This document shows positions 1 through 54,706 of a DNA stretch of 54,706 bases, piece by piece. Within the stretch, counting starts at the first letter, position 1. Each line of letters opens with the position of its first letter. The DNA comes from Bacteroidota bacterium (lineage in GTDB: Bacteria > Bacteroidota > Bacteroidia > JABEUT01): positions 1 to 54,706 of the forward strand of contig JABDAL010000008.1 in the NCBI GenBank assembly GCA_013289165.1. The letters run 5' to 3'. The notes under the pieces are model-generated. The model searched no databases, was not told the DNA's origin, and saw only the letters and a list, made by a program, of their open reading frames with translations. The position numbers and the translations under genes were made by a program.

Positions 1-1159
1 GTTTGGGCCATTGGTCTTTTGAAAGGTTTTGCAAATAAGGGTCCGTACCCTTCATTTCAATAGTATTACCCTGGTTATCCAGTTGGGCTACAAAGTGATT
101 ATCCATCTTATCTACGGTCATTGAATCAGATGAAACTATTTGCAACATACCAAATGGTTTGGTCCATTTTACTCCTGCCGCAGGCATGTCGCGGTTTGTG
201 TATTGGTCTGCCCAAATAGTGAGGGCCGTACTGTTTTGATTATAAATTACCCAAAACACAATGCTGACAATAAAAAATGAGAATAAGGCTCCAAGTCCTT
301 TTTTATCATCCTTGTGAGCTGTAAAATAAAGACGGGCATAGAAAAAGATAATAGGAATGCAGGCAAAAAAGAAAGCATCATTACTTACGGTGTGGAAAAT
401 ATGAAAACCTATTAGTTTACTAAAATTCCAACCGATGGTGCCGGTTATTATTGCAGGTAAGAAAACATATCCAAAAATTTTACTCATGGGCATATCTTCT
501 TTTTGTACAGGCTTAACTACGTCCCCATCTTTCACATGCTTCATCATGGAAATAAAAATGGTTAACCCGATAAGCATTCCCACGCCGGCCGCTGCAAATG
601 CGTAACCCCATCCATAGTAATTGCGCAAATAGGCTGCCACAAAGTTGCAAATGAAAGCTCCTATGTTTATGCCCATGTAAAATATATTATAAGCCACATC
701 CTTCTTGGGTTTCAAATCCTCTGCGCTATAAATATTTCCTAAAAGGGTACTAATATTCGGCTTAAAAAAGCCATTCCCCACAATAATGAAAAGTAAAGAA
801 ATGTACATGGATAAATCGCCCGGCATAGCCAATCCAAAGTAACCACATGCCATAAGGGAGCCTCCTAAAATGATGGCTTTTCTATATCCTAAAAAACGGT
901 CCGCAATAAGACCGCCTATAAAAGGGGTAAGGTATACCAGCGCTATATAGGAACCTACAACATCTGATGCGGTAGTGGAATCAAATCCTTTTCCTCCATG
1001 CCTTCTGGGATCTATCAAATAAAGAAAGAATATTCCCACCATCAAGTAATATCCAAAGCGTTCCCACATCTCGGTAAAAAAGAGAACATATAAAGCTTTG
1101 GGGTGGCCTTTTCTTACAGTAGTTTCTGCCATGGGTTTAATTTTTGTTTCGTCAAACAT
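1..1159 (-). CDS. Proton-dependent oligopeptide transporter (POT/PTR2 family), 3' end outside window
   Basis: Inner-membrane proton-coupled di/tripeptide symporter of the major facilitator superfamily. I translated the reverse strand from the ATG at 1159: after about 30 residues comes the family signature MWERFGYY (ExxERFxYY, needed for proton coupling), followed by membrane segments typical of POT proteins and a KPNISTLLG-like stretch after the third one. The C-terminal part runs off the left edge, so about 386 residues are visible of the usual 480-550 or so. A second in-frame ATG at 1132 (MAETTVRKG) is an equally possible start. Family assignment is firm; the substrate (peptide length) is inferred from the family only. 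The next gene on the left is not visible, so operon membership is unknown. Confidence 0.9.
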   Translation of the reverse strand, partial: MFDETKIKPMAETTVRKGHPKALYVLFFTEMWERFGYYLMVGIFFLYLIDPRRHGGKGFDSTTASDVVGSYIALVYLTPFIGGLIADRFLGYRKAIILGGSLMACGYFGLAMPGDLSMYISLLFIIVGNGFFKPNISTLLGNIYSAEDLKPKKDVAYNIFYMGINIGAFICNFVAAYLRNYYGWGYAFAAAGVGMLIGLTIFISMMKHVKDGDVVKPVQKEDMPMSKIFGYVFLPAIITGTIGWNFSKLIGFHIFHTVSNDAFFFACIPIIFFYARLYFTAHKDDKKGLGALFSFFIVSIVFWVIYNQNSTALTIWADQYTNRDMPAAGVKWTKPFGMLQIVSSDSMTVDKMDNHFVAQLDNQGNTIEMKGTDPYLQNLSKDQWPK

Positions 1160-1209
1160 ACAAATAATATGTTACGAAAACATAGGTTTTATAAAAATCA
1201 AAGCAGTGA

Positions 1210-4200
1210 TTATTGACCGTTTATAAGCCGGGCTTCCTGCACCGAAATTCTTCTTCCCTTGTAGTATGCCACAATAAATGCCTGCTGGAATCCTTCATTT
1301 AAAAGTTTTTGCTGCAGTGCATGGGCGGTTTCATAATTAGTGAACTTACCGGCGTAATAGGTTGTGTACCCTCGGTTATCCTTTTGAGGTTCTATTCCTT
1401 CGCTTGCATACTGTAATATTTTATTTACGGTATCTACTTGCAGGGTACCTGAAAAGGAAGCTATACGAACGGTAAAAATCACGTGCATCATGCTGGCTGA
1501 TGCAAATGGCCCCTCCTCAACAGCCGTGTCCTGGATAGGTGGTGGCACAGGATTCGAAGGAGGTAATGAAGTGGGCGCTGAAGAAGGTGTTTCAATATTC
1601 TTATGTACTAGTCCGGCTGCTTTGGCAAGGCCAATCCTGCTGCCGTTATAATAAACCGCAACAAATGCATCTTTTATAGGTGTTTGGGCAACAATAATAT
1701 CCCTGGCTGCCCGTGCATCAGCAATGTCCTTATATATTCCGCAATTGTAGCGTACAATGCCATTGTCATCGGTTAATGAATAAAGGTGTTTTAGCTTACT
1801 CAACTTGGTGAAATTTTTATGTTTTGAAAATGCTCCAACCTGTACCGTATACACCAGGCCTTTTACTTTTTTCAACGATTTAGCTACAGGAGCTACAGTG
1901 TCTTTTATTCTTCGCCCTTCTTCACCAATTATTGTTTTTTCAGAAGGAGTAATAGTGTGTTTTGCAACAGTAACAGGTTCGTTATTTTCTAGGGTGTTTG
2001 TATTATCCGGTGTGGTGTTTATTTCTCTTCCCTGTGTATTATTTACTGCAACCGCTGTTGGATTCACAGGTTGGCCAGGCAAAGTATTTTGAACAGATTG
2101 TGGAGTTTGTGTTGCAACAATAGGAGCAGAGATTCCCAGTTTTGCGTATGCTTCCTGTATAGTAATGCGCTTGCCATCATAAAACGCAATGATGAATGCA
2201 TCTGAATAACCCAAGGCATGTATCTTTCTAAGGGCATCCTTGGCAGGGTCAAGTGTTTTGAATAATCCTGCCGCATAACGGATGTATCCCTGCTTTGAAG
2301 TTAATCCCATAATAGGTTCAAAGCCTTTGAAAGCATTTTGTGCAATTGGATTTCTGAACGCACCTATTTGTACAGCAAGAATCAGGCCTTTCGGCAGAAC
2401 AGGGTCAATAGGTATAGGGTTTGATTCAGAGTAGAATGATTTATGTATTTCTTTAAATATACTTGGTTCCGGGGAAGGGTCAGCTATAGCCGGGCTTCCG
2501 GGGGTGGCATTTACAGCGACTATTTTGTTGTCAGCGTTATTGGTAGTATTCCCGGTAGTAGTATTTACAGGTACTTCGGCTGTTTTCTTTTCAGTTGATG
2601 ATGAAATATCAGTTGATAACGGAACAGAAACAGTTGAATTGTCGGATGCACTATTGAAATTGTTGGAGGAATTATTATCAACGTACGAAATATTTTTACT
2701 TCTTCCATTTTTTTCTGAATCTGCCTGGAAATACAAATGCTCTGCCTGTTGCTGTATAGAAACAGCCTTAGCAATATTTTCTTTTGCCGATTCAATATAA
2801 ACTTGTTTAGTGGATAAGTTCTGTTCATTATCAGCCTTATCTTTTTCCGACAAATATTGTTGATAATTGTTATCAGCATCTTGCATCATCTTTTTTGCCA
2901 AAACAATCTTCTTGTCCCGGCTTTTATTTTTCTTTATATTTTTAATCCGGCTCGAATTAGCCTGGTATTGTTCATTGACAGCTTCCGTAGTATTTTCATC
3001 TCCTCTTAAGTTCAGTTGGGAAGATAATTCGTCTAATGAATCCGCTTGACGATACAACTGCTCCGATTTATTTCTATCACTTTCACTTCCCGCCTTGCTC
3101 CGCATTTCTTTCGCTGCATTGGTCAGAGAACTTCCTGCTGTAAAATAATTTTGTGCCTTTTGATTGAGGTTGACTGCAACGGTATCCGTGTATTCGACGT
3201 TTGAAACAGTATTGTTCCCCGGGTGTCCGCTATTACCGGTTGAAACGCCGGAAGACTTGGAAGCGACAGCTACATTAGCAAGAGAATCTAACAGGGTATT
3301 AGGGTATATAGTTGATTTATGTTCTTCTCGCGAGGATTGTAAACTTGCAGGAGTAGTAAATGCTTCACTTCTATTGGTATTTGTAGTACCGGATAAATTA
3401 TTACCTACTTCTTTTTGTATGTTGCCCGCCGAAGTATTGTCTTGCTGGTTACTATTTGCTGTTTGATTTTTACCTGAATTTATTTGTGACTCGCCTGAGT
3501 TTGTAGAAACAACAGTGTTATTATTTCTAGCATCAGGAACATTACTAAAAGATGAATTGGAGGAATCGGGGCGGCTATTTCCATTATCTGAAATGGCCGT
3601 TGAATTATTATTAGCTACCAGTTTTTGATTGTTGGTTTCAGTTCCACTATTATCTCCATTCGGATTTTGAACTTGATCCGTGCTCGAAGCTTCATTGGTT
3701 GTATTGCGAGGGAAGGGATCATTGGATGCATTCTTGCTTGCTTCAGTTGCGGAATTATTTGTAGTTGCAATTTGTTGACTCGTATTTGGAGCCTCAGTGT
3801 TAGTCACCGATGTATTATCCGGTTGAGAAGTGAAATGGAAATTTTTTTGATAATGATGTAAAGTATCAGCGCCTGCCACTATTTCATTTCCGGAAGGATC
3901 ACTGGTTGTATTTTTACTTGTATCGGCAATAGCCAATGCATAAGTATCAATATCCTGCTGCAATTTCGATTGTATAGCAACATCTACTTTATTGGTATTA
4001 TCACCCTTATTACGCTGTGCGATAAAAGCGCTGTCTTCTTTTTTTGCTTTTGTACTTAACCAGGTATACTCGGCATGCAGTTGAATAAGCTCTGCATTAT
4101 TTTTTTCTATTTCTTGTTTCTTTTCCTGCTTGCTTTTTGTTAAGTCATCAGCTTGTTGCAGTAAGGCAACTTTCTGTTGGGCATCGGTGGTCTGCCCTGC

Positions 4201-6324
4201 CTGGGTAACAAAATCCTGTGTTTGTTGTTCGAGTCTGTTTGTTTCCTGTGCCAGCTCTTCATTATTTTGCACTACCTGGAAGGAATCTTCCTTCACTTGT
4301 TGTGCCTGTCTTCTTATCAAATCCCCCGGGCTTACCCGGTCGGTTGAAATTTCATTGCCTGAAGAATTTGTTTTTTCATTTTTTTGAATTTCCAGATTTT
4401 TCGATGCTGCTTCATCTTTATACTCTGCAGCAAGTTGGTAGGCTTCTAATCCTTTTTCTTCCAATTCTTTAGATTGATTTATCAAGCTTTTTGCATAAGC
4501 TATACTATCAGGAATGCGACTTTTCGCAGCATTATTATGTTGATTATTTAAAATATTTTCTGCTTGTGCCTGCAACTGCTGAGCCTCTTCCATTTTATTA
4601 CGTGCATAATCAATAGCCTTAGTGGCATTATCATCCAATCCTTGTGCATCGGTTTTCAATTGCGTAATATCAGATGAGCCGGTATTTGTTTCTGTTTGTG
4701 TGTTGTTGTTAGTGGCAGGGGTGTCAGGAGCATTCAATTTAGTTTCTGATACAGATAAACGTTTTTGGCTATCAGTTGAACTATTTGTAGCGTTGTTATT
4801 TGTCGGAACAGATTTGTTTTGAGCAAGAAGGTTTTTTATGGAATTAGTATCTACATTAATATTCATTTGCGCCTGTTCCTGCAGATGCGTAACAGCAACC
4901 TGGTTGTCCGAATCATTGGAAGTTTCAGCAGTGTAATTTTGAATTTGAAGATTACCTGAAGGGTCAAATGTAATGTCCTGTTTTACCATACCTCCGCTTT
5001 GCTCTGCAGGCAGAGTAACAGATTGGGACTGTGTTTTGTGAGTAGTAGATTCTATGGTGAAATTATAATTTCTGCCTTTAGGCAAGTCAAAAGAATAGGA
5101 ACCATCTTCAGAAGAGGTATAAACACCAATAGTGGAATCTGTTACAGCATCCTTAACAGTTATTTTACAGCTCGTAGGTGTTATGCCCTTATCTGAATAT
5201 GTTTTCCCTCCAACAATAATTGATTCCAGTGGATGAAGATGCAACGCAATTTTATAAACAGCTATTCTACCCTGTGGGCTCGCACGACCGGATGCAAAAA
5301 ATGCTGTTTGTCCCAGGCTATCCGGAACAAGTAATATGTCATCATCAGGGGTGTTGATGGGAAAATCAAGGTTCTCAGGTTCTGACCATGTTTTTGCCGA
5401 GTCGTAATAAATAGAGCGGAAAATATCGTATCCGCCCATACTGTTATGTCCCTTGGAACAGAAATAAAGAGTGTTCCGAGGAGCATCATAAACAGGATAG
5501 TCTTCATCAAAAGGAGTATTAACGGCATTTCCTAAATTTTCCGGGCTTCCCCATGTTCCGTCCGGTTTGCGTTCAACCATGTAAATGTCTTTTCCGTTGG
5601 CCTCATTATTCCCATAACTGGAAAAAAATGCCTTTGATTTATCAGGTGTTAAATACATCAGGTTGAAAGGGATTTTTTCCTTATCCAACTTTGACTTAAA
5701 ATCAATAGGCTCCGCGATTAAAGCCCCTCCATTTTCATGCATATCATACGTCCGGAAATAAACCATAACCCCCAATTCTTTTTTTCTTAGTACGTCCAAA
5801 TCGCGTGTACTGGCCAGTAAATTTTTTCCACTCTCACACATTTCAATGAGTCGTGTTACCGGATATTTTTTCAATTCGGACGAGGATGCTAGTTGTTCAA
5901 ATTTTTTGTATGCCTGGATAGCTGCGTTAAACTTGTAATTTAAATGAAACCCCCTTGCCAAATAATAATAAGCAAGAGCATCCACGGTTTCGTATCTTAC
6001 TGAAAACCTCAGGTAATCCATTGCCTTAGTTTTATCCGCTTTTGTAAATAAAATGCAGGCCCCGAAACGATAATTATAATTAGGCTCCTTTGGGTAAAGA
6101 CTTAATAGTTGCGAATAGAGGGGATAAGCCTCCAAGTAGTCCCCGTCTTCAAAATACTTGGTGGCAGCTTTCTTTAAGCGATTTTCTGTTTCATGTGCTG
6201 CATCACTTTGCGACCGTAGTAAAAATGGCTGGGAGAATAGTACAAAAACAAAAATCACCCGGAGAAAAAATCTCCAAAGTTTTACAGGCAACTTAACATG
6301 CAAGCGGTATTTGTTTCTCATCAA
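1210..6324 (-). CDS. Giant exported TPR / PD40 propeller / SPOR-domain protein (PorE-like architecture)
   Basis: A 1704-residue exported protein. Order seen: hydrophobic signal segment (about 17-38), TPR-like helices (about 45-165), WD40-like PD40 beta-propeller blades (about 215-360, e.g. GKDIYMVER and GGYDIFRS), a carboxypeptidase-regulatory/CNA-B-like beta sandwich (about 370-450), then a very long Asn/Ser/Thr-rich region with four helical coiled-coil modules, and three C-terminal SPOR repeats starting near 1313 (LAVQIGAF), 1487 (YTVQVGAF) and 1611 (FTVRIASF). SPOR domains bind septal or denuded peptidoglycan. The TPR-PD40-CRD order matches the T9SS protein PorE, which ends in an OmpA-like peptidoglycan-binding domain; here SPOR repeats take that place. 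A role in anchoring an outer-membrane or T9SS complex to peptidoglycan is inference. Low-complexity linkers explain the many long antisense frames opposite it. Confidence 0.85.
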   Translation of the reverse strand: MMRNKYRLHVKLPVKLWRFFLRVIFVFVLFSQPFLLRSQSDAAHETENRLKKAATKYFEDGDYLEAYPLYSQLLSLYPKEPNYNYRFGACILFTKADKTKAMDYLRFSVRYETVDALAYYYLARGFHLNYKFNAAIQAYKKFEQLASSSELKKYPVTRLIEMCESGKNLLASTRDLDVLRKKELGVMVYFRTYDMHENGGALIAEPIDFKSKLDKEKIPFNLMYLTPDKSKAFFSSYGNNEANGKDIYMVERKPDGTWGSPENLGNAVNTPFDEDYPVYDAPRNTLYFCSKGHNSMGGYDIFRSIYYDSAKTWSEPENLDFPINTPDDDILLVPDSLGQTAFFASGRASPQGRIAVYKIALHLHPLESIIVGGKTYSDKGITPTSCKITVKDAVTDSTIGVYTSSEDGSYSFDLPKGRNYNFTIESTTHKTQSQSVTLPAEQSGGMVKQDITFDPSGNLQIQNYTAETSNDSDNQVAVTHLQEQAQMNINVDTNSIKNLLAQNKSVPTNNNATNSSTDSQKRLSVSETKLNAPDTPATNNNTQTETNTGSSDITQLKTDAQGLDDNATKAIDYARNKMEEAQQLQAQAENILNNQHNNAAKSRIPDSIAYAKSLINQSKELEEKGLEAYQLAAEYKDEAASKNLEIQKNEKTNSSGNEISTDRVSPGDLIRRQAQQVKEDSFQVVQNNEELAQETNRLEQQTQDFVTQAGQTTDAQQKVALLQQADDLTKSKQEKKQEIEKNNAELIQLHAEYTWLSTKAKKEDSAFIAQRNKGDNTNKVDVAIQSKLQQDIDTYALAIADTSKNTTSDPSGNEIVAGADTLHHYQKNFHFTSQPDNTSVTNTEAPNTSQQIATTNNSATEASKNASNDPFPRNTTNEASSTDQVQNPNGDNSGTETNNQKLVANNNSTAISDNGNSRPDSSNSSFSNVPDARNNNTVVSTNSGESQINSGKNQTANSNQQDNTSAGNIQKEVGNNLSGTTNTNRSEAFTTPASLQSSREEHKSTIYPNTLLDSLANVAVASKSSGVSTGNSGHPGNNTVSNVEYTDTVAVNLNQKAQNYFTAGSSLTNAAKEMRSKAGSESDRNKSEQLYRQADSLDELSSQLNLRGDENTTEAVNEQYQANSSRIKNIKKNKSRDKKIVLAKKMMQDADNNYQQYLSEKDKADNEQNLSTKQVYIESAKENIAKAVSIQQQAEHLYFQADSEKNGRSKNISYVDNNSSNNFNSASDNSTVSVPLSTDISSSTEKKTAEVPVNTTTGNTTNNADNKIVAVNATPGSPAIADPSPEPSIFKEIHKSFYSESNPIPIDPVLPKGLILAVQIGAFRNPIAQNAFKGFEPIMGLTSKQGYIRYAAGLFKTLDPAKDALRKIHALGYSDAFIIAFYDGKRITIQEAYAKLGISAPIVATQTPQSVQNTLPGQPVNPTAVAVNNTQGREINTTPDNTNTLENNEPVTVAKHTITPSEKTIIGEEGRRIKDTVAPVAKSLKKVKGLVYTVQVGAFSKHKNFTKLSKLKHLYSLTDDNGIVRYNCGIYKDIADARAARDIIVAQTPIKDAFVAVYYNGSRIGLAKAAGLVHKNIETPSSAPTSLPPSNPVPPPIQDTAVEEGPFASASMMHVIFTVRIASFSGTLQVDTVNKILQYASEGIEPQKDNRGYTTYYAGKFTNYETAHALQQKLLNEGFQQAFIVAYYKGRRISVQEARLINGQ

Positions 6325-6401
6325 ATAGTGTACACCCTGTTAGTATGTCATTGTTACGATGCCTTGATTTTTCCACCGACTGCCACAAAGCAGCTCTGTA
6401 T

Positions 6402-7034
6402 CTACGATTTTTTAAATAATTGGATTTTTGACTCCTGGTGTTTTAGTAACCGCATTATATTTTTCCGGTGCATAAATACGATGAGCAGCGGGAGAAAAAT
6501 AGAAAATGCAACAACCCATTTATATTGCCAATTCGACATCACAGCCATCCATATTGGAAAGCTAAGGGCAGCAGTCATAGAGGCAACTGATACATAGTGA
6601 AATATAAGGAAAACGATGACAAAAACCAGTGTGCAAGACAGGGCCACAGCAGGCGAAAAGGCCAATATTATTCCCAACCCGGTGGCAACACCTTTACCAC
6701 CCTTAAAACCTACATAGATAGGGAAAATATGGCCTAAAATAGCAGCAGATGCCAAAGCCACTTCTAAATGGATACGTTGGGCACTGCCGGAAGGGTAGGA
6801 ACTAAAGAATACCAGTATGGCCACCGCCAACCAGCCTTTCAAAATATCAATAAATAAAACAATAACACCTGCTTTTTTGCCTAAAACCCTCAAGGAATTA
6901 GTTGCCCCTGAGTTGCCGCTTCCATGCTCACGGACATCTACCTTATAAAAGCGTTTACCTATCCAAATGGAGGTGGGAATGGAACCAATAAGGTACGCAA
7001 TTATGGCAAGTATTATATCTTGTAAACCAACCAA
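6402..7034 (-). CDS. plsY: Acyl-phosphate:glycerol-3-phosphate acyltransferase PlsY
   Basis: Makes lysophosphatidic acid from acyl-phosphate and glycerol-3-phosphate, the first committed step of phospholipid synthesis, in the inner membrane. The 210 residues carry the three PlsY motifs: YLIGSIPTS near the N-terminus, GSGNSGATN around residue 38 and GFKGGKGVATG around residue 108, with five hydrophobic segments, which is the usual length and fold. No ATG fits: an in-frame stop lies five codons upstream, so translation must begin at the TTG at 7034 or another non-ATG codon, giving the expected short N-terminus. It lies 62 bases downstream of the sigma factor gene on the same strand and ends 77 bases before the start of the giant SPOR protein. 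Confidence 0.95.
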   Translation of the reverse strand: MVGLQDIILAIIAYLIGSIPTSIWIGKRFYKVDVREHGSGNSGATNSLRVLGKKAGVIVLFIDILKGWLAVAILVFFSSYPSGSAQRIHLEVALASAAILGHIFPIYVGFKGGKGVATGLGIILAFSPAVALSCTLVFVIVFLIFHYVSVASMTAALSFPIWMAVMSNWQYKWVVAFSIFLPLLIVFMHRKNIMRLLKHQESKIQLFKKS

Positions 7035-7096
7035 AGCAAATCTGTGTTAGCTTACAAAATTAACAAACAATACGCTATGTCTGGCATTCAGAGGTA

Positions 7097-7966
7097 TCAG
7101 CCCAGGTAGGTTTTCAGTATTTTACTTCTCGAGTTATGGCGTAACCTTCTGATAGCCTTGTCTTTTATCTGTCTTACCCGTTCGGGTGATATTTCAAGCC
7201 TGCGGGCTATTTCCTCTATTAATAGAGGGGGTTGGATGTTGCTTAACCCAAAATAATATTTCAATACGTCAGCTTCTCTGCTTGGAATGGTAGATAAAGT
7301 GCGTGTGATTTCTACTTTCAGTGATTCCTTTAACAATTCACTTTCCGGACTCATAGCATCCTCATCCTTAGTCACGTCATACATATTGCCATCATCATCT
7401 TCTCCACCTAAAGGGGCATCCATTGAAATGGTTCGTGCATAGTTTTGCATAGAAAGCCGTATATCATCCTCAGTAATTTTTGTTATTACTGATATTTCTT
7501 CCGCAGTAGGTTCCCTTCCATATTCCTGTTCAAGGCGGGAAGTAGCTTGTGAAATTTTATGGATGGCATTTATTTTGTTTACTGGTAAACGTACCAGCCT
7601 TGAGTTCTCAGCTAATGCCTGGTGAATGGTTTGGCGTATCCACCACACGGCATAAGATATAAATTTGAATCCTTTGGAATGGTCAAATCGCTTAGCCGCT
7701 TTTAATAAGCCTAAGTTACCTTCATTAATCAGGTCTTGTAAACTAAGTCCCCTATTTTGATATTGTTTGGCTACTGAAACCACGAAACGCAGGTTTGCCT
7801 TAGTAAGTTTTTCTAGGGCGCTGTCATCACCGGCTTGAATCTTTTTAGCAAGTTCAACTTCCTCATCCGGGGTTATCATATCTACGCGGCTAATGTCGTG
7901 TAAGTATTTATCTAATCCGGGGGTTTCGCGATTGGTTACTTTTTGTGATATTTTTAACTGTCTCAT
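7097..7966 (-). CDS. rpoD: Primary RNA polymerase sigma factor (RpoD/SigA)
   Basis: Housekeeping sigma-70 factor that directs RNA polymerase to promoters. The 289 residues hold region 1.2 (PGLDKYLHDIS, about 16-26), region 2 (NLRFVVSVAKQYQNRGLS and the -7-box-recognising FISYAVWWIRQTI near 102-114), region 3 and region 4 with the helix-turn-helix EEIARRLEISPERVRQIK near the C-terminus. Region 1.1 is absent; a short primary sigma of this size is normal for Bacteroidota, whose promoters use a TAnnTTTG -7 box. Many such boxes are visible in this window. The start (MRQLKISQKVTN) matches the family's usual N-terminus. Next to plsY downstream and divergent from surE. Confidence 0.97.
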   Translation of the reverse strand: MRQLKISQKVTNRETPGLDKYLHDISRVDMITPDEEVELAKKIQAGDDSALEKLTKANLRFVVSVAKQYQNRGLSLQDLINEGNLGLLKAAKRFDHSKGFKFISYAVWWIRQTIHQALAENSRLVRLPVNKINAIHKISQATSRLEQEYGREPTAEEISVITKITEDDIRLSMQNYARTISMDAPLGGEDDDGNMYDVTKDEDAMSPESELLKESLKVEITRTLSTIPSREADVLKYYFGLSNIQPPLLIEEIARRLEISPERVRQIKDKAIRRLRHNSRSKILKTYLG

Positions 7967-8039
7967 AATTTTAAAATCTATATATGTTAGAACGACAAAG
8001 GCATAAAATAGTTACGTTAATAAGTGTTAATATTTCATA

Positions 8040-8047
8040 TAGCTTTG
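8040..8047 (+). promoter_or_regulatory. -7 promoter box (TAGCTTTG) for surE
   Basis: Exact match to the Bacteroidota -7 consensus TAnnTTTG, 19 bases before the surE ATG. No clear TTTG -33 box is seen at the usual 19-21 base spacing. Confidence 0.55.
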
Positions 8048-8066
8048 AGCTCCTTTAATTAGACGA

Positions 8067-8855
8067 ATGAACCGTAAAAAACCTTTGATTTTAGTGACTA
8101 ATGACGATGGTGTGACTTCCCGCGGTATTAAGGCTCTTGTAGAAGTTGCCGGAGACTTTGGGGAAGTATGCGTCATAGCACCTGATAAGCCCCAGTCTGG
8201 GATGGGGCATGCTATCACTGTTCATTCCGGTATCAGGATAACACCTGTTGATTTTCCTGGTGCGAAAACTGCATTCAGCTGTACCGGTACCCCTGCTGAT
8301 TGCGTGAAATTGGGTAAGTATCATTTGTTGCAGGAAAAGCCTGATATATGCCTCTCGGGAATTAATCACGGCGCCAATATGTCACTCAATGTAATTTATT
8401 CCGGCACTATGTCTGCTGCATTGGAAGGGGCACTGGAAGGAATCCCCTCAATAGGGATTTCCTTGTGTAATAACCGGGATATGGTGAGTTTAGAGGCCTC
8501 TAAAAAAGTGGCAAAAATTTTAATAGAGACATTCTTGCATAATAAACCCGATAATAATTTATGCCTGAATGTGAATGTGCCGGATATAGCCTTTGATGAA
8601 ATTAGAGGCCTGCGCTTCTGCAGGCAGGGTAAGGGAAATTGGAAAGAGTATTATGAAGAGCGGGAAAGCGAAAATGGGGAAGAATTTTTGTGGCTTACCG
8701 GCAAATTCGAAAATTTTGAAAAACGGAAAACCGATACTGACCTTTGGGCACTGGAGAATAATTATGTGTCCGTTGTACCCATTCATGCTGATATGACCCA
8801 TTATGAAGAACTGGAAAAAGTGAACCGGTGGGAAGTAAGCTGGAATGAGCGATAA
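8067..8855 (+). CDS. surE: 5'/3'-nucleotidase SurE
   Basis: Metal-dependent phosphatase acting on nucleoside monophosphates, cytosolic, linked to stationary-phase survival. The 262 residues begin with the family's metal-binding LVTNDDG (Asp13, Asp14), then APDKPQSGMGHA with the conserved Ser, CTGTPADCVK and SGINHGANM with the conserved Asn. Length is typical. The gene stands alone on the plus strand, divergent from rpoD and convergent with the DUF5684 gene. Confidence 0.96.
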   Translation: MNRKKPLILVTNDDGVTSRGIKALVEVAGDFGEVCVIAPDKPQSGMGHAITVHSGIRITPVDFPGAKTAFSCTGTPADCVKLGKYHLLQEKPDICLSGINHGANMSLNVIYSGTMSAALEGALEGIPSIGISLCNNRDMVSLEASKKVAKILIETFLHNKPDNNLCLNVNVPDIAFDEIRGLRFCRQGKGNWKEYYEERESENGEEFLWLTGKFENFEKRKTDTDLWALENNYVSVVPIHADMTHYEELEKVNRWEVSWNER

Positions 8856-8863
8856 AAGTTAAC

Positions 8864-9364
8864 TTATACCTGGGGAGGTGTATCAGGTAATTGTGGGATG
8901 ATTTCAACTGACGGAGCAACTCCTCCGGGACCAATATAAGTTGCTTTGCCAAAACCAAGTATTGGATAAAAAATAAAAGGAAGGAAAATCAGCCCGACTG
9001 TAAACCCCGCATCTTTCCCAAAACTTTTAGAAAGCCCATTTATTATAATAATGCAAAAAACCAGGCTGGTAACGAAAGATAAGAATACTAATATTCCTGT
9101 AACAAGCCCGGGAGCAATAAAGAACAAAATCTCAAAAATAATAATCTGAAAAATCCATATTAGCCAGGATAAAGGCCTTCCTACAATTTTAAGAAGCACT
9201 ATTTCATTATAAATAGGGATAAGAACTGCCCATCCTGGTTGTTTTGCTTTGGCATAAATAAACCAGTAGGCAACTATCATAAGAGCAGTTAGCCCCAATC
9301 CCAGAATCATCCAAATTGCAAAAAATGCACCTAAAACTGCAAATACACCTGTTTGCGAGTCCAT
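8864..9364 (-). CDS. Small integral membrane protein, DUF5684 family
   Basis: A 166-residue hydrophobic protein with about four membrane segments. It contains the AKQPGWAVLIPIYNE stretch after the first or second segment and later GKDAGFTVGLIFLPFIFYPILGFG, both characteristic of the DUF5684 family, often annotated as signal-peptidase-like because of loose similarity. No Ser/Lys catalytic pair of signal peptidase I is visible, so I do not call it a protease. The C-terminal tail is short and proline-rich. Single gene with its own promoter box; function unknown. Confidence 0.8.
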   Translation of the reverse strand: MDSQTGVFAVLGAFFAIWMILGLGLTALMIVAYWFIYAKAKQPGWAVLIPIYNEIVLLKIVGRPLSWLIWIFQIIIFEILFFIAPGLVTGILVFLSFVTSLVFCIIIINGLSKSFGKDAGFTVGLIFLPFIFYPILGFGKATYIGPGGVAPSVEIIPQLPDTPPQV

Positions 9365-9423
9365 GTCTTTGTATATTAATGGTTAGTATTAGTTTTAATA
9401 AAATATCTATTATAATATGCATC

Positions 9424-9431
9424 AAATATAT
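9424..9431 (-). promoter_or_regulatory. -7 promoter box (TATATTTG) for the DUF5684 gene
   Basis: Exact TAnnTTTG match on the minus strand, 59 bases upstream of the ATG at 9364, implying a leader of roughly 55 bases. No good -33 box at the standard spacing. The rest of the 256-base gap up to the desaturase gene is AT-rich with no other recognisable element except a one-mismatch plus-strand box (TATCTTCG, 9577-9584). Confidence 0.5.
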
Positions 9432-9620
9432 AGAAAAAATAATGTAGAATAACAGGTTTAACAATTTGTTCATCTTTAAGTTTATCCAATAAAAGACAAT
9501 TTTAAAACATGTAGCAAATACCTACGTCTCTCCTAGATAAGGAATATTAAGTAAGCTATATGAACCTTAAATGAACTATCTTCGTACCCTTTTTAAAACA
9601 GGCAATATTTCATAATACTC

Positions 9621-10358
9621 ATGGTAATCATCATATTTTTTCTTTCTCACTGGTTCTTATCCCTTTTCTGCCAAACTTTTTTCCAGCACAGGTATGCATC
9701 GCATAAAATGTTTACCATGAGCAAAGGTTGGGAAAGGTTCTTTTATTTCATAACATTCATTTTGCAGGGTTCTTCGTTTCTGAATCCACGAGCTTATGCC
9801 ATTATGCATCGTATGCACCACACCTATAGTGATACCAATAAAGATCCACATTCACCACACTTCTTCAAAGATGTATGGCACATGATGCATGAAACCAAAA
9901 AAATATATGGCGGATATGTAGCCCATAAAATAGAACCTGAAGAAGCTTTTCGTGGCAACTACCCCGAATGGCCGTTAATAGATAAAATTGCCGACACTTG
10001 GGTTGTGCGTATATTTTTTGGCTTGGCTTACACTGCTTTTTACATAGCCTATGCAACGAATCCTTTCTTGTATCTTTTACTGCCTGTGCAATGGTTTATT
10101 GGCCCGGTACAAGGGGCTATAGTTAATTGGTGCGGACATAAATACGGGTACGCTAATTTTGATAATAAGGACCACTCTAAAAATACACTCCCAATGGATA
10201 TTTTCCTCCTGGGGGAATTATTCCAAAACAATCATCATAAAAGCCCTAACCGTCCGAACTTTGCCAAGCGCTGGTTTGAGTTCGATCCTACATTTCCTGT
10301 ATTGCTTTTGCTAAGCAAATTGGGAATAATAAAAATGAGAAGGGTAAGGTCAAAGTAA
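9621..10358 (+). CDS. Membrane fatty acid (acyl-CoA/acyl-lipid) desaturase
   Basis: Di-iron membrane desaturase that introduces a double bond into saturated acyl chains, adjusting membrane fluidity. The three histidine boxes are all present: HRYASH (residues 23-28), HRMHH (63-67) and NNHHKSP (203-206), with hydrophobic stretches between. At 245 residues it is on the short side for this class because the N-terminal membrane segment is minimal; the start at 9621 leaves only 22 residues before the first box, but no better upstream start is visible. Regiospecificity and acyl carrier cannot be read from the sequence. Convergent with the TPR gene, with only 9 bases between. Confidence 0.92.
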   Translation: MVIIIFFLSHWFLSLFCQTFFQHRYASHKMFTMSKGWERFFYFITFILQGSSFLNPRAYAIMHRMHHTYSDTNKDPHSPHFFKDVWHMMHETKKIYGGYVAHKIEPEEAFRGNYPEWPLIDKIADTWVVRIFFGLAYTAFYIAYATNPFLYLLLPVQWFIGPVQGAIVNWCGHKYGYANFDNKDHSKNTLPMDIFLLGELFQNNHHKSPNRPNFAKRWFEFDPTFPVLLLLSKLGIIKMRRVRSK

Positions 10359-10367
10359 AAGCCGAAA

Positions 10368-12011
10368 TTATTTCTTTTTAGGTACGGGCTTCGGTTTCAG
10401 GCTTTCAAAATAAGCTTTAGCATTTACATTATCAGGGTCTAAGTTTAGTATCTTTCTATAGCTGGCAGAGGCATTTACTTTGTCTTTTTGTAAAACATAA
10501 TAGTATCCCAATTGAGAATATGCCTCAATTAGCCCATCCTTGTTTTTAATAGTATCATTACCCACTTTTTGAATGTATTGTTCGTAGTAAGGCTTTGAAA
10601 GAGCTTGTGTGGAGTCTAACTGGCTATTAGCTCTTGCCCTCCATTGGTAGCCTATCGGTAAGTTAGGATTGCTTGTTGTAATCTTGCCAAAGGAAGAATC
10701 GGCTGCCTGGTATTGCTTGCTGTTATATAATGCAAGTCCAAGGAAATAGTAATCGTTTGCGTCTGCTGCTTCTTTTCTTGCAACTACCCTTTTCTTGTAG
10801 TAAACGGCAGCCATTGCATAGTTTTCATCCTTATAATAAAGTTGCCCAATGAGCTGGTAAATGTCAATTACATCCTGGGAACTTTCATTATTTATAACGG
10901 AAACAGCCTGGTTAAGATTAACTATTGCAAGTGAATCTTGCCCGTTTTTTGAAAGGAGCTTACCAAGGTAAGTATAGTCGCTTCCAAGAAGTTTAACCTT
11001 ACTTCCTTTCGATTTAGCAAAGAACTTGTTCATGTTAACCAAACCATTTTTGTAATCTTTCTTTTCATATTCGGAATAACCAAGCAACCTGTAGAGTATA
11101 ATATTACTGGAATCTTTACTAAGTACATTTTGCAATTGGGTGATGGCATCATCATACTTTTTAGCGAGGAAGAGGAATATCCCATAACGTGACCTGGCTG
11201 AAAGTGAATTATTTAATTGAAGGTATTTGGTGTATTCAGCAATAGCTTCATCATATCTTCCCTCCGAATATAATAGCTCAGCTAATTCGCGGTGGGCGGG
11301 AGCATAAGTAGAATCGAGCTTAATAGCTTTGGTAAAATAATCATAAGATGCTTTATAATCCATAGCATTTTTCCATAATCTGCCCATGTGGAGCATGGCA
11401 TTCACACTTTTAGGGTCGAGTGACTGGGCTGTATTGTATTCCTCAATAGATTTAGAACCATCGCTTGGATTTTGAGCAAGATATGCATCGCCCAAGTCCA
11501 GGTGGTAGTTGGCATTCGTAGGATCTAATTTTATAGCTTGGCCTAGTAAGTCTACAGCCTGTTTCAATAAATCGGAAGTTTGGTCCTTTCCTGCAAGTAT
11601 AATATAAGCCTCCGCAATTTTATCCAATACTACCGGGTCTTTTCCTTTTGATATGGTTTTTGCTTTATAAAAATTATCCATGGCTGACTTGCTGTCTCCA
11701 TTCGCCATTTGCACTTTGCCAAGCCCTATATAATTAAGGGGCTCCAATGCATTTACATTAATACCCTTTTGATATGTATTTTGTGCTGAATCTGTCTTCC
11801 CCCAATTGTAAGAATTCTCTCCGCGGTAGAAATAAATATTTCCTACAGTGGGTTGGGCTATTTGTAAAGTATTGAAAGCTTTATCTGCCTTTTCAAATTC
11901 CTCATTATTGGTAAGCTTTATAGCATCTTGCAAAGTTTGAGAATGTGCTATTACAGAGATAAAAATGGCACTTGCAGCCAAAAAGAGTGTACGAAAACCG
12001 GGACTTTTCAT
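10368..12011 (-). CDS. Exported TPR-repeat protein
   Basis: About 547 residues made almost entirely of tetratricopeptide repeats after a signal peptide (MKSPGFRTLFLAASAIFISV, cleavage after AHSQ). More than ten TPR units can be traced, e.g. ALEPLNYIGLGKVQMANGDS and SARSRYGIFLFLAKKYDDA. A longer frame begins at 12035 but a promoter box covers 12033-12040, so the internal ATG at 12011 is chosen. It ends in the basic tail KPKPVPKKK. It follows the TonB operon and its PBP-like lipoprotein; a TPR protein in this place is common in Bacteroidota. A periplasmic scaffold role is inferred. Confidence 0.85.
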   Translation of the reverse strand: MKSPGFRTLFLAASAIFISVIAHSQTLQDAIKLTNNEEFEKADKAFNTLQIAQPTVGNIYFYRGENSYNWGKTDSAQNTYQKGINVNALEPLNYIGLGKVQMANGDSKSAMDNFYKAKTISKGKDPVVLDKIAEAYIILAGKDQTSDLLKQAVDLLGQAIKLDPTNANYHLDLGDAYLAQNPSDGSKSIEEYNTAQSLDPKSVNAMLHMGRLWKNAMDYKASYDYFTKAIKLDSTYAPAHRELAELLYSEGRYDEAIAEYTKYLQLNNSLSARSRYGIFLFLAKKYDDAITQLQNVLSKDSSNIILYRLLGYSEYEKKDYKNGLVNMNKFFAKSKGSKVKLLGSDYTYLGKLLSKNGQDSLAIVNLNQAVSVINNESSQDVIDIYQLIGQLYYKDENYAMAAVYYKKRVVARKEAADANDYYFLGLALYNSKQYQAADSSFGKITTSNPNLPIGYQWRARANSQLDSTQALSKPYYEQYIQKVGNDTIKNKDGLIEAYSQLGYYYVLQKDKVNASASYRKILNLDPDNVNAKAYFESLKPKPVPKKK

Positions 12012-12032
12012 TTTTAATAATTTGAAGGTGTG

Positions 12033-12040
12033 CAAAGGTA
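12033..12040 (-). promoter_or_regulatory. -7 promoter box (TACCTTTG) for the TPR gene
   Basis: Exact TAnnTTTG match 21 bases upstream of the ATG at 12011. It decides the start, because the more distal ATG at 12035 lies inside the box. Confidence 0.6.
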
Positions 12041-12124
12041 AAAAGAATACTTAACGGAAAGCTGTGTATGGTGTGCCGTTTTTAGCCGTTTCTATTGTGA
12101 TGATAAAATGTTAAAACGGAGGTA

Positions 12125-13039
12125 TTAAAAAGTTATTATATGGGTTGGAACCGTAGCAGGTAAAATACCATCGCGGAAGATAATGCGCTGGCCCTTATCA
12201 CAGGTAACGAATGAAACAAATCCGCTCCCGAGTCCCATATAAGGTTCTGTTTTAATCATATATACATCCCTGCATAGCGGATAATCGCCCGTCTTTATAT
12301 AATACTGGTAAGGCTGAAAGTGCCTGCCACCAGGAGTTGCAGAAACCCAAACAATCTTTACCTTGTTTAGAAATCCTTGTGTAGCAGAATCATAATCATT
12401 GCTCACCCAGTTTACACCGATTATTCCCAACGCTTGTTTATTCTTTGAAACATAATCAATTACTTGTGGATTACCATGCAACGCAAAACAATAAGAGGGA
12501 AATGTAGCACCCTTCATCAGGTTTTCCCGGATGTAGCGGGAATTACCCGAGTTTTCATGGTCAAATACTACCGCTATTTTGTCCTTCCCGGGGGAATCCC
12601 AAAGGCTGTCTCCATTAAATATGGCTTTAATCTTATCTATTGAAAGCAGAGTGTCCGGATTGTCATTGTTCACTATTAATGCAAGTGCGTCTGTTGCAAT
12701 TTTATCCTGTTCGGGAAAGAGCTGCCTGCTTTTGAAAAAGTTTCCTTCCTGTGTATTTAGTTTCCTTCCTGCAACAATCACTCTTGCAGAATCATGCAAT
12801 AAATCGCTAAAAAGGGAATCTTCCGGCTCATATTTTACATGGATGCTGGCATTTACATAAAGTGCCTGGAATACTTCTATCTCGGCATCAACGGTAGGCT
12901 TATAGGAGTCGTCGGAAGCCATGGTTAAAATACCGGAAGTAGGTGTGTCTGTATGAACTTTTCCAGGCTGGCCACAACTAGTAAAAAATAAAGTGCCAAG
13001 ACCAAAGAGGAGAAATAGTATGGATTTAATTGTTTTCAT
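12125..13039 (-). CDS. PstS-like phosphate-binding-family lipoprotein of the TonB operon
   Basis: A 304-residue lipoprotein with lipobox FFTSCGQ (Cys22) and a periplasmic binding protein type II fold resembling PstS; the N-terminal half has ILTMASDDSYKPTVDAEIEVF and the C-terminal half SGFVSFVTCDKGQRIIFRDG, which is typical of PstS-like proteins. No pst transporter genes are nearby. In Bacteroidota this protein regularly accompanies exbB-exbD-tonB, so a role in TonB-linked transport or signalling is more likely than phosphate import (inference). The start is the ATG at 13039, which overlaps the end of the small membrane gene by 14 bases; a longer frame from 13138 would read through that gene and lacks a signal peptide at its front. 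Confidence 0.85.
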   Translation of the reverse strand: MKTIKSILFLLFGLGTLFFTSCGQPGKVHTDTPTSGILTMASDDSYKPTVDAEIEVFQALYVNASIHVKYEPEDSLFSDLLHDSARVIVAGRKLNTQEGNFFKSRQLFPEQDKIATDALALIVNNDNPDTLLSIDKIKAIFNGDSLWDSPGKDKIAVVFDHENSGNSRYIRENLMKGATFPSYCFALHGNPQVIDYVSKNKQALGIIGVNWVSNDYDSATQGFLNKVKIVWVSATPGGRHFQPYQYYIKTGDYPLCRDVYMIKTEPYMGLGSGFVSFVTCDKGQRIIFRDGILPATVPTHIITF

Positions 13040-13232
13040 CTTCTCTTCCAGCCCTAATTTTTCGATAGAACATATAAACCCTGAAAATGCCATAAGCAAA
13101 TATAGCGCTTCCCATAGCAAGACGCATGTTTGGGTCAAGGCCGAAATTTAGCTTGTCTGAGATAAGCGCTATTCCGGCAAAAACATAAACGAATGAAAAT
13201 ACGGAGCCGGTTAATAAATAAAAACTTTTCAT
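13026..13232 (-). CDS. Small conserved two-helix membrane protein of the TonB operon
   Basis: A 68-residue protein with two hydrophobic helices (about 5-25 and 37-54) and a charged C-terminus (RKIRAGREDENN). It sits 23 bases behind tonB and overlaps the next lipoprotein gene by 14 bases, which indicates translational coupling. I recognise no characterised domain; small membrane proteins at this position are a recurring part of the Bacteroidota exb/tonB cluster. Function unknown; possibly a stabiliser of the ExbB/ExbD/TonB complex (inference). Confidence 0.8.
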   Translation of the reverse strand: MKSFYLLTGSVFSFVYVFAGIALISDKLNFGLDPNMRLAMGSAIFAYGIFRVYMFYRKIRAGREDENN

Positions 13233-13255
13233 AAAAATCGCATTACGGAATTAAA

Positions 13256-14056
13256 CTATCGTAATACAAAGTGGATAGGAACATTGAACAGCTGGCGCAC
13301 AGAATGCCCATTTTGCTGCCCGGGAGACCATTTAGGCATTTTAGTGATAACACGAAGTGCTTCATTATCCAGGTAGCTGTTGACCCCTCTTAAAACTTTG
13401 ACTTGTGAAACACTTCCATCTTTTTCTACTACAAACGATACGAAAACCGTTCCCTGGATGTTTGCATCCTTAGCTTGTTCAGGATAATCAATGTGTTCAG
13501 ATAACCACTTATTGATATCTCCACCCGGGAATTTTGCCTGCACTTGTACAATAGTAAATATTTTATCAGCATCGTCTCCTACCGTGCTGGGAGGTGCAAT
13601 AGGGGCAATAATCATAGTATCCTTGCCCTTTTGATTGGTGACACCTGCATTGGTTACCTGTATTTGCTTAACGGTCGCAATGTTTGTATCTACGTTTACC
13701 TTAGCAATAACCGGTGGGGTAACTTTTAATTGGTTTACCAAAGGCTTTGGTGGAGGTGGAGGAGGAGGTGGTGGTGGTGGTGGATTAGGATTAACAGGTG
13801 GTGGAGTTGTTAAAGTTGCTTTTATAGTTACTACCTCTTCTTTTTTCTTAAGATTTAATACTTTTAAAATTAAAGGCACACTTATACCAAGAAGAAGAAC
13901 CCCGCTGGAGATACCCAACGCTAGAAGAACAATTCTGGAGTATTTTTTTCGTACAAGATAAGCACCATATTCTTTGTTCCTGCCTTCAAAAACAATTTCA
14001 TTACGAATTTCGCTCGTAACATCCATCCAACCGCCCATTGTCTTATGTTCAGCCAT
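13256..14056 (-). CDS. tonB: TonB family energy transducer
   Basis: Transmits proton-motive energy from ExbB/ExbD across the periplasm to TonB-dependent outer membrane receptors. The 266 residues show a cytoplasmic N-terminus, one membrane anchor (about 43-65), a proline-rich spacer with a run of about a dozen prolines near residues 93-107, and a C-terminal TonB domain (about 172-266) with HIDYPEQAKDANIQGTVFV and LFNVPIHFVLR. The cytoplasmic lead with a GRNKEYGAYLVRK motif is usual in Bacteroidota TonB proteins. It follows the second exbD by 6 bases in one operon. Confidence 0.93.
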   Translation of the reverse strand: MAEHKTMGGWMDVTSEIRNEIVFEGRNKEYGAYLVRKKYSRIVLLALGISSGVLLLGISVPLILKVLNLKKKEEVVTIKATLTTPPPVNPNPPPPPPPPPPPPKPLVNQLKVTPPVIAKVNVDTNIATVKQIQVTNAGVTNQKGKDTMIIAPIAPPSTVGDDADKIFTIVQVQAKFPGGDINKWLSEHIDYPEQAKDANIQGTVFVSFVVEKDGSVSQVKVLRGVNSYLDNEALRVITKMPKWSPGQQNGHSVRQLFNVPIHFVLR

Positions 14057-14062
14057 GATGCA

Positions 14063-14692
14063 CTACTTTTTATGTTTCTGTTTATAGTCCTCTATCATCT
14101 TCAAGTCATCATCTGATTCATTTATAAGAGAATATTTGCCCACGTCGCATATAGTCATTTCATCCAGTGTCATTATCACGTTTATATACTTTGTATTGGT
14201 ATCTGTCTTTATAATTACAAATCTGGCATATTTATTTCCCTCCGCTTTATCCAATAACCTGCTATAGGCTGAATCGGGTATTTTATTAGCATCGTGTTGT
14301 TTTTGCAACTCTTTTATACTGTTTAATACATATTGGTTACGGGATAATACTAGTTTACGTAACCCGTCATCAGAAAAAGTGGTTGTTGTAACATTATTAC
14401 TATCTAGTGTAAGATTAAGTTTCCCATTGTAATAATAAACAGTATCACTTTTACCTAATATCAGCGTTAATGCAAGAGTATCCTGAATTTTGGTAGAGTC
14501 ATGTGTTTTAACAGGCGGAGTAAGTTCAATCACTTTAGGCTGGCTGAAAGTAGTAGTAAGCATAAAAAAGGTAAGCAAAAGGAAGCCAAGGTCTACCATA
14601 GGGGTCATATCTATCCTGGTAGATAGCTTTTTAGCTCTCTTCTTCTTGTGTCTTCCGCCACCACCGCCGTCGCCCGCGTTTACTTCTGCCAT
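14063..14692 (-). CDS. exbD: ExbD/TolR family biopolymer transport protein (second copy)
   Basis: Inner-membrane partner of ExbB in the proton-driven TonB motor. After a Gly/Lys-rich cytoplasmic lead, residues 27-48 carry IDMTPMVDLGFLLLTFFML, the single transmembrane helix with the proton-pathway Asp. At 209 residues it is longer than classical ExbD (about 140), with an extended periplasmic domain ending in a basic tail (DYKQKHKK). It lies 13 bases after the first exbD. Two different ExbD copies in tandem are normal in Bacteroidota. Confidence 0.92.
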   Translation of the reverse strand: MAEVNAGDGGGGGRHKKKRAKKLSTRIDMTPMVDLGFLLLTFFMLTTTFSQPKVIELTPPVKTHDSTKIQDTLALTLILGKSDTVYYYNGKLNLTLDSNNVTTTTFSDDGLRKLVLSRNQYVLNSIKELQKQHDANKIPDSAYSRLLDKAEGNKYARFVIIKTDTNTKYINVIMTLDEMTICDVGKYSLINESDDDLKMIEDYKQKHKK

Positions 14693-14705
14693 CTTATGCT
14701 TTCAA

Positions 14706-15359
14706 TTAGGGTTTAGGCATTGATTTTAAACTTGTGATGAGCTCAAAATGCTGGATATTAAACTTTTGGCAAATATCAATCACCTGTTTTACAATTTTAT
14801 ATTTTGCCCGCCCATCTGCTTTAATTGCAAAATGAGGGGGTTTCATTGTCGGGTTCTTGACTACTTTGGTAGTATAGTCATCCATAGAATAGCTAAGGGC
14901 AGCACTTACCCAGTCTGCCAATTGATTATTGTTATGGAGCGTATCCATGGGTATGCCTGCTGATGCGTTGCTCATAGCTTTGCGGTGCTCGTCATCTGTT
15001 TCAATATATTGCTTAACCTGGTTAATAGGAACACCAAACGTTCCCATAACGGCGAACCGGCTCAAATCTTCAGCCGAAACAGTTTGTTTATATTTTTCCA
15101 TCACTGACTGGAGCACTCTCGGCCTTACATCTTTTCCATCCATATCAAAAAATACCCTGCCTGCACTGTCAATAGATATGGTTGTAACATTCTCGGGTAT
15201 TTTGAGAGACGATACGGAAAATGGAATAACCACTTTCACCGGTTCTTCCGGGCGGAATTTGGTGGTCAACATAAAGAAAGTAACCAATAGAAAAGCCAAG
15301 TCCACCATGGGAGTCATGTCAATGGAGGGGCTGTTCCTCGGAAGTTTTATCTTTGGCAT
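14706..15359 (-). CDS. exbD: ExbD/TolR family biopolymer transport protein (first copy)
   Basis: 217 residues with the ExbD transmembrane helix near the N-terminus (IDMTPMVDLAFLLVTFFML, about 13-31) including the conserved Asp, followed by a long periplasmic part containing a C-terminal region KIVKQVIDICQKFNIQHFEL typical of ExbD. It is 37 bases downstream of exbB. The two copies share the helix but differ strongly in the periplasmic part, suggesting a heteromeric ExbD pair (inference). Confidence 0.92.
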   Translation of the reverse strand: MPKIKLPRNSPSIDMTPMVDLAFLLVTFFMLTTKFRPEEPVKVVIPFSVSSLKIPENVTTISIDSAGRVFFDMDGKDVRPRVLQSVMEKYKQTVSAEDLSRFAVMGTFGVPINQVKQYIETDDEHRKAMSNASAGIPMDTLHNNNQLADWVSAALSYSMDDYTTKVVKNPTMKPPHFAIKADGRAKYKIVKQVIDICQKFNIQHFELITSLKSMPKP

Positions 15360-15396
15360 CTTCTTCGCTATTAGCTGTTAACTAGTGGCTATTAGC

Positions 15397-16200
15397 TTAT
15401 TTGTGGGTGGAAGAATAAGTCTGAACAATGCTAAATCCGGCTTCATCCATGCCGTAGGTAAGTGAGTCTATCAGGTTGGTGAAGAGATTGTAGAAAATGA
15501 TACCAAGCGCTGCTGCACCAATACCAAGGGCTGTATTGATAAGCGCCTCTGAAATACCATTTGCAAGTCCAATAGCATCGGGTGCACCGGCTTGAGCAAG
15601 TGCGGCAAATGCTTTAATCATACCAAACACAGTACCGAGCAGTCCTACCAGTGTGGAGATAGAAGCGCAGGTAGACATGATTACCAAGTTTTTTGAAAGC
15701 ATAGGAAGTTCAAGTGTAGTAGCTTCTTCCAGAGACTTTTCTATGGCAGCAATTTTTTCTTCTTTGCTCATGTGGGTGTCGCCTTCCATTTGTTCGTATT
15801 TAACAAGCCCGCTGCGGATTACATTAGCTACAGAACCTCTTTGTTTGTCGCATTCTTCGATAGCTTCTTTAATATTGCCATTTGAAAGCATTCCGCGAAC
15901 TCTTTTTACAAAAACTTCAATACTGCCTTTGCCTTTCGCGGTTTGTATGGTAATAAAACGCTCAATGGCAAAAGTGATAATGATGAGCAAAATACCGATG
16001 AGGAAAGGAACGATAACTCCTCCTTTATACATGATGGCAAGAAAGTTTCCGGGCAATGGTTTGTTGTCGGGAGAACCTCCTTCAAAATTGCTTCCATTTC
16101 CAAGGATAAACTTATAAATTATTTCTCCGAGGATAATTGCTGCAACAATTACTATTCCTGCAAATGCGGGAATATTGCTTACTTTTTTTTCTTGTTCCAT
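15397..16200 (-). CDS. exbB: MotA/TolQ/ExbB proton channel protein
   Basis: Proton-conducting inner-membrane component of the TonB energising complex. 267 residues: an N-terminal helix (about 10-30), a second (about 54-78, PFLIGILLIIITFAIERF), a cytoplasmic helical loop, and the conserved C-terminal helices with STLVGLLGTVFGMIKAF and IGAAALGIIFYNLFTN. First gene of a minus-strand operon exbB-exbD-exbD-tonB-small membrane protein-PBP lipoprotein. A -7 promoter box lies upstream at 16284-16291. Confidence 0.95.
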   Translation of the reverse strand: MEQEKKVSNIPAFAGIVIVAAIILGEIIYKFILGNGSNFEGGSPDNKPLPGNFLAIMYKGGVIVPFLIGILLIIITFAIERFITIQTAKGKGSIEVFVKRVRGMLSNGNIKEAIEECDKQRGSVANVIRSGLVKYEQMEGDTHMSKEEKIAAIEKSLEEATTLELPMLSKNLVIMSTCASISTLVGLLGTVFGMIKAFAALAQAGAPDAIGLANGISEALINTALGIGAAALGIIFYNLFTNLIDSLTYGMDEAGFSIVQTYSSTHK

Positions 16201-16283
16201 GACAGGTTTTTTGAGAATGATTGTTACTGTTTGTTTGTATTTTGACGATACTCGATTTTTAAACTTGCATTTATTGAGGGTGG

Positions 16284-16291
16284 CAAATATA
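16284..16291 (-). promoter_or_regulatory. -7 promoter box (TATATTTG) of the exb/tonB operon
   Basis: Exact TAnnTTTG match on the minus strand, 83 bases upstream of the exbB ATG, giving a leader of about 80 bases. No convincing Fur-type operator is visible near it. Confidence 0.5.
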
Positions 16292-16344
16292 GAAAAAGAT
16301 ATGAATGCAAATAATAGATGCTATATTATGGTTTTTTTAAGACT

Positions 16345-17310
16345 TTATTCCACCCCTATCATCTCGGCCTGAACAACCTGATAAGTTGCCTCATTAAAGA
16401 CAAAAGCCACGATACGGCAACGTTCCATATTCCATCCGGCGGCCCTTCCATTTTCTCCTTTCGTAAAGTCGTAGGTTTGATACGATATCCATGAACTATC
16501 ACTGGTAGAGGTAACCGATGGTGGAATAGCACTTCCAAAAGGAAGTCCTCCCATATTATTTCCAAACGCTCCTCTTAATACATTGCGATGTAGAAATAGA
16601 GAATCGTAACCGGAGGCTTTCAAGCCATCTTTTTGCCAGTCAACGATGCTATCTTCTATAATCACTACTTCCAAACTATAATTACCTGAAAGAGGGCGTA
16701 CATCAGTTACCTGTATCTTAACTCCAATAATCTTTTGTAGAGTCCAACAACTATCGTGTATATTAATTTCAATAGATGGAGTGGAATTGTTAGGAATAAG
16801 AGTATCATTAATGGTATTATCCCAATTAAGATAATAGATATTGGCTGGGCCAAACCTTCGGTCAATCAAACCTGCCGGATAACCTAAGGCTTCAATGCTT
16901 TGAAATTGATTGTGCCAGGTATTACCTGCGAGGCAGGTATAATCTACTGCAAAGGCATAAGGGGGATATCCTGCCACAGTTCCTGCTTTTGCGAAGTCCC
17001 CCATATTTTCTTCCATCACTATTACCTGTCCCGGGTAAGTAGCTGTTGGTGCTATTAGAGAATCGCCTACGAAAACGGCAGGAGGACAATTGGAGCAGAG
17101 ATGCCCCATGCAGTCTTCCACTAAAACCTTATAGTTTTTATAGCTGGATGGCCCACTGGTCGCGCTGCTGTCCCTGAAATTAGGGGGGGTATTCGGAAGA
17201 GTAGAATTGATAATCTTGCTCTGCAAGGGTTGGGAAATCTTGTCGCAAGCCGATAATACGACAATGCATAGGAATATTGTCCAGTATATTTTTCTTGGTG
17301 CCATTTTCAT
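16345..17310 (-). CDS. Omp28-related outer membrane lipoprotein
   Basis: A 321-residue lipoprotein (lipobox VLSAC, Cys22). Near residue 65 it has VEDCMGHLCSNCPPA, the CxxC-containing start of the Omp28 family's thioredoxin-like domain, followed by the predicted substrate-binding part. Omp28 of Porphyromonas is a surface protein; a disulfide or adhesion role is not established. It begins a minus-strand group upstream of DUF6029 in reading order after it, with 35 bases between the two genes. No promoter box is seen directly in front, which fits co-transcription with the DUF6029 gene. Confidence 0.8.
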   Translation of the reverse strand: MKMAPRKIYWTIFLCIVVLSACDKISQPLQSKIINSTLPNTPPNFRDSSATSGPSSYKNYKVLVEDCMGHLCSNCPPAVFVGDSLIAPTATYPGQVIVMEENMGDFAKAGTVAGYPPYAFAVDYTCLAGNTWHNQFQSIEALGYPAGLIDRRFGPANIYYLNWDNTINDTLIPNNSTPSIEINIHDSCWTLQKIIGVKIQVTDVRPLSGNYSLEVVIIEDSIVDWQKDGLKASGYDSLFLHRNVLRGAFGNNMGGLPFGSAIPPSVTSTSDSSWISYQTYDFTKGENGRAAGWNMERCRIVAFVFNEATYQVVQAEMIGVE

Positions 17311-17345
17311 AATTCTAAAATGCTAAGTTATGAATTAATGCAGCA

Positions 17346-18983
17346 TCAGAAACTGTTTGTTATAGATAAGGTAAACCCATCGGATGCAGGAATGTTTCTG
17401 CAAACACCCCCGATGCAAAGGATGCCTGCCCTTTGTTTTCCATATCCTAAGGTGATATGAAGGGCATTATGCATATATCCCCCGGTGACTGTGAAATAGT
17501 GTATTCGTAGAGTTGGGTCAGGGTCCCCGTAATTGTATTCGTCCAGTGCACCGAGGAACCAGTCAGAGCCAAAATTATATTCTGCCAATGCAAACACCCA
17601 ATTGCCCTGGTCTTGCTTAGTTGATAAACCCTGTAACTCCATATGCAGGGTATGTGATGATGAGAACGAATAGTATCCGTCCAGGACTCCTACGTCAGAA
17701 ATAATATTTGTAAATCCTGTTTCACCCTGAATTACATCCTTATTATAGAATTCGTGGTCGTACTGGGCTATTAGCTTAAAATCAGGTGAAAATTTATGTT
17801 GTACTTCAAAGGTAAGGTTATCAAAGTATCCTGTTTGTCCCACCTTGAAAAACTTAGAACTGTAGCCTTGGTCGGTTGTAGTTTGGTCATTCAGATTTAT
17901 GGTATCAAGCGATGTGATGGCAGAATATTCCACATCCACATCGGTGCCATATTTTCCACCCAGCAGGCTTTTTTTCGGGATTTTATATTTTAACTCTGCA
18001 TCCATGCCCTCCTCTCCATTTGGCTGAGTGGCGTAAGGATAAAATGCCGCTAATTGGTATGTTTCATCACGGGGTAGTGCCGGCAGATAATTTATATCCA
18101 GGTTATTAGCCGTAGCAGTGCGGTCTGACTTGAAACTCATATTATCAATATGTTCCCCGGTAAGTAATAAGGAAAACCCTTTTTGGGAATACCCTGCTCT
18201 TGCAAGGATAGCATCTCCCGGTTTAAATATATTTCCATTTATAGCGTCCGGGTCATTAATTTTATAGGCATCTTCCGTATAGAACGAAAATCCCCCATTG
18301 GTAATAGTTATTCTTCCGGCTCCAGCTCCCACATTTTCCGGGAAATTATAGGTAGGGTCGCTTGCAGCCTGGTACTTGCTTACAAAGCTCCCACCCAGAA
18401 TAATTTTTGTTTTCATATTTCCCAAAGCGGAATCCAATTCATTTATATTTATTTCTCCATCAAATCCTCTTACCAATCCTGCGCCCTGGCCCCAGAAGTA
18501 ACGTTGGTTTCCAATAATCCCTTTTAAATAAATACCTTTCGTAGGATTAAATTTCACCCTGACTCCATTTAGCGAATTATCTACCCCAAGCTGAGGTTGC
18601 CAATAGGTTCGCAGAATCATTCCACTTCCAAATTGTTCATAATAGTTACCAACGGTAACCTCCATATTATCCTGCTTATAGTCTATGTACTTGTATGGAA
18701 AGCCACTCCCGTCGTATTGGGAGCTGTATCCTTCCAGGGCATCCTGGTAAGCTTCGTATCGTATTCCGGATGATATTCTACCATTCGTATAATCTAACTG
18801 GTCATAGGTGTTCATCAGCATTTTTTCCGGAACTGCAGGTGCCCCGATAAGTGAATCGGGTTTATAAAACTGGGCATCTATTTCAATGCTCCCGTGTATC
18901 TGGCCTTCCCCATTTAATATTTGTGCTCCTGCATAAAATGCAGAAAAAGTAAGAAGGGTTATAGTGATGAGTATATTTTTCAA
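17346..18983 (-). CDS. Outer-membrane beta-barrel protein, DUF6029 family
   Basis: 545 residues with a clear signal peptide (MKNILITITLLTFSAFYAGA, cut before Q) and a repeated alternating aromatic/polar strand pattern that ends in a terminal Phe (FTLSITNSF), typical of an outer-membrane beta barrel. The N-terminal stretch INGEGQIHGS-like start, NYYEQFGSGMILRTYWQP and QLGVDNSLNGV are characteristic of the DUF6029 family. Function unknown. It shares its orientation and tight spacing with an Omp28-like lipoprotein (downstream) and a TlpA-like thioredoxin (upstream), so an exported redox or surface-maturation role is possible (inference). Confidence 0.75.
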   Translation of the reverse strand: MKNILITITLLTFSAFYAGAQILNGEGQIHGSIEIDAQFYKPDSLIGAPAVPEKMLMNTYDQLDYTNGRISSGIRYEAYQDALEGYSSQYDGSGFPYKYIDYKQDNMEVTVGNYYEQFGSGMILRTYWQPQLGVDNSLNGVRVKFNPTKGIYLKGIIGNQRYFWGQGAGLVRGFDGEININELDSALGNMKTKIILGGSFVSKYQAASDPTYNFPENVGAGAGRITITNGGFSFYTEDAYKINDPDAINGNIFKPGDAILARAGYSQKGFSLLLTGEHIDNMSFKSDRTATANNLDINYLPALPRDETYQLAAFYPYATQPNGEEGMDAELKYKIPKKSLLGGKYGTDVDVEYSAITSLDTINLNDQTTTDQGYSSKFFKVGQTGYFDNLTFEVQHKFSPDFKLIAQYDHEFYNKDVIQGETGFTNIISDVGVLDGYYSFSSSHTLHMELQGLSTKQDQGNWVFALAEYNFGSDWFLGALDEYNYGDPDPTLRIHYFTVTGGYMHNALHITLGYGKQRAGILCIGGVCRNIPASDGFTLSITNSF

Positions 18984-19017
18984 ACCGGGTAGAATTTGAA
19001 TTCTTGGGGAATCTCAA

Positions 19018-19530
19018 TTATTTTTTATGAGCTACTTTTAACAGGGCTTCATGAAGTTTTTTTTCATCCCCTTGCAAATAAGAATTATGAACATATACAA
19101 TTTTGCCGCTCCCATCTATAATAAAGGTGCAGGGGCAGTTAATAACCTCCATAGCATGTTGAAAATCCTGGTTAGGGTCAATATATACCTCGTACTCCCA
19201 GCCTCTTTCCTTAATAAAAGACTGGACCTTTGCCATGGTACGGGCATCATCAGTCGCAATAGCAATAAGTTTAACGCCTGTTTCTTTTTGCCAATCCGCA
19301 TATTCATCATTAATAGCATCCAGCTCAGCAATGCAGGGTTTGCACCAGGTGGCCCAAAAATCAATGATAATAGGTTTTCCGTTATTGGAGAAAGAAGAAG
19401 TATTGAAGTTAGCTCCGTCCAGTGTTTTTATTTGGGTGGATGGAACTTTAGAATTTAAAAGAGTTTGTGCAAACGTTGAGGTAGATATTGAAAGCAGAGT
19501 AATAAGTGCAGGGATAAATAATTTTTTCAT
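19018..19530 (-). CDS. TlpA-like periplasmic thiol-disulfide oxidoreductase
   Basis: 170 residues with signal peptide (MKKLFIPALITLLSISTSTF) and a thioredoxin fold containing the active site WATWCKPC and the cis-Pro region INCPCTFIIDG. Belongs to the TlpA/ResA group of exported reductases. The start at 19530 is chosen because a promoter box covers 19555-19562, overlapping a longer frame that starts at 19557 and would put a non-signal sequence in front. It leads the group of exported proteins to its left (DUF6029, Omp28), 34 bases upstream of the DUF6029 gene, and may reduce cysteines of these CxxC-containing surface proteins (inference). Confidence 0.88.
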   Translation of the reverse strand: MKKLFIPALITLLSISTSTFAQTLLNSKVPSTQIKTLDGANFNTSSFSNNGKPIIIDFWATWCKPCIAELDAINDEYADWQKETGVKLIAIATDDARTMAKVQSFIKERGWEYEVYIDPNQDFQHAMEVINCPCTFIIDGSGKIVYVHNSYLQGDEKKLHEALLKVAHKK

Positions 19531-19554
19531 GGCTTTATTATAATAACAAGAGTT

Positions 19555-19562
19555 CAAATGTA
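19555..19562 (-). promoter_or_regulatory. -7 promoter box (TACATTTG) for the TlpA-like gene
   Basis: Exact TAnnTTTG match 24 bases upstream of the ATG at 19530; it fixes the gene start. A direct 18-base duplication follows immediately upstream (19569-19604). Confidence 0.55.
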
Positions 19563-19568
19563 TAAAAT

Positions 19569-19604
19569 ATTAATAAACAGAAATATATTAATAAACAGAA
19601 ATAA
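19569..19604. repeat. Tandem 18-base duplication
   Basis: Two copies of an AT-rich 18-base unit (ATTAATAAACAGAAATAT, second copy differing in the last base) lie head to tail between the terminator of the T9SS gene and the promoter of the TlpA-like gene. Probably replication slippage; it changes spacing upstream of the promoter. Confidence 0.8.
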
Positions 19605-19605
19605 A

Positions 19606-19631
19606 AAAGTCCCGTTAATTAACAGGACTTT
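19606..19631 (-). terminator. Intrinsic terminator of the 248-residue T9SS gene
   Basis: Inverted repeat AAAGTCC/GGACTTT with an internal TTAATTAA palindrome, followed on the minus strand by a T run. It starts 21 bases past the stop codon at 19652. Confidence 0.75.
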
Positions 19632-19651
19632 AGGCATGTTTGAAGTATTTT

Positions 19652-20398
19652 TTAGTGCGACACTATCATTTTCTGATATACCGGTTGGCAACCGCTTGCT
19701 TCCACTTCGCAAACGTAAATCCCTGAAGGCATAGCTTGCACATTAATACCAACTTTGTTTTTTGAAGCATCCAATGCAATTGTTTGAATGCAATCTCCTA
19801 GCAAGTTAAATATTTTTAAGTTGGCTGCCTGAACACTGCTAGTAAAGCCATAGTTGAGGGTTACAAATGTATTCGCAGGATTTGGATACGGTGCAGAAAA
19901 CTTAATCGCATTATTTGCAATAGAAGCTACCCCGGTAAGGGTTGCATCATACCTCACGGTAATTCCGGACGTATCTGTTGGATTGTTAACATCGAAAAAG
20001 ATATAGTGAACAACTGTTGTTCCCACATTTCCCTGGGGTAAATAATCACCGTTAAACTCGTTACCCAGGGTAGCTGTGTCATGCGCTCCAATAGTTTCTG
20101 TATTAGGTGATTGGTTAACACCAGGGCCATAACAAGTACCTGCCCAGCATATTTCATTTTCAGTACCTGTCACAGCAGAAATTACTACGCGTCTTACATT
20201 AACGGTCATGGGATTACTGGTTGTATTTACCACATAAAAAGTCGGGCCAAATTCAACATCATTTGAAAGTCCTAAGGATGTTACCGTAGAATCATTTAAA
20301 GTGTTTTTGCCCCCCGGGACAATAATTTTTAAATTCTGTGCAGTAACACAAGTAAAAACAAAGCTGCCTAAGCATAAAAATGAGAGTAACTTTTTCAT
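19652..20398 (-). CDS. Secreted protein with type IX secretion C-terminal sorting domain
   Basis: 248 residues: signal peptide (MKKLLSFLCLGSFVFTCVTA), a beta-sandwich-like domain of about 130 residues (DVEFGPTFYVVNTTSNPMTV), and a C-terminal type A T9SS sorting domain from about residue 168 (APYPNPANTFVTLNYGF ... MPSGIYVCEVEA). It would be exported by Sec and then across the outer membrane by the T9SS. The N-terminal domain resembles small immunoglobulin-like domains of other T9SS cargo and contains a CWAGTCYGPG motif with two cysteines. Function unknown. Own promoter with both -33 and -7 boxes. Confidence 0.88.
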   Translation of the reverse strand: MKKLLSFLCLGSFVFTCVTAQNLKIIVPGGKNTLNDSTVTSLGLSNDVEFGPTFYVVNTTSNPMTVNVRRVVISAVTGTENEICWAGTCYGPGVNQSPNTETIGAHDTATLGNEFNGDYLPQGNVGTTVVHYIFFDVNNPTDTSGITVRYDATLTGVASIANNAIKFSAPYPNPANTFVTLNYGFTSSVQAANLKIFNLLGDCIQTIALDASKNKVGINVQAMPSGIYVCEVEASGCQPVYQKMIVSH

Positions 20399-20416
20399 TT
20401 TAGTATGATATTTTCA

Positions 20417-20449
20417 CAAAGGTATACTATTTTATTTAAAGAAACAAAA
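20417..20449 (-). promoter_or_regulatory. Complete Bacteroidota promoter (-33 TTTTG, 20-base spacer, -7 TACCTTTG)
   Basis: Reading the minus strand, TTTTG at 20449-20445, a 20-base spacer and TACCTTTG at 20424-20417 match the phylum consensus, with the ATG at 20398. The -33 box touches the terminator of the preceding gene. Confidence 0.75.
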
Positions 20450-20480
20450 AAAACCCTGAACTAAAATTCAGGGTTTTTTT
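20446..20480 (-). terminator. Intrinsic terminator of the 686-residue T9SS gene
   Basis: Perfect 9-base stem AACCCTGAA/TTCAGGGTT with a 7-base loop, flanked by A and T runs on both sides; it can act on the minus strand (18 bases past the stop codon at 20498) and would also work in the other direction. Confidence 0.88.
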
Positions 20481-20497
20481 GTTTAAAAAATCAGATG

Positions 20498-22558
20498 TTA
20501 TTTCTGAATAACTAACTTTTGAGTACTTGAAGAATTGTCAGTTGTAAATCTTACAAAATAAACTCCCGATTGCAATGTGGAACCATTGATAGTTATCATG
20601 TGCTCGCCGGAAGACATCAAGCCTTGATTAGCGGTATAAACCTTTTCTCCTAACATATTATATACATCAACAGAAACGTTTTGGTCCTTATCTAATTTAA
20701 AGGTTACCATTGTGTTGTTGTTGGTAGGATTAGGATACAGTTCAAAATTAATACCACCGGTAGAAGTTTCAGGTACGTCTGTAATAGAAGACGGAACCTG
20801 AGCTCTTGCAGATTGGTAAACATATTTTGCAGGAATACCCATAGAACTGTTCCCATTATTATCCTGTATGAATATAGTAAAGTGCTGTGACTTACTTGAA
20901 TCATAAGGATATGAGGTGTATTTAGCAGCCCATGGATGGGACTTAGGCCAAGTAACTGTGACAGTTTGGGTGGAACCGGGAGTGAAACCTGTTAATGTCG
21001 TACCATTTACCGAAGGCAGAAGAGCTTCAACAGCATCAGGAAATTTGAGTACAAAAGGATAGTAATAATCAGGGTTTGAACCACTACCCAACGGAGGAGC
21101 AAAAGAATTAAGCGGATCTTCTGTACTTTGGTCTGTTTTAAAGTTTACGCTATCTTCAGTAAGTGCAACTTGTGCAATTAAGCCTGCGGAGAATGTACCA
21201 TACGACTTAATGGTCGCAGTCATTGAATAGGTTTTAGTAGCCGCGGTATAAGTAGCACTGTTAATGGTAATTTTAAACGGAGAACCTACAGCTTTTAATG
21301 ATTGGATAACTCCGGAAGAAAGATAGCCTGGCCCATAACCGGGGTAGTAATTTATTCCGTCAACTTGAGCATCAGGAACACCATCTTGTCCATAATAATT
21401 CTCGAACCTTGTATTGACTAATGTAGCAGTTTCCTGGTTTATCATATCCTGACCCGGGAAATACCAATGATAACGAATAGTATTGCAATAAGGCTTAGTA
21501 TTCAAAGAAACAGAATCAATGTTTGGCATAGCATACATGCAAGGGTTGCAGGAAGCACAAGAAAATTCTTCGAACATAACTTGTTTAGATTGTATGGTAT
21601 CAACCACCATCACATTAACAGTCATGGTATCATTAGCATGGTGCTGGTCAACGTTACTACCATTTAAGTTATTAGCATAAAATTTAATGGTGTAGACACC
21701 CGGAGTAGCTGGCGTAAAGGCGGTTCCGATAGACCAGTTGTAGCTGGTCAGCCCATTAAATCCGGCTATCCCTGAAATAGGATAACTAACAGGAGTTTGA
21801 TTATTTACCTTATAGTTCATGTCCATTGAAACAATGCTATCTCCGCCATAATTTAAGATAGTACCATTAAATGTATATGCTGTTCCAACTTGCAACAGGT
21901 AATTGCTATTTACAGCAGTTACACCAACGTCGTAAGAAAGCGGCTCGTAAATGTCAACATTATCAATGGCCATTCCCCATCCCGGGTAACCTTGCTTTAC
22001 AGCACCTGCATTATTCCATGCAAATGCAACCTTTACATTTGATTTACCCGCTGCATATTGAGATATGTTAAAGAGGGTAGAATCTTGCCAAGCTGTAACA
22101 CCGTATGCTGAAGGCAAGGTGGCAGCTGGGGTCCAGGTTTTGCCTCCGTTTGTCGATACAAGAAGTGTTCCTACTTCTGCATTGGTGTAATTGTTAAAAT
22201 TTAAATCCATTGACAAAAACACATGTCCATTTGAGGGACAGTTAAAAACAGCTGAATATAATGTATCATAATCTGTAGACGGTGTGGTATTGTAATCAAT
22301 ATCATCAAAATAAGCCACATAAGTGTGGGTAGGAGTAAAGTGTTTAAACAATGAATCCTTTCCAATACCGCTGATTGGAAATGCATCGTTAAATCCCCAT
22401 CCGGGGTTTCCCGGGTGACCGGATACTAATCCTGTAGACCAGCCGGCAGGAGCAACTAACTTTGAAGCTTCAAAGTTTTGAAAGTAAATGGTTGTTTGCG
22501 CATTTATGCCAAAAGCATATCCAAGGGTAAGAAATGCGCCTAATAATAGTTTTTTCAT
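20498..22558 (-). CDS. T9SS-secreted protein with choice-of-anchor and Omp28-like domains
   Basis: 686 residues. Signal peptide (MKKLLLGAFLTLGYAFGINA); an N-terminal jelly-roll of the choice-of-anchor/MAM-like type (IYFQNFEASKLVAPAGWSTG, about 24-205); a beta-sandwich (about 210-320); an Omp28-like thioredoxin-fold domain starting at VMFEEFSCASCNPCMYAMP (about 328) with a CxxC motif; and a type A T9SS C-terminal sorting domain (about 600-686, FELYPNPTNNNTMV and SGVYFVRF). Surface-located or released. The domain set links it to the lipoprotein at 16345-17310, which carries the same Omp28-type domain. Precise activity unknown. Confidence 0.88.
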   Translation of the reverse strand: MKKLLLGAFLTLGYAFGINAQTTIYFQNFEASKLVAPAGWSTGLVSGHPGNPGWGFNDAFPISGIGKDSLFKHFTPTHTYVAYFDDIDYNTTPSTDYDTLYSAVFNCPSNGHVFLSMDLNFNNYTNAEVGTLLVSTNGGKTWTPAATLPSAYGVTAWQDSTLFNISQYAAGKSNVKVAFAWNNAGAVKQGYPGWGMAIDNVDIYEPLSYDVGVTAVNSNYLLQVGTAYTFNGTILNYGGDSIVSMDMNYKVNNQTPVSYPISGIAGFNGLTSYNWSIGTAFTPATPGVYTIKFYANNLNGSNVDQHHANDTMTVNVMVVDTIQSKQVMFEEFSCASCNPCMYAMPNIDSVSLNTKPYCNTIRYHWYFPGQDMINQETATLVNTRFENYYGQDGVPDAQVDGINYYPGYGPGYLSSGVIQSLKAVGSPFKITINSATYTAATKTYSMTATIKSYGTFSAGLIAQVALTEDSVNFKTDQSTEDPLNSFAPPLGSGSNPDYYYPFVLKFPDAVEALLPSVNGTTLTGFTPGSTQTVTVTWPKSHPWAAKYTSYPYDSSKSQHFTIFIQDNNGNSSMGIPAKYVYQSARAQVPSSITDVPETSTGGINFELYPNPTNNNTMVTFKLDKDQNVSVDVYNMLGEKVYTANQGLMSSGEHMITINGSTLQSGVYFVRFTTDNSSSTQKLVIQK

Positions 22559-22580
22559 ATGTTAATTTGTTTTAGGGGTT

Positions 22581-22588
22581 CAAATATA
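22581..22588 (-). promoter_or_regulatory. -7 promoter box (TATATTTG) of the 686-residue T9SS gene
   Basis: Exact TAnnTTTG match 22 bases upstream of the ATG at 22558; a TTTTTG-type -33 candidate lies 22 bases further upstream (22611-22615). Confidence 0.6.
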
Positions 22589-22626
22589 TTATTAATACCA
22601 ATGCAAAATACAAAAATTTGCAAATT

Positions 22627-23256
22627 TTAAAGTATATTTAAGTATTTATGGGTTTGCAATGAAATTCTCCACTGTGGATTATCCTTTATGTATTCTGTAA
22701 TCCAATGCATTACATGGTTAGCTTTCCCCCACTCAGGTTGCAAAAACAAGTTGCATTTTTCAGCTGTTTCTTGTGCGTTTTTTTCTGCCCAGTTAAAATC
22801 ATCCTTATTATATACTACAACTTTCAGTTCGTCCGCTATATTTAGCGACTCCTTTAAAGGTGGTTTTGTTTTTTTAGGCGAAACACATACCCAATCAAAT
22901 TTACCTGTAATAGGGTATGAGCCTGAGGTCTCCAAATGAACGGCAAATCCTTCCCGCTTTAATGCTTTTGTTAGTTCATCTAAAGAATACATAGTTGGTT
23001 CGCCGCCGGTAATTACTACTATAGGTGCCTTTGATAATTTTACCCCTGAAACAAGTTCTTCAATTTCTTTCAAGGGATGCTTCTCTTTATCCCAGCTTTC
23101 CTTTACATCGCACCAGTGGCAACCCACATCGCACCCTGCAAGGCGTATAAAATAAGCAGCCTTGCCGGTATGCATCCCTTCGCCCTGGATACTATAAAAG
23201 CATTCCATTACGGGAAGTCTCCCTCCCATGTCCAAGTTTCCTTGAGTTGAAGTCAC
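22627..23256 (-). CDS. queE: 7-carboxy-7-deazaguanine synthase QueE (radical SAM)
   Basis: Converts 6-carboxy-tetrahydropterin to 7-carboxy-7-deazaguanine on the path to preQ0 and queuosine. The cluster-binding motif CDVGCHWC (CxxxCxxC) follows FYSIQGEGMHTGKAAYFIRL, and VVITGGEPTMY is the glycine-rich SAM-binding stretch, as in the QueE family. 209 residues, normal length. The first in-frame start is GTG at 23256, 5 bases after the preceding gene; an ATG at 23229 gives MGGRLPVMECFY, closer to homologues. No other queuosine genes are in the window. Confidence 0.93.
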   Translation of the reverse strand: MTSTQGNLDMGGRLPVMECFYSIQGEGMHTGKAAYFIRLAGCDVGCHWCDVKESWDKEKHPLKEIEELVSGVKLSKAPIVVITGGEPTMYSLDELTKALKREGFAVHLETSGSYPITGKFDWVCVSPKKTKPPLKESLNIADELKVVVYNKDDFNWAEKNAQETAEKCNLFLQPEWGKANHVMHWITEYIKDNPQWRISLQTHKYLNIL

Positions 23257-23261
23257 GATGT

Positions 23262-24410
23262 TTAAAAATTAAAATCGGGCGGCTCCAATAATAGTTCCCT
23301 TCCTTTTGTAATAGCCGTTCTCCATTCCTCCATCTCCAACACTATTTCCTTGGTGTTCTCCGGTTCATAGGAGATGCCAAGTTCTTGTTTTTGCAAATAG
23401 TCTTCGTAAACTAAAGGAAGAAGTTTTATTATCTGTTTACGGCGATATTCTTCCCAAGTGTCAATAAGTGCTTCTCTCCAGTCGGAAGAAGCTTTTATCG
23501 GTATTTCCTCGTTCAGGTCCCTCAATTCTTTAAATGCCATTTCAGCCAATTCATCAGCAAACTCCATAGGTTTATGGCTTTTTTCATAGGACAAAAAATA
23601 TCGTAATATTTCTTTATCCTCATACATGCGTACAAATTTTTCAATAATTGCCGGATTATATACCGAAAGATAGTCGCTATCCTTTTTTTCTATTTTGAGT
23701 ATATCTGATTTTTCGCCTGGTAAGTGCTTATTTGCATCTTCATAATAAGCTTTCAGGTATTTACTTTCTTTATCTCCTCTTATGTCGGGGAGTGCCATTA
23801 AAGAGTCCGTTCCCATACGGTTATCATAAAATTGATACCATAAAGGAACTATCAGTTCTTCCTCATCCTTTGCTGAATTATACTCATCAGAGAATCGTAA
23901 ATAATCCTGCCATTCAAACTCAAAATCTGCTTCTGAAGGGTCCAGTTCTACTTCGTCACTTTGAATATAATCCAGGTATAATTCAAATTCCCATTGGGTG
24001 ATAGGCGAAATAAATGTACATTGTTTTATATTATTTTCCCAATACCGGAAATCGATAGTAGCTAAAACACCGGGGAGCTTAATTTTCTCGGACCTCCACT
24101 GGCATTGAAGATTAAATAATTTTTTTTGCTGTATTTGCCACAGGCATTGCAAGGCTTGGTTATAAAAACGTAACTGGTGGTCTTCGTTATGCTCATAATA
24201 GAACTTTCCCCAGTTTATCCACGTTGTTTTTCTTGCCGAGTAAGCTTTTATAAACTCCTCTACATCTGACGGATGGTAACCGGCAAAGAATTTTTTGTAC
24301 TTCAATTCATTGCGGAGGTCATATTCTATTTCCATGCGCGCTATAGCTTCTTTTTGCGCCTGGTCTACTTCCTGCTTTAAGTGTGCAGGTAAATTCTCTT
24401 TGTTATCCAT
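23262..24410 (-). CDS. Conserved acidic protein of unknown function
   Basis: 382 residues with no signal peptide and no membrane segment. The protein is strongly acidic and rich in Trp, Tyr and Glu, predicted mostly alpha-helical. Recognisable stretches such as FFAGYHPSDVEEFIKAYSA and WEFELYLDYIQSDEVELDPS do not match a domain I know. It is sandwiched between a DUF6913 gene (10 bases upstream) and queE (5 bases downstream), so the three genes probably form one transcript. The tight spacing suggests a cytosolic housekeeping or RNA-linked role, but there is no direct evidence. Confidence 0.8.
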   Translation of the reverse strand: MDNKENLPAHLKQEVDQAQKEAIARMEIEYDLRNELKYKKFFAGYHPSDVEEFIKAYSARKTTWINWGKFYYEHNEDHQLRFYNQALQCLWQIQQKKLFNLQCQWRSEKIKLPGVLATIDFRYWENNIKQCTFISPITQWEFELYLDYIQSDEVELDPSEADFEFEWQDYLRFSDEYNSAKDEEELIVPLWYQFYDNRMGTDSLMALPDIRGDKESKYLKAYYEDANKHLPGEKSDILKIEKKDSDYLSVYNPAIIEKFVRMYEDKEILRYFLSYEKSHKPMEFADELAEMAFKELRDLNEEIPIKASSDWREALIDTWEEYRRKQIIKLLPLVYEDYLQKQELGISYEPENTKEIVLEMEEWRTAITKGRELLLEPPDFNF

Positions 24411-24420
24411 TTAATGTATA

Positions 24421-24984
24421 TCAAATAATATTATTCGCCTTTTTGTTCAGTTGCATCATATAATTATGCGTAGTACCGACAACAAAGTCGAGCTTTTTGC
24501 TTTCATCTGCCTCTATCATGACGTCGTAAAAGTCTGTATATTTTTCCATATACCGTCCTACTTTGCATTTTGCCTTAGACATGGAGCTTATAAACATGAT
24601 GGGTAATTGTGTAGGTATGCCGAAATCAAATAAAATATCAAACTCATCATTCACAAAGCTATTAATAAATTGTGAAGATGGCTTGCCATACCAGTTTAAT
24701 TCTTTCCTGGCAAAGTATTGATGCATCATCGAGCCATTGAGTCCTAAAGGGAGTTCTTTTACGCGCATAAATCCCAACGACTTTACTTGTTTCCCAATGT
24801 TTCGGAGGCTTTGAATATAGCTTCTCATCAATTCTACATCATCGGGATTGTCACCACAATAAAGTATCCCAATAGTATTAGCACTATCAATGTTGAGTAT
24901 TGTTCTTGTACGGGTATAACCGGCGTGTTGCTTCCTAAGCAAGTATTCGCCTACTCTATTACGTATGTTTTGAAAATATGCCAA
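24421..24984 (-). CDS. DUF6913 family protein
   Basis: 187 residues, cytosolic. The pattern IGILYCGDNPDDVELMRSYI ... GFMRVKELPLGLNGSMMHQY ... FDILFDFGIPTQLPIMFISS is that of the DUF6913 family, widespread in Bacteroidota and of unknown function. No ATG precedes the conserved part: the first usable codon is TTG at 24984 and the frame stays open back to about 25038, so a non-ATG start is likely. First gene of a probable operon with the acidic protein and queE. Confidence 0.72.
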   Translation of the reverse strand: MAYFQNIRNRVGEYLLRKQHAGYTRTRTILNIDSANTIGILYCGDNPDDVELMRSYIQSLRNIGKQVKSLGFMRVKELPLGLNGSMMHQYFARKELNWYGKPSSQFINSFVNDEFDILFDFGIPTQLPIMFISSMSKAKCKVGRYMEKYTDFYDVMIEADESKKLDFVVGTTHNYMMQLNKKANNII

Positions 24985-25167
24985 GTTCTTAAAGTTTCGC
25001 CTTGCGATTTTTAGCTGAAAAAGTGCAAGGTAAGAAACTTATAAAACATATTTTTTGTTATCCTTTTGTTACTAAGGATAAGCAGGCTTAAAAAACATAT
25101 AAAATAAAATCAGTAAACAGGTAATGTTAAATTTTATAAAAATTTAACCCTCGTATTGAAAATGCAG

Positions 25168-25175
25168 TATATTTG
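25168..25175 (+). promoter_or_regulatory. -7 promoter box (TATATTTG) for the candidate ncRNA
   Basis: Exact TAnnTTTG match. It ends 7 bases before the 5' strand of the closing helix of the RNA structure, so a transcript would start right at the fold. The -33 region is weak (TTTA at 25143-25146, 21-base spacer). Confidence 0.6.
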
Positions 25176-25179
25176 CAGT

Positions 25180-25310
25180 TGCTTCCTTTAACGAGGAGGG
25201 TGAGCCGGGAGGAACTTGTTTCCTCCCGCCATCCTCTGTTACCTCTGTTCACGACCTGTTATGTGTGTAATTTGCGAACGAGGTTTCCCCTATAAAAAGT
25301 TAAAGGAACA
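25180..25310 (+). ncRNA. Candidate structured non-coding RNA (three-way junction, ~130 nt)
   Basis: The 378-base gap between the DUF6913 gene and the 55-codon ORF holds no long reading frame but folds well. A perfect 10-pair closing helix joins 25183-25192 with 25299-25308. Inside, hairpin 1 pairs 25193-25201 with 25228-25236 (one mismatch) and continues as an 8-pair GC-rich stem 25207-25214/25220-25227 with a 5-base loop. Hairpin 2 pairs 25241-25250 with 25276-25284 (one bulge) around a 25-base loop. A -7 promoter box ends 7 bases before the first helix. No strong terminator follows; only a weak AAGG/CCTT hairpin with TTTT near 25340. It could be a 6S-like RNA (a 6S-Flavo family exists in this phylum) or something new. 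It is not SRP RNA, tmRNA or RNase P RNA by motif. A minus-strand transcript cannot be excluded. Confidence 0.55.
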
Positions 25311-25362
25311 GTAGTAAGGTTTCTATTGTACACAATCCTTTTGTGTTCATTCTCTGTAGTTT

Positions 25363-25530
25363 CTAAATAGTCGGTGATGCTTTTCCAGGAGAAGCAAATA
25401 CTGCAAATGGATTAAATACCCATACTTCTGTATTGTATCTGGTGGAATATTTCTTTTTAAAGAAAAGCGAAAGAAAACTTGCACTTTTTTTGCCTTGATT
25501 TTTAGAGAAACTTACTACTGTGTTCTTCAT
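25363..25530 (-). CDS. Possible small protein (55 residues) behind the oxoamine synthase fusion
   Basis: An ATG-initiated 55-codon frame starts 32 bases after the stop codon of the large synthase gene, on the same strand. The product is basic in its first half (KNQGKKSA, FFKKKYSTRYN) and aromatic/hydrophobic in the second (EVWVFNPFAVFASPGK), without a signal peptide. Codon use looks like the neighbours. It has no recognisable domain. Alternatives: chance frame, or a peptide whose product is modified or used by the neighbouring enzyme (inference). Confidence 0.45.
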   Translation of the reverse strand: MKNTVVSFSKNQGKKSASFLSLFFKKKYSTRYNTEVWVFNPFAVFASPGKASPTI

Positions 25531-25562
25531 AATGTATTAATTGTTAATATTTTAGTGAATTA

Positions 25563-28025
25563 TCATCGATTGATTTCTTGCATTTGCATAGCGCTCATAG
25601 ACTCAATCACTTCTAAGGAATAATTATCCTTGGCTTGCATATAGCCTACAGATTCAATTAAAGTGGCTCCTACTTTCCTCTTTTCGAAGGAAGCAGAATA
25701 CCCTAAGTGAACAAGTTCTTTATCTAATTCCTTTGCACGCATTAACGCTTGAAACATAGCTTGCCTATATGGTTTATATTCTTCCTGGAAAGTATACTCT
25801 ATACCAACCATCATATAGTTGTATACCTTTTCTGTAAGAAAACTGAACATGGCGGCAATAGGCTTTCTTTCAGAGCGGCTATCGAACTCAGGTTTTAAGG
25901 TAAGGGTCAGTATTTCCCAGTTTTGATTTTGAACCATATTCTCAAACATGTTATATGGGAGTGTAAAAGTGTTTAGCTCAAGGCTTTTATTTTTTACATT
26001 CATATATAATTGATAGAGGTGTTGGGTCTCTTCCGGAGTTGGGTTTTTACAAATACTTAACTCAAATTTATCTTCATGGTGCAAAACATCTTGTCTTATA
26101 TGTTTCTGCATCCTTTTTGATAAAGTTGACATAAATTCTGCTCGATTGCCCCATTTAGATATTTCTACAGTATGGTTCTTAGGCATATTAATTTTAAAAT
26201 ACCCATTTTCCATCATAAAGCCATCCACATCCTCATCGCCTTGCGGAAGATCTCTCAGCATAGTCGAACTAGTATGGTATTCCTCCTGAAGGGCAGTGAT
26301 TTTCTTTAATAAGATATCCAGTGCATCCCTCCACAAAGCGGAAGAACGGTCAAGATAAAGATGGTTACCTCCTGTTACCGTAGAGCCGGTAGTTAGGACC
26401 TTTGAAACTAAATAATATGGGTCGCCCGCTTTACGTTTCAACTCAATTTGGGAGGAAATGCTTTCCGGTGCAAGCATATCATCTTTCCACATAGAAGTGG
26501 TTAAAAATGTTGCTAAAACAGGATTTTGGAGAGCATCTTTAATTATGATATAATCAAAATTCCAGTTGTCCTCCTCCTTTTCGTTCGCTGTGAATGATTT
26601 CTCAAGAAATTTCATTCCTTCCCAATTGTAAGAGCCTCTTTGTCCTAAAAGCTGATCCCACAATTGCTTATCAACTTGCGCAATAGATTTACAATGAATA
26701 ACTTCAAAATTTGTCTCTGTTATTTCAGCCGGGGCTAATTCTGCAGGCTTTTCTACTTTGGCAGGATTCATTTTGAATGCCTTATAGATTTGCTCAATAG
26801 TGAAATCTTCTTCTATCAGCACTTCCTTCAGGTTCTTAGAAAGGGCTTGAATCATCCTTTCAATCTCTTTGAAACTTTGATTCCTGGTAATAGTAAACCT
26901 TACCCCGGTATTTTTCATGGGAACTGCCGAGAAAATACCAAGATTAAGGAAGAACCCATCATTAATCATCCTGCTTATCATTTTGTACCCAATCTTAGGT
27001 AAGCTGACACCGATGAAGAATACAGGAGAATCAGATTCAGATATTAGGGGCAATTCGTATTTTTTTATCAACGAGTTAGCATGTTTTATGCTTGCATGCA
27101 GCTGCTCCTGAAAAAGATTAATTTCCTCAGAAAGGTGAATTTTAGCACATGCAATAGCAGCACCTAATTGCGAAGGCTGCATAGGCCCGGAGAAAATCAT
27201 TGGACCTCCGCATGTTCTGAACCTTCTTGCCATTTCCTCGTTTGGGAATATAAGAGCACCCCCGCCAGTAGCAAAGGCTTTGGCAAATGAGGTGGCAACT
27301 ATCATTCTTTCATGTATGGCTTTTTTGCCTAATACATATCCTCTTCCATTTTTACCAAAAGAGCTCATGCCATGGGCATCATCTACATAAAAATGGAACT
27401 CAGGATATTTCTCCAGTAATTCATAAATTTTTTCTACTGGGGTGGCATCTCCAAACATGGAATAAATGCCATCTGCCATATACCATACTTTCTTATAGGT
27501 TTGGCGCAACAGTTTTATTCGTTCTTCGAGCAAATCCATACGGTTATGGCGAACCAGTTCTGTATGAATCCCTTTCGATTTAATAAGGTTTACTGCAGTT
27601 TGCACTGAGTGATGTACCTGGTGATCAAGGATAACAGCGTCATTACTACCAACAAATAAAGGTATGGCTCCTATATGGCCTAAGGTAGTGGTTGGTGTAA
27701 CTACTGCATGGGCCTCAAATATCCTGGAAAGCAGAGCCTCAAGCTCTTTATAATACTTTGCCGATATATAGGTTCTGGAGCAGGAAAATTGGGTTCCATA
27801 ACAGTCAATGGCATCTTTTGCGGCTTGTTTCAGCCTGTTATCAAACTCCAGTCCTAGATAACTACAGGAACCGAAATTAATAACTTCCTTATTTATTTCC
27901 CCGTTCAGGAAAATTTTGCTTCCATTGAGTTTGAAATTGCCTGTGTTTAAGTGGAATACACCCTTTTTTGCTCCATAAGTAGCAATTTCGTCAATGGTCT
28001 CAATCATAGAAATAGTTTCTTTCAT
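25563..28025 (-). CDS. Alpha-oxoamine synthase fused to a GNAT/FemAB-like acyltransferase domain
   Basis: 820 residues in two parts. Residues about 35-410 form a PLP-dependent alpha-oxoamine synthase (relatives: serine palmitoyltransferase, KBL, BioF, CqsA): NFGSCSYLGLE, the DDAHG motif near 215-220, and SFAKAF with the PLP-binding Lys249. These enzymes condense an acyl thioester with an amino acid and release CO2. Residues about 430-820 look like a GNAT or FemAB-type N-acyltransferase (KRMQKHIRQDV, PIAAMFSFL, GVEYTF-like core and HLGYSASFEKRKVGATL). A fused acyltransferase could N-acylate the amine made by the first domain, as in ceramide-like or sulfonolipid formation (inference). Fusions of this size occur in Bacteroidota, but substrates are not known to me. 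Divergent from a two-component system; promoter box at 28078-28085. Confidence 0.85.
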   Translation of the reverse strand: MKETISMIETIDEIATYGAKKGVFHLNTGNFKLNGSKIFLNGEINKEVINFGSCSYLGLEFDNRLKQAAKDAIDCYGTQFSCSRTYISAKYYKELEALLSRIFEAHAVVTPTTTLGHIGAIPLFVGSNDAVILDHQVHHSVQTAVNLIKSKGIHTELVRHNRMDLLEERIKLLRQTYKKVWYMADGIYSMFGDATPVEKIYELLEKYPEFHFYVDDAHGMSSFGKNGRGYVLGKKAIHERMIVATSFAKAFATGGGALIFPNEEMARRFRTCGGPMIFSGPMQPSQLGAAIACAKIHLSEEINLFQEQLHASIKHANSLIKKYELPLISESDSPVFFIGVSLPKIGYKMISRMINDGFFLNLGIFSAVPMKNTGVRFTITRNQSFKEIERMIQALSKNLKEVLIEEDFTIEQIYKAFKMNPAKVEKPAELAPAEITETNFEVIHCKSIAQVDKQLWDQLLGQRGSYNWEGMKFLEKSFTANEKEEDNWNFDYIIIKDALQNPVLATFLTTSMWKDDMLAPESISSQIELKRKAGDPYYLVSKVLTTGSTVTGGNHLYLDRSSALWRDALDILLKKITALQEEYHTSSTMLRDLPQGDEDVDGFMMENGYFKINMPKNHTVEISKWGNRAEFMSTLSKRMQKHIRQDVLHHEDKFELSICKNPTPEETQHLYQLYMNVKNKSLELNTFTLPYNMFENMVQNQNWEILTLTLKPEFDSRSERKPIAAMFSFLTEKVYNYMMVGIEYTFQEEYKPYRQAMFQALMRAKELDKELVHLGYSASFEKRKVGATLIESVGYMQAKDNYSLEVIESMSAMQMQEINR

Positions 28026-28077
28026 AACAGTTTTTGTGGTTTTAGTTTAACAGGCAATATAGATAAATTCCACAACG

Positions 28078-28085
28078 CAAAACTA
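28078..28085 (-). promoter_or_regulatory. -7 promoter box (TAGTTTTG) for the oxoamine synthase fusion
   Basis: Exact TAnnTTTG match 52 bases upstream of the ATG at 28025. The region just upstream carries the repeated TACGT motifs. Confidence 0.5.
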
Positions 28086-28108
28086 TATTGGCTATAGAAA
28101 TTGTACAT

Positions 28109-28197
28109 CAGTACGTTTACTGAATTTTGAAAATATATCTGCGTGATTTACGTACGTGTTTTACGTATTCGTGTAACCTTTCCCAAATTCTTACGTA
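28109..28197. promoter_or_regulatory. Cluster of TTACGTA motifs and an inverted repeat in the divergent intergenic region
   Basis: Three copies of the heptamer TTACGTA (containing the palindrome TACGTA) lie at 28148-28154, 28161-28167 and 28191-28197. An inverted repeat CAGTA-CGTT-TACTG, also containing TACG, lies at 28109-28122. They sit between the divergent synthase and STAS/kinase/regulator genes, a natural place for binding sites of a regulator such as the adjacent NarL-type protein. Function is inferred from position and repetition only. Confidence 0.5.
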
Positions 28198-28261
28198 TAC
28201 AGTGTTTCATGTTTAATAATTAAAAACAGCAATATAATACCTATAACACATTAATAATTAA

Positions 28262-28663
28262 GTGAATAAAGCTCCCCTTATCACCCCTTACATACGCGCC
28301 GAGATAAAGGATGATATTTTATATTTCACCTATCTTCCCGGGGTAGTTATAACATCAGATATTGCTAAAGAAATCGTTAAAGAACGACTCGAATACGTGG
28401 AAGGAATAAAATACCCCGTACTAGTTATGGGTGAAGGTTTACGGTCGATGGATAAGCAGGCTAGGGATTACTTTTCAAATGAAGGAATTAGGGATATCCT
28501 TGCAGGGGCATTGCTCGTAAACTCCGTATATACTGAATTTTTCGGCAACTTTTTTCTACGGATAACCAAACCTGCTATTCCTGCAAAGATATTTACCGAT
28601 GAAAAAAAGGCGCTCGAGTGGCTACAGCAATTCAAGCCCCAAGCTGTGGCGGCTGTTTCGTAA
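28262..28663 (+). CDS. STAS/SEC14-like (DUF7793-type) small protein
   Basis: 133 residues, soluble. The pattern IRAEIKDDILYFTYLPGVVITSDIA, then YPVLVMGEGLRSMDKQARDYF, followed by FTDEKKALEWLQQF at the end, matches the SpoIIAA/STAS-like fold seen in small Bacteroidota proteins. It starts with GTG at 28262; no ATG fits. STAS proteins often work in partner-switching or as scaffolds. It lies 39 bases before the histidine kinase gene on the same strand, although a promoter box sits between them, so a link with the two-component system is likely but untested. Confidence 0.68.
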   Translation: MNKAPLITPYIRAEIKDDILYFTYLPGVVITSDIAKEIVKERLEYVEGIKYPVLVMGEGLRSMDKQARDYFSNEGIRDILAGALLVNSVYTEFFGNFFLRITKPAIPAKIFTDEKKALEWLQQFKPQAVAAVS

Positions 28664-28671
28664 TTATAAAC

Positions 28672-28679
28672 TATATTTG
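28672..28679 (+). promoter_or_regulatory. -7 promoter box (TATATTTG) before the histidine kinase gene
   Basis: Exact TAnnTTTG match followed by C, 23 bases before the kinase ATG at 28703, so kinase and regulator can be transcribed separately from the STAS gene. Confidence 0.55.
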
Positions 28680-28702
28680 CAAAATTAGAAAGGAATAAAA
28701 CG

Positions 28703-30253
28703 ATGGATTCCCGGCTTGAGGATATAAATAATTTATTGATTCGGTATTCCTTAGGAGATTTTGATTATAGTATCCAGCCCTCCGAGAAGTATGATGAAAT
28801 TGATGCCTTCATCACCAACATCAATATGCTTGGTGAAGAGCTCAAGACTTCGGTAATTTCCCGTGATTATTTTAATAACATATTTCACTCTGTTTCCGAT
28901 ATGCTATTGGTGTTGGATAATAGGGGGGAGATTACTAGCGTAAATAAGGCTGTTGCAGAGAAGCTTCGGTTTTCTGAAAATCAGTTAAGGGAAACTTCCA
29001 TCAATTTCATTGCCGGTGAAGACAGCAAGCTTTTTGAATATATAAGAAGCATGCTCAGTAAAAACAGCTTCCTGAATAATTTAGAAGTCGTTTTTCATTC
29101 TCTTGATTTTAAGCCTGTTCCCGTAAGCCTGTCATGCAGCTACTTATATAACCAAAACCAGGTTCGAATAGGATATTTGATTATTGCCAGGGACCTTTCA
29201 AAAATAAAACAGTTTGAAAATTCCTCCCGCGAAAATGAAAAGAAATTCCGGAAGGTATTTGAAGACTCCTCCGATTGTTTTTTCATTGTAGATACTGCCG
29301 GGAAATTTATGGAGTTAAACCGTGCCGGCTTTGAGCTCCTTAAATGTGCAGATACAGCACTTAATACAGAATCGTTTTTCGATTATATATATGACGGTGC
29401 TGAAAGGGAATCCTTTATTCAGCAGATAAATACCAAAGCAGTAGTACCCGATTTTAAATTAAAAATCAGGGATAAGGAAAACACTATTGTTGATTGTCTT
29501 GTTTCAGCCAATAAAATAGTGGATGAAAATGGGCAAATAAAGGGTTTCCAGGGAAGTGTAAAGAACATGACCAAACAAAAGGAAATTGAAAACCTTTTTG
29601 TAAGAACTATTGTAGATACGCAGGAAAAAGAGCGGAAGAGAATTGTAAAAGATTTGCACGATAGCTTAGGCCAACAGCTTTCCGCAATTAAGTTTTTCCT
29701 GAGCGCATTAAGAAGCGCCAAAGGAAAAGTTTCTGCAGAAAAATTTGATGAATTGCTTTCAAAATCAGATAATTCATTGAATGAAGTGATAGCTGAATTG
29801 TCCAATATTTGTTTCAACATTATGCCGGGTACCCTTCAAAAATTCGGGCTTAGCTATGCCATCCATGAACTATGCAATAAGATTAAGCTAAGCAACACTA
29901 TTGATTTTAGGACAGATATAGCCACCGATTTTCCTGTGCTTGATAAAAATTTGGAGGTTACATTGTTTCGTATAGTGCAGGAGTTCATTAACAACTCTAT
30001 TAAACACGGAGGAGCTAAGAAAATCAGCATTAAAATGATTTCTGACCCCGAGGAGGGTAAATTATTTATAGTATTAAAGGACACCGGGAAAGGTTTTGAT
30101 GTAAAAAGAGCCGAAATTCATGGAGGAATGGGCTTGCGAAATGTAAAATCACGAATTGAATCGTATGCCGGTATTGTGAAAATCACCAGTACAGAGTGGA
30201 TGGGAACCATGTACGAAATAATGGTTCCGTACAAAGATTATTTACCGAAATGA
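28703..30253 (+). CDS. Soluble PAS-domain sensor histidine kinase (HisKA_3 / NarX type)
   Basis: 516 residues without transmembrane segments or signal peptide, so probably cytosolic. Order: a HAMP-like helical lead (about 1-55, DEIDAFITNINMLGEELKTS), two PAS domains (about 60-175 and 180-295), a HisKA_3 dimerisation domain with the phospho-acceptor His319 in KDLHDSLGQQL, and an HATPase_c domain with N-box ITLFRIVQEFINNSIKHGG-like sequence and the G-boxes DTGKGFD and GGMGLRNVKSRI. It phosphorylates a NarL/FixJ-type regulator, almost certainly the next gene, which overlaps it by ATGA. The signal is unknown. Confidence 0.93.
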   Translation: MDSRLEDINNLLIRYSLGDFDYSIQPSEKYDEIDAFITNINMLGEELKTSVISRDYFNNIFHSVSDMLLVLDNRGEITSVNKAVAEKLRFSENQLRETSINFIAGEDSKLFEYIRSMLSKNSFLNNLEVVFHSLDFKPVPVSLSCSYLYNQNQVRIGYLIIARDLSKIKQFENSSRENEKKFRKVFEDSSDCFFIVDTAGKFMELNRAGFELLKCADTALNTESFFDYIYDGAERESFIQQINTKAVVPDFKLKIRDKENTIVDCLVSANKIVDENGQIKGFQGSVKNMTKQKEIENLFVRTIVDTQEKERKRIVKDLHDSLGQQLSAIKFFLSALRSAKGKVSAEKFDELLSKSDNSLNEVIAELSNICFNIMPGTLQKFGLSYAIHELCNKIKLSNTIDFRTDIATDFPVLDKNLEVTLFRIVQEFINNSIKHGGAKKISIKMISDPEEGKLFIVLKDTGKGFDVKRAEIHGGMGLRNVKSRIESYAGIVKITSTEWMGTMYEIMVPYKDYLPK

Positions 30254-30924
30254 AAAGGGATGTAAGGATACTTATTGTAGATGACCATAAAATGGTGCGC
30301 GATGGTATCCGTTCCATGATTGAGTTCCAGGATAGTAAGTTTAAGTTCTTTATTAATGAAGCTTCCGATGGGGAAGAAGGTGTAGAAACAGCAAAGAATA
30401 ATCCATACGATATTATCATCATGGATTATCAATTGCCCGGAATTGATGGGGCAGAGTCTGCACGCTTAATTTTAGAAAAGAACCCCGATGCAAAAATTCT
30501 GGCTCTTTCCAATTATAACGAGTACATGTACATTGACCGGATGATAAAGGTCGGTGTCAAAGGATTTGTATTGAAAAATGTTACTCCAGAAGAACTTATT
30601 AAGGCAATTGAAACCATACTGAATGGCAGCAATTATTTTTCGAATGATGTGGCAATTAAATTGCTGAACTTCGGAAATACAAATAATGATTCTTTTCGTA
30701 GCCGCCTGCGCAGTTCTAAGACTAAAATATACAGTGACCTATCCAATCGTGAAACGGAGGTGTTAAAGCTCGTAGGCGAAGCCAAATCAAACGATGAAAT
30801 TGCAGAGCAACTGAGTATAAGCAAACGAACGGTGGAATCTCACAAGCAGAACTTGCTCCGGAAAATTGGAGTGAAAAACACCACCGAATTGATAAAGTTT
30901 GCGGTGGAAATGTTCCAGGACTGA
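30250..30924 (+). CDS. NarL/FixJ-type response regulator
   Basis: 224 residues from the ATG at 30250, whose ATGA overlaps the kinase stop codon (translational coupling). Receiver domain 1-125 with the acidic pair Asp11/Asp12 (VDDHKM) and phospho-acceptor Asp59 (IIMDYQLPG); LuxR-type helix-turn-helix about 158-222 (LSNRETEVLKLVGE ... SKRTVESHKQNLLRKIG). A DNA-binding transcription regulator controlled by the preceding kinase. A longer frame starting at 30196 lies wholly inside the kinase gene and is rejected. Possible targets are the TTACGTA motifs upstream (inference). Confidence 0.94.
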   Translation: MKRDVRILIVDDHKMVRDGIRSMIEFQDSKFKFFINEASDGEEGVETAKNNPYDIIIMDYQLPGIDGAESARLILEKNPDAKILALSNYNEYMYIDRMIKVGVKGFVLKNVTPEELIKAIETILNGSNYFSNDVAIKLLNFGNTNNDSFRSRLRSSKTKIYSDLSNRETEVLKLVGEAKSNDEIAEQLSISKRTVESHKQNLLRKIGVKNTTELIKFAVEMFQD

Positions 30925-30925
30925 A

Positions 30926-31855
30926 TTACCAGCTTTTATTCTCTAACAAATGTCTTGCTATCCCTTCCTTCATAGCATAGCGCGATAATTTCATTTTTTT
31001 TATGGAAAGTGTTTTAAGTACTATATCTGTCAGCACTACAGAATAAGGGAACATGGGAGCCCGCATGGTGATAAGCCCCGGCATTTGCAGGCGTTGCTCC
31101 ACGGTGGAAACTAGTACATCATTATAGAGCTTTTGAAATTCATCCAAAGGATATTCGTAGCCATTTACAGCTTTCTTTCCGGAGGATGTACGTTGAATAA
31201 TCATCTCGGCAAAGCTATCAAATGAGCCTGAGGAGCCTATCAATTCAGCAGGTTTAAAGGTTTCCCCGGCTCTGAACAGGTCCCTGAGCATAGTTGAAAT
31301 ATGATGTTCCACTTCTGCCTTTTTATTAATCAAAGGGTCCGCAGGATTAAAGATTTCAAATAGCCTGGATACACCGAGAGGATAGCTCTTTTTCCAAAAT
31401 AATTCCTTCTCATTGGCAAGTATAAATTCAGTGCTGCCCCCCCCAATGTCCATAATTAAAGAAGTCTCATTGCCCAGAACGGATGCATGTTTCACTCCTT
31501 CATAAATCCATTCTGCTTCTTCATCACCTGACAGAACTTTTATTTCTATCCCAGTTTCAATTCGCATTTTGCGGGTAAACTCTTTCCCGTTTTCTGCATC
31601 CCTCACTGCCGATGTAGCAAAGGCATAGTATTCATCAATGTCATATTCACCCATTTTTTGCCGGTGAGTGTGCAAGGCATGTATTGCCCTCTGTATAGCC
31701 TCTGCCGTAATCTCTCTCCGGTGTATGCCTCCTTTGCCAATTTCAACGGGCAACTCCTTCGAATAAATAAAAACGGGATTGCCATCCTTGTCTTTTTCGG
31801 CTATTAGTAGGTTAAATGTGTTAGTTCCTAAATCGAGAATGGCAATACGCGGCAT
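30926..31855 (-). CDS. Ppx/GppA family exopolyphosphatase
   Basis: 309 residues with the actin-like ATPase fold: phosphate-1 motif DLGTNTFNLLIAE at the start and DIGGGSTEF near 140. Hydrolyses polyphosphate or pppGpp, cytosolic. The length corresponds to the short Ppx2-like form lacking the C-terminal HD-like domain, so which of the two substrates it uses cannot be told. Convergent with the response regulator gene, one base apart. A -7 box lies at 31878-31885. Confidence 0.93.
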   Translation of the reverse strand: MPRIAILDLGTNTFNLLIAEKDKDGNPVFIYSKELPVEIGKGGIHRREITAEAIQRAIHALHTHRQKMGEYDIDEYYAFATSAVRDAENGKEFTRKMRIETGIEIKVLSGDEEAEWIYEGVKHASVLGNETSLIMDIGGGSTEFILANEKELFWKKSYPLGVSRLFEIFNPADPLINKKAEVEHHISTMLRDLFRAGETFKPAELIGSSGSFDSFAEMIIQRTSSGKKAVNGYEYPLDEFQKLYNDVLVSTVEQRLQMPGLITMRAPMFPYSVVLTDIVLKTLSIKKMKLSRYAMKEGIARHLLENKSW

Positions 31856-31877
31856 ACTACATAAAATTGGCTGCCGG

Positions 31878-31885
31878 CAAAATTA
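31878..31885 (-). promoter_or_regulatory. -7 promoter box (TAATTTTG) for the ppx/gppA-like gene
   Basis: Exact TAnnTTTG match 22 bases upstream of the ATG at 31855. Confidence 0.5.
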
Positions 31886-31924
31886 ATTATATTGGTACAA
31901 CACAGGTATAACTTAAGAATGGTT

Positions 31925-32428
31925 TTAGTCCATTTTCCACGGCGTAAGCCGTGGGAGCCATCTCCTCACATAACTGCAATAGGTTTTATACTCTTCTCCA
32001 AAACTTGCTTTAAGTGTGGGCTCTTCATAGAGTAATACAAACAAATGAAATAATAAGCACACAACGCATCCATATTCCAACACCCGTGGACTTCCGAAAA
32101 ACAAACCCTGCCCAAAAATAAGACTTGCCACCGCTACATACATAGGATTACGCACATAACGGTATAGCCCCGTAACAACTAAATGCTTAGTAGGTAATAC
32201 CGGGGAAGGAGTACCCAGGCCTTGTAATGGAAAACGGGCAAATGAATCTAGAAGCCCAATAGCCCCGGGTACAAATAATACTACTCCAACAATACGTACG
32301 AACGTAAAACCAAAAAATGGAGTCTTCATTTGCCACTGGCAGAGCCACCAGGGAATCAAGCCCGTCACAAACCCCGGCGCAATAACCAGGAAAACTAATG
32401 AACCTATAACTGCGACAGTTTTTTTCAT
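31925..32428 (-). CDS. Isoprenylcysteine carboxyl methyltransferase-like (ICMT/PEMT family) membrane protein
   Basis: 167 residues with four hydrophobic segments and the family signature GLYRYVRNPMYVAV followed by YEEPTLKASFGEEYKTYCSYVRRWLP. Members are membrane-bound S-adenosylmethionine-dependent methyltransferases acting on phospholipids, isoprenoid thiols or other small molecules. The substrate cannot be predicted here. It stands between ppx and dnaK on the minus strand; a dnaK terminator separates it from dnaK. Confidence 0.85.
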   Translation of the reverse strand: MKKTVAVIGSLVFLVIAPGFVTGLIPWWLCQWQMKTPFFGFTFVRIVGVVLFVPGAIGLLDSFARFPLQGLGTPSPVLPTKHLVVTGLYRYVRNPMYVAVASLIFGQGLFFGSPRVLEYGCVVCLLFHLFVLLYEEPTLKASFGEEYKTYCSYVRRWLPRLTPWKMD

Positions 32429-32450
32429 TTGTTAATTCATTTTTAAAATG

Positions 32451-32480
32451 AAAAAACCCCCACATTTCTGCGAGGGTTTT
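32451..32480 (-). terminator. Intrinsic terminator of dnaK
   Basis: Stem of nine pairs (with G-T wobbles) closed by a GAAA tetraloop on the minus strand, flanked by A and T runs, 17 bases after the dnaK stop codon. Confidence 0.82.
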
Positions 32481-32496
32481 CTTATTTGAGGTTTGT

Positions 32497-34410
32497 TTAC
32501 TTCTTATCGTCTTTCACTTCTTCAAAGTCCACATCGGTTACTTCACCTTCTTTCTTGTCTTGCGATGAACCGCTATCGGCATTGGGTTGTTGTTGCCCTG
32601 CACCTCGTTCCTGTGAAGCCTTGTGGAGTTCTTCTCCTGCAGCCTGCCATGCGGCATTAAGGGCAGCTACTGTGGTTTCCAGCTTAGCAAAATCCTTTTC
32701 CTTGTGGGCGTCTTTCACGTCGCTCATAGCCTTCAGTATGGCTTCCTTCTTTTCCTTTGGCAGTTTGTCGCCATAGTCTTTCATCTGTTTTTCCACCTGG
32801 AAGATAAGCCCGTCAGCAGCATTCAGCTTTTCTATTTCTTCTTTCGCTTTCTTGTCGCTTTCAGCGTTGGCAGCAGCTTCTTCCTTCATCCTCTTTATTT
32901 CGGTTTCGCTTAACCCGCTGCTTGCTTCAATGCGAATGTGCTGCGATTTGCCTGTTGCCTTGTCCTTTGCCGATACATTTAATATACCATTGGCATCAAT
33001 ATCGAAAGTTACTTCAATTTGAGGCGTACCACGCATAGCTGGTGGTATACCATCTAATATAAAGCGTCCGATAGTGCGGTTATCTTTTGCCATCGGGCGT
33101 TCGCCTTGTAATACGTGTATCTCAACCGATGGCTGATTATCAGCAGCGGTAGAAAATGTTTCCGATTTCTTGGAAGGTATGGTAGTGTTCGATTCTATCA
33201 GCTTGGTAAATACACCTCCTAAGGTTTCAATACCCAACGAAAGCGGAGTTACGTCAAGCAATAACACATCTTTTATTTCCCCGGTAAGTACTGCCCCTTG
33301 TATGGCTGCGCCTACGGCCACAGCTTCGTCAGGGTTTACCCCCTTGCTGGGCACTTTACCGAATAGTTTTTCTACTATGGCCTGTATGGCAGGTATACGT
33401 GTAGAACCACCTACTAATATTACTTCGTCAATCTGGGAGCTGTTCAGACCTGCATCGCTCAGTGCTTTAGTGCATGGCGGAATACAAGCTTGTATCAGGC
33501 TGTCGCACAGTTGTTCAAATTTAGCCCTGCTTAAGGTTTTTACCAGGTGCTTGGGTATGCCATCCACCGGCATAATATAAGGCAGGTTGATTTCAGTAGA
33601 GGTAGAGCTGGAAAGTTCAATCTTGGCTTTTTCAGCAGCTTCTTTCAGGCGTTGCAGAGCCATAGGGTCTTTGCGGAGATCCAAGCCTTCATCTTTCTTG
33701 AATTCATCTGCCAGCCAGTCTACAATCTTTTGGTCAAAATCGTCACCACCTAAGTGGGTGTTACCGTTGGTAGATTTTACTTCAAATACACCTTCTCCCA
33801 ATTCAAGGATAGATATATCGAATGTTCCTCCACCTAAGTCGAACACCGCAATTTTCATATTTTTATGTTTCTTGTCCAATCCGTATGCCAATGCAGCAGC
33901 CGTCGGCTCGTTAATGATACGGCGTACTTTCAGCCCGGCAATTTCACCGGCTTCCTTGGTAGCCTGGCGCTGTCCATCATTAAAGTATGCAGGTACGGTA
34001 ATAACTGCTTCTGTAACTTCATGCCCTAAGTAATCTTCGGCGGTCTTCTTCATCTTTTGAAGTATCATTGCCGATATCTCCTGGGGAGAGAATTTGCGGT
34101 CGTCAATTTGTACGCGTGGCGTATTGCCTTCCGCTACAACAGTATATGGAACCCTCTTAGCTTCTTCAGTTACTTCGTTAAAAGTATGCCCCATAAAGCG
34201 CTTAATAGAGTACACAGTCTTCCTGGCGTTGGTTATAGCCTGTCTTTTAGCAGGGTCGCCCACTTTTCTTTCGCCGTTTTCTACAAAGGCTACTATCGAA
34301 GGGGTGGTGCGTCTGCCCTCGCTGTTGGCAATTACAGTAGGCTCGCTTCCTTCCATCACTGCTACGCACGAGTTGGTCGTTCCTAAGTCTATTCCAATTA
34401 TCTTACTCAT
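32497..34410 (-). CDS. dnaK: Molecular chaperone DnaK (Hsp70)
   Basis: ATP-driven chaperone that folds and disaggregates proteins. 637 residues: nucleotide-binding domain starting [17 protein letters not shown] with [15 protein letters not shown] and [12 protein letters not shown], a linker ([15 protein letters not shown]), substrate-binding domain, helical lid, and the acidic C-terminal tail [12 protein letters not shown]. Full length. No grpE or dnaJ beside it, and no CIRCE or sigma-32-type element in the 187-base AT-rich gap to dnaA. Confidence 0.98.
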
Positions 34411-34597
34411 AATGTTAATTTAATTAATAATCTGTTAATTAGCAATTAGTAATTATTGATTAAAAACATTTGTTTTCATTCTTAATTATTAATTCCTAAT
34501 TGGTATATATCAACTATCATGCCAAAACCCTGCCAAAGGGTAAATAAGGATAAAATGTCAGTGTATTTGGGCTATCGGCCACAAGCCAACAGCTACT

Positions 34598-36034
34598 TTA
34601 CTGGTAATTCGAAAGAGTAATCTTCTTTTCCAGTTCAACTATATACCCTTTGAAACGCTTGTCGGTATCAATAAGGTTATTTACGGTTTTGCAGGCATGT
34701 AATACGGTAGCATGGTCCTTGCCCCCGCATTGCATACCAATATTAGCGAGAGACGACTTGGTAAAGCTCTTGGCAAAGTACATGGTTATTTGGCGTGCTT
34801 GTACTACTTCTCTCTTACGCGTTTTCGACTTTATCATGTCGATAGGCAGGCCAAAATAATCACAAACTACTTTCTGTATATAATCTATAGATACTTCACG
34901 GGCGGTATTCTTAACAAACTTGTCAATCATTTGCTTGGCAAGTTCCAGCGTAATGGCTTTCTTGTTCAATGATGACTGGGCAACTAATGATATGAGTGCA
35001 CCTTCCAATTCGCGTACATTGCTGTTGATGCTGTATGCCAAATATTCCACTACGTCATCAGAAATGTCAAGTCCTTCCGTATATATTTTCTTTTTCAGGA
35101 TAGCGATGCGGGTTTCCAGGCTTGGTATTTGCAGGTCGGCTGCCAATCCCCATTTGAAACGAGACAGCAAGCGTTGCTCCATCCCTTCAATTTCTACCGG
35201 GGGCTTATCGCAGGTAAATACCAACTGTTTCCCATTTTGGTGCAGGTGATTAAATATATGGAAGAAAACATCCTGCGTTTTTTCCTTCTTTGCCAAAAAT
35301 TGAACATCATCTACAATGAGGGCATCAATCATCTGGTAAAAATTGATGAAATCATTTTGGGTGTTGTTCTTGGTGGCATCTATAAATTGGGTCGTGAACT
35401 TTTCAGATGATAAATAGAGGACAGTCTTACTCGGGAAATTATTTTTAATCTCTAACCCAATAGCGTGAGCTAAGTGGGTCTTGCCTAATCCAACACCTCC
35501 ATATATAAACAGAGGATTGAATGAAGTGCCTCCCGGTTTTTGTGCAACGGCAAATCCTGCCGAGCGTGCCAAACGATTACAATCTCCTTCAATAAAATTT
35601 TCGAAAGAATATCCAGGGTTTAATTGAGGCGCTATATCTATTTTCTTTAAACCGGGAATAATAAAGGGATTCCGTATCGGGTTCTTATTGATATCAATGG
35701 GCATAGTAACAGCTTGTGACTTGGCTCCTTGCTTGTCTGTGCTTGGGGCTTTAACATTGTATGGTTTAGAATTGCGGTTGTTTTCCATTACAATGCTATA
35801 CTCCAAACGGGAGTCCGGACCGAGTTCCCTTTTCAAAGCTTTCTTGAGTAACCCTATGTAATGTTCTTCGAGGTATTCGTAAACAAACTGGCTTGGAACT
35901 TGTATAGTAAGAACCTGGTCGCTCAATTTAACCGACGAAATGGGTTCAAACCAAGTCTTAAAACTTTGAGGTGTCACATTATCTTTTATAATGGCCAGGC
36001 AGTGTTCCCAAATTTTAAGGTGTGTTTTTTCCAT
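34598..36034 (-). CDS. dnaA: Chromosomal replication initiator protein DnaA
   Basis: Binds DnaA boxes and opens the replication origin. 478 residues: domain I (about 1-80, IWEHCLAIIKDNVTPQSFKTWF), a short linker, the AAA+ domain III with Walker A GGVGLGKTHLAHAIG and Walker B LIVDDVQF, sensor residues in LLSRFKWG, and domain IV with the DNA-binding signature CGGKDHATVLHACKTV, which is a slight variant of the usual GGRDHSTV. Full length. Neither dnaN nor rpmH is next to it, and no DnaA-box cluster is visible upstream. Confidence 0.97.
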   Translation of the reverse strand: MEKTHLKIWEHCLAIIKDNVTPQSFKTWFEPISSVKLSDQVLTIQVPSQFVYEYLEEHYIGLLKKALKRELGPDSRLEYSIVMENNRNSKPYNVKAPSTDKQGAKSQAVTMPIDINKNPIRNPFIIPGLKKIDIAPQLNPGYSFENFIEGDCNRLARSAGFAVAQKPGGTSFNPLFIYGGVGLGKTHLAHAIGLEIKNNFPSKTVLYLSSEKFTTQFIDATKNNTQNDFINFYQMIDALIVDDVQFLAKKEKTQDVFFHIFNHLHQNGKQLVFTCDKPPVEIEGMEQRLLSRFKWGLAADLQIPSLETRIAILKKKIYTEGLDISDDVVEYLAYSINSNVRELEGALISLVAQSSLNKKAITLELAKQMIDKFVKNTAREVSIDYIQKVVCDYFGLPIDMIKSKTRKREVVQARQITMYFAKSFTKSSLANIGMQCGGKDHATVLHACKTVNNLIDTDKRFKGYIVELEKKITLSNYQ

Positions 36035-36505
36035 TAGAGGCGACGAAAGGATAGATAGTTCTGTACTATATAAATTTTTAAATGTTACTTTTTACTATTT
36101 CAATTTTGGGGTTGCAAATAAACAACACATTCGAATACGAAAGTATGTTCGTCTTCGTTTTTTTGAAAATAATTTATGTGTGTATTTTGTTTGCATGTGG
36201 GCTATTTGAGAACCCCAATAAATTCAGGCATTTTCAAAGATGCCGATTTTTTTCTGAATGTTGGAATTCTTCGGCAATGATAAATAATAATTCGCAATGT
36301 CCGAACGAAAAATGAAAAAATATTTTTCTTTTATTTTTCTGATGAAACTATTCGTGATTCCAAAAATTATTTTATGAGTACATAACTTGTGTCATAGACA
36401 TCGAGTTTTACAAACTTTAATCAGATATTTTTCACAAAATACCTGGTTTGTGTTAGTAAAGAAATGGGGATGTTCTGTTATGTTTGAGTTACAGGAGGAT
36501 GAACT
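36035..36505. other. 471-base AT-rich intergenic region upstream of dnaA
   Basis: Between dnaA and the FlaA1-type gene, both on the minus strand. No convincing gene. I see a terminator-like plus-strand hairpin (36227-36253), a near-consensus minus-strand -7 box (TTTATTTG, 36115-36122, one mismatch) that could serve dnaA, and a GTATTCG-type imperfect inverted repeat near 36131-36155. No cluster of TTATCCACA boxes, so I do not call an origin. Confidence 0.5.
36227..36253 (+). terminator. Terminator-like hairpin without an assigned gene
   Basis: GGCAT/ATGCC stem (5 pairs, 8-base loop) followed on the plus strand by GA and seven T. No plus-strand gene precedes it, so it could end a small antisense or leader RNA or be fortuitous. 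Confidence 0.3.
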
Positions 36506-38389
36506 CTAAACGTGCAGTTTGTTCTTATCTAATTCGGCAAAAACAGAATTATTGCTAATGTATTCAGGAACAATCTGTTTCATTTTACCTACTATATCCA
36601 TGTCATTTTTAGCAAGAGCAAGTCCCGCAAGTTCATCTATATAGGATGAGATAGTATTGAAATCATATTCCTTCACTTTGGCGATCATGATTAAGGGATG
36701 ATGTGTTGGCAATGTGTTTTCAGAAGTATGCAAAAGTTCTTCATATAATTTTTCACCGGGGCGTAACCCGGTAAACACAATCTTGATGTCTTTATCTAAT
36801 GTAAGCCCGGATAATTGTATCATCTTTTTAGCAAGGTCAAGCACTTTAACTGATTTACCCATATCAAAAATAAATACCTCACCACCCTTACCAATGGCTC
36901 CGGCTTCCAGCACGAGCTGGCATGATTCGGGGATTGTCATAAAGAACCGGGTAATTTCCGGGTGGGTAATGGTTACAGGGCCTCCCTTTTCAATTTGCTG
37001 CCGGAATCGCGGTATCACTGAACCGTTTGAACCAAGCACATTTCCGAAGCGGGTAGTAATGAATTTTGTTTTTCCTTTTGCGGTTAGTGACTGTACATAA
37101 ATTTCGGCAATACGTTTTGATGCACCCATCACACCAGTCGGGTTAATGGCCTTGTCGGTTGAAACCATTACAAAGGTATCAACTTCATATTCCACAGAAA
37201 GGTCAGCCAATATGCGTGTTCCTATGATGTTTACATTCACGGCCTCCACCGGGTTTTCTTCCATCACCGGGACATGTTTGTATGCTGCTGTATGAAAAAC
37301 TATCTGTGGGCGGATATCTTTAAAAATAGCTTCCATACGTGATGTGTTTGAAATATCTGCCAAATATGTTTTACAGGGAATAGCAAGTTTCATTTCATTT
37401 ATTTCCAGTTGGAGTTCGTAAAGTGCAGATTCCGCTTGGTCAACCAGCACAAGCTTTTCAGGCCCATAGGGAATAATCTGCCTTACAATCTCGCCGCCAA
37501 TAGAGCCGGCAGCGCCCGTAATAAGTATGGTTTTGTTTTTCAGTTGCGATTCTATCTTATCTTTATCCAATACAATAGGTGCACGCTCAAGCAAATCTTC
37601 AATCCTTACCTTTTTGATTTGCTTAAAACTCAACTCTCCATTTATCCAACTATTTATAGGGGGAACATTAAGAACCTTCGTTTTATAGTTCAGGCAGATA
37701 TCTGTTATTTCGTTTTTGCGTTCATAGGATATATCAGAGGTAGAGAGCACCACATGGGCTACATTATGATGATCCAACAGTTCTTTTAACCTGTCGGGGG
37801 AATAAATAGTAATTCCCTCTAATCTTTTTCCCCAGTTGTTTTTGTTTTCATCCAGAAAGGCCACCACTTCATATTTTGTACCGGCATCACGGTCAACTGC
37901 TCTTTTGGTAATAAGCCCGGCATCATTAGCTCCATATATAAGAATGCTGCGCCTTTTTTTAGAGGAGCTAGTGGCTTCGGCATAAATACCCTTATAAATC
38001 ATACGCACTGCAACTAATATGAAAGCAGTAGAAAAGCATTCTATTATAATAATAGAATAGGGTACTATAAAACGCTTTTCGGGAGTGAAATAGAATATCA
38101 CATTCGAGATGGCAAAAAATACACTTACTGTTGAAATTATCAATACCATTTGTACTACATCTCTCGAACCCATATAGCGGATAATGTTTCTATATGTACC
38201 CGTGATGTAAAAGCTGACACCGCGACTTATCAGTACAAAGGGAAATACATATATGAAAGTAACCCTCTCCGAAAGAGGAATAACAAAATTGAAACGCAGC
38301 AAGTAGGCAAGTGCAAGGGAAAGAAAGCAAAAGAATACATCTATAAGAAGTATGGACCAGCGTGGAAGAAGACTACGTATTGCGTTCAT
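36506..38389 (-). CDS. FlaA1/CapD-type nucleotide-sugar 4,6-dehydratase, membrane-anchored
   Basis: 627 residues. Four N-terminal membrane helices (about 10-125), a first Rossmann domain (YGANDAGLI near 152), then a short-chain dehydrogenase domain with TGAAGSIGGEIVRQI (about 288-302), AAYKHVPVMEENPVEAVNVN and STDKAINPTGVMGASKR, in which Met replaces the usual Tyr of the catalytic YxxxK, as in FlaA1, WbpM and CapD. These enzymes make UDP-4-keto-6-deoxy sugars for capsule, O-antigen or protein glycosylation. Full-length. No other polysaccharide genes are in the window, so the glycan it serves is unknown. Confidence 0.92.
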   Translation of the reverse strand: MNAIRSLLPRWSILLIDVFFCFLSLALAYLLRFNFVIPLSERVTFIYVFPFVLISRGVSFYITGTYRNIIRYMGSRDVVQMVLIISTVSVFFAISNVIFYFTPEKRFIVPYSIIIIECFSTAFILVAVRMIYKGIYAEATSSSKKRRSILIYGANDAGLITKRAVDRDAGTKYEVVAFLDENKNNWGKRLEGITIYSPDRLKELLDHHNVAHVVLSTSDISYERKNEITDICLNYKTKVLNVPPINSWINGELSFKQIKKVRIEDLLERAPIVLDKDKIESQLKNKTILITGAAGSIGGEIVRQIIPYGPEKLVLVDQAESALYELQLEINEMKLAIPCKTYLADISNTSRMEAIFKDIRPQIVFHTAAYKHVPVMEENPVEAVNVNIIGTRILADLSVEYEVDTFVMVSTDKAINPTGVMGASKRIAEIYVQSLTAKGKTKFITTRFGNVLGSNGSVIPRFRQQIEKGGPVTITHPEITRFFMTIPESCQLVLEAGAIGKGGEVFIFDMGKSVKVLDLAKKMIQLSGLTLDKDIKIVFTGLRPGEKLYEELLHTSENTLPTHHPLIMIAKVKEYDFNTISSYIDELAGLALAKNDMDIVGKMKQIVPEYISNNSVFAELDKNKLHV

Positions 38390-38402
38390 AGCGGAATATC
38401 TA

Positions 38403-38410
38403 CAAAAGTA
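38403..38410 (-). promoter_or_regulatory. -7 promoter box (TACTTTTG) for the FlaA1-type gene
   Basis: Exact TAnnTTTG match on the minus strand, 13 bases upstream of the ATG at 38389. Confidence 0.5.
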
Positions 38411-38522
38411 ACGTATATTTTAAATGAAATGGTAAAACGGCCTGCAGCCAAGCCCCGATGCAATCAGTAATAACCTGTTGAATCGGCTTCATCCGTGTTC
38501 AATTAGTAAAAAATATATCCCG

Positions 38523-40409
38523 CTATTTCTTGAAAAGCTTTTTCCCTTTAATAATAATCCGCATGCTTTGCTTGCGCATGGAAATAGCAATGCTTTCTTC
38601 TGCCGATTCTTTTTTTTTCAATTCGTAAACTTTTAAAATATCTCTGTATGTAAGTACACCTACCAATTCGTTCTTGTTTTCTCTGCTCACTACAGGAATA
38701 ATATCGGCTTTGTGCTCCAGCATTTTATCTACAGCCGACTTCAGTACTTCATCTTCGTGGACAGTTACCTGGGTTTCTTTCACCAGGTTTTGCAAAAGTT
38801 CATCCCCAGTATGATGAGTATTAAAGAGTTCATTCAGTCCCATAATACCCAATAATTTATCTTCGTCATCAATTATAGCAAAAGCAGAATAAGTGCTATT
38901 TTTTCCTTCGTGAGAAATAAACTCCCTGGCTTCTTTAATGGTATTATGCCCGTTTAATACAGTTAATTCTTCTGCTACTACATCGCTTACATGAAAACTA
39001 TTCAACACATCAGGAACATAAGTCTCAGGCGTATTCACACCGCGACGATTGATTTTTTCCGTCATAATGGTACTTTTCATTAAAACGAAAGAACTAAAAT
39101 AGGCAGCAGCACACCCTCCCAAAAGTGGCAGAAAAAAATGGGGTTGTCCCGTTGTTTCCAATGCAAATATGATGGAAGTAAGAAATGCCCTGGAAGCACC
39201 TGCAAACATAGCTGCCATACCTACCAGTGCCGCAGCAGGAAGGCTTAACCCTAATGAGGGAAAGAAATAATTAAGGCATAGCGCAGCCAAGCTTCCCATA
39301 GCTCCGCCTATGGTTAAAAGGGGAGCCAGGGTGCCTCCCGAAGTACCACTACCCAATGATATAGCCCAGGATAAAAGCTTTAAAAAGCAGAGCGTGAATA
39401 GCACATGCAGGGTAAGATTCCCGCTTAAAATATTACGGATATTATCATATCCTACTCCCATGGTGGCGGGGGCAAAGTATCCAACTATTCCAACGACAAG
39501 TCCACCTACAGCAGGCCACCACATCCAATGAATGGGTAACTTTTCAAATCCGTCCTCAATAGCGTATACTGCCTTGGTAATAAGTACGGACATAATCCCG
39601 GTAAAAATTCCTATCAGTGTGTAGATGAATATATCTCGTACACCCGGTTGTGCTATTTCTTCCATACCAAAAACGTGTCGCGTACCGAAAAAGAGAAGAT
39701 GCCCGGCTGCTCCCGTTATACATGCCAATGCCACTGGGATAATAGAACGTGGGGAAAATTCAAACAATAAAAGTTCTATGGCAAGCATGATAGCTGCTAC
39801 AGGGCTGCCGAAGATAGCTGCCATGCCTGCGGTAGCACCCGAGGTAAGTAAGATCTTTCTTTCGTATGCCGTAATTTTTAAAATCTGCCCTATCAGCGAA
39901 CCGAAGGCTCCGCCTGCTGCAATAATGGGGCCTTCTGCCCCAAAAGGGCCTCCTGTACCTATAGACATGGCTGCTGAAAGAGGCTTTAAAAAAGTTACTA
40001 TTGGTTTTATTTTACTGTCGTTGGTTAAAACCTGTTCCATTACTTCCGGTATTCCATGCCCACGTATAGCCATAGAACCATATCGTGCCATAATACCTAC
40101 AATTACTCCTCCAATCACTGGAATAAAAATGACATAAATACCCAGGTGGTTCCCAACCGGGGAAATATCTGAAACCGAAAAAATTCCATAAAATGAAACC
40201 CCCGTAACAAAGCCTATAAGATTTACCAGAACTTTAGCTATGACCGATACAAGCATAGCATTCAACACCGCGAGTGAACATATATAAAGAAGCCGTGATA
40301 GTTTGATACTATGCCTTCTTGCCAGTTCTTCTGATTCTATAACCGGTCCCATGGAAACAGATATGGGAATACCATCATTAGTGGAAGCTGAATTAATAGT
40401 GGGTGTCAT
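38523..40409 (-). CDS. CLC-family anion channel/transporter with C-terminal CBS domains
   Basis: 628 residues: a CLC membrane domain (about 35-445) with GHGIPEV (about 116), GAEGP containing the gating Glu (about 155) and GSGTSGGTLAPLL, followed by two CBS domains (about 470-600, IIDDEDKLLGIMGLNELF and VLTYRDILKVYELK) and a basic tail. The gating Glu is present. At the position of the internal proton Glu (Glu203 in E. coli ClcA) the sequence reads AIELLLFEF, apparently Leu, and the Ser of GSGIP is His. So it may be an uncoupled channel or have altered ion preference (inference). The family call is firm; chloride as substrate is assumed. Confidence 0.9.
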   Translation of the reverse strand: MTPTINSASTNDGIPISVSMGPVIESEELARRHSIKLSRLLYICSLAVLNAMLVSVIAKVLVNLIGFVTGVSFYGIFSVSDISPVGNHLGIYVIFIPVIGGVIVGIMARYGSMAIRGHGIPEVMEQVLTNDSKIKPIVTFLKPLSAAMSIGTGGPFGAEGPIIAAGGAFGSLIGQILKITAYERKILLTSGATAGMAAIFGSPVAAIMLAIELLLFEFSPRSIIPVALACITGAAGHLLFFGTRHVFGMEEIAQPGVRDIFIYTLIGIFTGIMSVLITKAVYAIEDGFEKLPIHWMWWPAVGGLVVGIVGYFAPATMGVGYDNIRNILSGNLTLHVLFTLCFLKLLSWAISLGSGTSGGTLAPLLTIGGAMGSLAALCLNYFFPSLGLSLPAAALVGMAAMFAGASRAFLTSIIFALETTGQPHFFLPLLGGCAAAYFSSFVLMKSTIMTEKINRRGVNTPETYVPDVLNSFHVSDVVAEELTVLNGHNTIKEAREFISHEGKNSTYSAFAIIDDEDKLLGIMGLNELFNTHHTGDELLQNLVKETQVTVHEDEVLKSAVDKMLEHKADIIPVVSRENKNELVGVLTYRDILKVYELKKKESAEESIAISMRKQSMRIIIKGKKLFKK

Positions 40410-40474
40410 CCAATAGTAATGTTAAAAACGTTTGCAGCCATATACATTACGGGGATGGATAAGTAGGCGCGCCG

Positions 40475-40482
40475 CAAAATTA
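40475..40482 (-). promoter_or_regulatory. -7 promoter box (TAATTTTG) for the CLC gene
   Basis: Exact TAnnTTTG match 65 bases upstream of the ATG at 40409. Confidence 0.45.
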
Positions 40483-40581
40483 GAAAATAGATTGGGAATT
40501 TATTGTAACCTTTTTGCAATCTATTGTGATATGATGGTGAGCCGCGTCATGAATGAAATAGAAAAGATAGCCCTAAAGCTT

Positions 40582-41211
40582 TCAATTAATTATTGCCACT
40601 GCCCGCACAGGCGAGCCATCTGCTTTTTCTATTTTTAGAGGAAGGCATTGGAAAATAAATTCACCATCGGGTATGCTTGCCAGGTTAGTCAGGTTCTCAA
40701 TAATCAGGATTTCCTTTTTCAGGACAATTTTATGATTTGGCAGGGTCATATCCGGAACTGGGTCTAGGGAAATAGAATCGAGCCCGATACCCTTTAAGTT
40801 AAATTGAGCAAGCCATTCAGTGGCTTCAGTTGTTAAAGTTGGAAAATCTTCAAGGTAGGCATCTGTTTTCCATTTTAAGGACCAGTCTGCCCGTAAGAGA
40901 ACAAATTCAATATTTTTAATTTTATCCTTATAAGGCATAAGAAATTCCTTCGTGATTTTTTTACCCGCCAGATGTCTGCAATTAATTACCATTCCTTTAC
41001 CCATAAACCTGTCTACCGGAAGCTCGTCCAGGCAACGGGCACCTTTTATAATATGTATGGGTGCATCAATATGCGTTGCAGTATGTGTGTACATGGTTAT
41101 TTTCAGTTCCGGGTATTCTTCAATCTCTACCCGGTGAAAAACAGGTTTTTCAGTCCCCGGGAAAACCGTAATATCAGGATTGATAACATGTGAAAGGTCT
41201 ATAACTTTCAT
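40582..41211 (-). CDS. Cyclase family metal-dependent hydrolase (kynurenine formamidase-like)
   Basis: 209 residues with DLSHVINPDITVFPGTE at the N-terminus and the metal-binding motif HTATHIDAPIH (HxxTHxDxPxH) near residue 42-52, plus the later acidic/His positions of the family (GIGLDSISLDP). Members include bacterial arylformamidase KynB and polyketide cyclases; the precise substrate cannot be told and no tryptophan-degradation genes are nearby. Cytosolic. Single gene with its own promoter box. Confidence 0.85.
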   Translation of the reverse strand: MKVIDLSHVINPDITVFPGTEKPVFHRVEIEEYPELKITMYTHTATHIDAPIHIIKGARCLDELPVDRFMGKGMVINCRHLAGKKITKEFLMPYKDKIKNIEFVLLRADWSLKWKTDAYLEDFPTLTTEATEWLAQFNLKGIGLDSISLDPVPDMTLPNHKIVLKKEILIIENLTNLASIPDGEFIFQCLPLKIEKADGSPVRAVAIIN

Positions 41212-41230
41212 AAAAGTAAAAGGGTGTTTT

Positions 41231-41238
41231 CAAAAGTA
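41231..41238 (-). promoter_or_regulatory. -7 promoter box (TACTTTTG) for the cyclase gene
   Basis: Exact TAnnTTTG match 19 bases upstream of the ATG at 41211. Confidence 0.5.
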
Positions 41239-41329
41239 GTGTTTATAATGATACATCCTTAACCCATCCATCTGAGAGGACAATTCATAATTCATAGTTC
41301 ATAATTCATAACTCTATTGTATTCTTATA

Positions 41330-41337
41330 TATCTTTG
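41330..41337 (+). promoter_or_regulatory. -7 promoter box (TATCTTTG) for dnaX
   Basis: Exact TAnnTTTG match 21 bases before the ATG at 41359. Because it lies inside a longer open frame starting at 41317, it supports the internal start. A short AATTCATA-type tandem repeat precedes it (41282-41312). Confidence 0.6.
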
Positions 41338-41358
41338 GAACATTACGCCGAAAACAGA

Positions 41359-43065
41359 ATGTCCGATTTTGTAGTATCAGCCCGTAAGTATCGCCCATCC
41401 ACCTTCAAAGATGTGGTAGGCCAGGGGGCTATCGTGAACACCCTGAAAAATGCTATTGCCAATAATCACCTTGCACAGTCTTTTTTATTTTGCGGCCAGC
41501 GGGGAGTAGGTAAAACAACCTGTGCCCGTATTTTGGCAAAGACCATCAACTGCCAGAACCTCACTGCAGATGCAGAAGCCTGCAACGAATGCGACTCCTG
41601 CAAAAGCTTTAATGAAGGGCGTTCTTTTAATATCCATGAATTAGATGCTGCTTCCAGCAATTCGGTAGATGACATCCGCGCACTTATTGAGCAAGTAAGA
41701 TTTGCTCCCCAGGCAGGAAAATATAAGGTATATATAATAGACGAGGTACACATGCTGTCTGCGAGTGCCTTCAATGCCTTTCTTAAAACGTTAGAGGAGC
41801 CTCCTGCTCATGCCATCTTTATACTGGCTACTACTGAAAAACATAAAATAATACCAACTATACTTTCCCGCTGCCAGATTTTTGATTTCAAGCGGATACA
41901 AATAAAAGATATAGCTGCTCACCTTGCTTACATAGCCAGGGCAGAACAAATACAAGCCGAGCCTGAAGCTCTTCACATTTTGGCTGAAAAGTCAGATGGT
42001 GCCATGCGCGATGCACTCTCTATGTTCGACAGAATGGTGAGCTTTGCCGGGAAGGAACTTACCTATAAAAAGGTTATTGAAAACCTGAACATACTCGATT
42101 ATGATTATTACTTTAAAGTAACCGGGGCTATACTTAATGCTGACATATATTCAGCTCTCTTAATCTTTGATGAAATACTTGCCAATGGTTTTGACGGGCA
42201 CCTTTTTATTAATGGACTTGGCGAGCATTTCCGGAACCTTTTAGTGGCAAAAAATCCGGATACTGCAATTCTGCTTGAAAAGGGAGGTGCTTTAAATGAA
42301 AAATATATGGCACAGGCTTCTGCATGTACTGAAACACTTTTATTTAAGGGACTTTCCATTATAAGCCGTTGCGATATAAGCTACAAAGCGGCAGTCAACC
42401 AGCGTCTGCTGGTGGAGGTAACACTTGTAAAGTTAGTTAACTTGTTGTCTGCACCCGAAAGCCAAGCTCTGGTTCCAGCTAAAAAGGTAGAAACACCTAT
42501 TGTAAAACCTACGCCTGTTTCGGAATATAAACAACCCGTCCCTCTTCCCCAAAAAGTGGCGGAGCCCAAAGTGGAGAATCCATCTAAAGCTCCGGCTTCT
42601 AAACCCAGCTTTACTTCGTTTACCAAAATTATAAATGAAAACCCTGCCGCCCAATCTTCAGAAAAGCAGTATGGAGGAGAAGCTGAGAAATCAGAGCCTC
42701 TGCCTGAAGCTGCATTAACTGCTGCCTGGAATGAATATGGCCAATCAATTAAAGAGAAAAAAATAAGTCTTTATACTATTCTGAATACTATTGTCCCCAA
42801 AGTCCTCCCTGATATTCCTTTCACGTTTGAAGTTACTATAGAAAGCACTTTTCATCAGCAGGCCTTGGAAACAGAAAAGGCGGCCCTTTTAGATTTTCTG
42901 AAAGAAAAAATAGGAGTGAAGAAGCTAAATATGGTAATTAGTGTATCAAAGATTGAGACCAAGAAAAAGCCCTATACTGCCCAGGAAAAATACGCTCACA
43001 TGAAGAACAAAAACCCTGATATTGAGAAGTTAGTTGACCAATTGGGGCTTGGCTTGGACATGTAA
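41359..43065 (+). CDS. dnaX: DNA polymerase III subunit gamma/tau
   Basis: Clamp-loader ATPase that loads the sliding clamp and organises the replisome. From the ATG at 41359 the 568 residues start MSDFVVSARKYRPSTF, the family's usual N-terminus. Walker A GQRGVGKTT (46-54), zinc-binding cysteines 65, 75, 78 and 81, Walker B IIDEVHML and LSRCQIFDF follow. A Pro/Lys-rich linker from about 370 leads to the C-terminal domain. A run of seven A at 42757-42763 (codon 467) is followed by TAA in the +1 frame, so slippage there would give a shorter product; not shown to occur. Confidence 0.96.
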   Translation: MSDFVVSARKYRPSTFKDVVGQGAIVNTLKNAIANNHLAQSFLFCGQRGVGKTTCARILAKTINCQNLTADAEACNECDSCKSFNEGRSFNIHELDAASSNSVDDIRALIEQVRFAPQAGKYKVYIIDEVHMLSASAFNAFLKTLEEPPAHAIFILATTEKHKIIPTILSRCQIFDFKRIQIKDIAAHLAYIARAEQIQAEPEALHILAEKSDGAMRDALSMFDRMVSFAGKELTYKKVIENLNILDYDYYFKVTGAILNADIYSALLIFDEILANGFDGHLFINGLGEHFRNLLVAKNPDTAILLEKGGALNEKYMAQASACTETLLFKGLSIISRCDISYKAAVNQRLLVEVTLVKLVNLLSAPESQALVPAKKVETPIVKPTPVSEYKQPVPLPQKVAEPKVENPSKAPASKPSFTSFTKIINENPAAQSSEKQYGGEAEKSEPLPEAALTAAWNEYGQSIKEKKISLYTILNTIVPKVLPDIPFTFEVTIESTFHQQALETEKAALLDFLKEKIGVKKLNMVISVSKIETKKKPYTAQEKYAHMKNKNPDIEKLVDQLGLGLDM

Positions 43066-43084
43066 GCCAATTCTATTATATTTG
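43054..43084 (+). promoter_or_regulatory. Complete promoter (-33 TTG, 20-base spacer, -7 TATATTTG) for the M16 peptidase gene
   Basis: TTG at 43054-43056, spacer of 20 bases, TATATTTG at 43077-43084; ATG follows at 43106. The -33 part lies in the end of dnaX. It supports the internal start at 43106. Confidence 0.72.
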
Positions 43085-43105
43085 TCTTCCTCAAAACTCA
43101 GAACT

Positions 43106-46012
43106 ATGAAAAAGTTGTTTCTATTTCTGCCGGTGGTATTACTACTGTTTGCAGGTTGTGCAAAAAAAGATAAATACACTTATGTTACGGTTCCGAATGA
43201 CCCTACCAATGGGCGTATTTATACTTTGCCAAATGGTTTGACTGTGTACATAAGCCAATACAGTGCAGAGCCACGTATACAAACTCTTATTGCTACAAAG
43301 GCTGGCAGCAAATTCGATCCGCATGATGCCACCGGATTAGCACACTACCTGGAGCACATGCTTTTTAAAGGAACATCAAAATACGGTAGTGCGGACTATG
43401 CTAAAGAAAAGCCTTTGCTGGATGAAATAGACAGCTTGTTTGAAGGGTACAGGCACATTACAGATACGGCTGCAAGAATAAAAATGTACCATCAAATTGA
43501 TAGTGTTTCTTATTTGGCGTCCCACTATGCTATTGCTAATGAGTATGATAAAATGATGACTGCCATCGGTTCAAAGGGAACCAATGCATTCACTTCCGTT
43601 GAACAAACTGTTTTCCAGGAAGACATACCTTCAAACGAGCTTGAGCCTTGGCTGCAAATAGAATCGAACCGTTTTACTGACCCGGTAATGCGGTTATTCC
43701 ATACTGAGTTAGAAGCGGTGTACGAGGAAAAAAACAGGAACCTCGATAATGATGATGAAAAAGTTTTTGAGGCACAAAACGCCATGCTGTTCAAAAAGCA
43801 TCCCTATGGAACACAAACAACTATAGGTACAATACATGACCTGAAAAATCCTTCGCTTAAAGACATCATCAGCTATTTCCATACTTACTATGTGCCCAAT
43901 AATATGGTTATTGCATTAAGCGGCGATGTAAATCCGGATACAGCTATACGCTTAATTGATAAGTATTGGGGGGCAGTTCCGTCAAAAGAAGTTCCTAAGT
44001 TCGACCCTCCGAAGGAGGATTCAATAACTGCACCTGAATATAAATCAGTTGTTGGGCCGGAAGCAGCTTATGTGTCTATTGGGTATCGTTTCCCCGGGGC
44101 AGGTTCCAAAGAAGCAGATATGCTTGATCTGATGTCACAGATGCTAAATAACAACCAGGCTGGATTGTTTGATATTGATTTGAAACAACAATTTAAAGTG
44201 TTGAATGCAAATGCCTGGGACAATTCTATGAAAGATTATACCGTGTGGGCTCTGCAGGCATATCCTAAAGAAGGTCAAACACTGGAAGATGCCAGGGACA
44301 TCCTGTTAAAAGAGCAGGACAAACTGAAAACAGGTGATTTCCCCGACTGGCTTATCGGCGCAGTAATCAATAATATGAAGTTACAACAGATACAACAGTT
44401 TAGAGAATACCAATACCGTGCATACATTTATATACAAGCATTTACAGCAGGCGAAGATTGGGGCGATGCAGTGGGTGAAGTTCAACGCTTGTCTAAAGTA
44501 ACCAAACAGGACGTAATGGATTTTGCAAAAGCCAATTTTAAAAATAATTATGTAGTGGTTTATAAGAGGGTAGGGAAGGACTCGACAGTCGAAAAAGTAA
44601 GCAAACCGACGATCACTCCTATTCAAACAAATGCTACGGCAGGTTCATCTTCTTTTGTAAAACAAATCGAGGATGAAAAAGTGCCTTCTGTTCAACCTGT
44701 GTATATTGATTACAAAAAAGACATACAAAAGCTGACAGTTGGTAATAAGCTGCCTGTTTATTATGTAAATAATAATGAGGACAGTATTTTCAGTGTGTAT
44801 TATTTATTTGACTTTGGTGGCAGAAACAGCAAGCTTTTGAAGCCTGCCATGAAGTACCTGGAATATGGAGGCACTTCTAAACTTCCCCCCGCCCAGGTTC
44901 AGCAGGAATTCTATAAGCTCGCTTGTTCATTCAATACATTTGTTGATAAGGATAAGTTATATATTTATATGACGGGGCTTTCGAACAATTTTGTCCCTGC
45001 TGTTAAACTGATGGAAAATCTCCTTTCCGATGTTCAACCTGATACGTCTGTAATGAGAAAGCTTATTGGGGCTAGTCTTAAACAGCGTGAAAATGATAAG
45101 CAGGATAAAAATGTTATTCTCTTCCAATCTATGTATAGTTATGGAATTTATGGCGCACATAATCCGTTCAACTATGCCCTTTCAAATACTGAGGTAGAGA
45201 ATTTAAAACCTGAACAGCTTACAGATATTTTGCATCATCTCACATCCTATCCTCACCATGTTCTTTACTATGGTCCCGAAGATGCAAAACAATTGCAAAG
45301 TGACCTTGAGCAGTATCACAAATTGCCGGCTACATTCGATGCGTTGCCTGTGGCAGAGAAGTTCGAGCAACAAGAAGGTTCAAACCATGTTTATATAGTT
45401 GATCATGATATGAAACAGGCAGAAATTATTATTCTTTCCCGTGGCGGACATTACGACATTAATCTGGCACCTTTAGCTTCTATGTATAACGAATATTTTG
45501 GTGGTTCAATGGCATCTGTTGTCTTCCAGACGTTAAGGGAATCCAAGGCACTTGCTTATGCTACATTTTGTCGCTATGGTAATCCGGGTGATTCTACTGA
45601 ATATTACTATGACCTTGCTTACATAGGTGCCCAGGAAGATAAATTGCCACAGGCTTTGGATGGTATTTTCCAACTTCTAAATGATACGATGCCCAAATAT
45701 GATCAATTATGGAGTACATCTAAAGAGGCAGTTCTTAAAAACATCGAGTCGAATAGAATTATTCGGGAAAGTATACTATTCAATTATGATAATGCCCGCA
45801 GGCTTGGAGTGGACCATGATGCTCGTAAAGACGTATATGAAAAAACGCCCGGACTTACCTTTGCTGATATTGAAAAATTCCATGCAGAAAAAATAGCTCA
45901 TCATCCATATACAGTTCTGGTAATTGGAAACAAAAAGGACATGGATATTGCGGCCCTTCAAAAGTACGGTAATGTAGATTACCTTACTATGGAAGATATT
46001 TTTGGCTACTAA
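43106..46012 (+). CDS. M16 family zinc metallopeptidase (lipoprotein)
   Basis: 968 residues with a lipoprotein signal peptide (MKKLFLFLPVVLLLFAGC, Cys18). The inverted zinc motif HYLEH is at residues 80-84 (HxxEH) with the distal Glu expected in EAVYEEKNRN, then the C-terminal inactive half typical of pitrilysin or insulinase (two M16 and two M16_C domains). A periplasmic or outer-membrane-anchored protease that degrades peptides. A longer upstream frame from 43034 overlaps dnaX and lacks a signal peptide, so it is rejected. Complete promoter in front. Confidence 0.93.
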   Translation: MKKLFLFLPVVLLLFAGCAKKDKYTYVTVPNDPTNGRIYTLPNGLTVYISQYSAEPRIQTLIATKAGSKFDPHDATGLAHYLEHMLFKGTSKYGSADYAKEKPLLDEIDSLFEGYRHITDTAARIKMYHQIDSVSYLASHYAIANEYDKMMTAIGSKGTNAFTSVEQTVFQEDIPSNELEPWLQIESNRFTDPVMRLFHTELEAVYEEKNRNLDNDDEKVFEAQNAMLFKKHPYGTQTTIGTIHDLKNPSLKDIISYFHTYYVPNNMVIALSGDVNPDTAIRLIDKYWGAVPSKEVPKFDPPKEDSITAPEYKSVVGPEAAYVSIGYRFPGAGSKEADMLDLMSQMLNNNQAGLFDIDLKQQFKVLNANAWDNSMKDYTVWALQAYPKEGQTLEDARDILLKEQDKLKTGDFPDWLIGAVINNMKLQQIQQFREYQYRAYIYIQAFTAGEDWGDAVGEVQRLSKVTKQDVMDFAKANFKNNYVVVYKRVGKDSTVEKVSKPTITPIQTNATAGSSSFVKQIEDEKVPSVQPVYIDYKKDIQKLTVGNKLPVYYVNNNEDSIFSVYYLFDFGGRNSKLLKPAMKYLEYGGTSKLPPAQVQQEFYKLACSFNTFVDKDKLYIYMTGLSNNFVPAVKLMENLLSDVQPDTSVMRKLIGASLKQRENDKQDKNVILFQSMYSYGIYGAHNPFNYALSNTEVENLKPEQLTDILHHLTSYPHHVLYYGPEDAKQLQSDLEQYHKLPATFDALPVAEKFEQQEGSNHVYIVDHDMKQAEIIILSRGGHYDINLAPLASMYNEYFGGSMASVVFQTLRESKALAYATFCRYGNPGDSTEYYYDLAYIGAQEDKLPQALDGIFQLLNDTMPKYDQLWSTSKEAVLKNIESNRIIRESILFNYDNARRLGVDHDARKDVYEKTPGLTFADIEKFHAEKIAHHPYTVLVIGNKKDMDIAALQKYGNVDYLTMEDIFGY

Positions 46013-46028
46013 GCGTAGGATAAACTGT

Positions 46029-46036
46029 TAACTTTG
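46029..46036 (+). promoter_or_regulatory. -7 promoter box (TAACTTTG) for icd
   Basis: Exact TAnnTTTG match 18 bases before the icd ATG; a TTTG 24 bases upstream (46001-46004) is a loosely spaced -33 candidate. Confidence 0.5.
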
Positions 46037-46054
46037 CGGACTTAAAAACTATAT

Positions 46055-47398
46055 ATGAACCCACAAAAAATAAGTATTGAAAAAGGTGTTTTAAAAGTTC
46101 CCGATAACCCTATTATCCCATTTATAGAAGGCGATGGCACAGGCCGCGATATTTGGAAAGCATCTGTTCGCGTGATAGATGCAGCAGTGAGGAATGCCTA
46201 TAATGGCAAGAAGCAAATTGTCTGGGAAGAAGTTTTGGCAGGCCAAAAAGCTTTTGACCAAACGGGTAACTGGTTACCCGATGAAACCCTTGCAGCATTC
46301 AAAGAATATTTAGTGGGTATTAAGGGTCCCTTGACTACTCCTGTGGGTGGCGGAATCCGTTCACTCAATGTAGCTTTGAGGCAGATACTTGATTTATATG
46401 TATGTCTTCGTCCGGTTCGCTGGTTTGAAGGAGTTCCTTCACCTGTAAAAAATCCGGGTGCGGTTAACATGGTTATTTTCCGTGAAAACACCGAAGATAT
46501 TTATGCAGGTATTGAATATGTAGCCGGCAGCCCTGAAGCTCAAAAAGTACTTGATTTTATTGCTAAGGAATTTCCCAAGGACTTTGCTAAAATACGTTTT
46601 GGAACAAAGGAAAAGGCAGCTGCTTTTAACAAGGAGGCTAATATGAACAGGCCGGATGATGTAATGGTAGGTATAGGTATTAAGCCGGTAAGTAAAATAG
46701 GTAGCGGGCGGTTGGTGTATGCTGCTGTAGAATATGCTATAAAACATAAACGTAAGTCAGTTACCTTGGTGCATAAAGGCAATATTATGAAATATACCGA
46801 AGGTGCTTTCCGCGACTGGGGATATGCGCTTGCCGAGAAATCTTTTGGCGATAAAGTTTATACATGGATGCAGTGGGAAAAAACAAAGAGTGAAAAAGGT
46901 GAAGAAGCTGCCAATGCTGAACAGAAAGCTGCTCTGGCTTCCGGGAAAGTACTTATTAAGGACGCCATTGCCGATATTACCCTTCAGCAAGTTCTTACCC
47001 GCCCCGAAGATTTTGATGTAATTGCAACCCTCAACCTGAATGGAGACTATCTCTCCGATGCACTTGCTGCACAAGTAGGAGGTATTGGTATTGCACCTGG
47101 TGCAAACATCAATTATATTACAGGCCATGCGATATTTGAAGCTACCCATGGAACAGCACCCAAGTATGCTGACTTAGATAAGGTGAATCCCGGTTCAGTA
47201 ATTCTATCCGGTGCCATGATGCTCGAACACATGGGCTGGCTGGAGGCTGCTGAATTGATTTACCGCGGCATGGAAGCATCTATTGCAAACAAGCATGTTA
47301 CCTACGATTTTGAAAGATTTATGCCAGGTGCAACCTTACTTAAATGCTCCGAGTTCGGTACCGAGATAATAAAAAATATGGAGGCAGTGAAAGTATAA
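46055..47398 (+). CDS. icd: NADP-dependent isocitrate dehydrogenase
   Basis: TCA-cycle enzyme converting isocitrate to 2-oxoglutarate and CO2 with NADP+. 447 residues, including [21 protein letters not shown] (substrate-binding Ser and Arg residues as in E. coli Icd), [18 protein letters not shown] and the C-terminal metal/coenzyme region [16 protein letters not shown] and [10 protein letters not shown]. Homodimeric type, full length. Ended by an intrinsic terminator at 47423-47457. Confidence 0.96.
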
Positions 47399-47422
47399 TC
47401 TTTCGAAAAGAAGTAAAAAATG

Positions 47423-47457
47423 ATAACCCCGTCGGAGATGATGGGGTTATTTGTTTT
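47423..47457 (+). terminator. Intrinsic terminator of icd
   Basis: Perfect 8-pair stem ATAACCCC/GGGGTTAT with a 12-base loop, then TTGTTTT, 25 bases past the icd stop codon. It lies within the longer open frame of the next gene, arguing that that gene starts downstream. Confidence 0.85.
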
Positions 47458-47465
47458 GGGTATTA

Positions 47466-47473
47466 TATCTTTG
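47466..47473 (+). promoter_or_regulatory. -7 promoter box (TATCTTTG) for the DUF488 gene
   Basis: Exact TAnnTTTG match ending 6 bases before the ATG at 47480, so the transcript would be leaderless or nearly so. Confidence 0.58.
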
Positions 47474-47479
47474 AAAGAA

Positions 47480-48022
47480 ATGAACGGGCAAAATAAAGTG
47501 ATATGGACCATAGGCCATTCTACCCGCTCCCTGGAGGAGTTTATAGGTATTCTTCATTCCTTTCAAATAAAACTCCTTGCCGATATTCGTAGTTATCCCG
47601 GTTCAAAGCGCTTTCCTCATTTTAACAAAACAAATCTTGAACTTTCTCTGCCAAAAGAGGGTATAAACTATATCCACTTAGTCAATCTGGGCGGAAGAAG
47701 AAAACAAGGCCCAAACTCAATTAATACTGCCTGGCAACATACAGCTTTCAGGGGCTATACGGATTACATGGAAACAGCCAACTTTCAAACTGCTATTCCA
47801 GAACTTGAAAGCGAAGCTCTTAGACAAAGAACTGCTTACATGTGTTCCGAGGCAGTCTGGTGGAGATGCCACCGCTCATTAGTTTCTGATTACTTAAAAT
47901 TTCAGGGCTGGGAGGTGATTCACATAATGGGTAAAAGCAATGGTGTGGAACATCCATATACTAAAGCTTCAAGAATTGTAGATGGCAGGTTAACGTATTC
48001 AGAGAATGACTTGTTTAGCTAA
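47480..48022 (+). CDS. DUF488 family protein
   Basis: 180 residues. The family signature is clear: WTIGHSTRSLEEFIGIL at the start, LADIRSYPGSKRFPHFNK, then YMCSEAVWWRCHRSLVSDYL with the conserved Cys and His. DUF488 proteins are small cytosolic proteins of unknown activity, possibly nucleic-acid-linked. The ATG at 47480 is preferred over more distal starts because the icd terminator and a promoter box lie in the extended frame. 28 bases before gldA. Confidence 0.85.
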   Translation: MNGQNKVIWTIGHSTRSLEEFIGILHSFQIKLLADIRSYPGSKRFPHFNKTNLELSLPKEGINYIHLVNLGGRRKQGPNSINTAWQHTAFRGYTDYMETANFQTAIPELESEALRQRTAYMCSEAVWWRCHRSLVSDYLKFQGWEVIHIMGKSNGVEHPYTKASRIVDGRLTYSENDLFS

Positions 48023-48037
48023 CAAAAGATAAAAACG

Positions 48038-48045
48038 TATTTTTG
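48038..48045 (+). promoter_or_regulatory. -7 promoter box (TATTTTTG) for gldA
   Basis: Exact TAnnTTTG match ending 5 bases before the gldA ATG, again indicating a leaderless or near-leaderless transcript. Confidence 0.52.
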
Positions 48046-48050
48046 CCAAT

Positions 48051-48980
48051 ATGTCAGTTTCGATAGAGCACATTACAAAAATTTATGGAACCCAAAAGGC
48101 GCTTGATGATGTGTCTTTTAACATTAGGAGTGGAGAGGTAGTAGGTTTTCTTGGTCCAAATGGTGCCGGGAAAAGTACCATGATGAAAATAATAACCTGC
48201 TTCTTGCCACAAACTTCCGGTAAAGTTTCTGTATGTGGCTATGATGTGGCGGAACAATCACTGGAAGTAAGAAAAAATGTAGGATACCTGGCAGAAAGCA
48301 ATCCCCTCTATCTGGATATGTATGTAAAGGAATACCTTGCCTTTATTGCAGGGCTGCATCACATAAAAAACCCTGAAAAACGTATTCAGGAAATGATTGA
48401 TATTACAGGGTTGCAGGTAGAGCAGAAAAAGAAAACAGGGGCTTTATCAAAAGGGTACCGCCAGCGGGTGGGCCTTGCACAGGCACTAATGCACGACCCT
48501 AAGGTACTTATCCTGGATGAACCCACCAGCGGGCTCGACCCTAATCAACTTCAGGAAATACGGAATCTTATTGTAAGTATAGGCAAACAGAAAACGGTAA
48601 TACTTTCTACGCACATTATGCAAGAGGTGGAGGCTGTTTGTGATCGGGTAATTATTATCAATAAAGGAAAAATAGTGGCTGATAAGCTTACAGGGGATAT
48701 GAAAACCCTTGCAGGTAATATGACAGTTATTACAGTAGAGTTTGATAAAGAACCTAATCAGGCAGAATTGCAAAAACTACCAGGGATAGACAGCATGGAA
48801 GTTGTTAATCCAACTACAGTAAAACTCCATATAACAACCAATATAGATATCCGCCCTGAAATATTCCATTATGCGGTAGAGCATAATCTTACCGTTCTTA
48901 CTATGCATAAAGAAGAAAAGAAATTGGAAGAGGTATTTAAAAACTTAACGCAAGAATCATCTGAAGGTATTTTATCATAA
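48051..48980 (+). CDS. gldA: Gliding-motility-type ABC transporter ATP-binding protein GldA
   Basis: 309 residues with an ABC ATPase domain: Walker A GPNGAGKSTMMKI, Q-loop, signature LSKGYRQRVGLAQ, Walker B VLILDEPTSGLDP and H-loop STHIM. The C-terminal extension and the overall match point to GldA, the ATPase partner of the GldF/GldG permeases needed for gliding in Flavobacterium. No gldF or gldG is in the window, so a permease must be encoded elsewhere; it could also serve another exporter. Confidence 0.82.
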   Translation: MSVSIEHITKIYGTQKALDDVSFNIRSGEVVGFLGPNGAGKSTMMKIITCFLPQTSGKVSVCGYDVAEQSLEVRKNVGYLAESNPLYLDMYVKEYLAFIAGLHHIKNPEKRIQEMIDITGLQVEQKKKTGALSKGYRQRVGLAQALMHDPKVLILDEPTSGLDPNQLQEIRNLIVSIGKQKTVILSTHIMQEVEAVCDRVIIINKGKIVADKLTGDMKTLAGNMTVITVEFDKEPNQAELQKLPGIDSMEVVNPTTVKLHITTNIDIRPEIFHYAVEHNLTVLTMHKEEKKLEEVFKNLTQESSEGILS

Positions 48981-49333
48981 TTGGTATAATCATATTTAAG
49001 TTTTGATAGAATATTTTATTGAGAAAAGTTGGTGAAAGAAAGGCGATTTTTATTTTCAACCTTGCGTTATTAACCGTGGGTCTTCTTAAAATACCGAAAA
49101 ATACCTCTACATAATAAAATTTCCCAGGTTTCCAAAGTTTTCAACAACTTTATTTACCGTCTTTTGCACGAAAACGCCGTATTATTGCCATTTATCCCGA
49201 TTTTTATTAATATCTTTGCAGAAGTTTTGTGGAAAACTCTAATCAAGCAGTTTTGCTGTACTCACTGATGTTAATATTACCTTCTGACATTCAATCATCT
49301 AACTCCTAATATTTATTAAACCTCAACTATTCT
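48981..49333. other. 353-base intergenic region between gldA and the starch-synthase-like gene
   Basis: No gene. It contains a -7 box TATCTTTG at 49211-49218 that would give a leader of about 110 bases to the following gene, and a small AAAGTT/AACTTT hairpin at 49134-49151, possibly a weak gldA terminator. Otherwise AT-rich and featureless. Confidence 0.5.
49211..49218 (+). promoter_or_regulatory. -7 promoter box (TATCTTTG) before the starch-synthase-like gene
   Basis: Exact TAnnTTTG match followed by C; a TTG lies 23 bases upstream. Probably drives the run of genes 49334-53364. Confidence 0.55.
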
Positions 49334-50161
49334 ATGAAAAAAGCTAGAGTTTTATTCGTTTCCCAGGAAATCTATCCTTATATGGATGAGAAGCCAATTT
49401 CCATGATTACGCGTAACCTCCCCCAAGGTATACAGGAGAAAGGCAGGGAAATAAGAACTTTCATGCCCCGTTATGGTTGTATTAACGAAATTCGGCATGG
49501 GTTGCACGAAGTTATCAGGTTATCAGGGATAAACCAGATTATTGATGACAATGACCATCCATTAATTATTAAAGTAGCATCCATCCAACGCGCTCGGATG
49601 CAGGTGTATTTTATTGATAATGAAGACTATTTCCAACGTAAGGCTACCTTTACCGACGAGCAGGATAGACCTTTTGCTGATAATGATGAAAGGTGCATAT
49701 TTTTCTGCCGTGGGGTAATTGAAACCGTACGTAAATTGAGCTGGAGCCCGGATATTATTCACTGCCACGGATGGTTTACCAGCCTGCTTCCTTTATATAT
49801 TAAAAAGGCATGCCAGGAAGACCCCTTATTTGAAAACTCCAAAGTAGTATATTCCCTTTATAATGACAAGTTTGAAGGACTACTGGATAAAAATATGGCC
49901 CGCAAAGCCGAATGGGAAAATGCAGAGCCAGGCGATTTATCAGTTATAAAAACCCCAAATTACAATACCCTAAGCAAACTTGCCATTAATTGGGCCGATG
50001 CAGTAGTTAAGGCTGAACCCGGATTAGATTCCGATATAGTAAAACATGCTGTAAAATCGGGCAAGCCTATTCTGGAACACAGTGGGGAGGATTATGCAGA
50101 TGCTTATTCTGAGTTTTATAATGAAATAATGGAACTCGAAGAAGCATTGGTAGATGAATAA
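49334..50161 (+). CDS. Truncated glycogen/starch synthase-like protein (GT5 N-terminal domain only)
   Basis: 275 residues resembling only the N-terminal Rossmann half of GT5 glycogen synthase: KARVLFVSQEIYPYM at the start, RTFMPRYG, and DIIHCHGWFTSLLP (the HxHxW-type motif). The KxGGLxD motif that binds ADP-glucose is replaced by DEKPISMITRNLP, and the whole C-terminal GT-B domain is missing. It is therefore unlikely to make glycogen; a regulatory or sugar-sensing role is possible (inference). Tightly followed by a DUF4270 lipoprotein gene (8-base overlap) and glmS. Confidence 0.8.
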   Translation: MKKARVLFVSQEIYPYMDEKPISMITRNLPQGIQEKGREIRTFMPRYGCINEIRHGLHEVIRLSGINQIIDDNDHPLIIKVASIQRARMQVYFIDNEDYFQRKATFTDEQDRPFADNDERCIFFCRGVIETVRKLSWSPDIIHCHGWFTSLLPLYIKKACQEDPLFENSKVVYSLYNDKFEGLLDKNMARKAEWENAEPGDLSVIKTPNYNTLSKLAINWADAVVKAEPGLDSDIVKHAVKSGKPILEHSGEDYADAYSEFYNEIMELEEALVDE

Positions 50162-51512
50162 TCCTTTTGTTGTACGTTCCCGGTTTGCCAATTTTTTTAT
50201 AATTGCTCTTGTTCTATCCATATTTTCTTTGTTGAATTCCTGCAAGGATGATACGGGAGGGGTAGGAGCTAATGTTTTACCCCAAAGTGACTTGATAAAT
50301 GGTACTCAAGTAGATACCACGACAGTGGTTACTTCTATGTTCGTGAAAGATTCCTGTTTAACAAATGATATCATAAATTGTTTACTGGGTAGTTATAATG
50401 ACCCCATTTTTGGAGAGGCAAAAGCATCTTTATACATGGATGTGCTTTCACCGGCATACCCTACCGCCCCGCCGTGGACTTCGGGAACCGTTTTAGATTC
50501 AGCAGTTTTACTCCTACCATTTATTTCTAATAATTGGTACGGAAATTTGGATCCACAAACTTTTGTGGTAGATACAATGGAAAATTTTGTAATAGCCAAT
50601 AAAACCTATTTTTCCGATACTAATATTAGTTGTGGGCCTTCTCCAATTGCAATACAGCAGGTTACTCCTGCCTCTGACAAGGATACACTTGAAATCAGGT
50701 TGAGTAATAAATGGATGAATTACATTGCCAATAAGGTTCAAGTTAATAACAATTATTACTGGAGTAATTTTGGTGGCCTTGTTAAAGGGCTTTATGTAAC
50801 AGTTTCTAATCCACCCCAACTTCCGGGCCAGGGGGCTATTTTGTATGTTCCTATGTATCCTGCTCCTTTTGGGGGTGTTTATTTTTATTATCACTATATA
50901 GCTTCACCCGATACAGAAAATTATGTTCAATTTCAAATTGGGTACCAGAATAGTGTTTTAGCACCCTATTTTAATCACTTCGACCATAATTATTCCACAT
51001 CTCCTTTTGGTGCCGTTCGCCCTTCTGGCAAACATGATTCGGTAAGTGCAAATACATTAATGTATGTACAGGGCATGGGTGGAGTAGCAGGAAGGATAAA
51101 TTTCCCTAACCTGTATAATAACTGGAAAAACAAGGGCACCGTGGCAATTAATGATGCAGAAGTAATATTGCCGGTTGATGCACAGGCAGATGCCTCATAT
51201 GGTCCTCCGGGTAGCCTTTATTTGAATGGAACAAATTATGACTGGCAGGGTTATAATTTGCCCGATAATAATGGTCAGGGATGGTATAATGGTAATTTCA
51301 ATCCATTTAATAATACCTATACCTTTAATATAACTCAGTACATTCAACAGGTAATACAAGGAAAAGATACCGACCGAGGTTTATATGTAGTTCCCATAAA
51401 TTCGGCAATATCGGCTAACAGGGTAGTGTTATATGGTGCGGGGAATGGCATACAGACAAGCAAAAAAACACAATTAGTACTTTATTATACTCCATTAGGG
51501 GCTAAAAAATAA
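50154..51512 (+). CDS. DUF4270 family lipoprotein
   Basis: 452 residues with lipobox SLLNSC (Cys30) and the family's N-terminal stretch CKDDTGGVGANVLPQSDL and LLGSYNDPIFGEAKAS. DUF4270 proteins are Bacteroidota outer-membrane lipoproteins of unknown function, rich in beta strands. The gene overlaps the preceding one by 8 bases and is 10 bases before glmS, so the three form an operon. Confidence 0.83.
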   Translation: MNNPFVVRSRFANFFIIALVLSIFSLLNSCKDDTGGVGANVLPQSDLINGTQVDTTTVVTSMFVKDSCLTNDIINCLLGSYNDPIFGEAKASLYMDVLSPAYPTAPPWTSGTVLDSAVLLLPFISNNWYGNLDPQTFVVDTMENFVIANKTYFSDTNISCGPSPIAIQQVTPASDKDTLEIRLSNKWMNYIANKVQVNNNYYWSNFGGLVKGLYVTVSNPPQLPGQGAILYVPMYPAPFGGVYFYYHYIASPDTENYVQFQIGYQNSVLAPYFNHFDHNYSTSPFGAVRPSGKHDSVSANTLMYVQGMGGVAGRINFPNLYNNWKNKGTVAINDAEVILPVDAQADASYGPPGSLYLNGTNYDWQGYNLPDNNGQGWYNGNFNPFNNTYTFNITQYIQQVIQGKDTDRGLYVVPINSAISANRVVLYGAGNGIQTSKKTQLVLYYTPLGAKK

Positions 51513-51522
51513 CAATACAAGT

Positions 51523-53364
51523 ATGTGCGGAATTGTAGGATATATTGGTGAAAGAGATGCTTACCCTATCCTTATAAAAGGATTGCATCGTCTCGAATAC
51601 AGGGGATACGATAGCGCCGGTGTAGCGTTGCTTACTGACCACCATTTGAATGTATACAAATGCAAAGGCAAAGTGTCTAAGCTGGAAGAATTCGTGCACC
51701 AAAAAGATATTTCCGGCACAGTAGGCATAGCACATACCCGCTGGGCTACACATGGCGAGCCTAACGATATTAATGCCCATCCTCATTTCTCTGAGTCGGG
51801 AAACATAGCCATCATTCATAATGGGATAATTGAGAACTACCTCTCCATTAAAAAAGAACTAAAAAATAGAAATTATAAATTCAAGAGTGAAACCGATACG
51901 GAAGTATTGGCGCATTTAATTGAAGATATTAAGATAAATGAAAGTGTTTCGCTTCCCGAAGCAGTTCGGATAGCGTTGAACCAAGTAATTGGCGCATATG
52001 CCATAGTGGTTATTTCAAAAGATAACCCGAATGAAATTATTGCTGCTAAAAAGGGTAGTCCATTAGTTATTGGAATCGGCGAGAAAGAATTTTTTGTGGC
52101 TTCCGATGCCACTCCTATTGTTGGCTATACTAAAAATGTGGTATACCTGGCAGATGAGGAGTTTGCTGTACTCAGAAGAGATGGCACATTTACCATCAAG
52201 ACTATTAAGAACCAAACCACTACGCCCTATATAGAGGAACTCGAAATGAATTTGGAAGCACTTGAAAAAGGTGGGTTCCCTCATTTTATGCTGAAAGAAA
52301 TTTATGAGCAGCCGCGTTCTATACGCGATAGCTTTAGGGGTAGGTTGGATGTAAATGGGGCGTCTGTGAGGTTGGGAGGTATTGCAGAATATGAAAAGAC
52401 TTTTGTAAATGCCCAACGTATAATAATTGTTGCATGCGGCACCTCATGGCATGCCGGGCTGGTAGGTGAATACTTATTTGAAGACCTCGCAAGGATTCCG
52501 GTGGAAGTGGAATATGCTTCTGAGTTTCGGTACAGGAATCCGGTTATTCATGAGAATGATGTAATAATAGCTATTTCTCAATCGGGAGAAACGGCTGACA
52601 CACTTGCTGCCATAACACTTGCCAAATCAAAAGGTGCTACTATTATTGGAATTTGCAACGTGGTAGGGTCTTCCATAGCAAGGGCTACGCAAGCGGGAAG
52701 TTATACCCATGCTGGCCCCGAAATAGGAGTGGCTTCTACCAAAGCTTTCACGGCGCAAATAACCATACTTACACTAATGGCATTGCAAATTGCAAGGGCT
52801 AAGGGAACATTGTCCAAATCGAAATTCCATGAACTATTGCAGGAATTGGATGCTATTCCTGAAAAAGTACAAAGGGTGTTAGAGAAAAATAGAGAAATAG
52901 AGGCCCTTGCAGAAATATTTAAAGATGCCCGTAATTTCCTTTACCTGGGTCGTGGTTACACTTTTCCGGTTGCATTGGAAGGAGCATTAAAGCTGAAAGA
53001 AATTTCCTATATCCATGCTGAAGGCTATCCTGCTGCTGAAATGAAACATGGCCCGATTGCACTTATAGATAAAGATATGCCTGTAGTAGTAATAGCTACC
53101 CAGGGGCCATCATACGAGAAGGTAGTTAGTAATATCCAGGAAGTAAGAGCAAGAAAAGGTAATATTATTGCCGTAGTAACAGAGGGCGACACTACTGTAA
53201 AGGATCTCGCTAATTATGTACTCGAAGTCCCCGAAACAGATGAACACTTATCACCTATTATTTCTGTTATTCCGTTGCAGCTTCTTTCTTACCACATAGC
53301 TGTTATGCGTGGCTGCAATGTTGACCAGCCAAGAAATCTGGCTAAGTCAGTAACAGTAGAATAA
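51523..53364 (+). CDS. glmS: Glutamine--fructose-6-phosphate aminotransferase (isomerizing)
   Basis: Makes glucosamine-6-phosphate, the first step toward UDP-GlcNAc for peptidoglycan and lipid A. 613 residues: N-terminal glutaminase with nucleophile Cys2 (MCGIVGYIGERDAYPIL), HTRWATHGEPN and GNIAIIHNGIIEN, then two SIS sugar-isomerase domains (CGTSWHAGLVGEYLFE, ISQSGETADTLAA, and GRGYTFPVALEGALKLKEIS) and the C-terminal NLAKSVTVE. Full length. No glmS ribozyme in the 10-base gap in front. Confidence 0.98.
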   Translation: MCGIVGYIGERDAYPILIKGLHRLEYRGYDSAGVALLTDHHLNVYKCKGKVSKLEEFVHQKDISGTVGIAHTRWATHGEPNDINAHPHFSESGNIAIIHNGIIENYLSIKKELKNRNYKFKSETDTEVLAHLIEDIKINESVSLPEAVRIALNQVIGAYAIVVISKDNPNEIIAAKKGSPLVIGIGEKEFFVASDATPIVGYTKNVVYLADEEFAVLRRDGTFTIKTIKNQTTTPYIEELEMNLEALEKGGFPHFMLKEIYEQPRSIRDSFRGRLDVNGASVRLGGIAEYEKTFVNAQRIIIVACGTSWHAGLVGEYLFEDLARIPVEVEYASEFRYRNPVIHENDVIIAISQSGETADTLAAITLAKSKGATIIGICNVVGSSIARATQAGSYTHAGPEIGVASTKAFTAQITILTLMALQIARAKGTLSKSKFHELLQELDAIPEKVQRVLEKNREIEALAEIFKDARNFLYLGRGYTFPVALEGALKLKEISYIHAEGYPAAEMKHGPIALIDKDMPVVVIATQGPSYEKVVSNIQEVRARKGNIIAVVTEGDTTVKDLANYVLEVPETDEHLSPIISVIPLQLLSYHIAVMRGCNVDQPRNLAKSVTVE

Positions 53365-53367
53365 TCA

Positions 53368-54207
53368 CTATTTAATAAGAGCGCCTATTGTTCGTATAAG
53401 CTCTAAAAAGACAAGCACGAATGGAGTAGATAAAACAACTCCGTCAAACCTGTCTAATATGCCACCATGCCCGGGCAATATTCCCCCCGATTCTTTAATA
53501 TTAAGGCTTCTTTTAAGAACAGATTCCACAAGGTCACCCATGGTTCCGGTTATGCTGACAATTAACCCCATTATCATCCATAAAATAAAATGCAGTTCAG
53601 GATAAAATAGAGAAATCACGTACCCGATAATTAGACTTAACAATATTCCGCCAAAAAATCCTTCCCAGGTTTTTTTAGGAGAGATACGTTCCCATAATTT
53701 ATGCTTTCCAATTGCCATACCTACCAAATAGGCGCCTGTGTCATTGGTCCACATAAGGAAAAGGTATCCAAGTAATAAATGAGGGTTATAGTTCCCGGTG
53801 TCAAAGCTGTACGCTTTTAAAAAATTTACCCATAGAGCGAATGGCATAACTGTATAGATGATACCAAGAATGGTGTATCCAATATTTTGAAATGGATTTT
53901 GTTTGTTTCTGTATAATTCGTTAAAGAAGATTGTGGCTAAAAGGAGAAAAGATAAGTACAATACGGCATGCTCCCCAACGAGGCTTGAAAATCCTATTAA
54001 TAAAAATATAGTGGCACCACAAAGCAATCCCAATTTACGTTGTGGTTCATTGCCTGATTTGATTAGAAGTTTATAAAACTCATCAAGCCCAAGTATTGAA
54101 ATCAGAAAAAATAAACCTGTAAGGGAGTAGATGTTCCATATTATTCCCCCAATCATAACGACCAGGAATATGGCTCCTGTAAGGCTTCTTTTGAAAAAAT
54201 TACTCAC
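53368..54207 (-). CDS. cdsA: Phosphatidate cytidylyltransferase
   Basis: Makes CDP-diacylglycerol, precursor of all phospholipids, in the inner membrane. 279 residues, about eight hydrophobic segments, and the family signature near the C-terminus: KRSLNIKESGGILPGHGG followed by ILDRFDG. Normal length. Convergent with glmS (3 bases apart) and 11 bases downstream of the LUD-domain gene, with which it is probably co-transcribed. Confidence 0.95.
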   Translation of the reverse strand: MSNFFKRSLTGAIFLVVMIGGIIWNIYSLTGLFFLISILGLDEFYKLLIKSGNEPQRKLGLLCGATIFLLIGFSSLVGEHAVLYLSFLLLATIFFNELYRNKQNPFQNIGYTILGIIYTVMPFALWVNFLKAYSFDTGNYNPHLLLGYLFLMWTNDTGAYLVGMAIGKHKLWERISPKKTWEGFFGGILLSLIIGYVISLFYPELHFILWMIMGLIVSITGTMGDLVESVLKRSLNIKESGGILPGHGGILDRFDGVVLSTPFVLVFLELIRTIGALIK

Positions 54208-54218
54208 ATTTAGGCTGT

Positions 54219-54706
54219 TTAAGCTTTATCATCCAGCAGGAAAAGAAATACTTCCTTAGGGCCATGTGCCCCATTTACCAGTGTTTTTTCAATATCTGCT
54301 GTTTGGCTGGGGCCGGTAATAGTTGTTACCTGCGATGGGAAATTGGATTCGTATTTCTTTTTTAATTCCCTGAAAGCATCTTTCAAATTATAAACCAATT
54401 GGGAAGTGTAAGCAACTGTAATATGAATATTGGAATAAACTGGGAGTCGCCTGCCCGCTTTCTGTCGTGAGCTTACTATAATACTGCCTGTTCTTGCCAC
54501 TATGTATTCACAAAGAGTAATGCCTACGTTACAAGCGAGAAAATCCTTTTCATCCGATGTGAACGGTATGCCTCCACTCTCAAGCATGCTTATAATTTCA
54601 GGCTCCAAACAAAATACATTTTCCCATTTATTTTCATTTATGAGTGAAGAAAGATTCCTTTGAAAGTCTTCTTTGCTTTCACAGAAAATAAAATTTCCTT
54701 TTAAAG
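54219..54706 (-). CDS. LUD domain protein (LutC/YkgG family), 5' end outside window
   Basis: At least 161 residues are visible; the frame continues off the right edge. It ends with ITGPSQTADIEKTLVNGAHG and PKEVFLFLLDD, the typical end of LutC/YkgG LUD-domain proteins, which take part in lactate utilisation or bind small ligands. The TTG at 54608 is not the real start because homology-like sequence extends further upstream. Same strand as cdsA. No lutA/lutB visible; a lactate role is not supported by context here. Confidence 0.85.
   Translation of the reverse strand, partial: LKGNFIFCESKEDFQRNLSSLINENKWENVFCLEPEIISMLESGGIPFTSDEKDFLACNVGITLCEYIVARTGSIIVSSRQKAGRRLPVYSNIHITVAYTSQLVYNLKDAFRELKKKYESNFPSQVTTITGPSQTADIEKTLVNGAHGPKEVFLFLLDDKA

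Follow-up and report, generated by a model that had tools for sequence, protein, structure and literature searches.

A putative multicopy small RNA family with an invariant 5' segment, restricted to one clade of uncultured Bacteroidota

The intergenic element described here is probably one copy of a previously undescribed, clade-restricted small RNA (sRNA) family, as judged from its sequence and that of its relatives. It lies in the window, by which we mean the whole stretch of DNA that was analysed (54,706 nt, contig JABDAL010000008.1 of a Bacteroidota bacterium). Eight copies were detected in total, namely the window copy, one in the sister species G005 and six in the sister species G002. 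Three species thus carry the family, with many copies in G002 only. The best explanation, and in our view a likely one, was found to be a clade-specific, multicopy, trans-acting (sibling) sRNA with a build like that of FopS and GibS.

The element is located in the gap between two minus-strand genes, a divergent DUF6913 gene on the left and a convergent gene for an 820-aa protein on the right. The features are, in window coordinates:

24421-24984, minus strand: DUF6913 gene, divergent, the syntenic anchor common to G005 and G002
25154-25160, plus strand: putative upstream element TATTGAA, roughly 26-27 nt ahead of the RNA start, from an alignment of seven promoters
25168-25175, plus strand: Bacteroidota-type -7 box TATATTTG, recognised by its sequence, with a similar box in the other aligned copies
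25181-25196, plus strand: invariant 5' segment GCTTCCTTTAACGAGG, of which 25181-25194 is the proposed single-stranded seed
25195-25237, plus strand: hairpin 1, the conserved family hairpin, from folds and covariation; T-tract absent here
25241-25284, plus strand: hairpin 2, three orthologs only, from ortholog identity
25299-25308, plus strand: GTTAAAGGAA, 3' arm of the closing helix and possible seed-masking element, complement of 25183-25192
25563-28025, minus strand: gene for the 820-aa protein, Aminotran_1_2 domain, convergent, with a response-regulator gene instead in G005 and G002

The sequence from the RNA to the 820-aa gene contains a putative open frame of 55 aa (MKNTVVSFSKNQGKK..., 25363-25530, minus strand), which is convergent with the RNA. 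The 820-aa protein has its aminotransferase I/II domain at the N terminus and a long C-terminal part without Pfam match, and is possibly a fusion enzyme.

Direct reading confirmed the -7 box at 25168-25175, as well as the ten-pair helix of the original prediction, in which TTCCTTTAAC (25183-25192) is perfectly complementary to the 3' arm at 25299-25308. The two predicted hairpins were also found in place, the GC-rich one at about 25193/25195-25236/25237 and the bulged one at 25241-25284, closed by ACCTC/GAGGT. The amount of pairing was beyond chance, as had been claimed: the plus strand (133 nt) folded at -52.3 kcal/mol, compared to a mean of -31.5 kcal/mol for shuffled sequences (z -6.1, 0 of 200 shuffles). 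The minus strand of the element folded well too (z -5.1), so fold energy alone cannot assign the strand. The plus strand is favoured because of the promoter position and the G-U pairs in the family alignment, where G-U on the plus strand in 18 cells corresponds to an A-C mismatch on the minus strand and the reverse applies to one cell.

When 60 related genomes were searched at the DNA level, strong matches came from G005 and G002, two sister species within the genus, and all three ortholog copies adjoin the same DUF6913 gene. Identity between the orthologs was 91-96% over positions +1 to +57 and 75-88% in hairpin 2, as compared to 47-58% in the flanking DNA. The convergent neighbour is a response-regulator gene in G005 and G002 and the 820-aa gene in the window; as the neighbour varies while the RNA stays, the RNA and not the convergent gene is the conserved unit. 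Next to the DUF6913 orthologs of G006, G008 and G010, which are more distant members of the genus, the element was absent from the adjoining sequence, and model searches of these genomes did not find it either. The relatives' MAGs KR3_bin-0479 and AM_bin-3948, both recorded as 'uncultured Bacteroidetes bacterium', are presumably of freshwater origin. The predicted non-coding RNA with a promoter at its 5' end is supported by these comparisons, as a probable stand-alone RNA on the plus strand that is kept in relatives.

G002 has five more copies besides its ortholog, at dispersed sites, and two of these are divergent. The sequence GCTTCCTTTAACGAG was found exactly at seven loci, directly after a TAnnTTT-like -7 box. 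The first 15 nt were identical at seven loci and the eighth (C77) had one base deleted, and a start sequence of about 14 letters was nearly identical across all copies. Six loci belong to G002 (five with the exact 15-mer, plus the divergent C77) and one each to G005 and to the window genome G000, whose copy number is a lower bound because the genome is only about 70% complete. A sequence-only model (R1), built on a 48-nt stretch from the seven loci and searched against 11 genomes of the genus, recovered exactly its seven source loci with E values of 9e-13 to 2e-8, the next match having E 0.01. The structured model of the family (R2) added C77 weakly (E 0.009). Inspection by eye made C77 the eighth copy, a divergent one that lacks one base in the 5' end and shares the hairpin apex. 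About 85-125 nt downstream at C77 (L134 401-560) there is a very strong hairpin, GGCAGGCAGAAATTTATTTCTGTCTGCTGCTTTTTTTT, which is terminator-like. At C81 the 5' end is kept, without a clear copy of the hairpin.

The 16-mer GCTTCCTTTAACGAGG was present in 3 of 395 genomes of the class, all of this genus. An exact-pattern scan of the genome collection gave true copies only in KR3_bin-0479 and AM_bin-3948, with seven other records being about the number expected by chance, and searches of plasmids, phages and viral contigs gave no match. Two further model matches were rejected. One was a class-wide match in G316, antisense inside a metH-like gene. The other, a weak R2 match at window positions 19004-19067, is on the opposite strand from the coding end of a thioredoxin-like gene, and G002 has one like it. 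The family is absent from Rfam and was not found in the literature searched, and the suggested new RNA class holds in the sense of a new family.

In the aligned copies a TAnnTTT-like -7 box stands just before GCTTCC, being weakest in C81. Alignment of seven promoters identified TATTGAA in three copies, and in two others a form of it that differs by one or two bases; a standard TTTG/TTG -33 box at the usual spacing of 19-21 nt was seen in none. The probable transcription start is at about 25180-25183, and the 5' segment was unpaired in the short-form folds. A Bacteroidota -7 promoter belonging to each copy would drive plus-strand transcription, with the first base at GCUUCCUUUAACGA or no more than 1-2 bases from it. 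In the transcript, about 14 nt of invariant, unpaired 5' sequence would come before a stable hairpin.

A hairpin was found to follow the 5' end in seven copies. Across six copies 92% of the cells of hairpin 1 were paired, with 98% in the basal helix, and the sequence varies. Five pairs showed changes on both sides. The covariation was 0.42 compared to 0.30 in shuffles, and none of 500 shuffles reached the score. Sliding the partners of hairpin 1 lowered every measure but one: the count of doubly changed pairs was equalled in one slide. Comparison of the copies shows that hairpin 1 has been under pair-preserving change on the plus strand.

The hairpin is followed by a T-tract in C60 (9 T), C11 (4 T) and C16 (7 T), resembling an intrinsic terminator. 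Because of this T-tract these three copies probably give short transcripts, which would terminate at about 55-65 nt. The window copy and both orthologs have no T-tract after hairpin 1, and around the window copy a terminator was looked for and not found. As the T-tract is absent and a second hairpin is present, these copies probably give a longer RNA. Hairpin 2 occurs in the three orthologs only; it lacks covariation support, because its outer 5 bp are invariant and two of the inner pairs do not form in G005. About ten short hairpins, CCAACCTTACGGGGTTGG or CTAACCTTACGGGGTTAG, were observed in one intergenic gap of G005 (G005:C71, about 15.9-16.4 kb; L172 ~2440-2900). Many of them are followed by TCTTTTT, and they resemble an array of terminator-type repeats.

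The original prediction had drawn one closed unit of three helices. Hairpin 1 of that unit covaries family-wide and is conserved in relatives, but hairpin 2 is restricted to orthologs and the closing helix was not upheld. The latter was tested copy by copy by comparing duplex energy with shuffles, in the window copy within +60 to +170. The p value was 0.002 for the window copy, which had been picked for its closing helix, 0.005 for C16 and 0.035 for G005, where the helix is imperfect. Five copies (the G002 ortholog, C60, C11, C81 and C77) were at chance level, with p values of 0.13-0.90. A hand-made Fisher combination of the seven non-discovery copies gave p of about 0.05. Only the window copy has a perfect closing helix, and a strong one recurs in the non-orthologous C16 alone; in these shuffle tests the helix was not upheld as a family feature.

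We therefore regard as unlikely that the family is a compact multi-branched RNA, closed by a helix between its 5' and 3' parts into a three-way junction and binding, for example, RNA polymerase like 6S, or a ligand. The perfect helix and the strong fold of the window copy, the comparable complement in C16, the imperfect one in G005 and the minimum-energy fold of C77, which also closes the 5' with the 3' part, are consistent with such an RNA. However, besides the chance-level copies, the 3' arm lies beyond the terminator-like hairpin in C60 and C16, C11 is without any 3' arm, and Rfam gave no match, including 6S and 6S-Flavo.

In C16 (L142, around G002:C16 14040-14060, minus strand) a near-perfect complement of the 5' end, GTTAAAGGGATGC, is found about 130-150 nt after the RNA start. 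It sits beyond two further hairpins and is a possible anti-seed. If the long RNA folds as drawn, the 10-bp helix of the window copy would mask the seed. It is conceivable, though quite improbable, that the long-form copies carry an anti-seed (25299-25308 in the window, about +135 in C16) that masks the seed; the RNA would then alternate between a short, terminated form, in which the seed is free, and one made by read-through, which silences itself. With such a switch, if true, an sRNA would be controlled at the point of transcription termination.

6S RNA, with 6S-Flavo (Rfam RF01685), is a structured intergenic RNA of Bacteroidota with its own promoter. It is one long rod with a central bubble, whereas the family here is multicopy with a free 5' segment and a terminator-type hairpin. 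A rod with a large central bubble was not seen in the folds, which showed a free 5' end or a two-hairpin multibranch. The Rfam scan proposed in the original prediction was run on the whole window and gave no match at the gathering level, including 6S; in the element region nothing beyond chance was found at E <= 10, and 6S and 6S-Flavo did not match even at that level. A search of the genus with RF01685 gave no match, and control genomes were equally without match, so absence is not proven by this search. The family is not 6S RNA, and the 6S-like part of the prediction was not supported.

It is very unlikely that the copies derive from a REP/MITE-like repeat or a non-autonomous mobile one, in which GCTTCCTTTAAC...GTTAAAGGAAGC would be the terminal inverted repeats. 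The copies are dispersed in G002, and the window copy and C16 have 5'/3' complementarity. Yet a MITE would have both termini conserved and inverted together with target-site duplications, and here the left end alone is invariant, the right end is different or missing, and no target-site duplication was seen in the window and G005 copies inspected. In addition, the promoter lies outside the would-be repeat yet within the conserved unit, the same site is occupied in three sister species, and the hairpins vary in sequence and keep their pairing, which is unexpected for neutral repeats.

The prediction had also named a minus-strand leader as a possible better explanation, and that the element is the 5' leader of the DUF6913 gene (start 24984, some 200 nt further along the minus strand) is highly improbable: the minus strand folds well and the gene is the anchor in all three species, but the family recurs at loci without a DUF6913 gene, the DUF6913 orthologs of G006, G008 and G010 are without the element, the promoter, invariant 5' end and T-tracts are all on the plus strand, and the 18 G-U cells become mismatches on the minus strand.

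The build proposed for the multicopy trans-acting sRNA was compared with known systems. FopS of Bacteroides thetaiotaomicron is a paralogous sRNA family with 12-15 copies per genome, in which a conserved R1 seed in the single-stranded 5' end is followed by a terminator hairpin; it is bound by RbpB and represses mRNAs by pairing at the start codon (PMC11697453). Like FopS, the family here has several copies with their own housekeeping-type promoters, a proposed 5' seed with a terminator-type hairpin, divergent downstream sequence and a distribution in one lineage. Six paralogous loci share the 5' end in G002, and a housekeeping-type promoter, although without the standard -33 box, was found just upstream in the aligned copies. 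The terminator-type hairpin is clear in C60, C11 and C16, while no T-tract follows the hairpin in the window copy and its orthologs. Unlike FopS, there are 1-6 copies per genome compared to 12-15, and the window ortholog has an extra second hairpin. RRM-domain RNA-binding proteins of the RbpB class are encoded in the same genomes, two in each of the three, and RbpB-type binding is a candidate here. The family was not assigned to FopS, as there was no gathering-level Rfam match and only chance matches to miRNA, snoRNA and sRNA families at E <= 10; this separation is by Rfam scan, and the presence of FopS in the Rfam copy searched rests on the statement in the paper that its structure was deposited there (PMC11697453).

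GibS, also of Bacteroides thetaiotaomicron, is intergenic, about 145 nt long, and represses through its conserved 5' seed, which is single-stranded and pairs across start codons, its targets including the adjacent operon (PMC7366714). Unlike the family here it is largely unstructured, and the Rfam scan detected no relation between them. Like LhrC, Qrr and OmrA/B, the copies are paralogous sRNAs scattered in one genome with presumed shared targets. A CU-rich antisense segment is a feature of LhrC that the family here would share. The three groups, named as multicopy sRNAs (LhrC1-7, Qrr, OmrA/B; PMC11697453), differ from it in phylum and sequence, and some of them are Hfq-linked.

Because the build matches that of FopS and resembles that of GibS, GCUUCCUUUAACGA is a putative antisense seed. 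This CU-rich 5' segment may pair with AG-rich, UUAAAGGAAGC-like sequence around start codons, and the pairing would block ribosome entry, as has been demonstrated for GibS and FopS of Bacteroides. The sequences show the shared promoter, the invariant 5' end and the pair-preserving change of the hairpin on the plus strand; the transcription of the copies, their exact ends, the seed function and the targets are what we infer.

Candidate targets are BON-domain genes, in which codons 3-6 could pair with the 5' end. In the BON genes beside C60 and C81 of G002, 11 of 12 bases are complementary to the seed at codons 3-6. These two genes ranked first and second (-17.4 and -17.2 kcal/mol) among 150 translation starts from stretches not chosen for a seed match, the rest being at -12.3 kcal/mol or weaker. 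A BON gene of G005 has AAGGAAGC at the same place, with an 8-bp match (-12.8 kcal/mol) and no adjoining RNA copy. The match is a lead and not a proof, because the three genes are homologous and it was found post hoc. That GibS targets its adjacent operon sets a precedent for the targeting of neighbouring BON genes. BON genes are directly convergent with two RNA copies, with three in a row at C81 (L139) and one at C60 (L138), and two of the genes at C81/C60 start with MN-x-KGS, the codons of which are complementary to the seed. Genome-wide, seed complements with one mismatch numbered 20, 36 and 27 as compared to 22, 27 and 28 in the reversed control, and the former counts include the family's own copies, without which there was no enrichment. 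Start-codon-linked seed complements were not enriched in the three RNA-carrying species in comparison to genus members without the RNA.

The multicopy trans-acting sRNAs described in Bacteroidota are mainly from gut Bacteroides. If an unrelated family with this build exists in uncultured freshwater Bacteroidota, paralogous sRNAs with a 5' seed may be a recurrent solution in the phylum. The window locus would illustrate the gain of additional 3' structure by such RNAs while the seed stays fixed, and the BON-domain genes, together with the clear 5' seed, offer a concrete and testable target.
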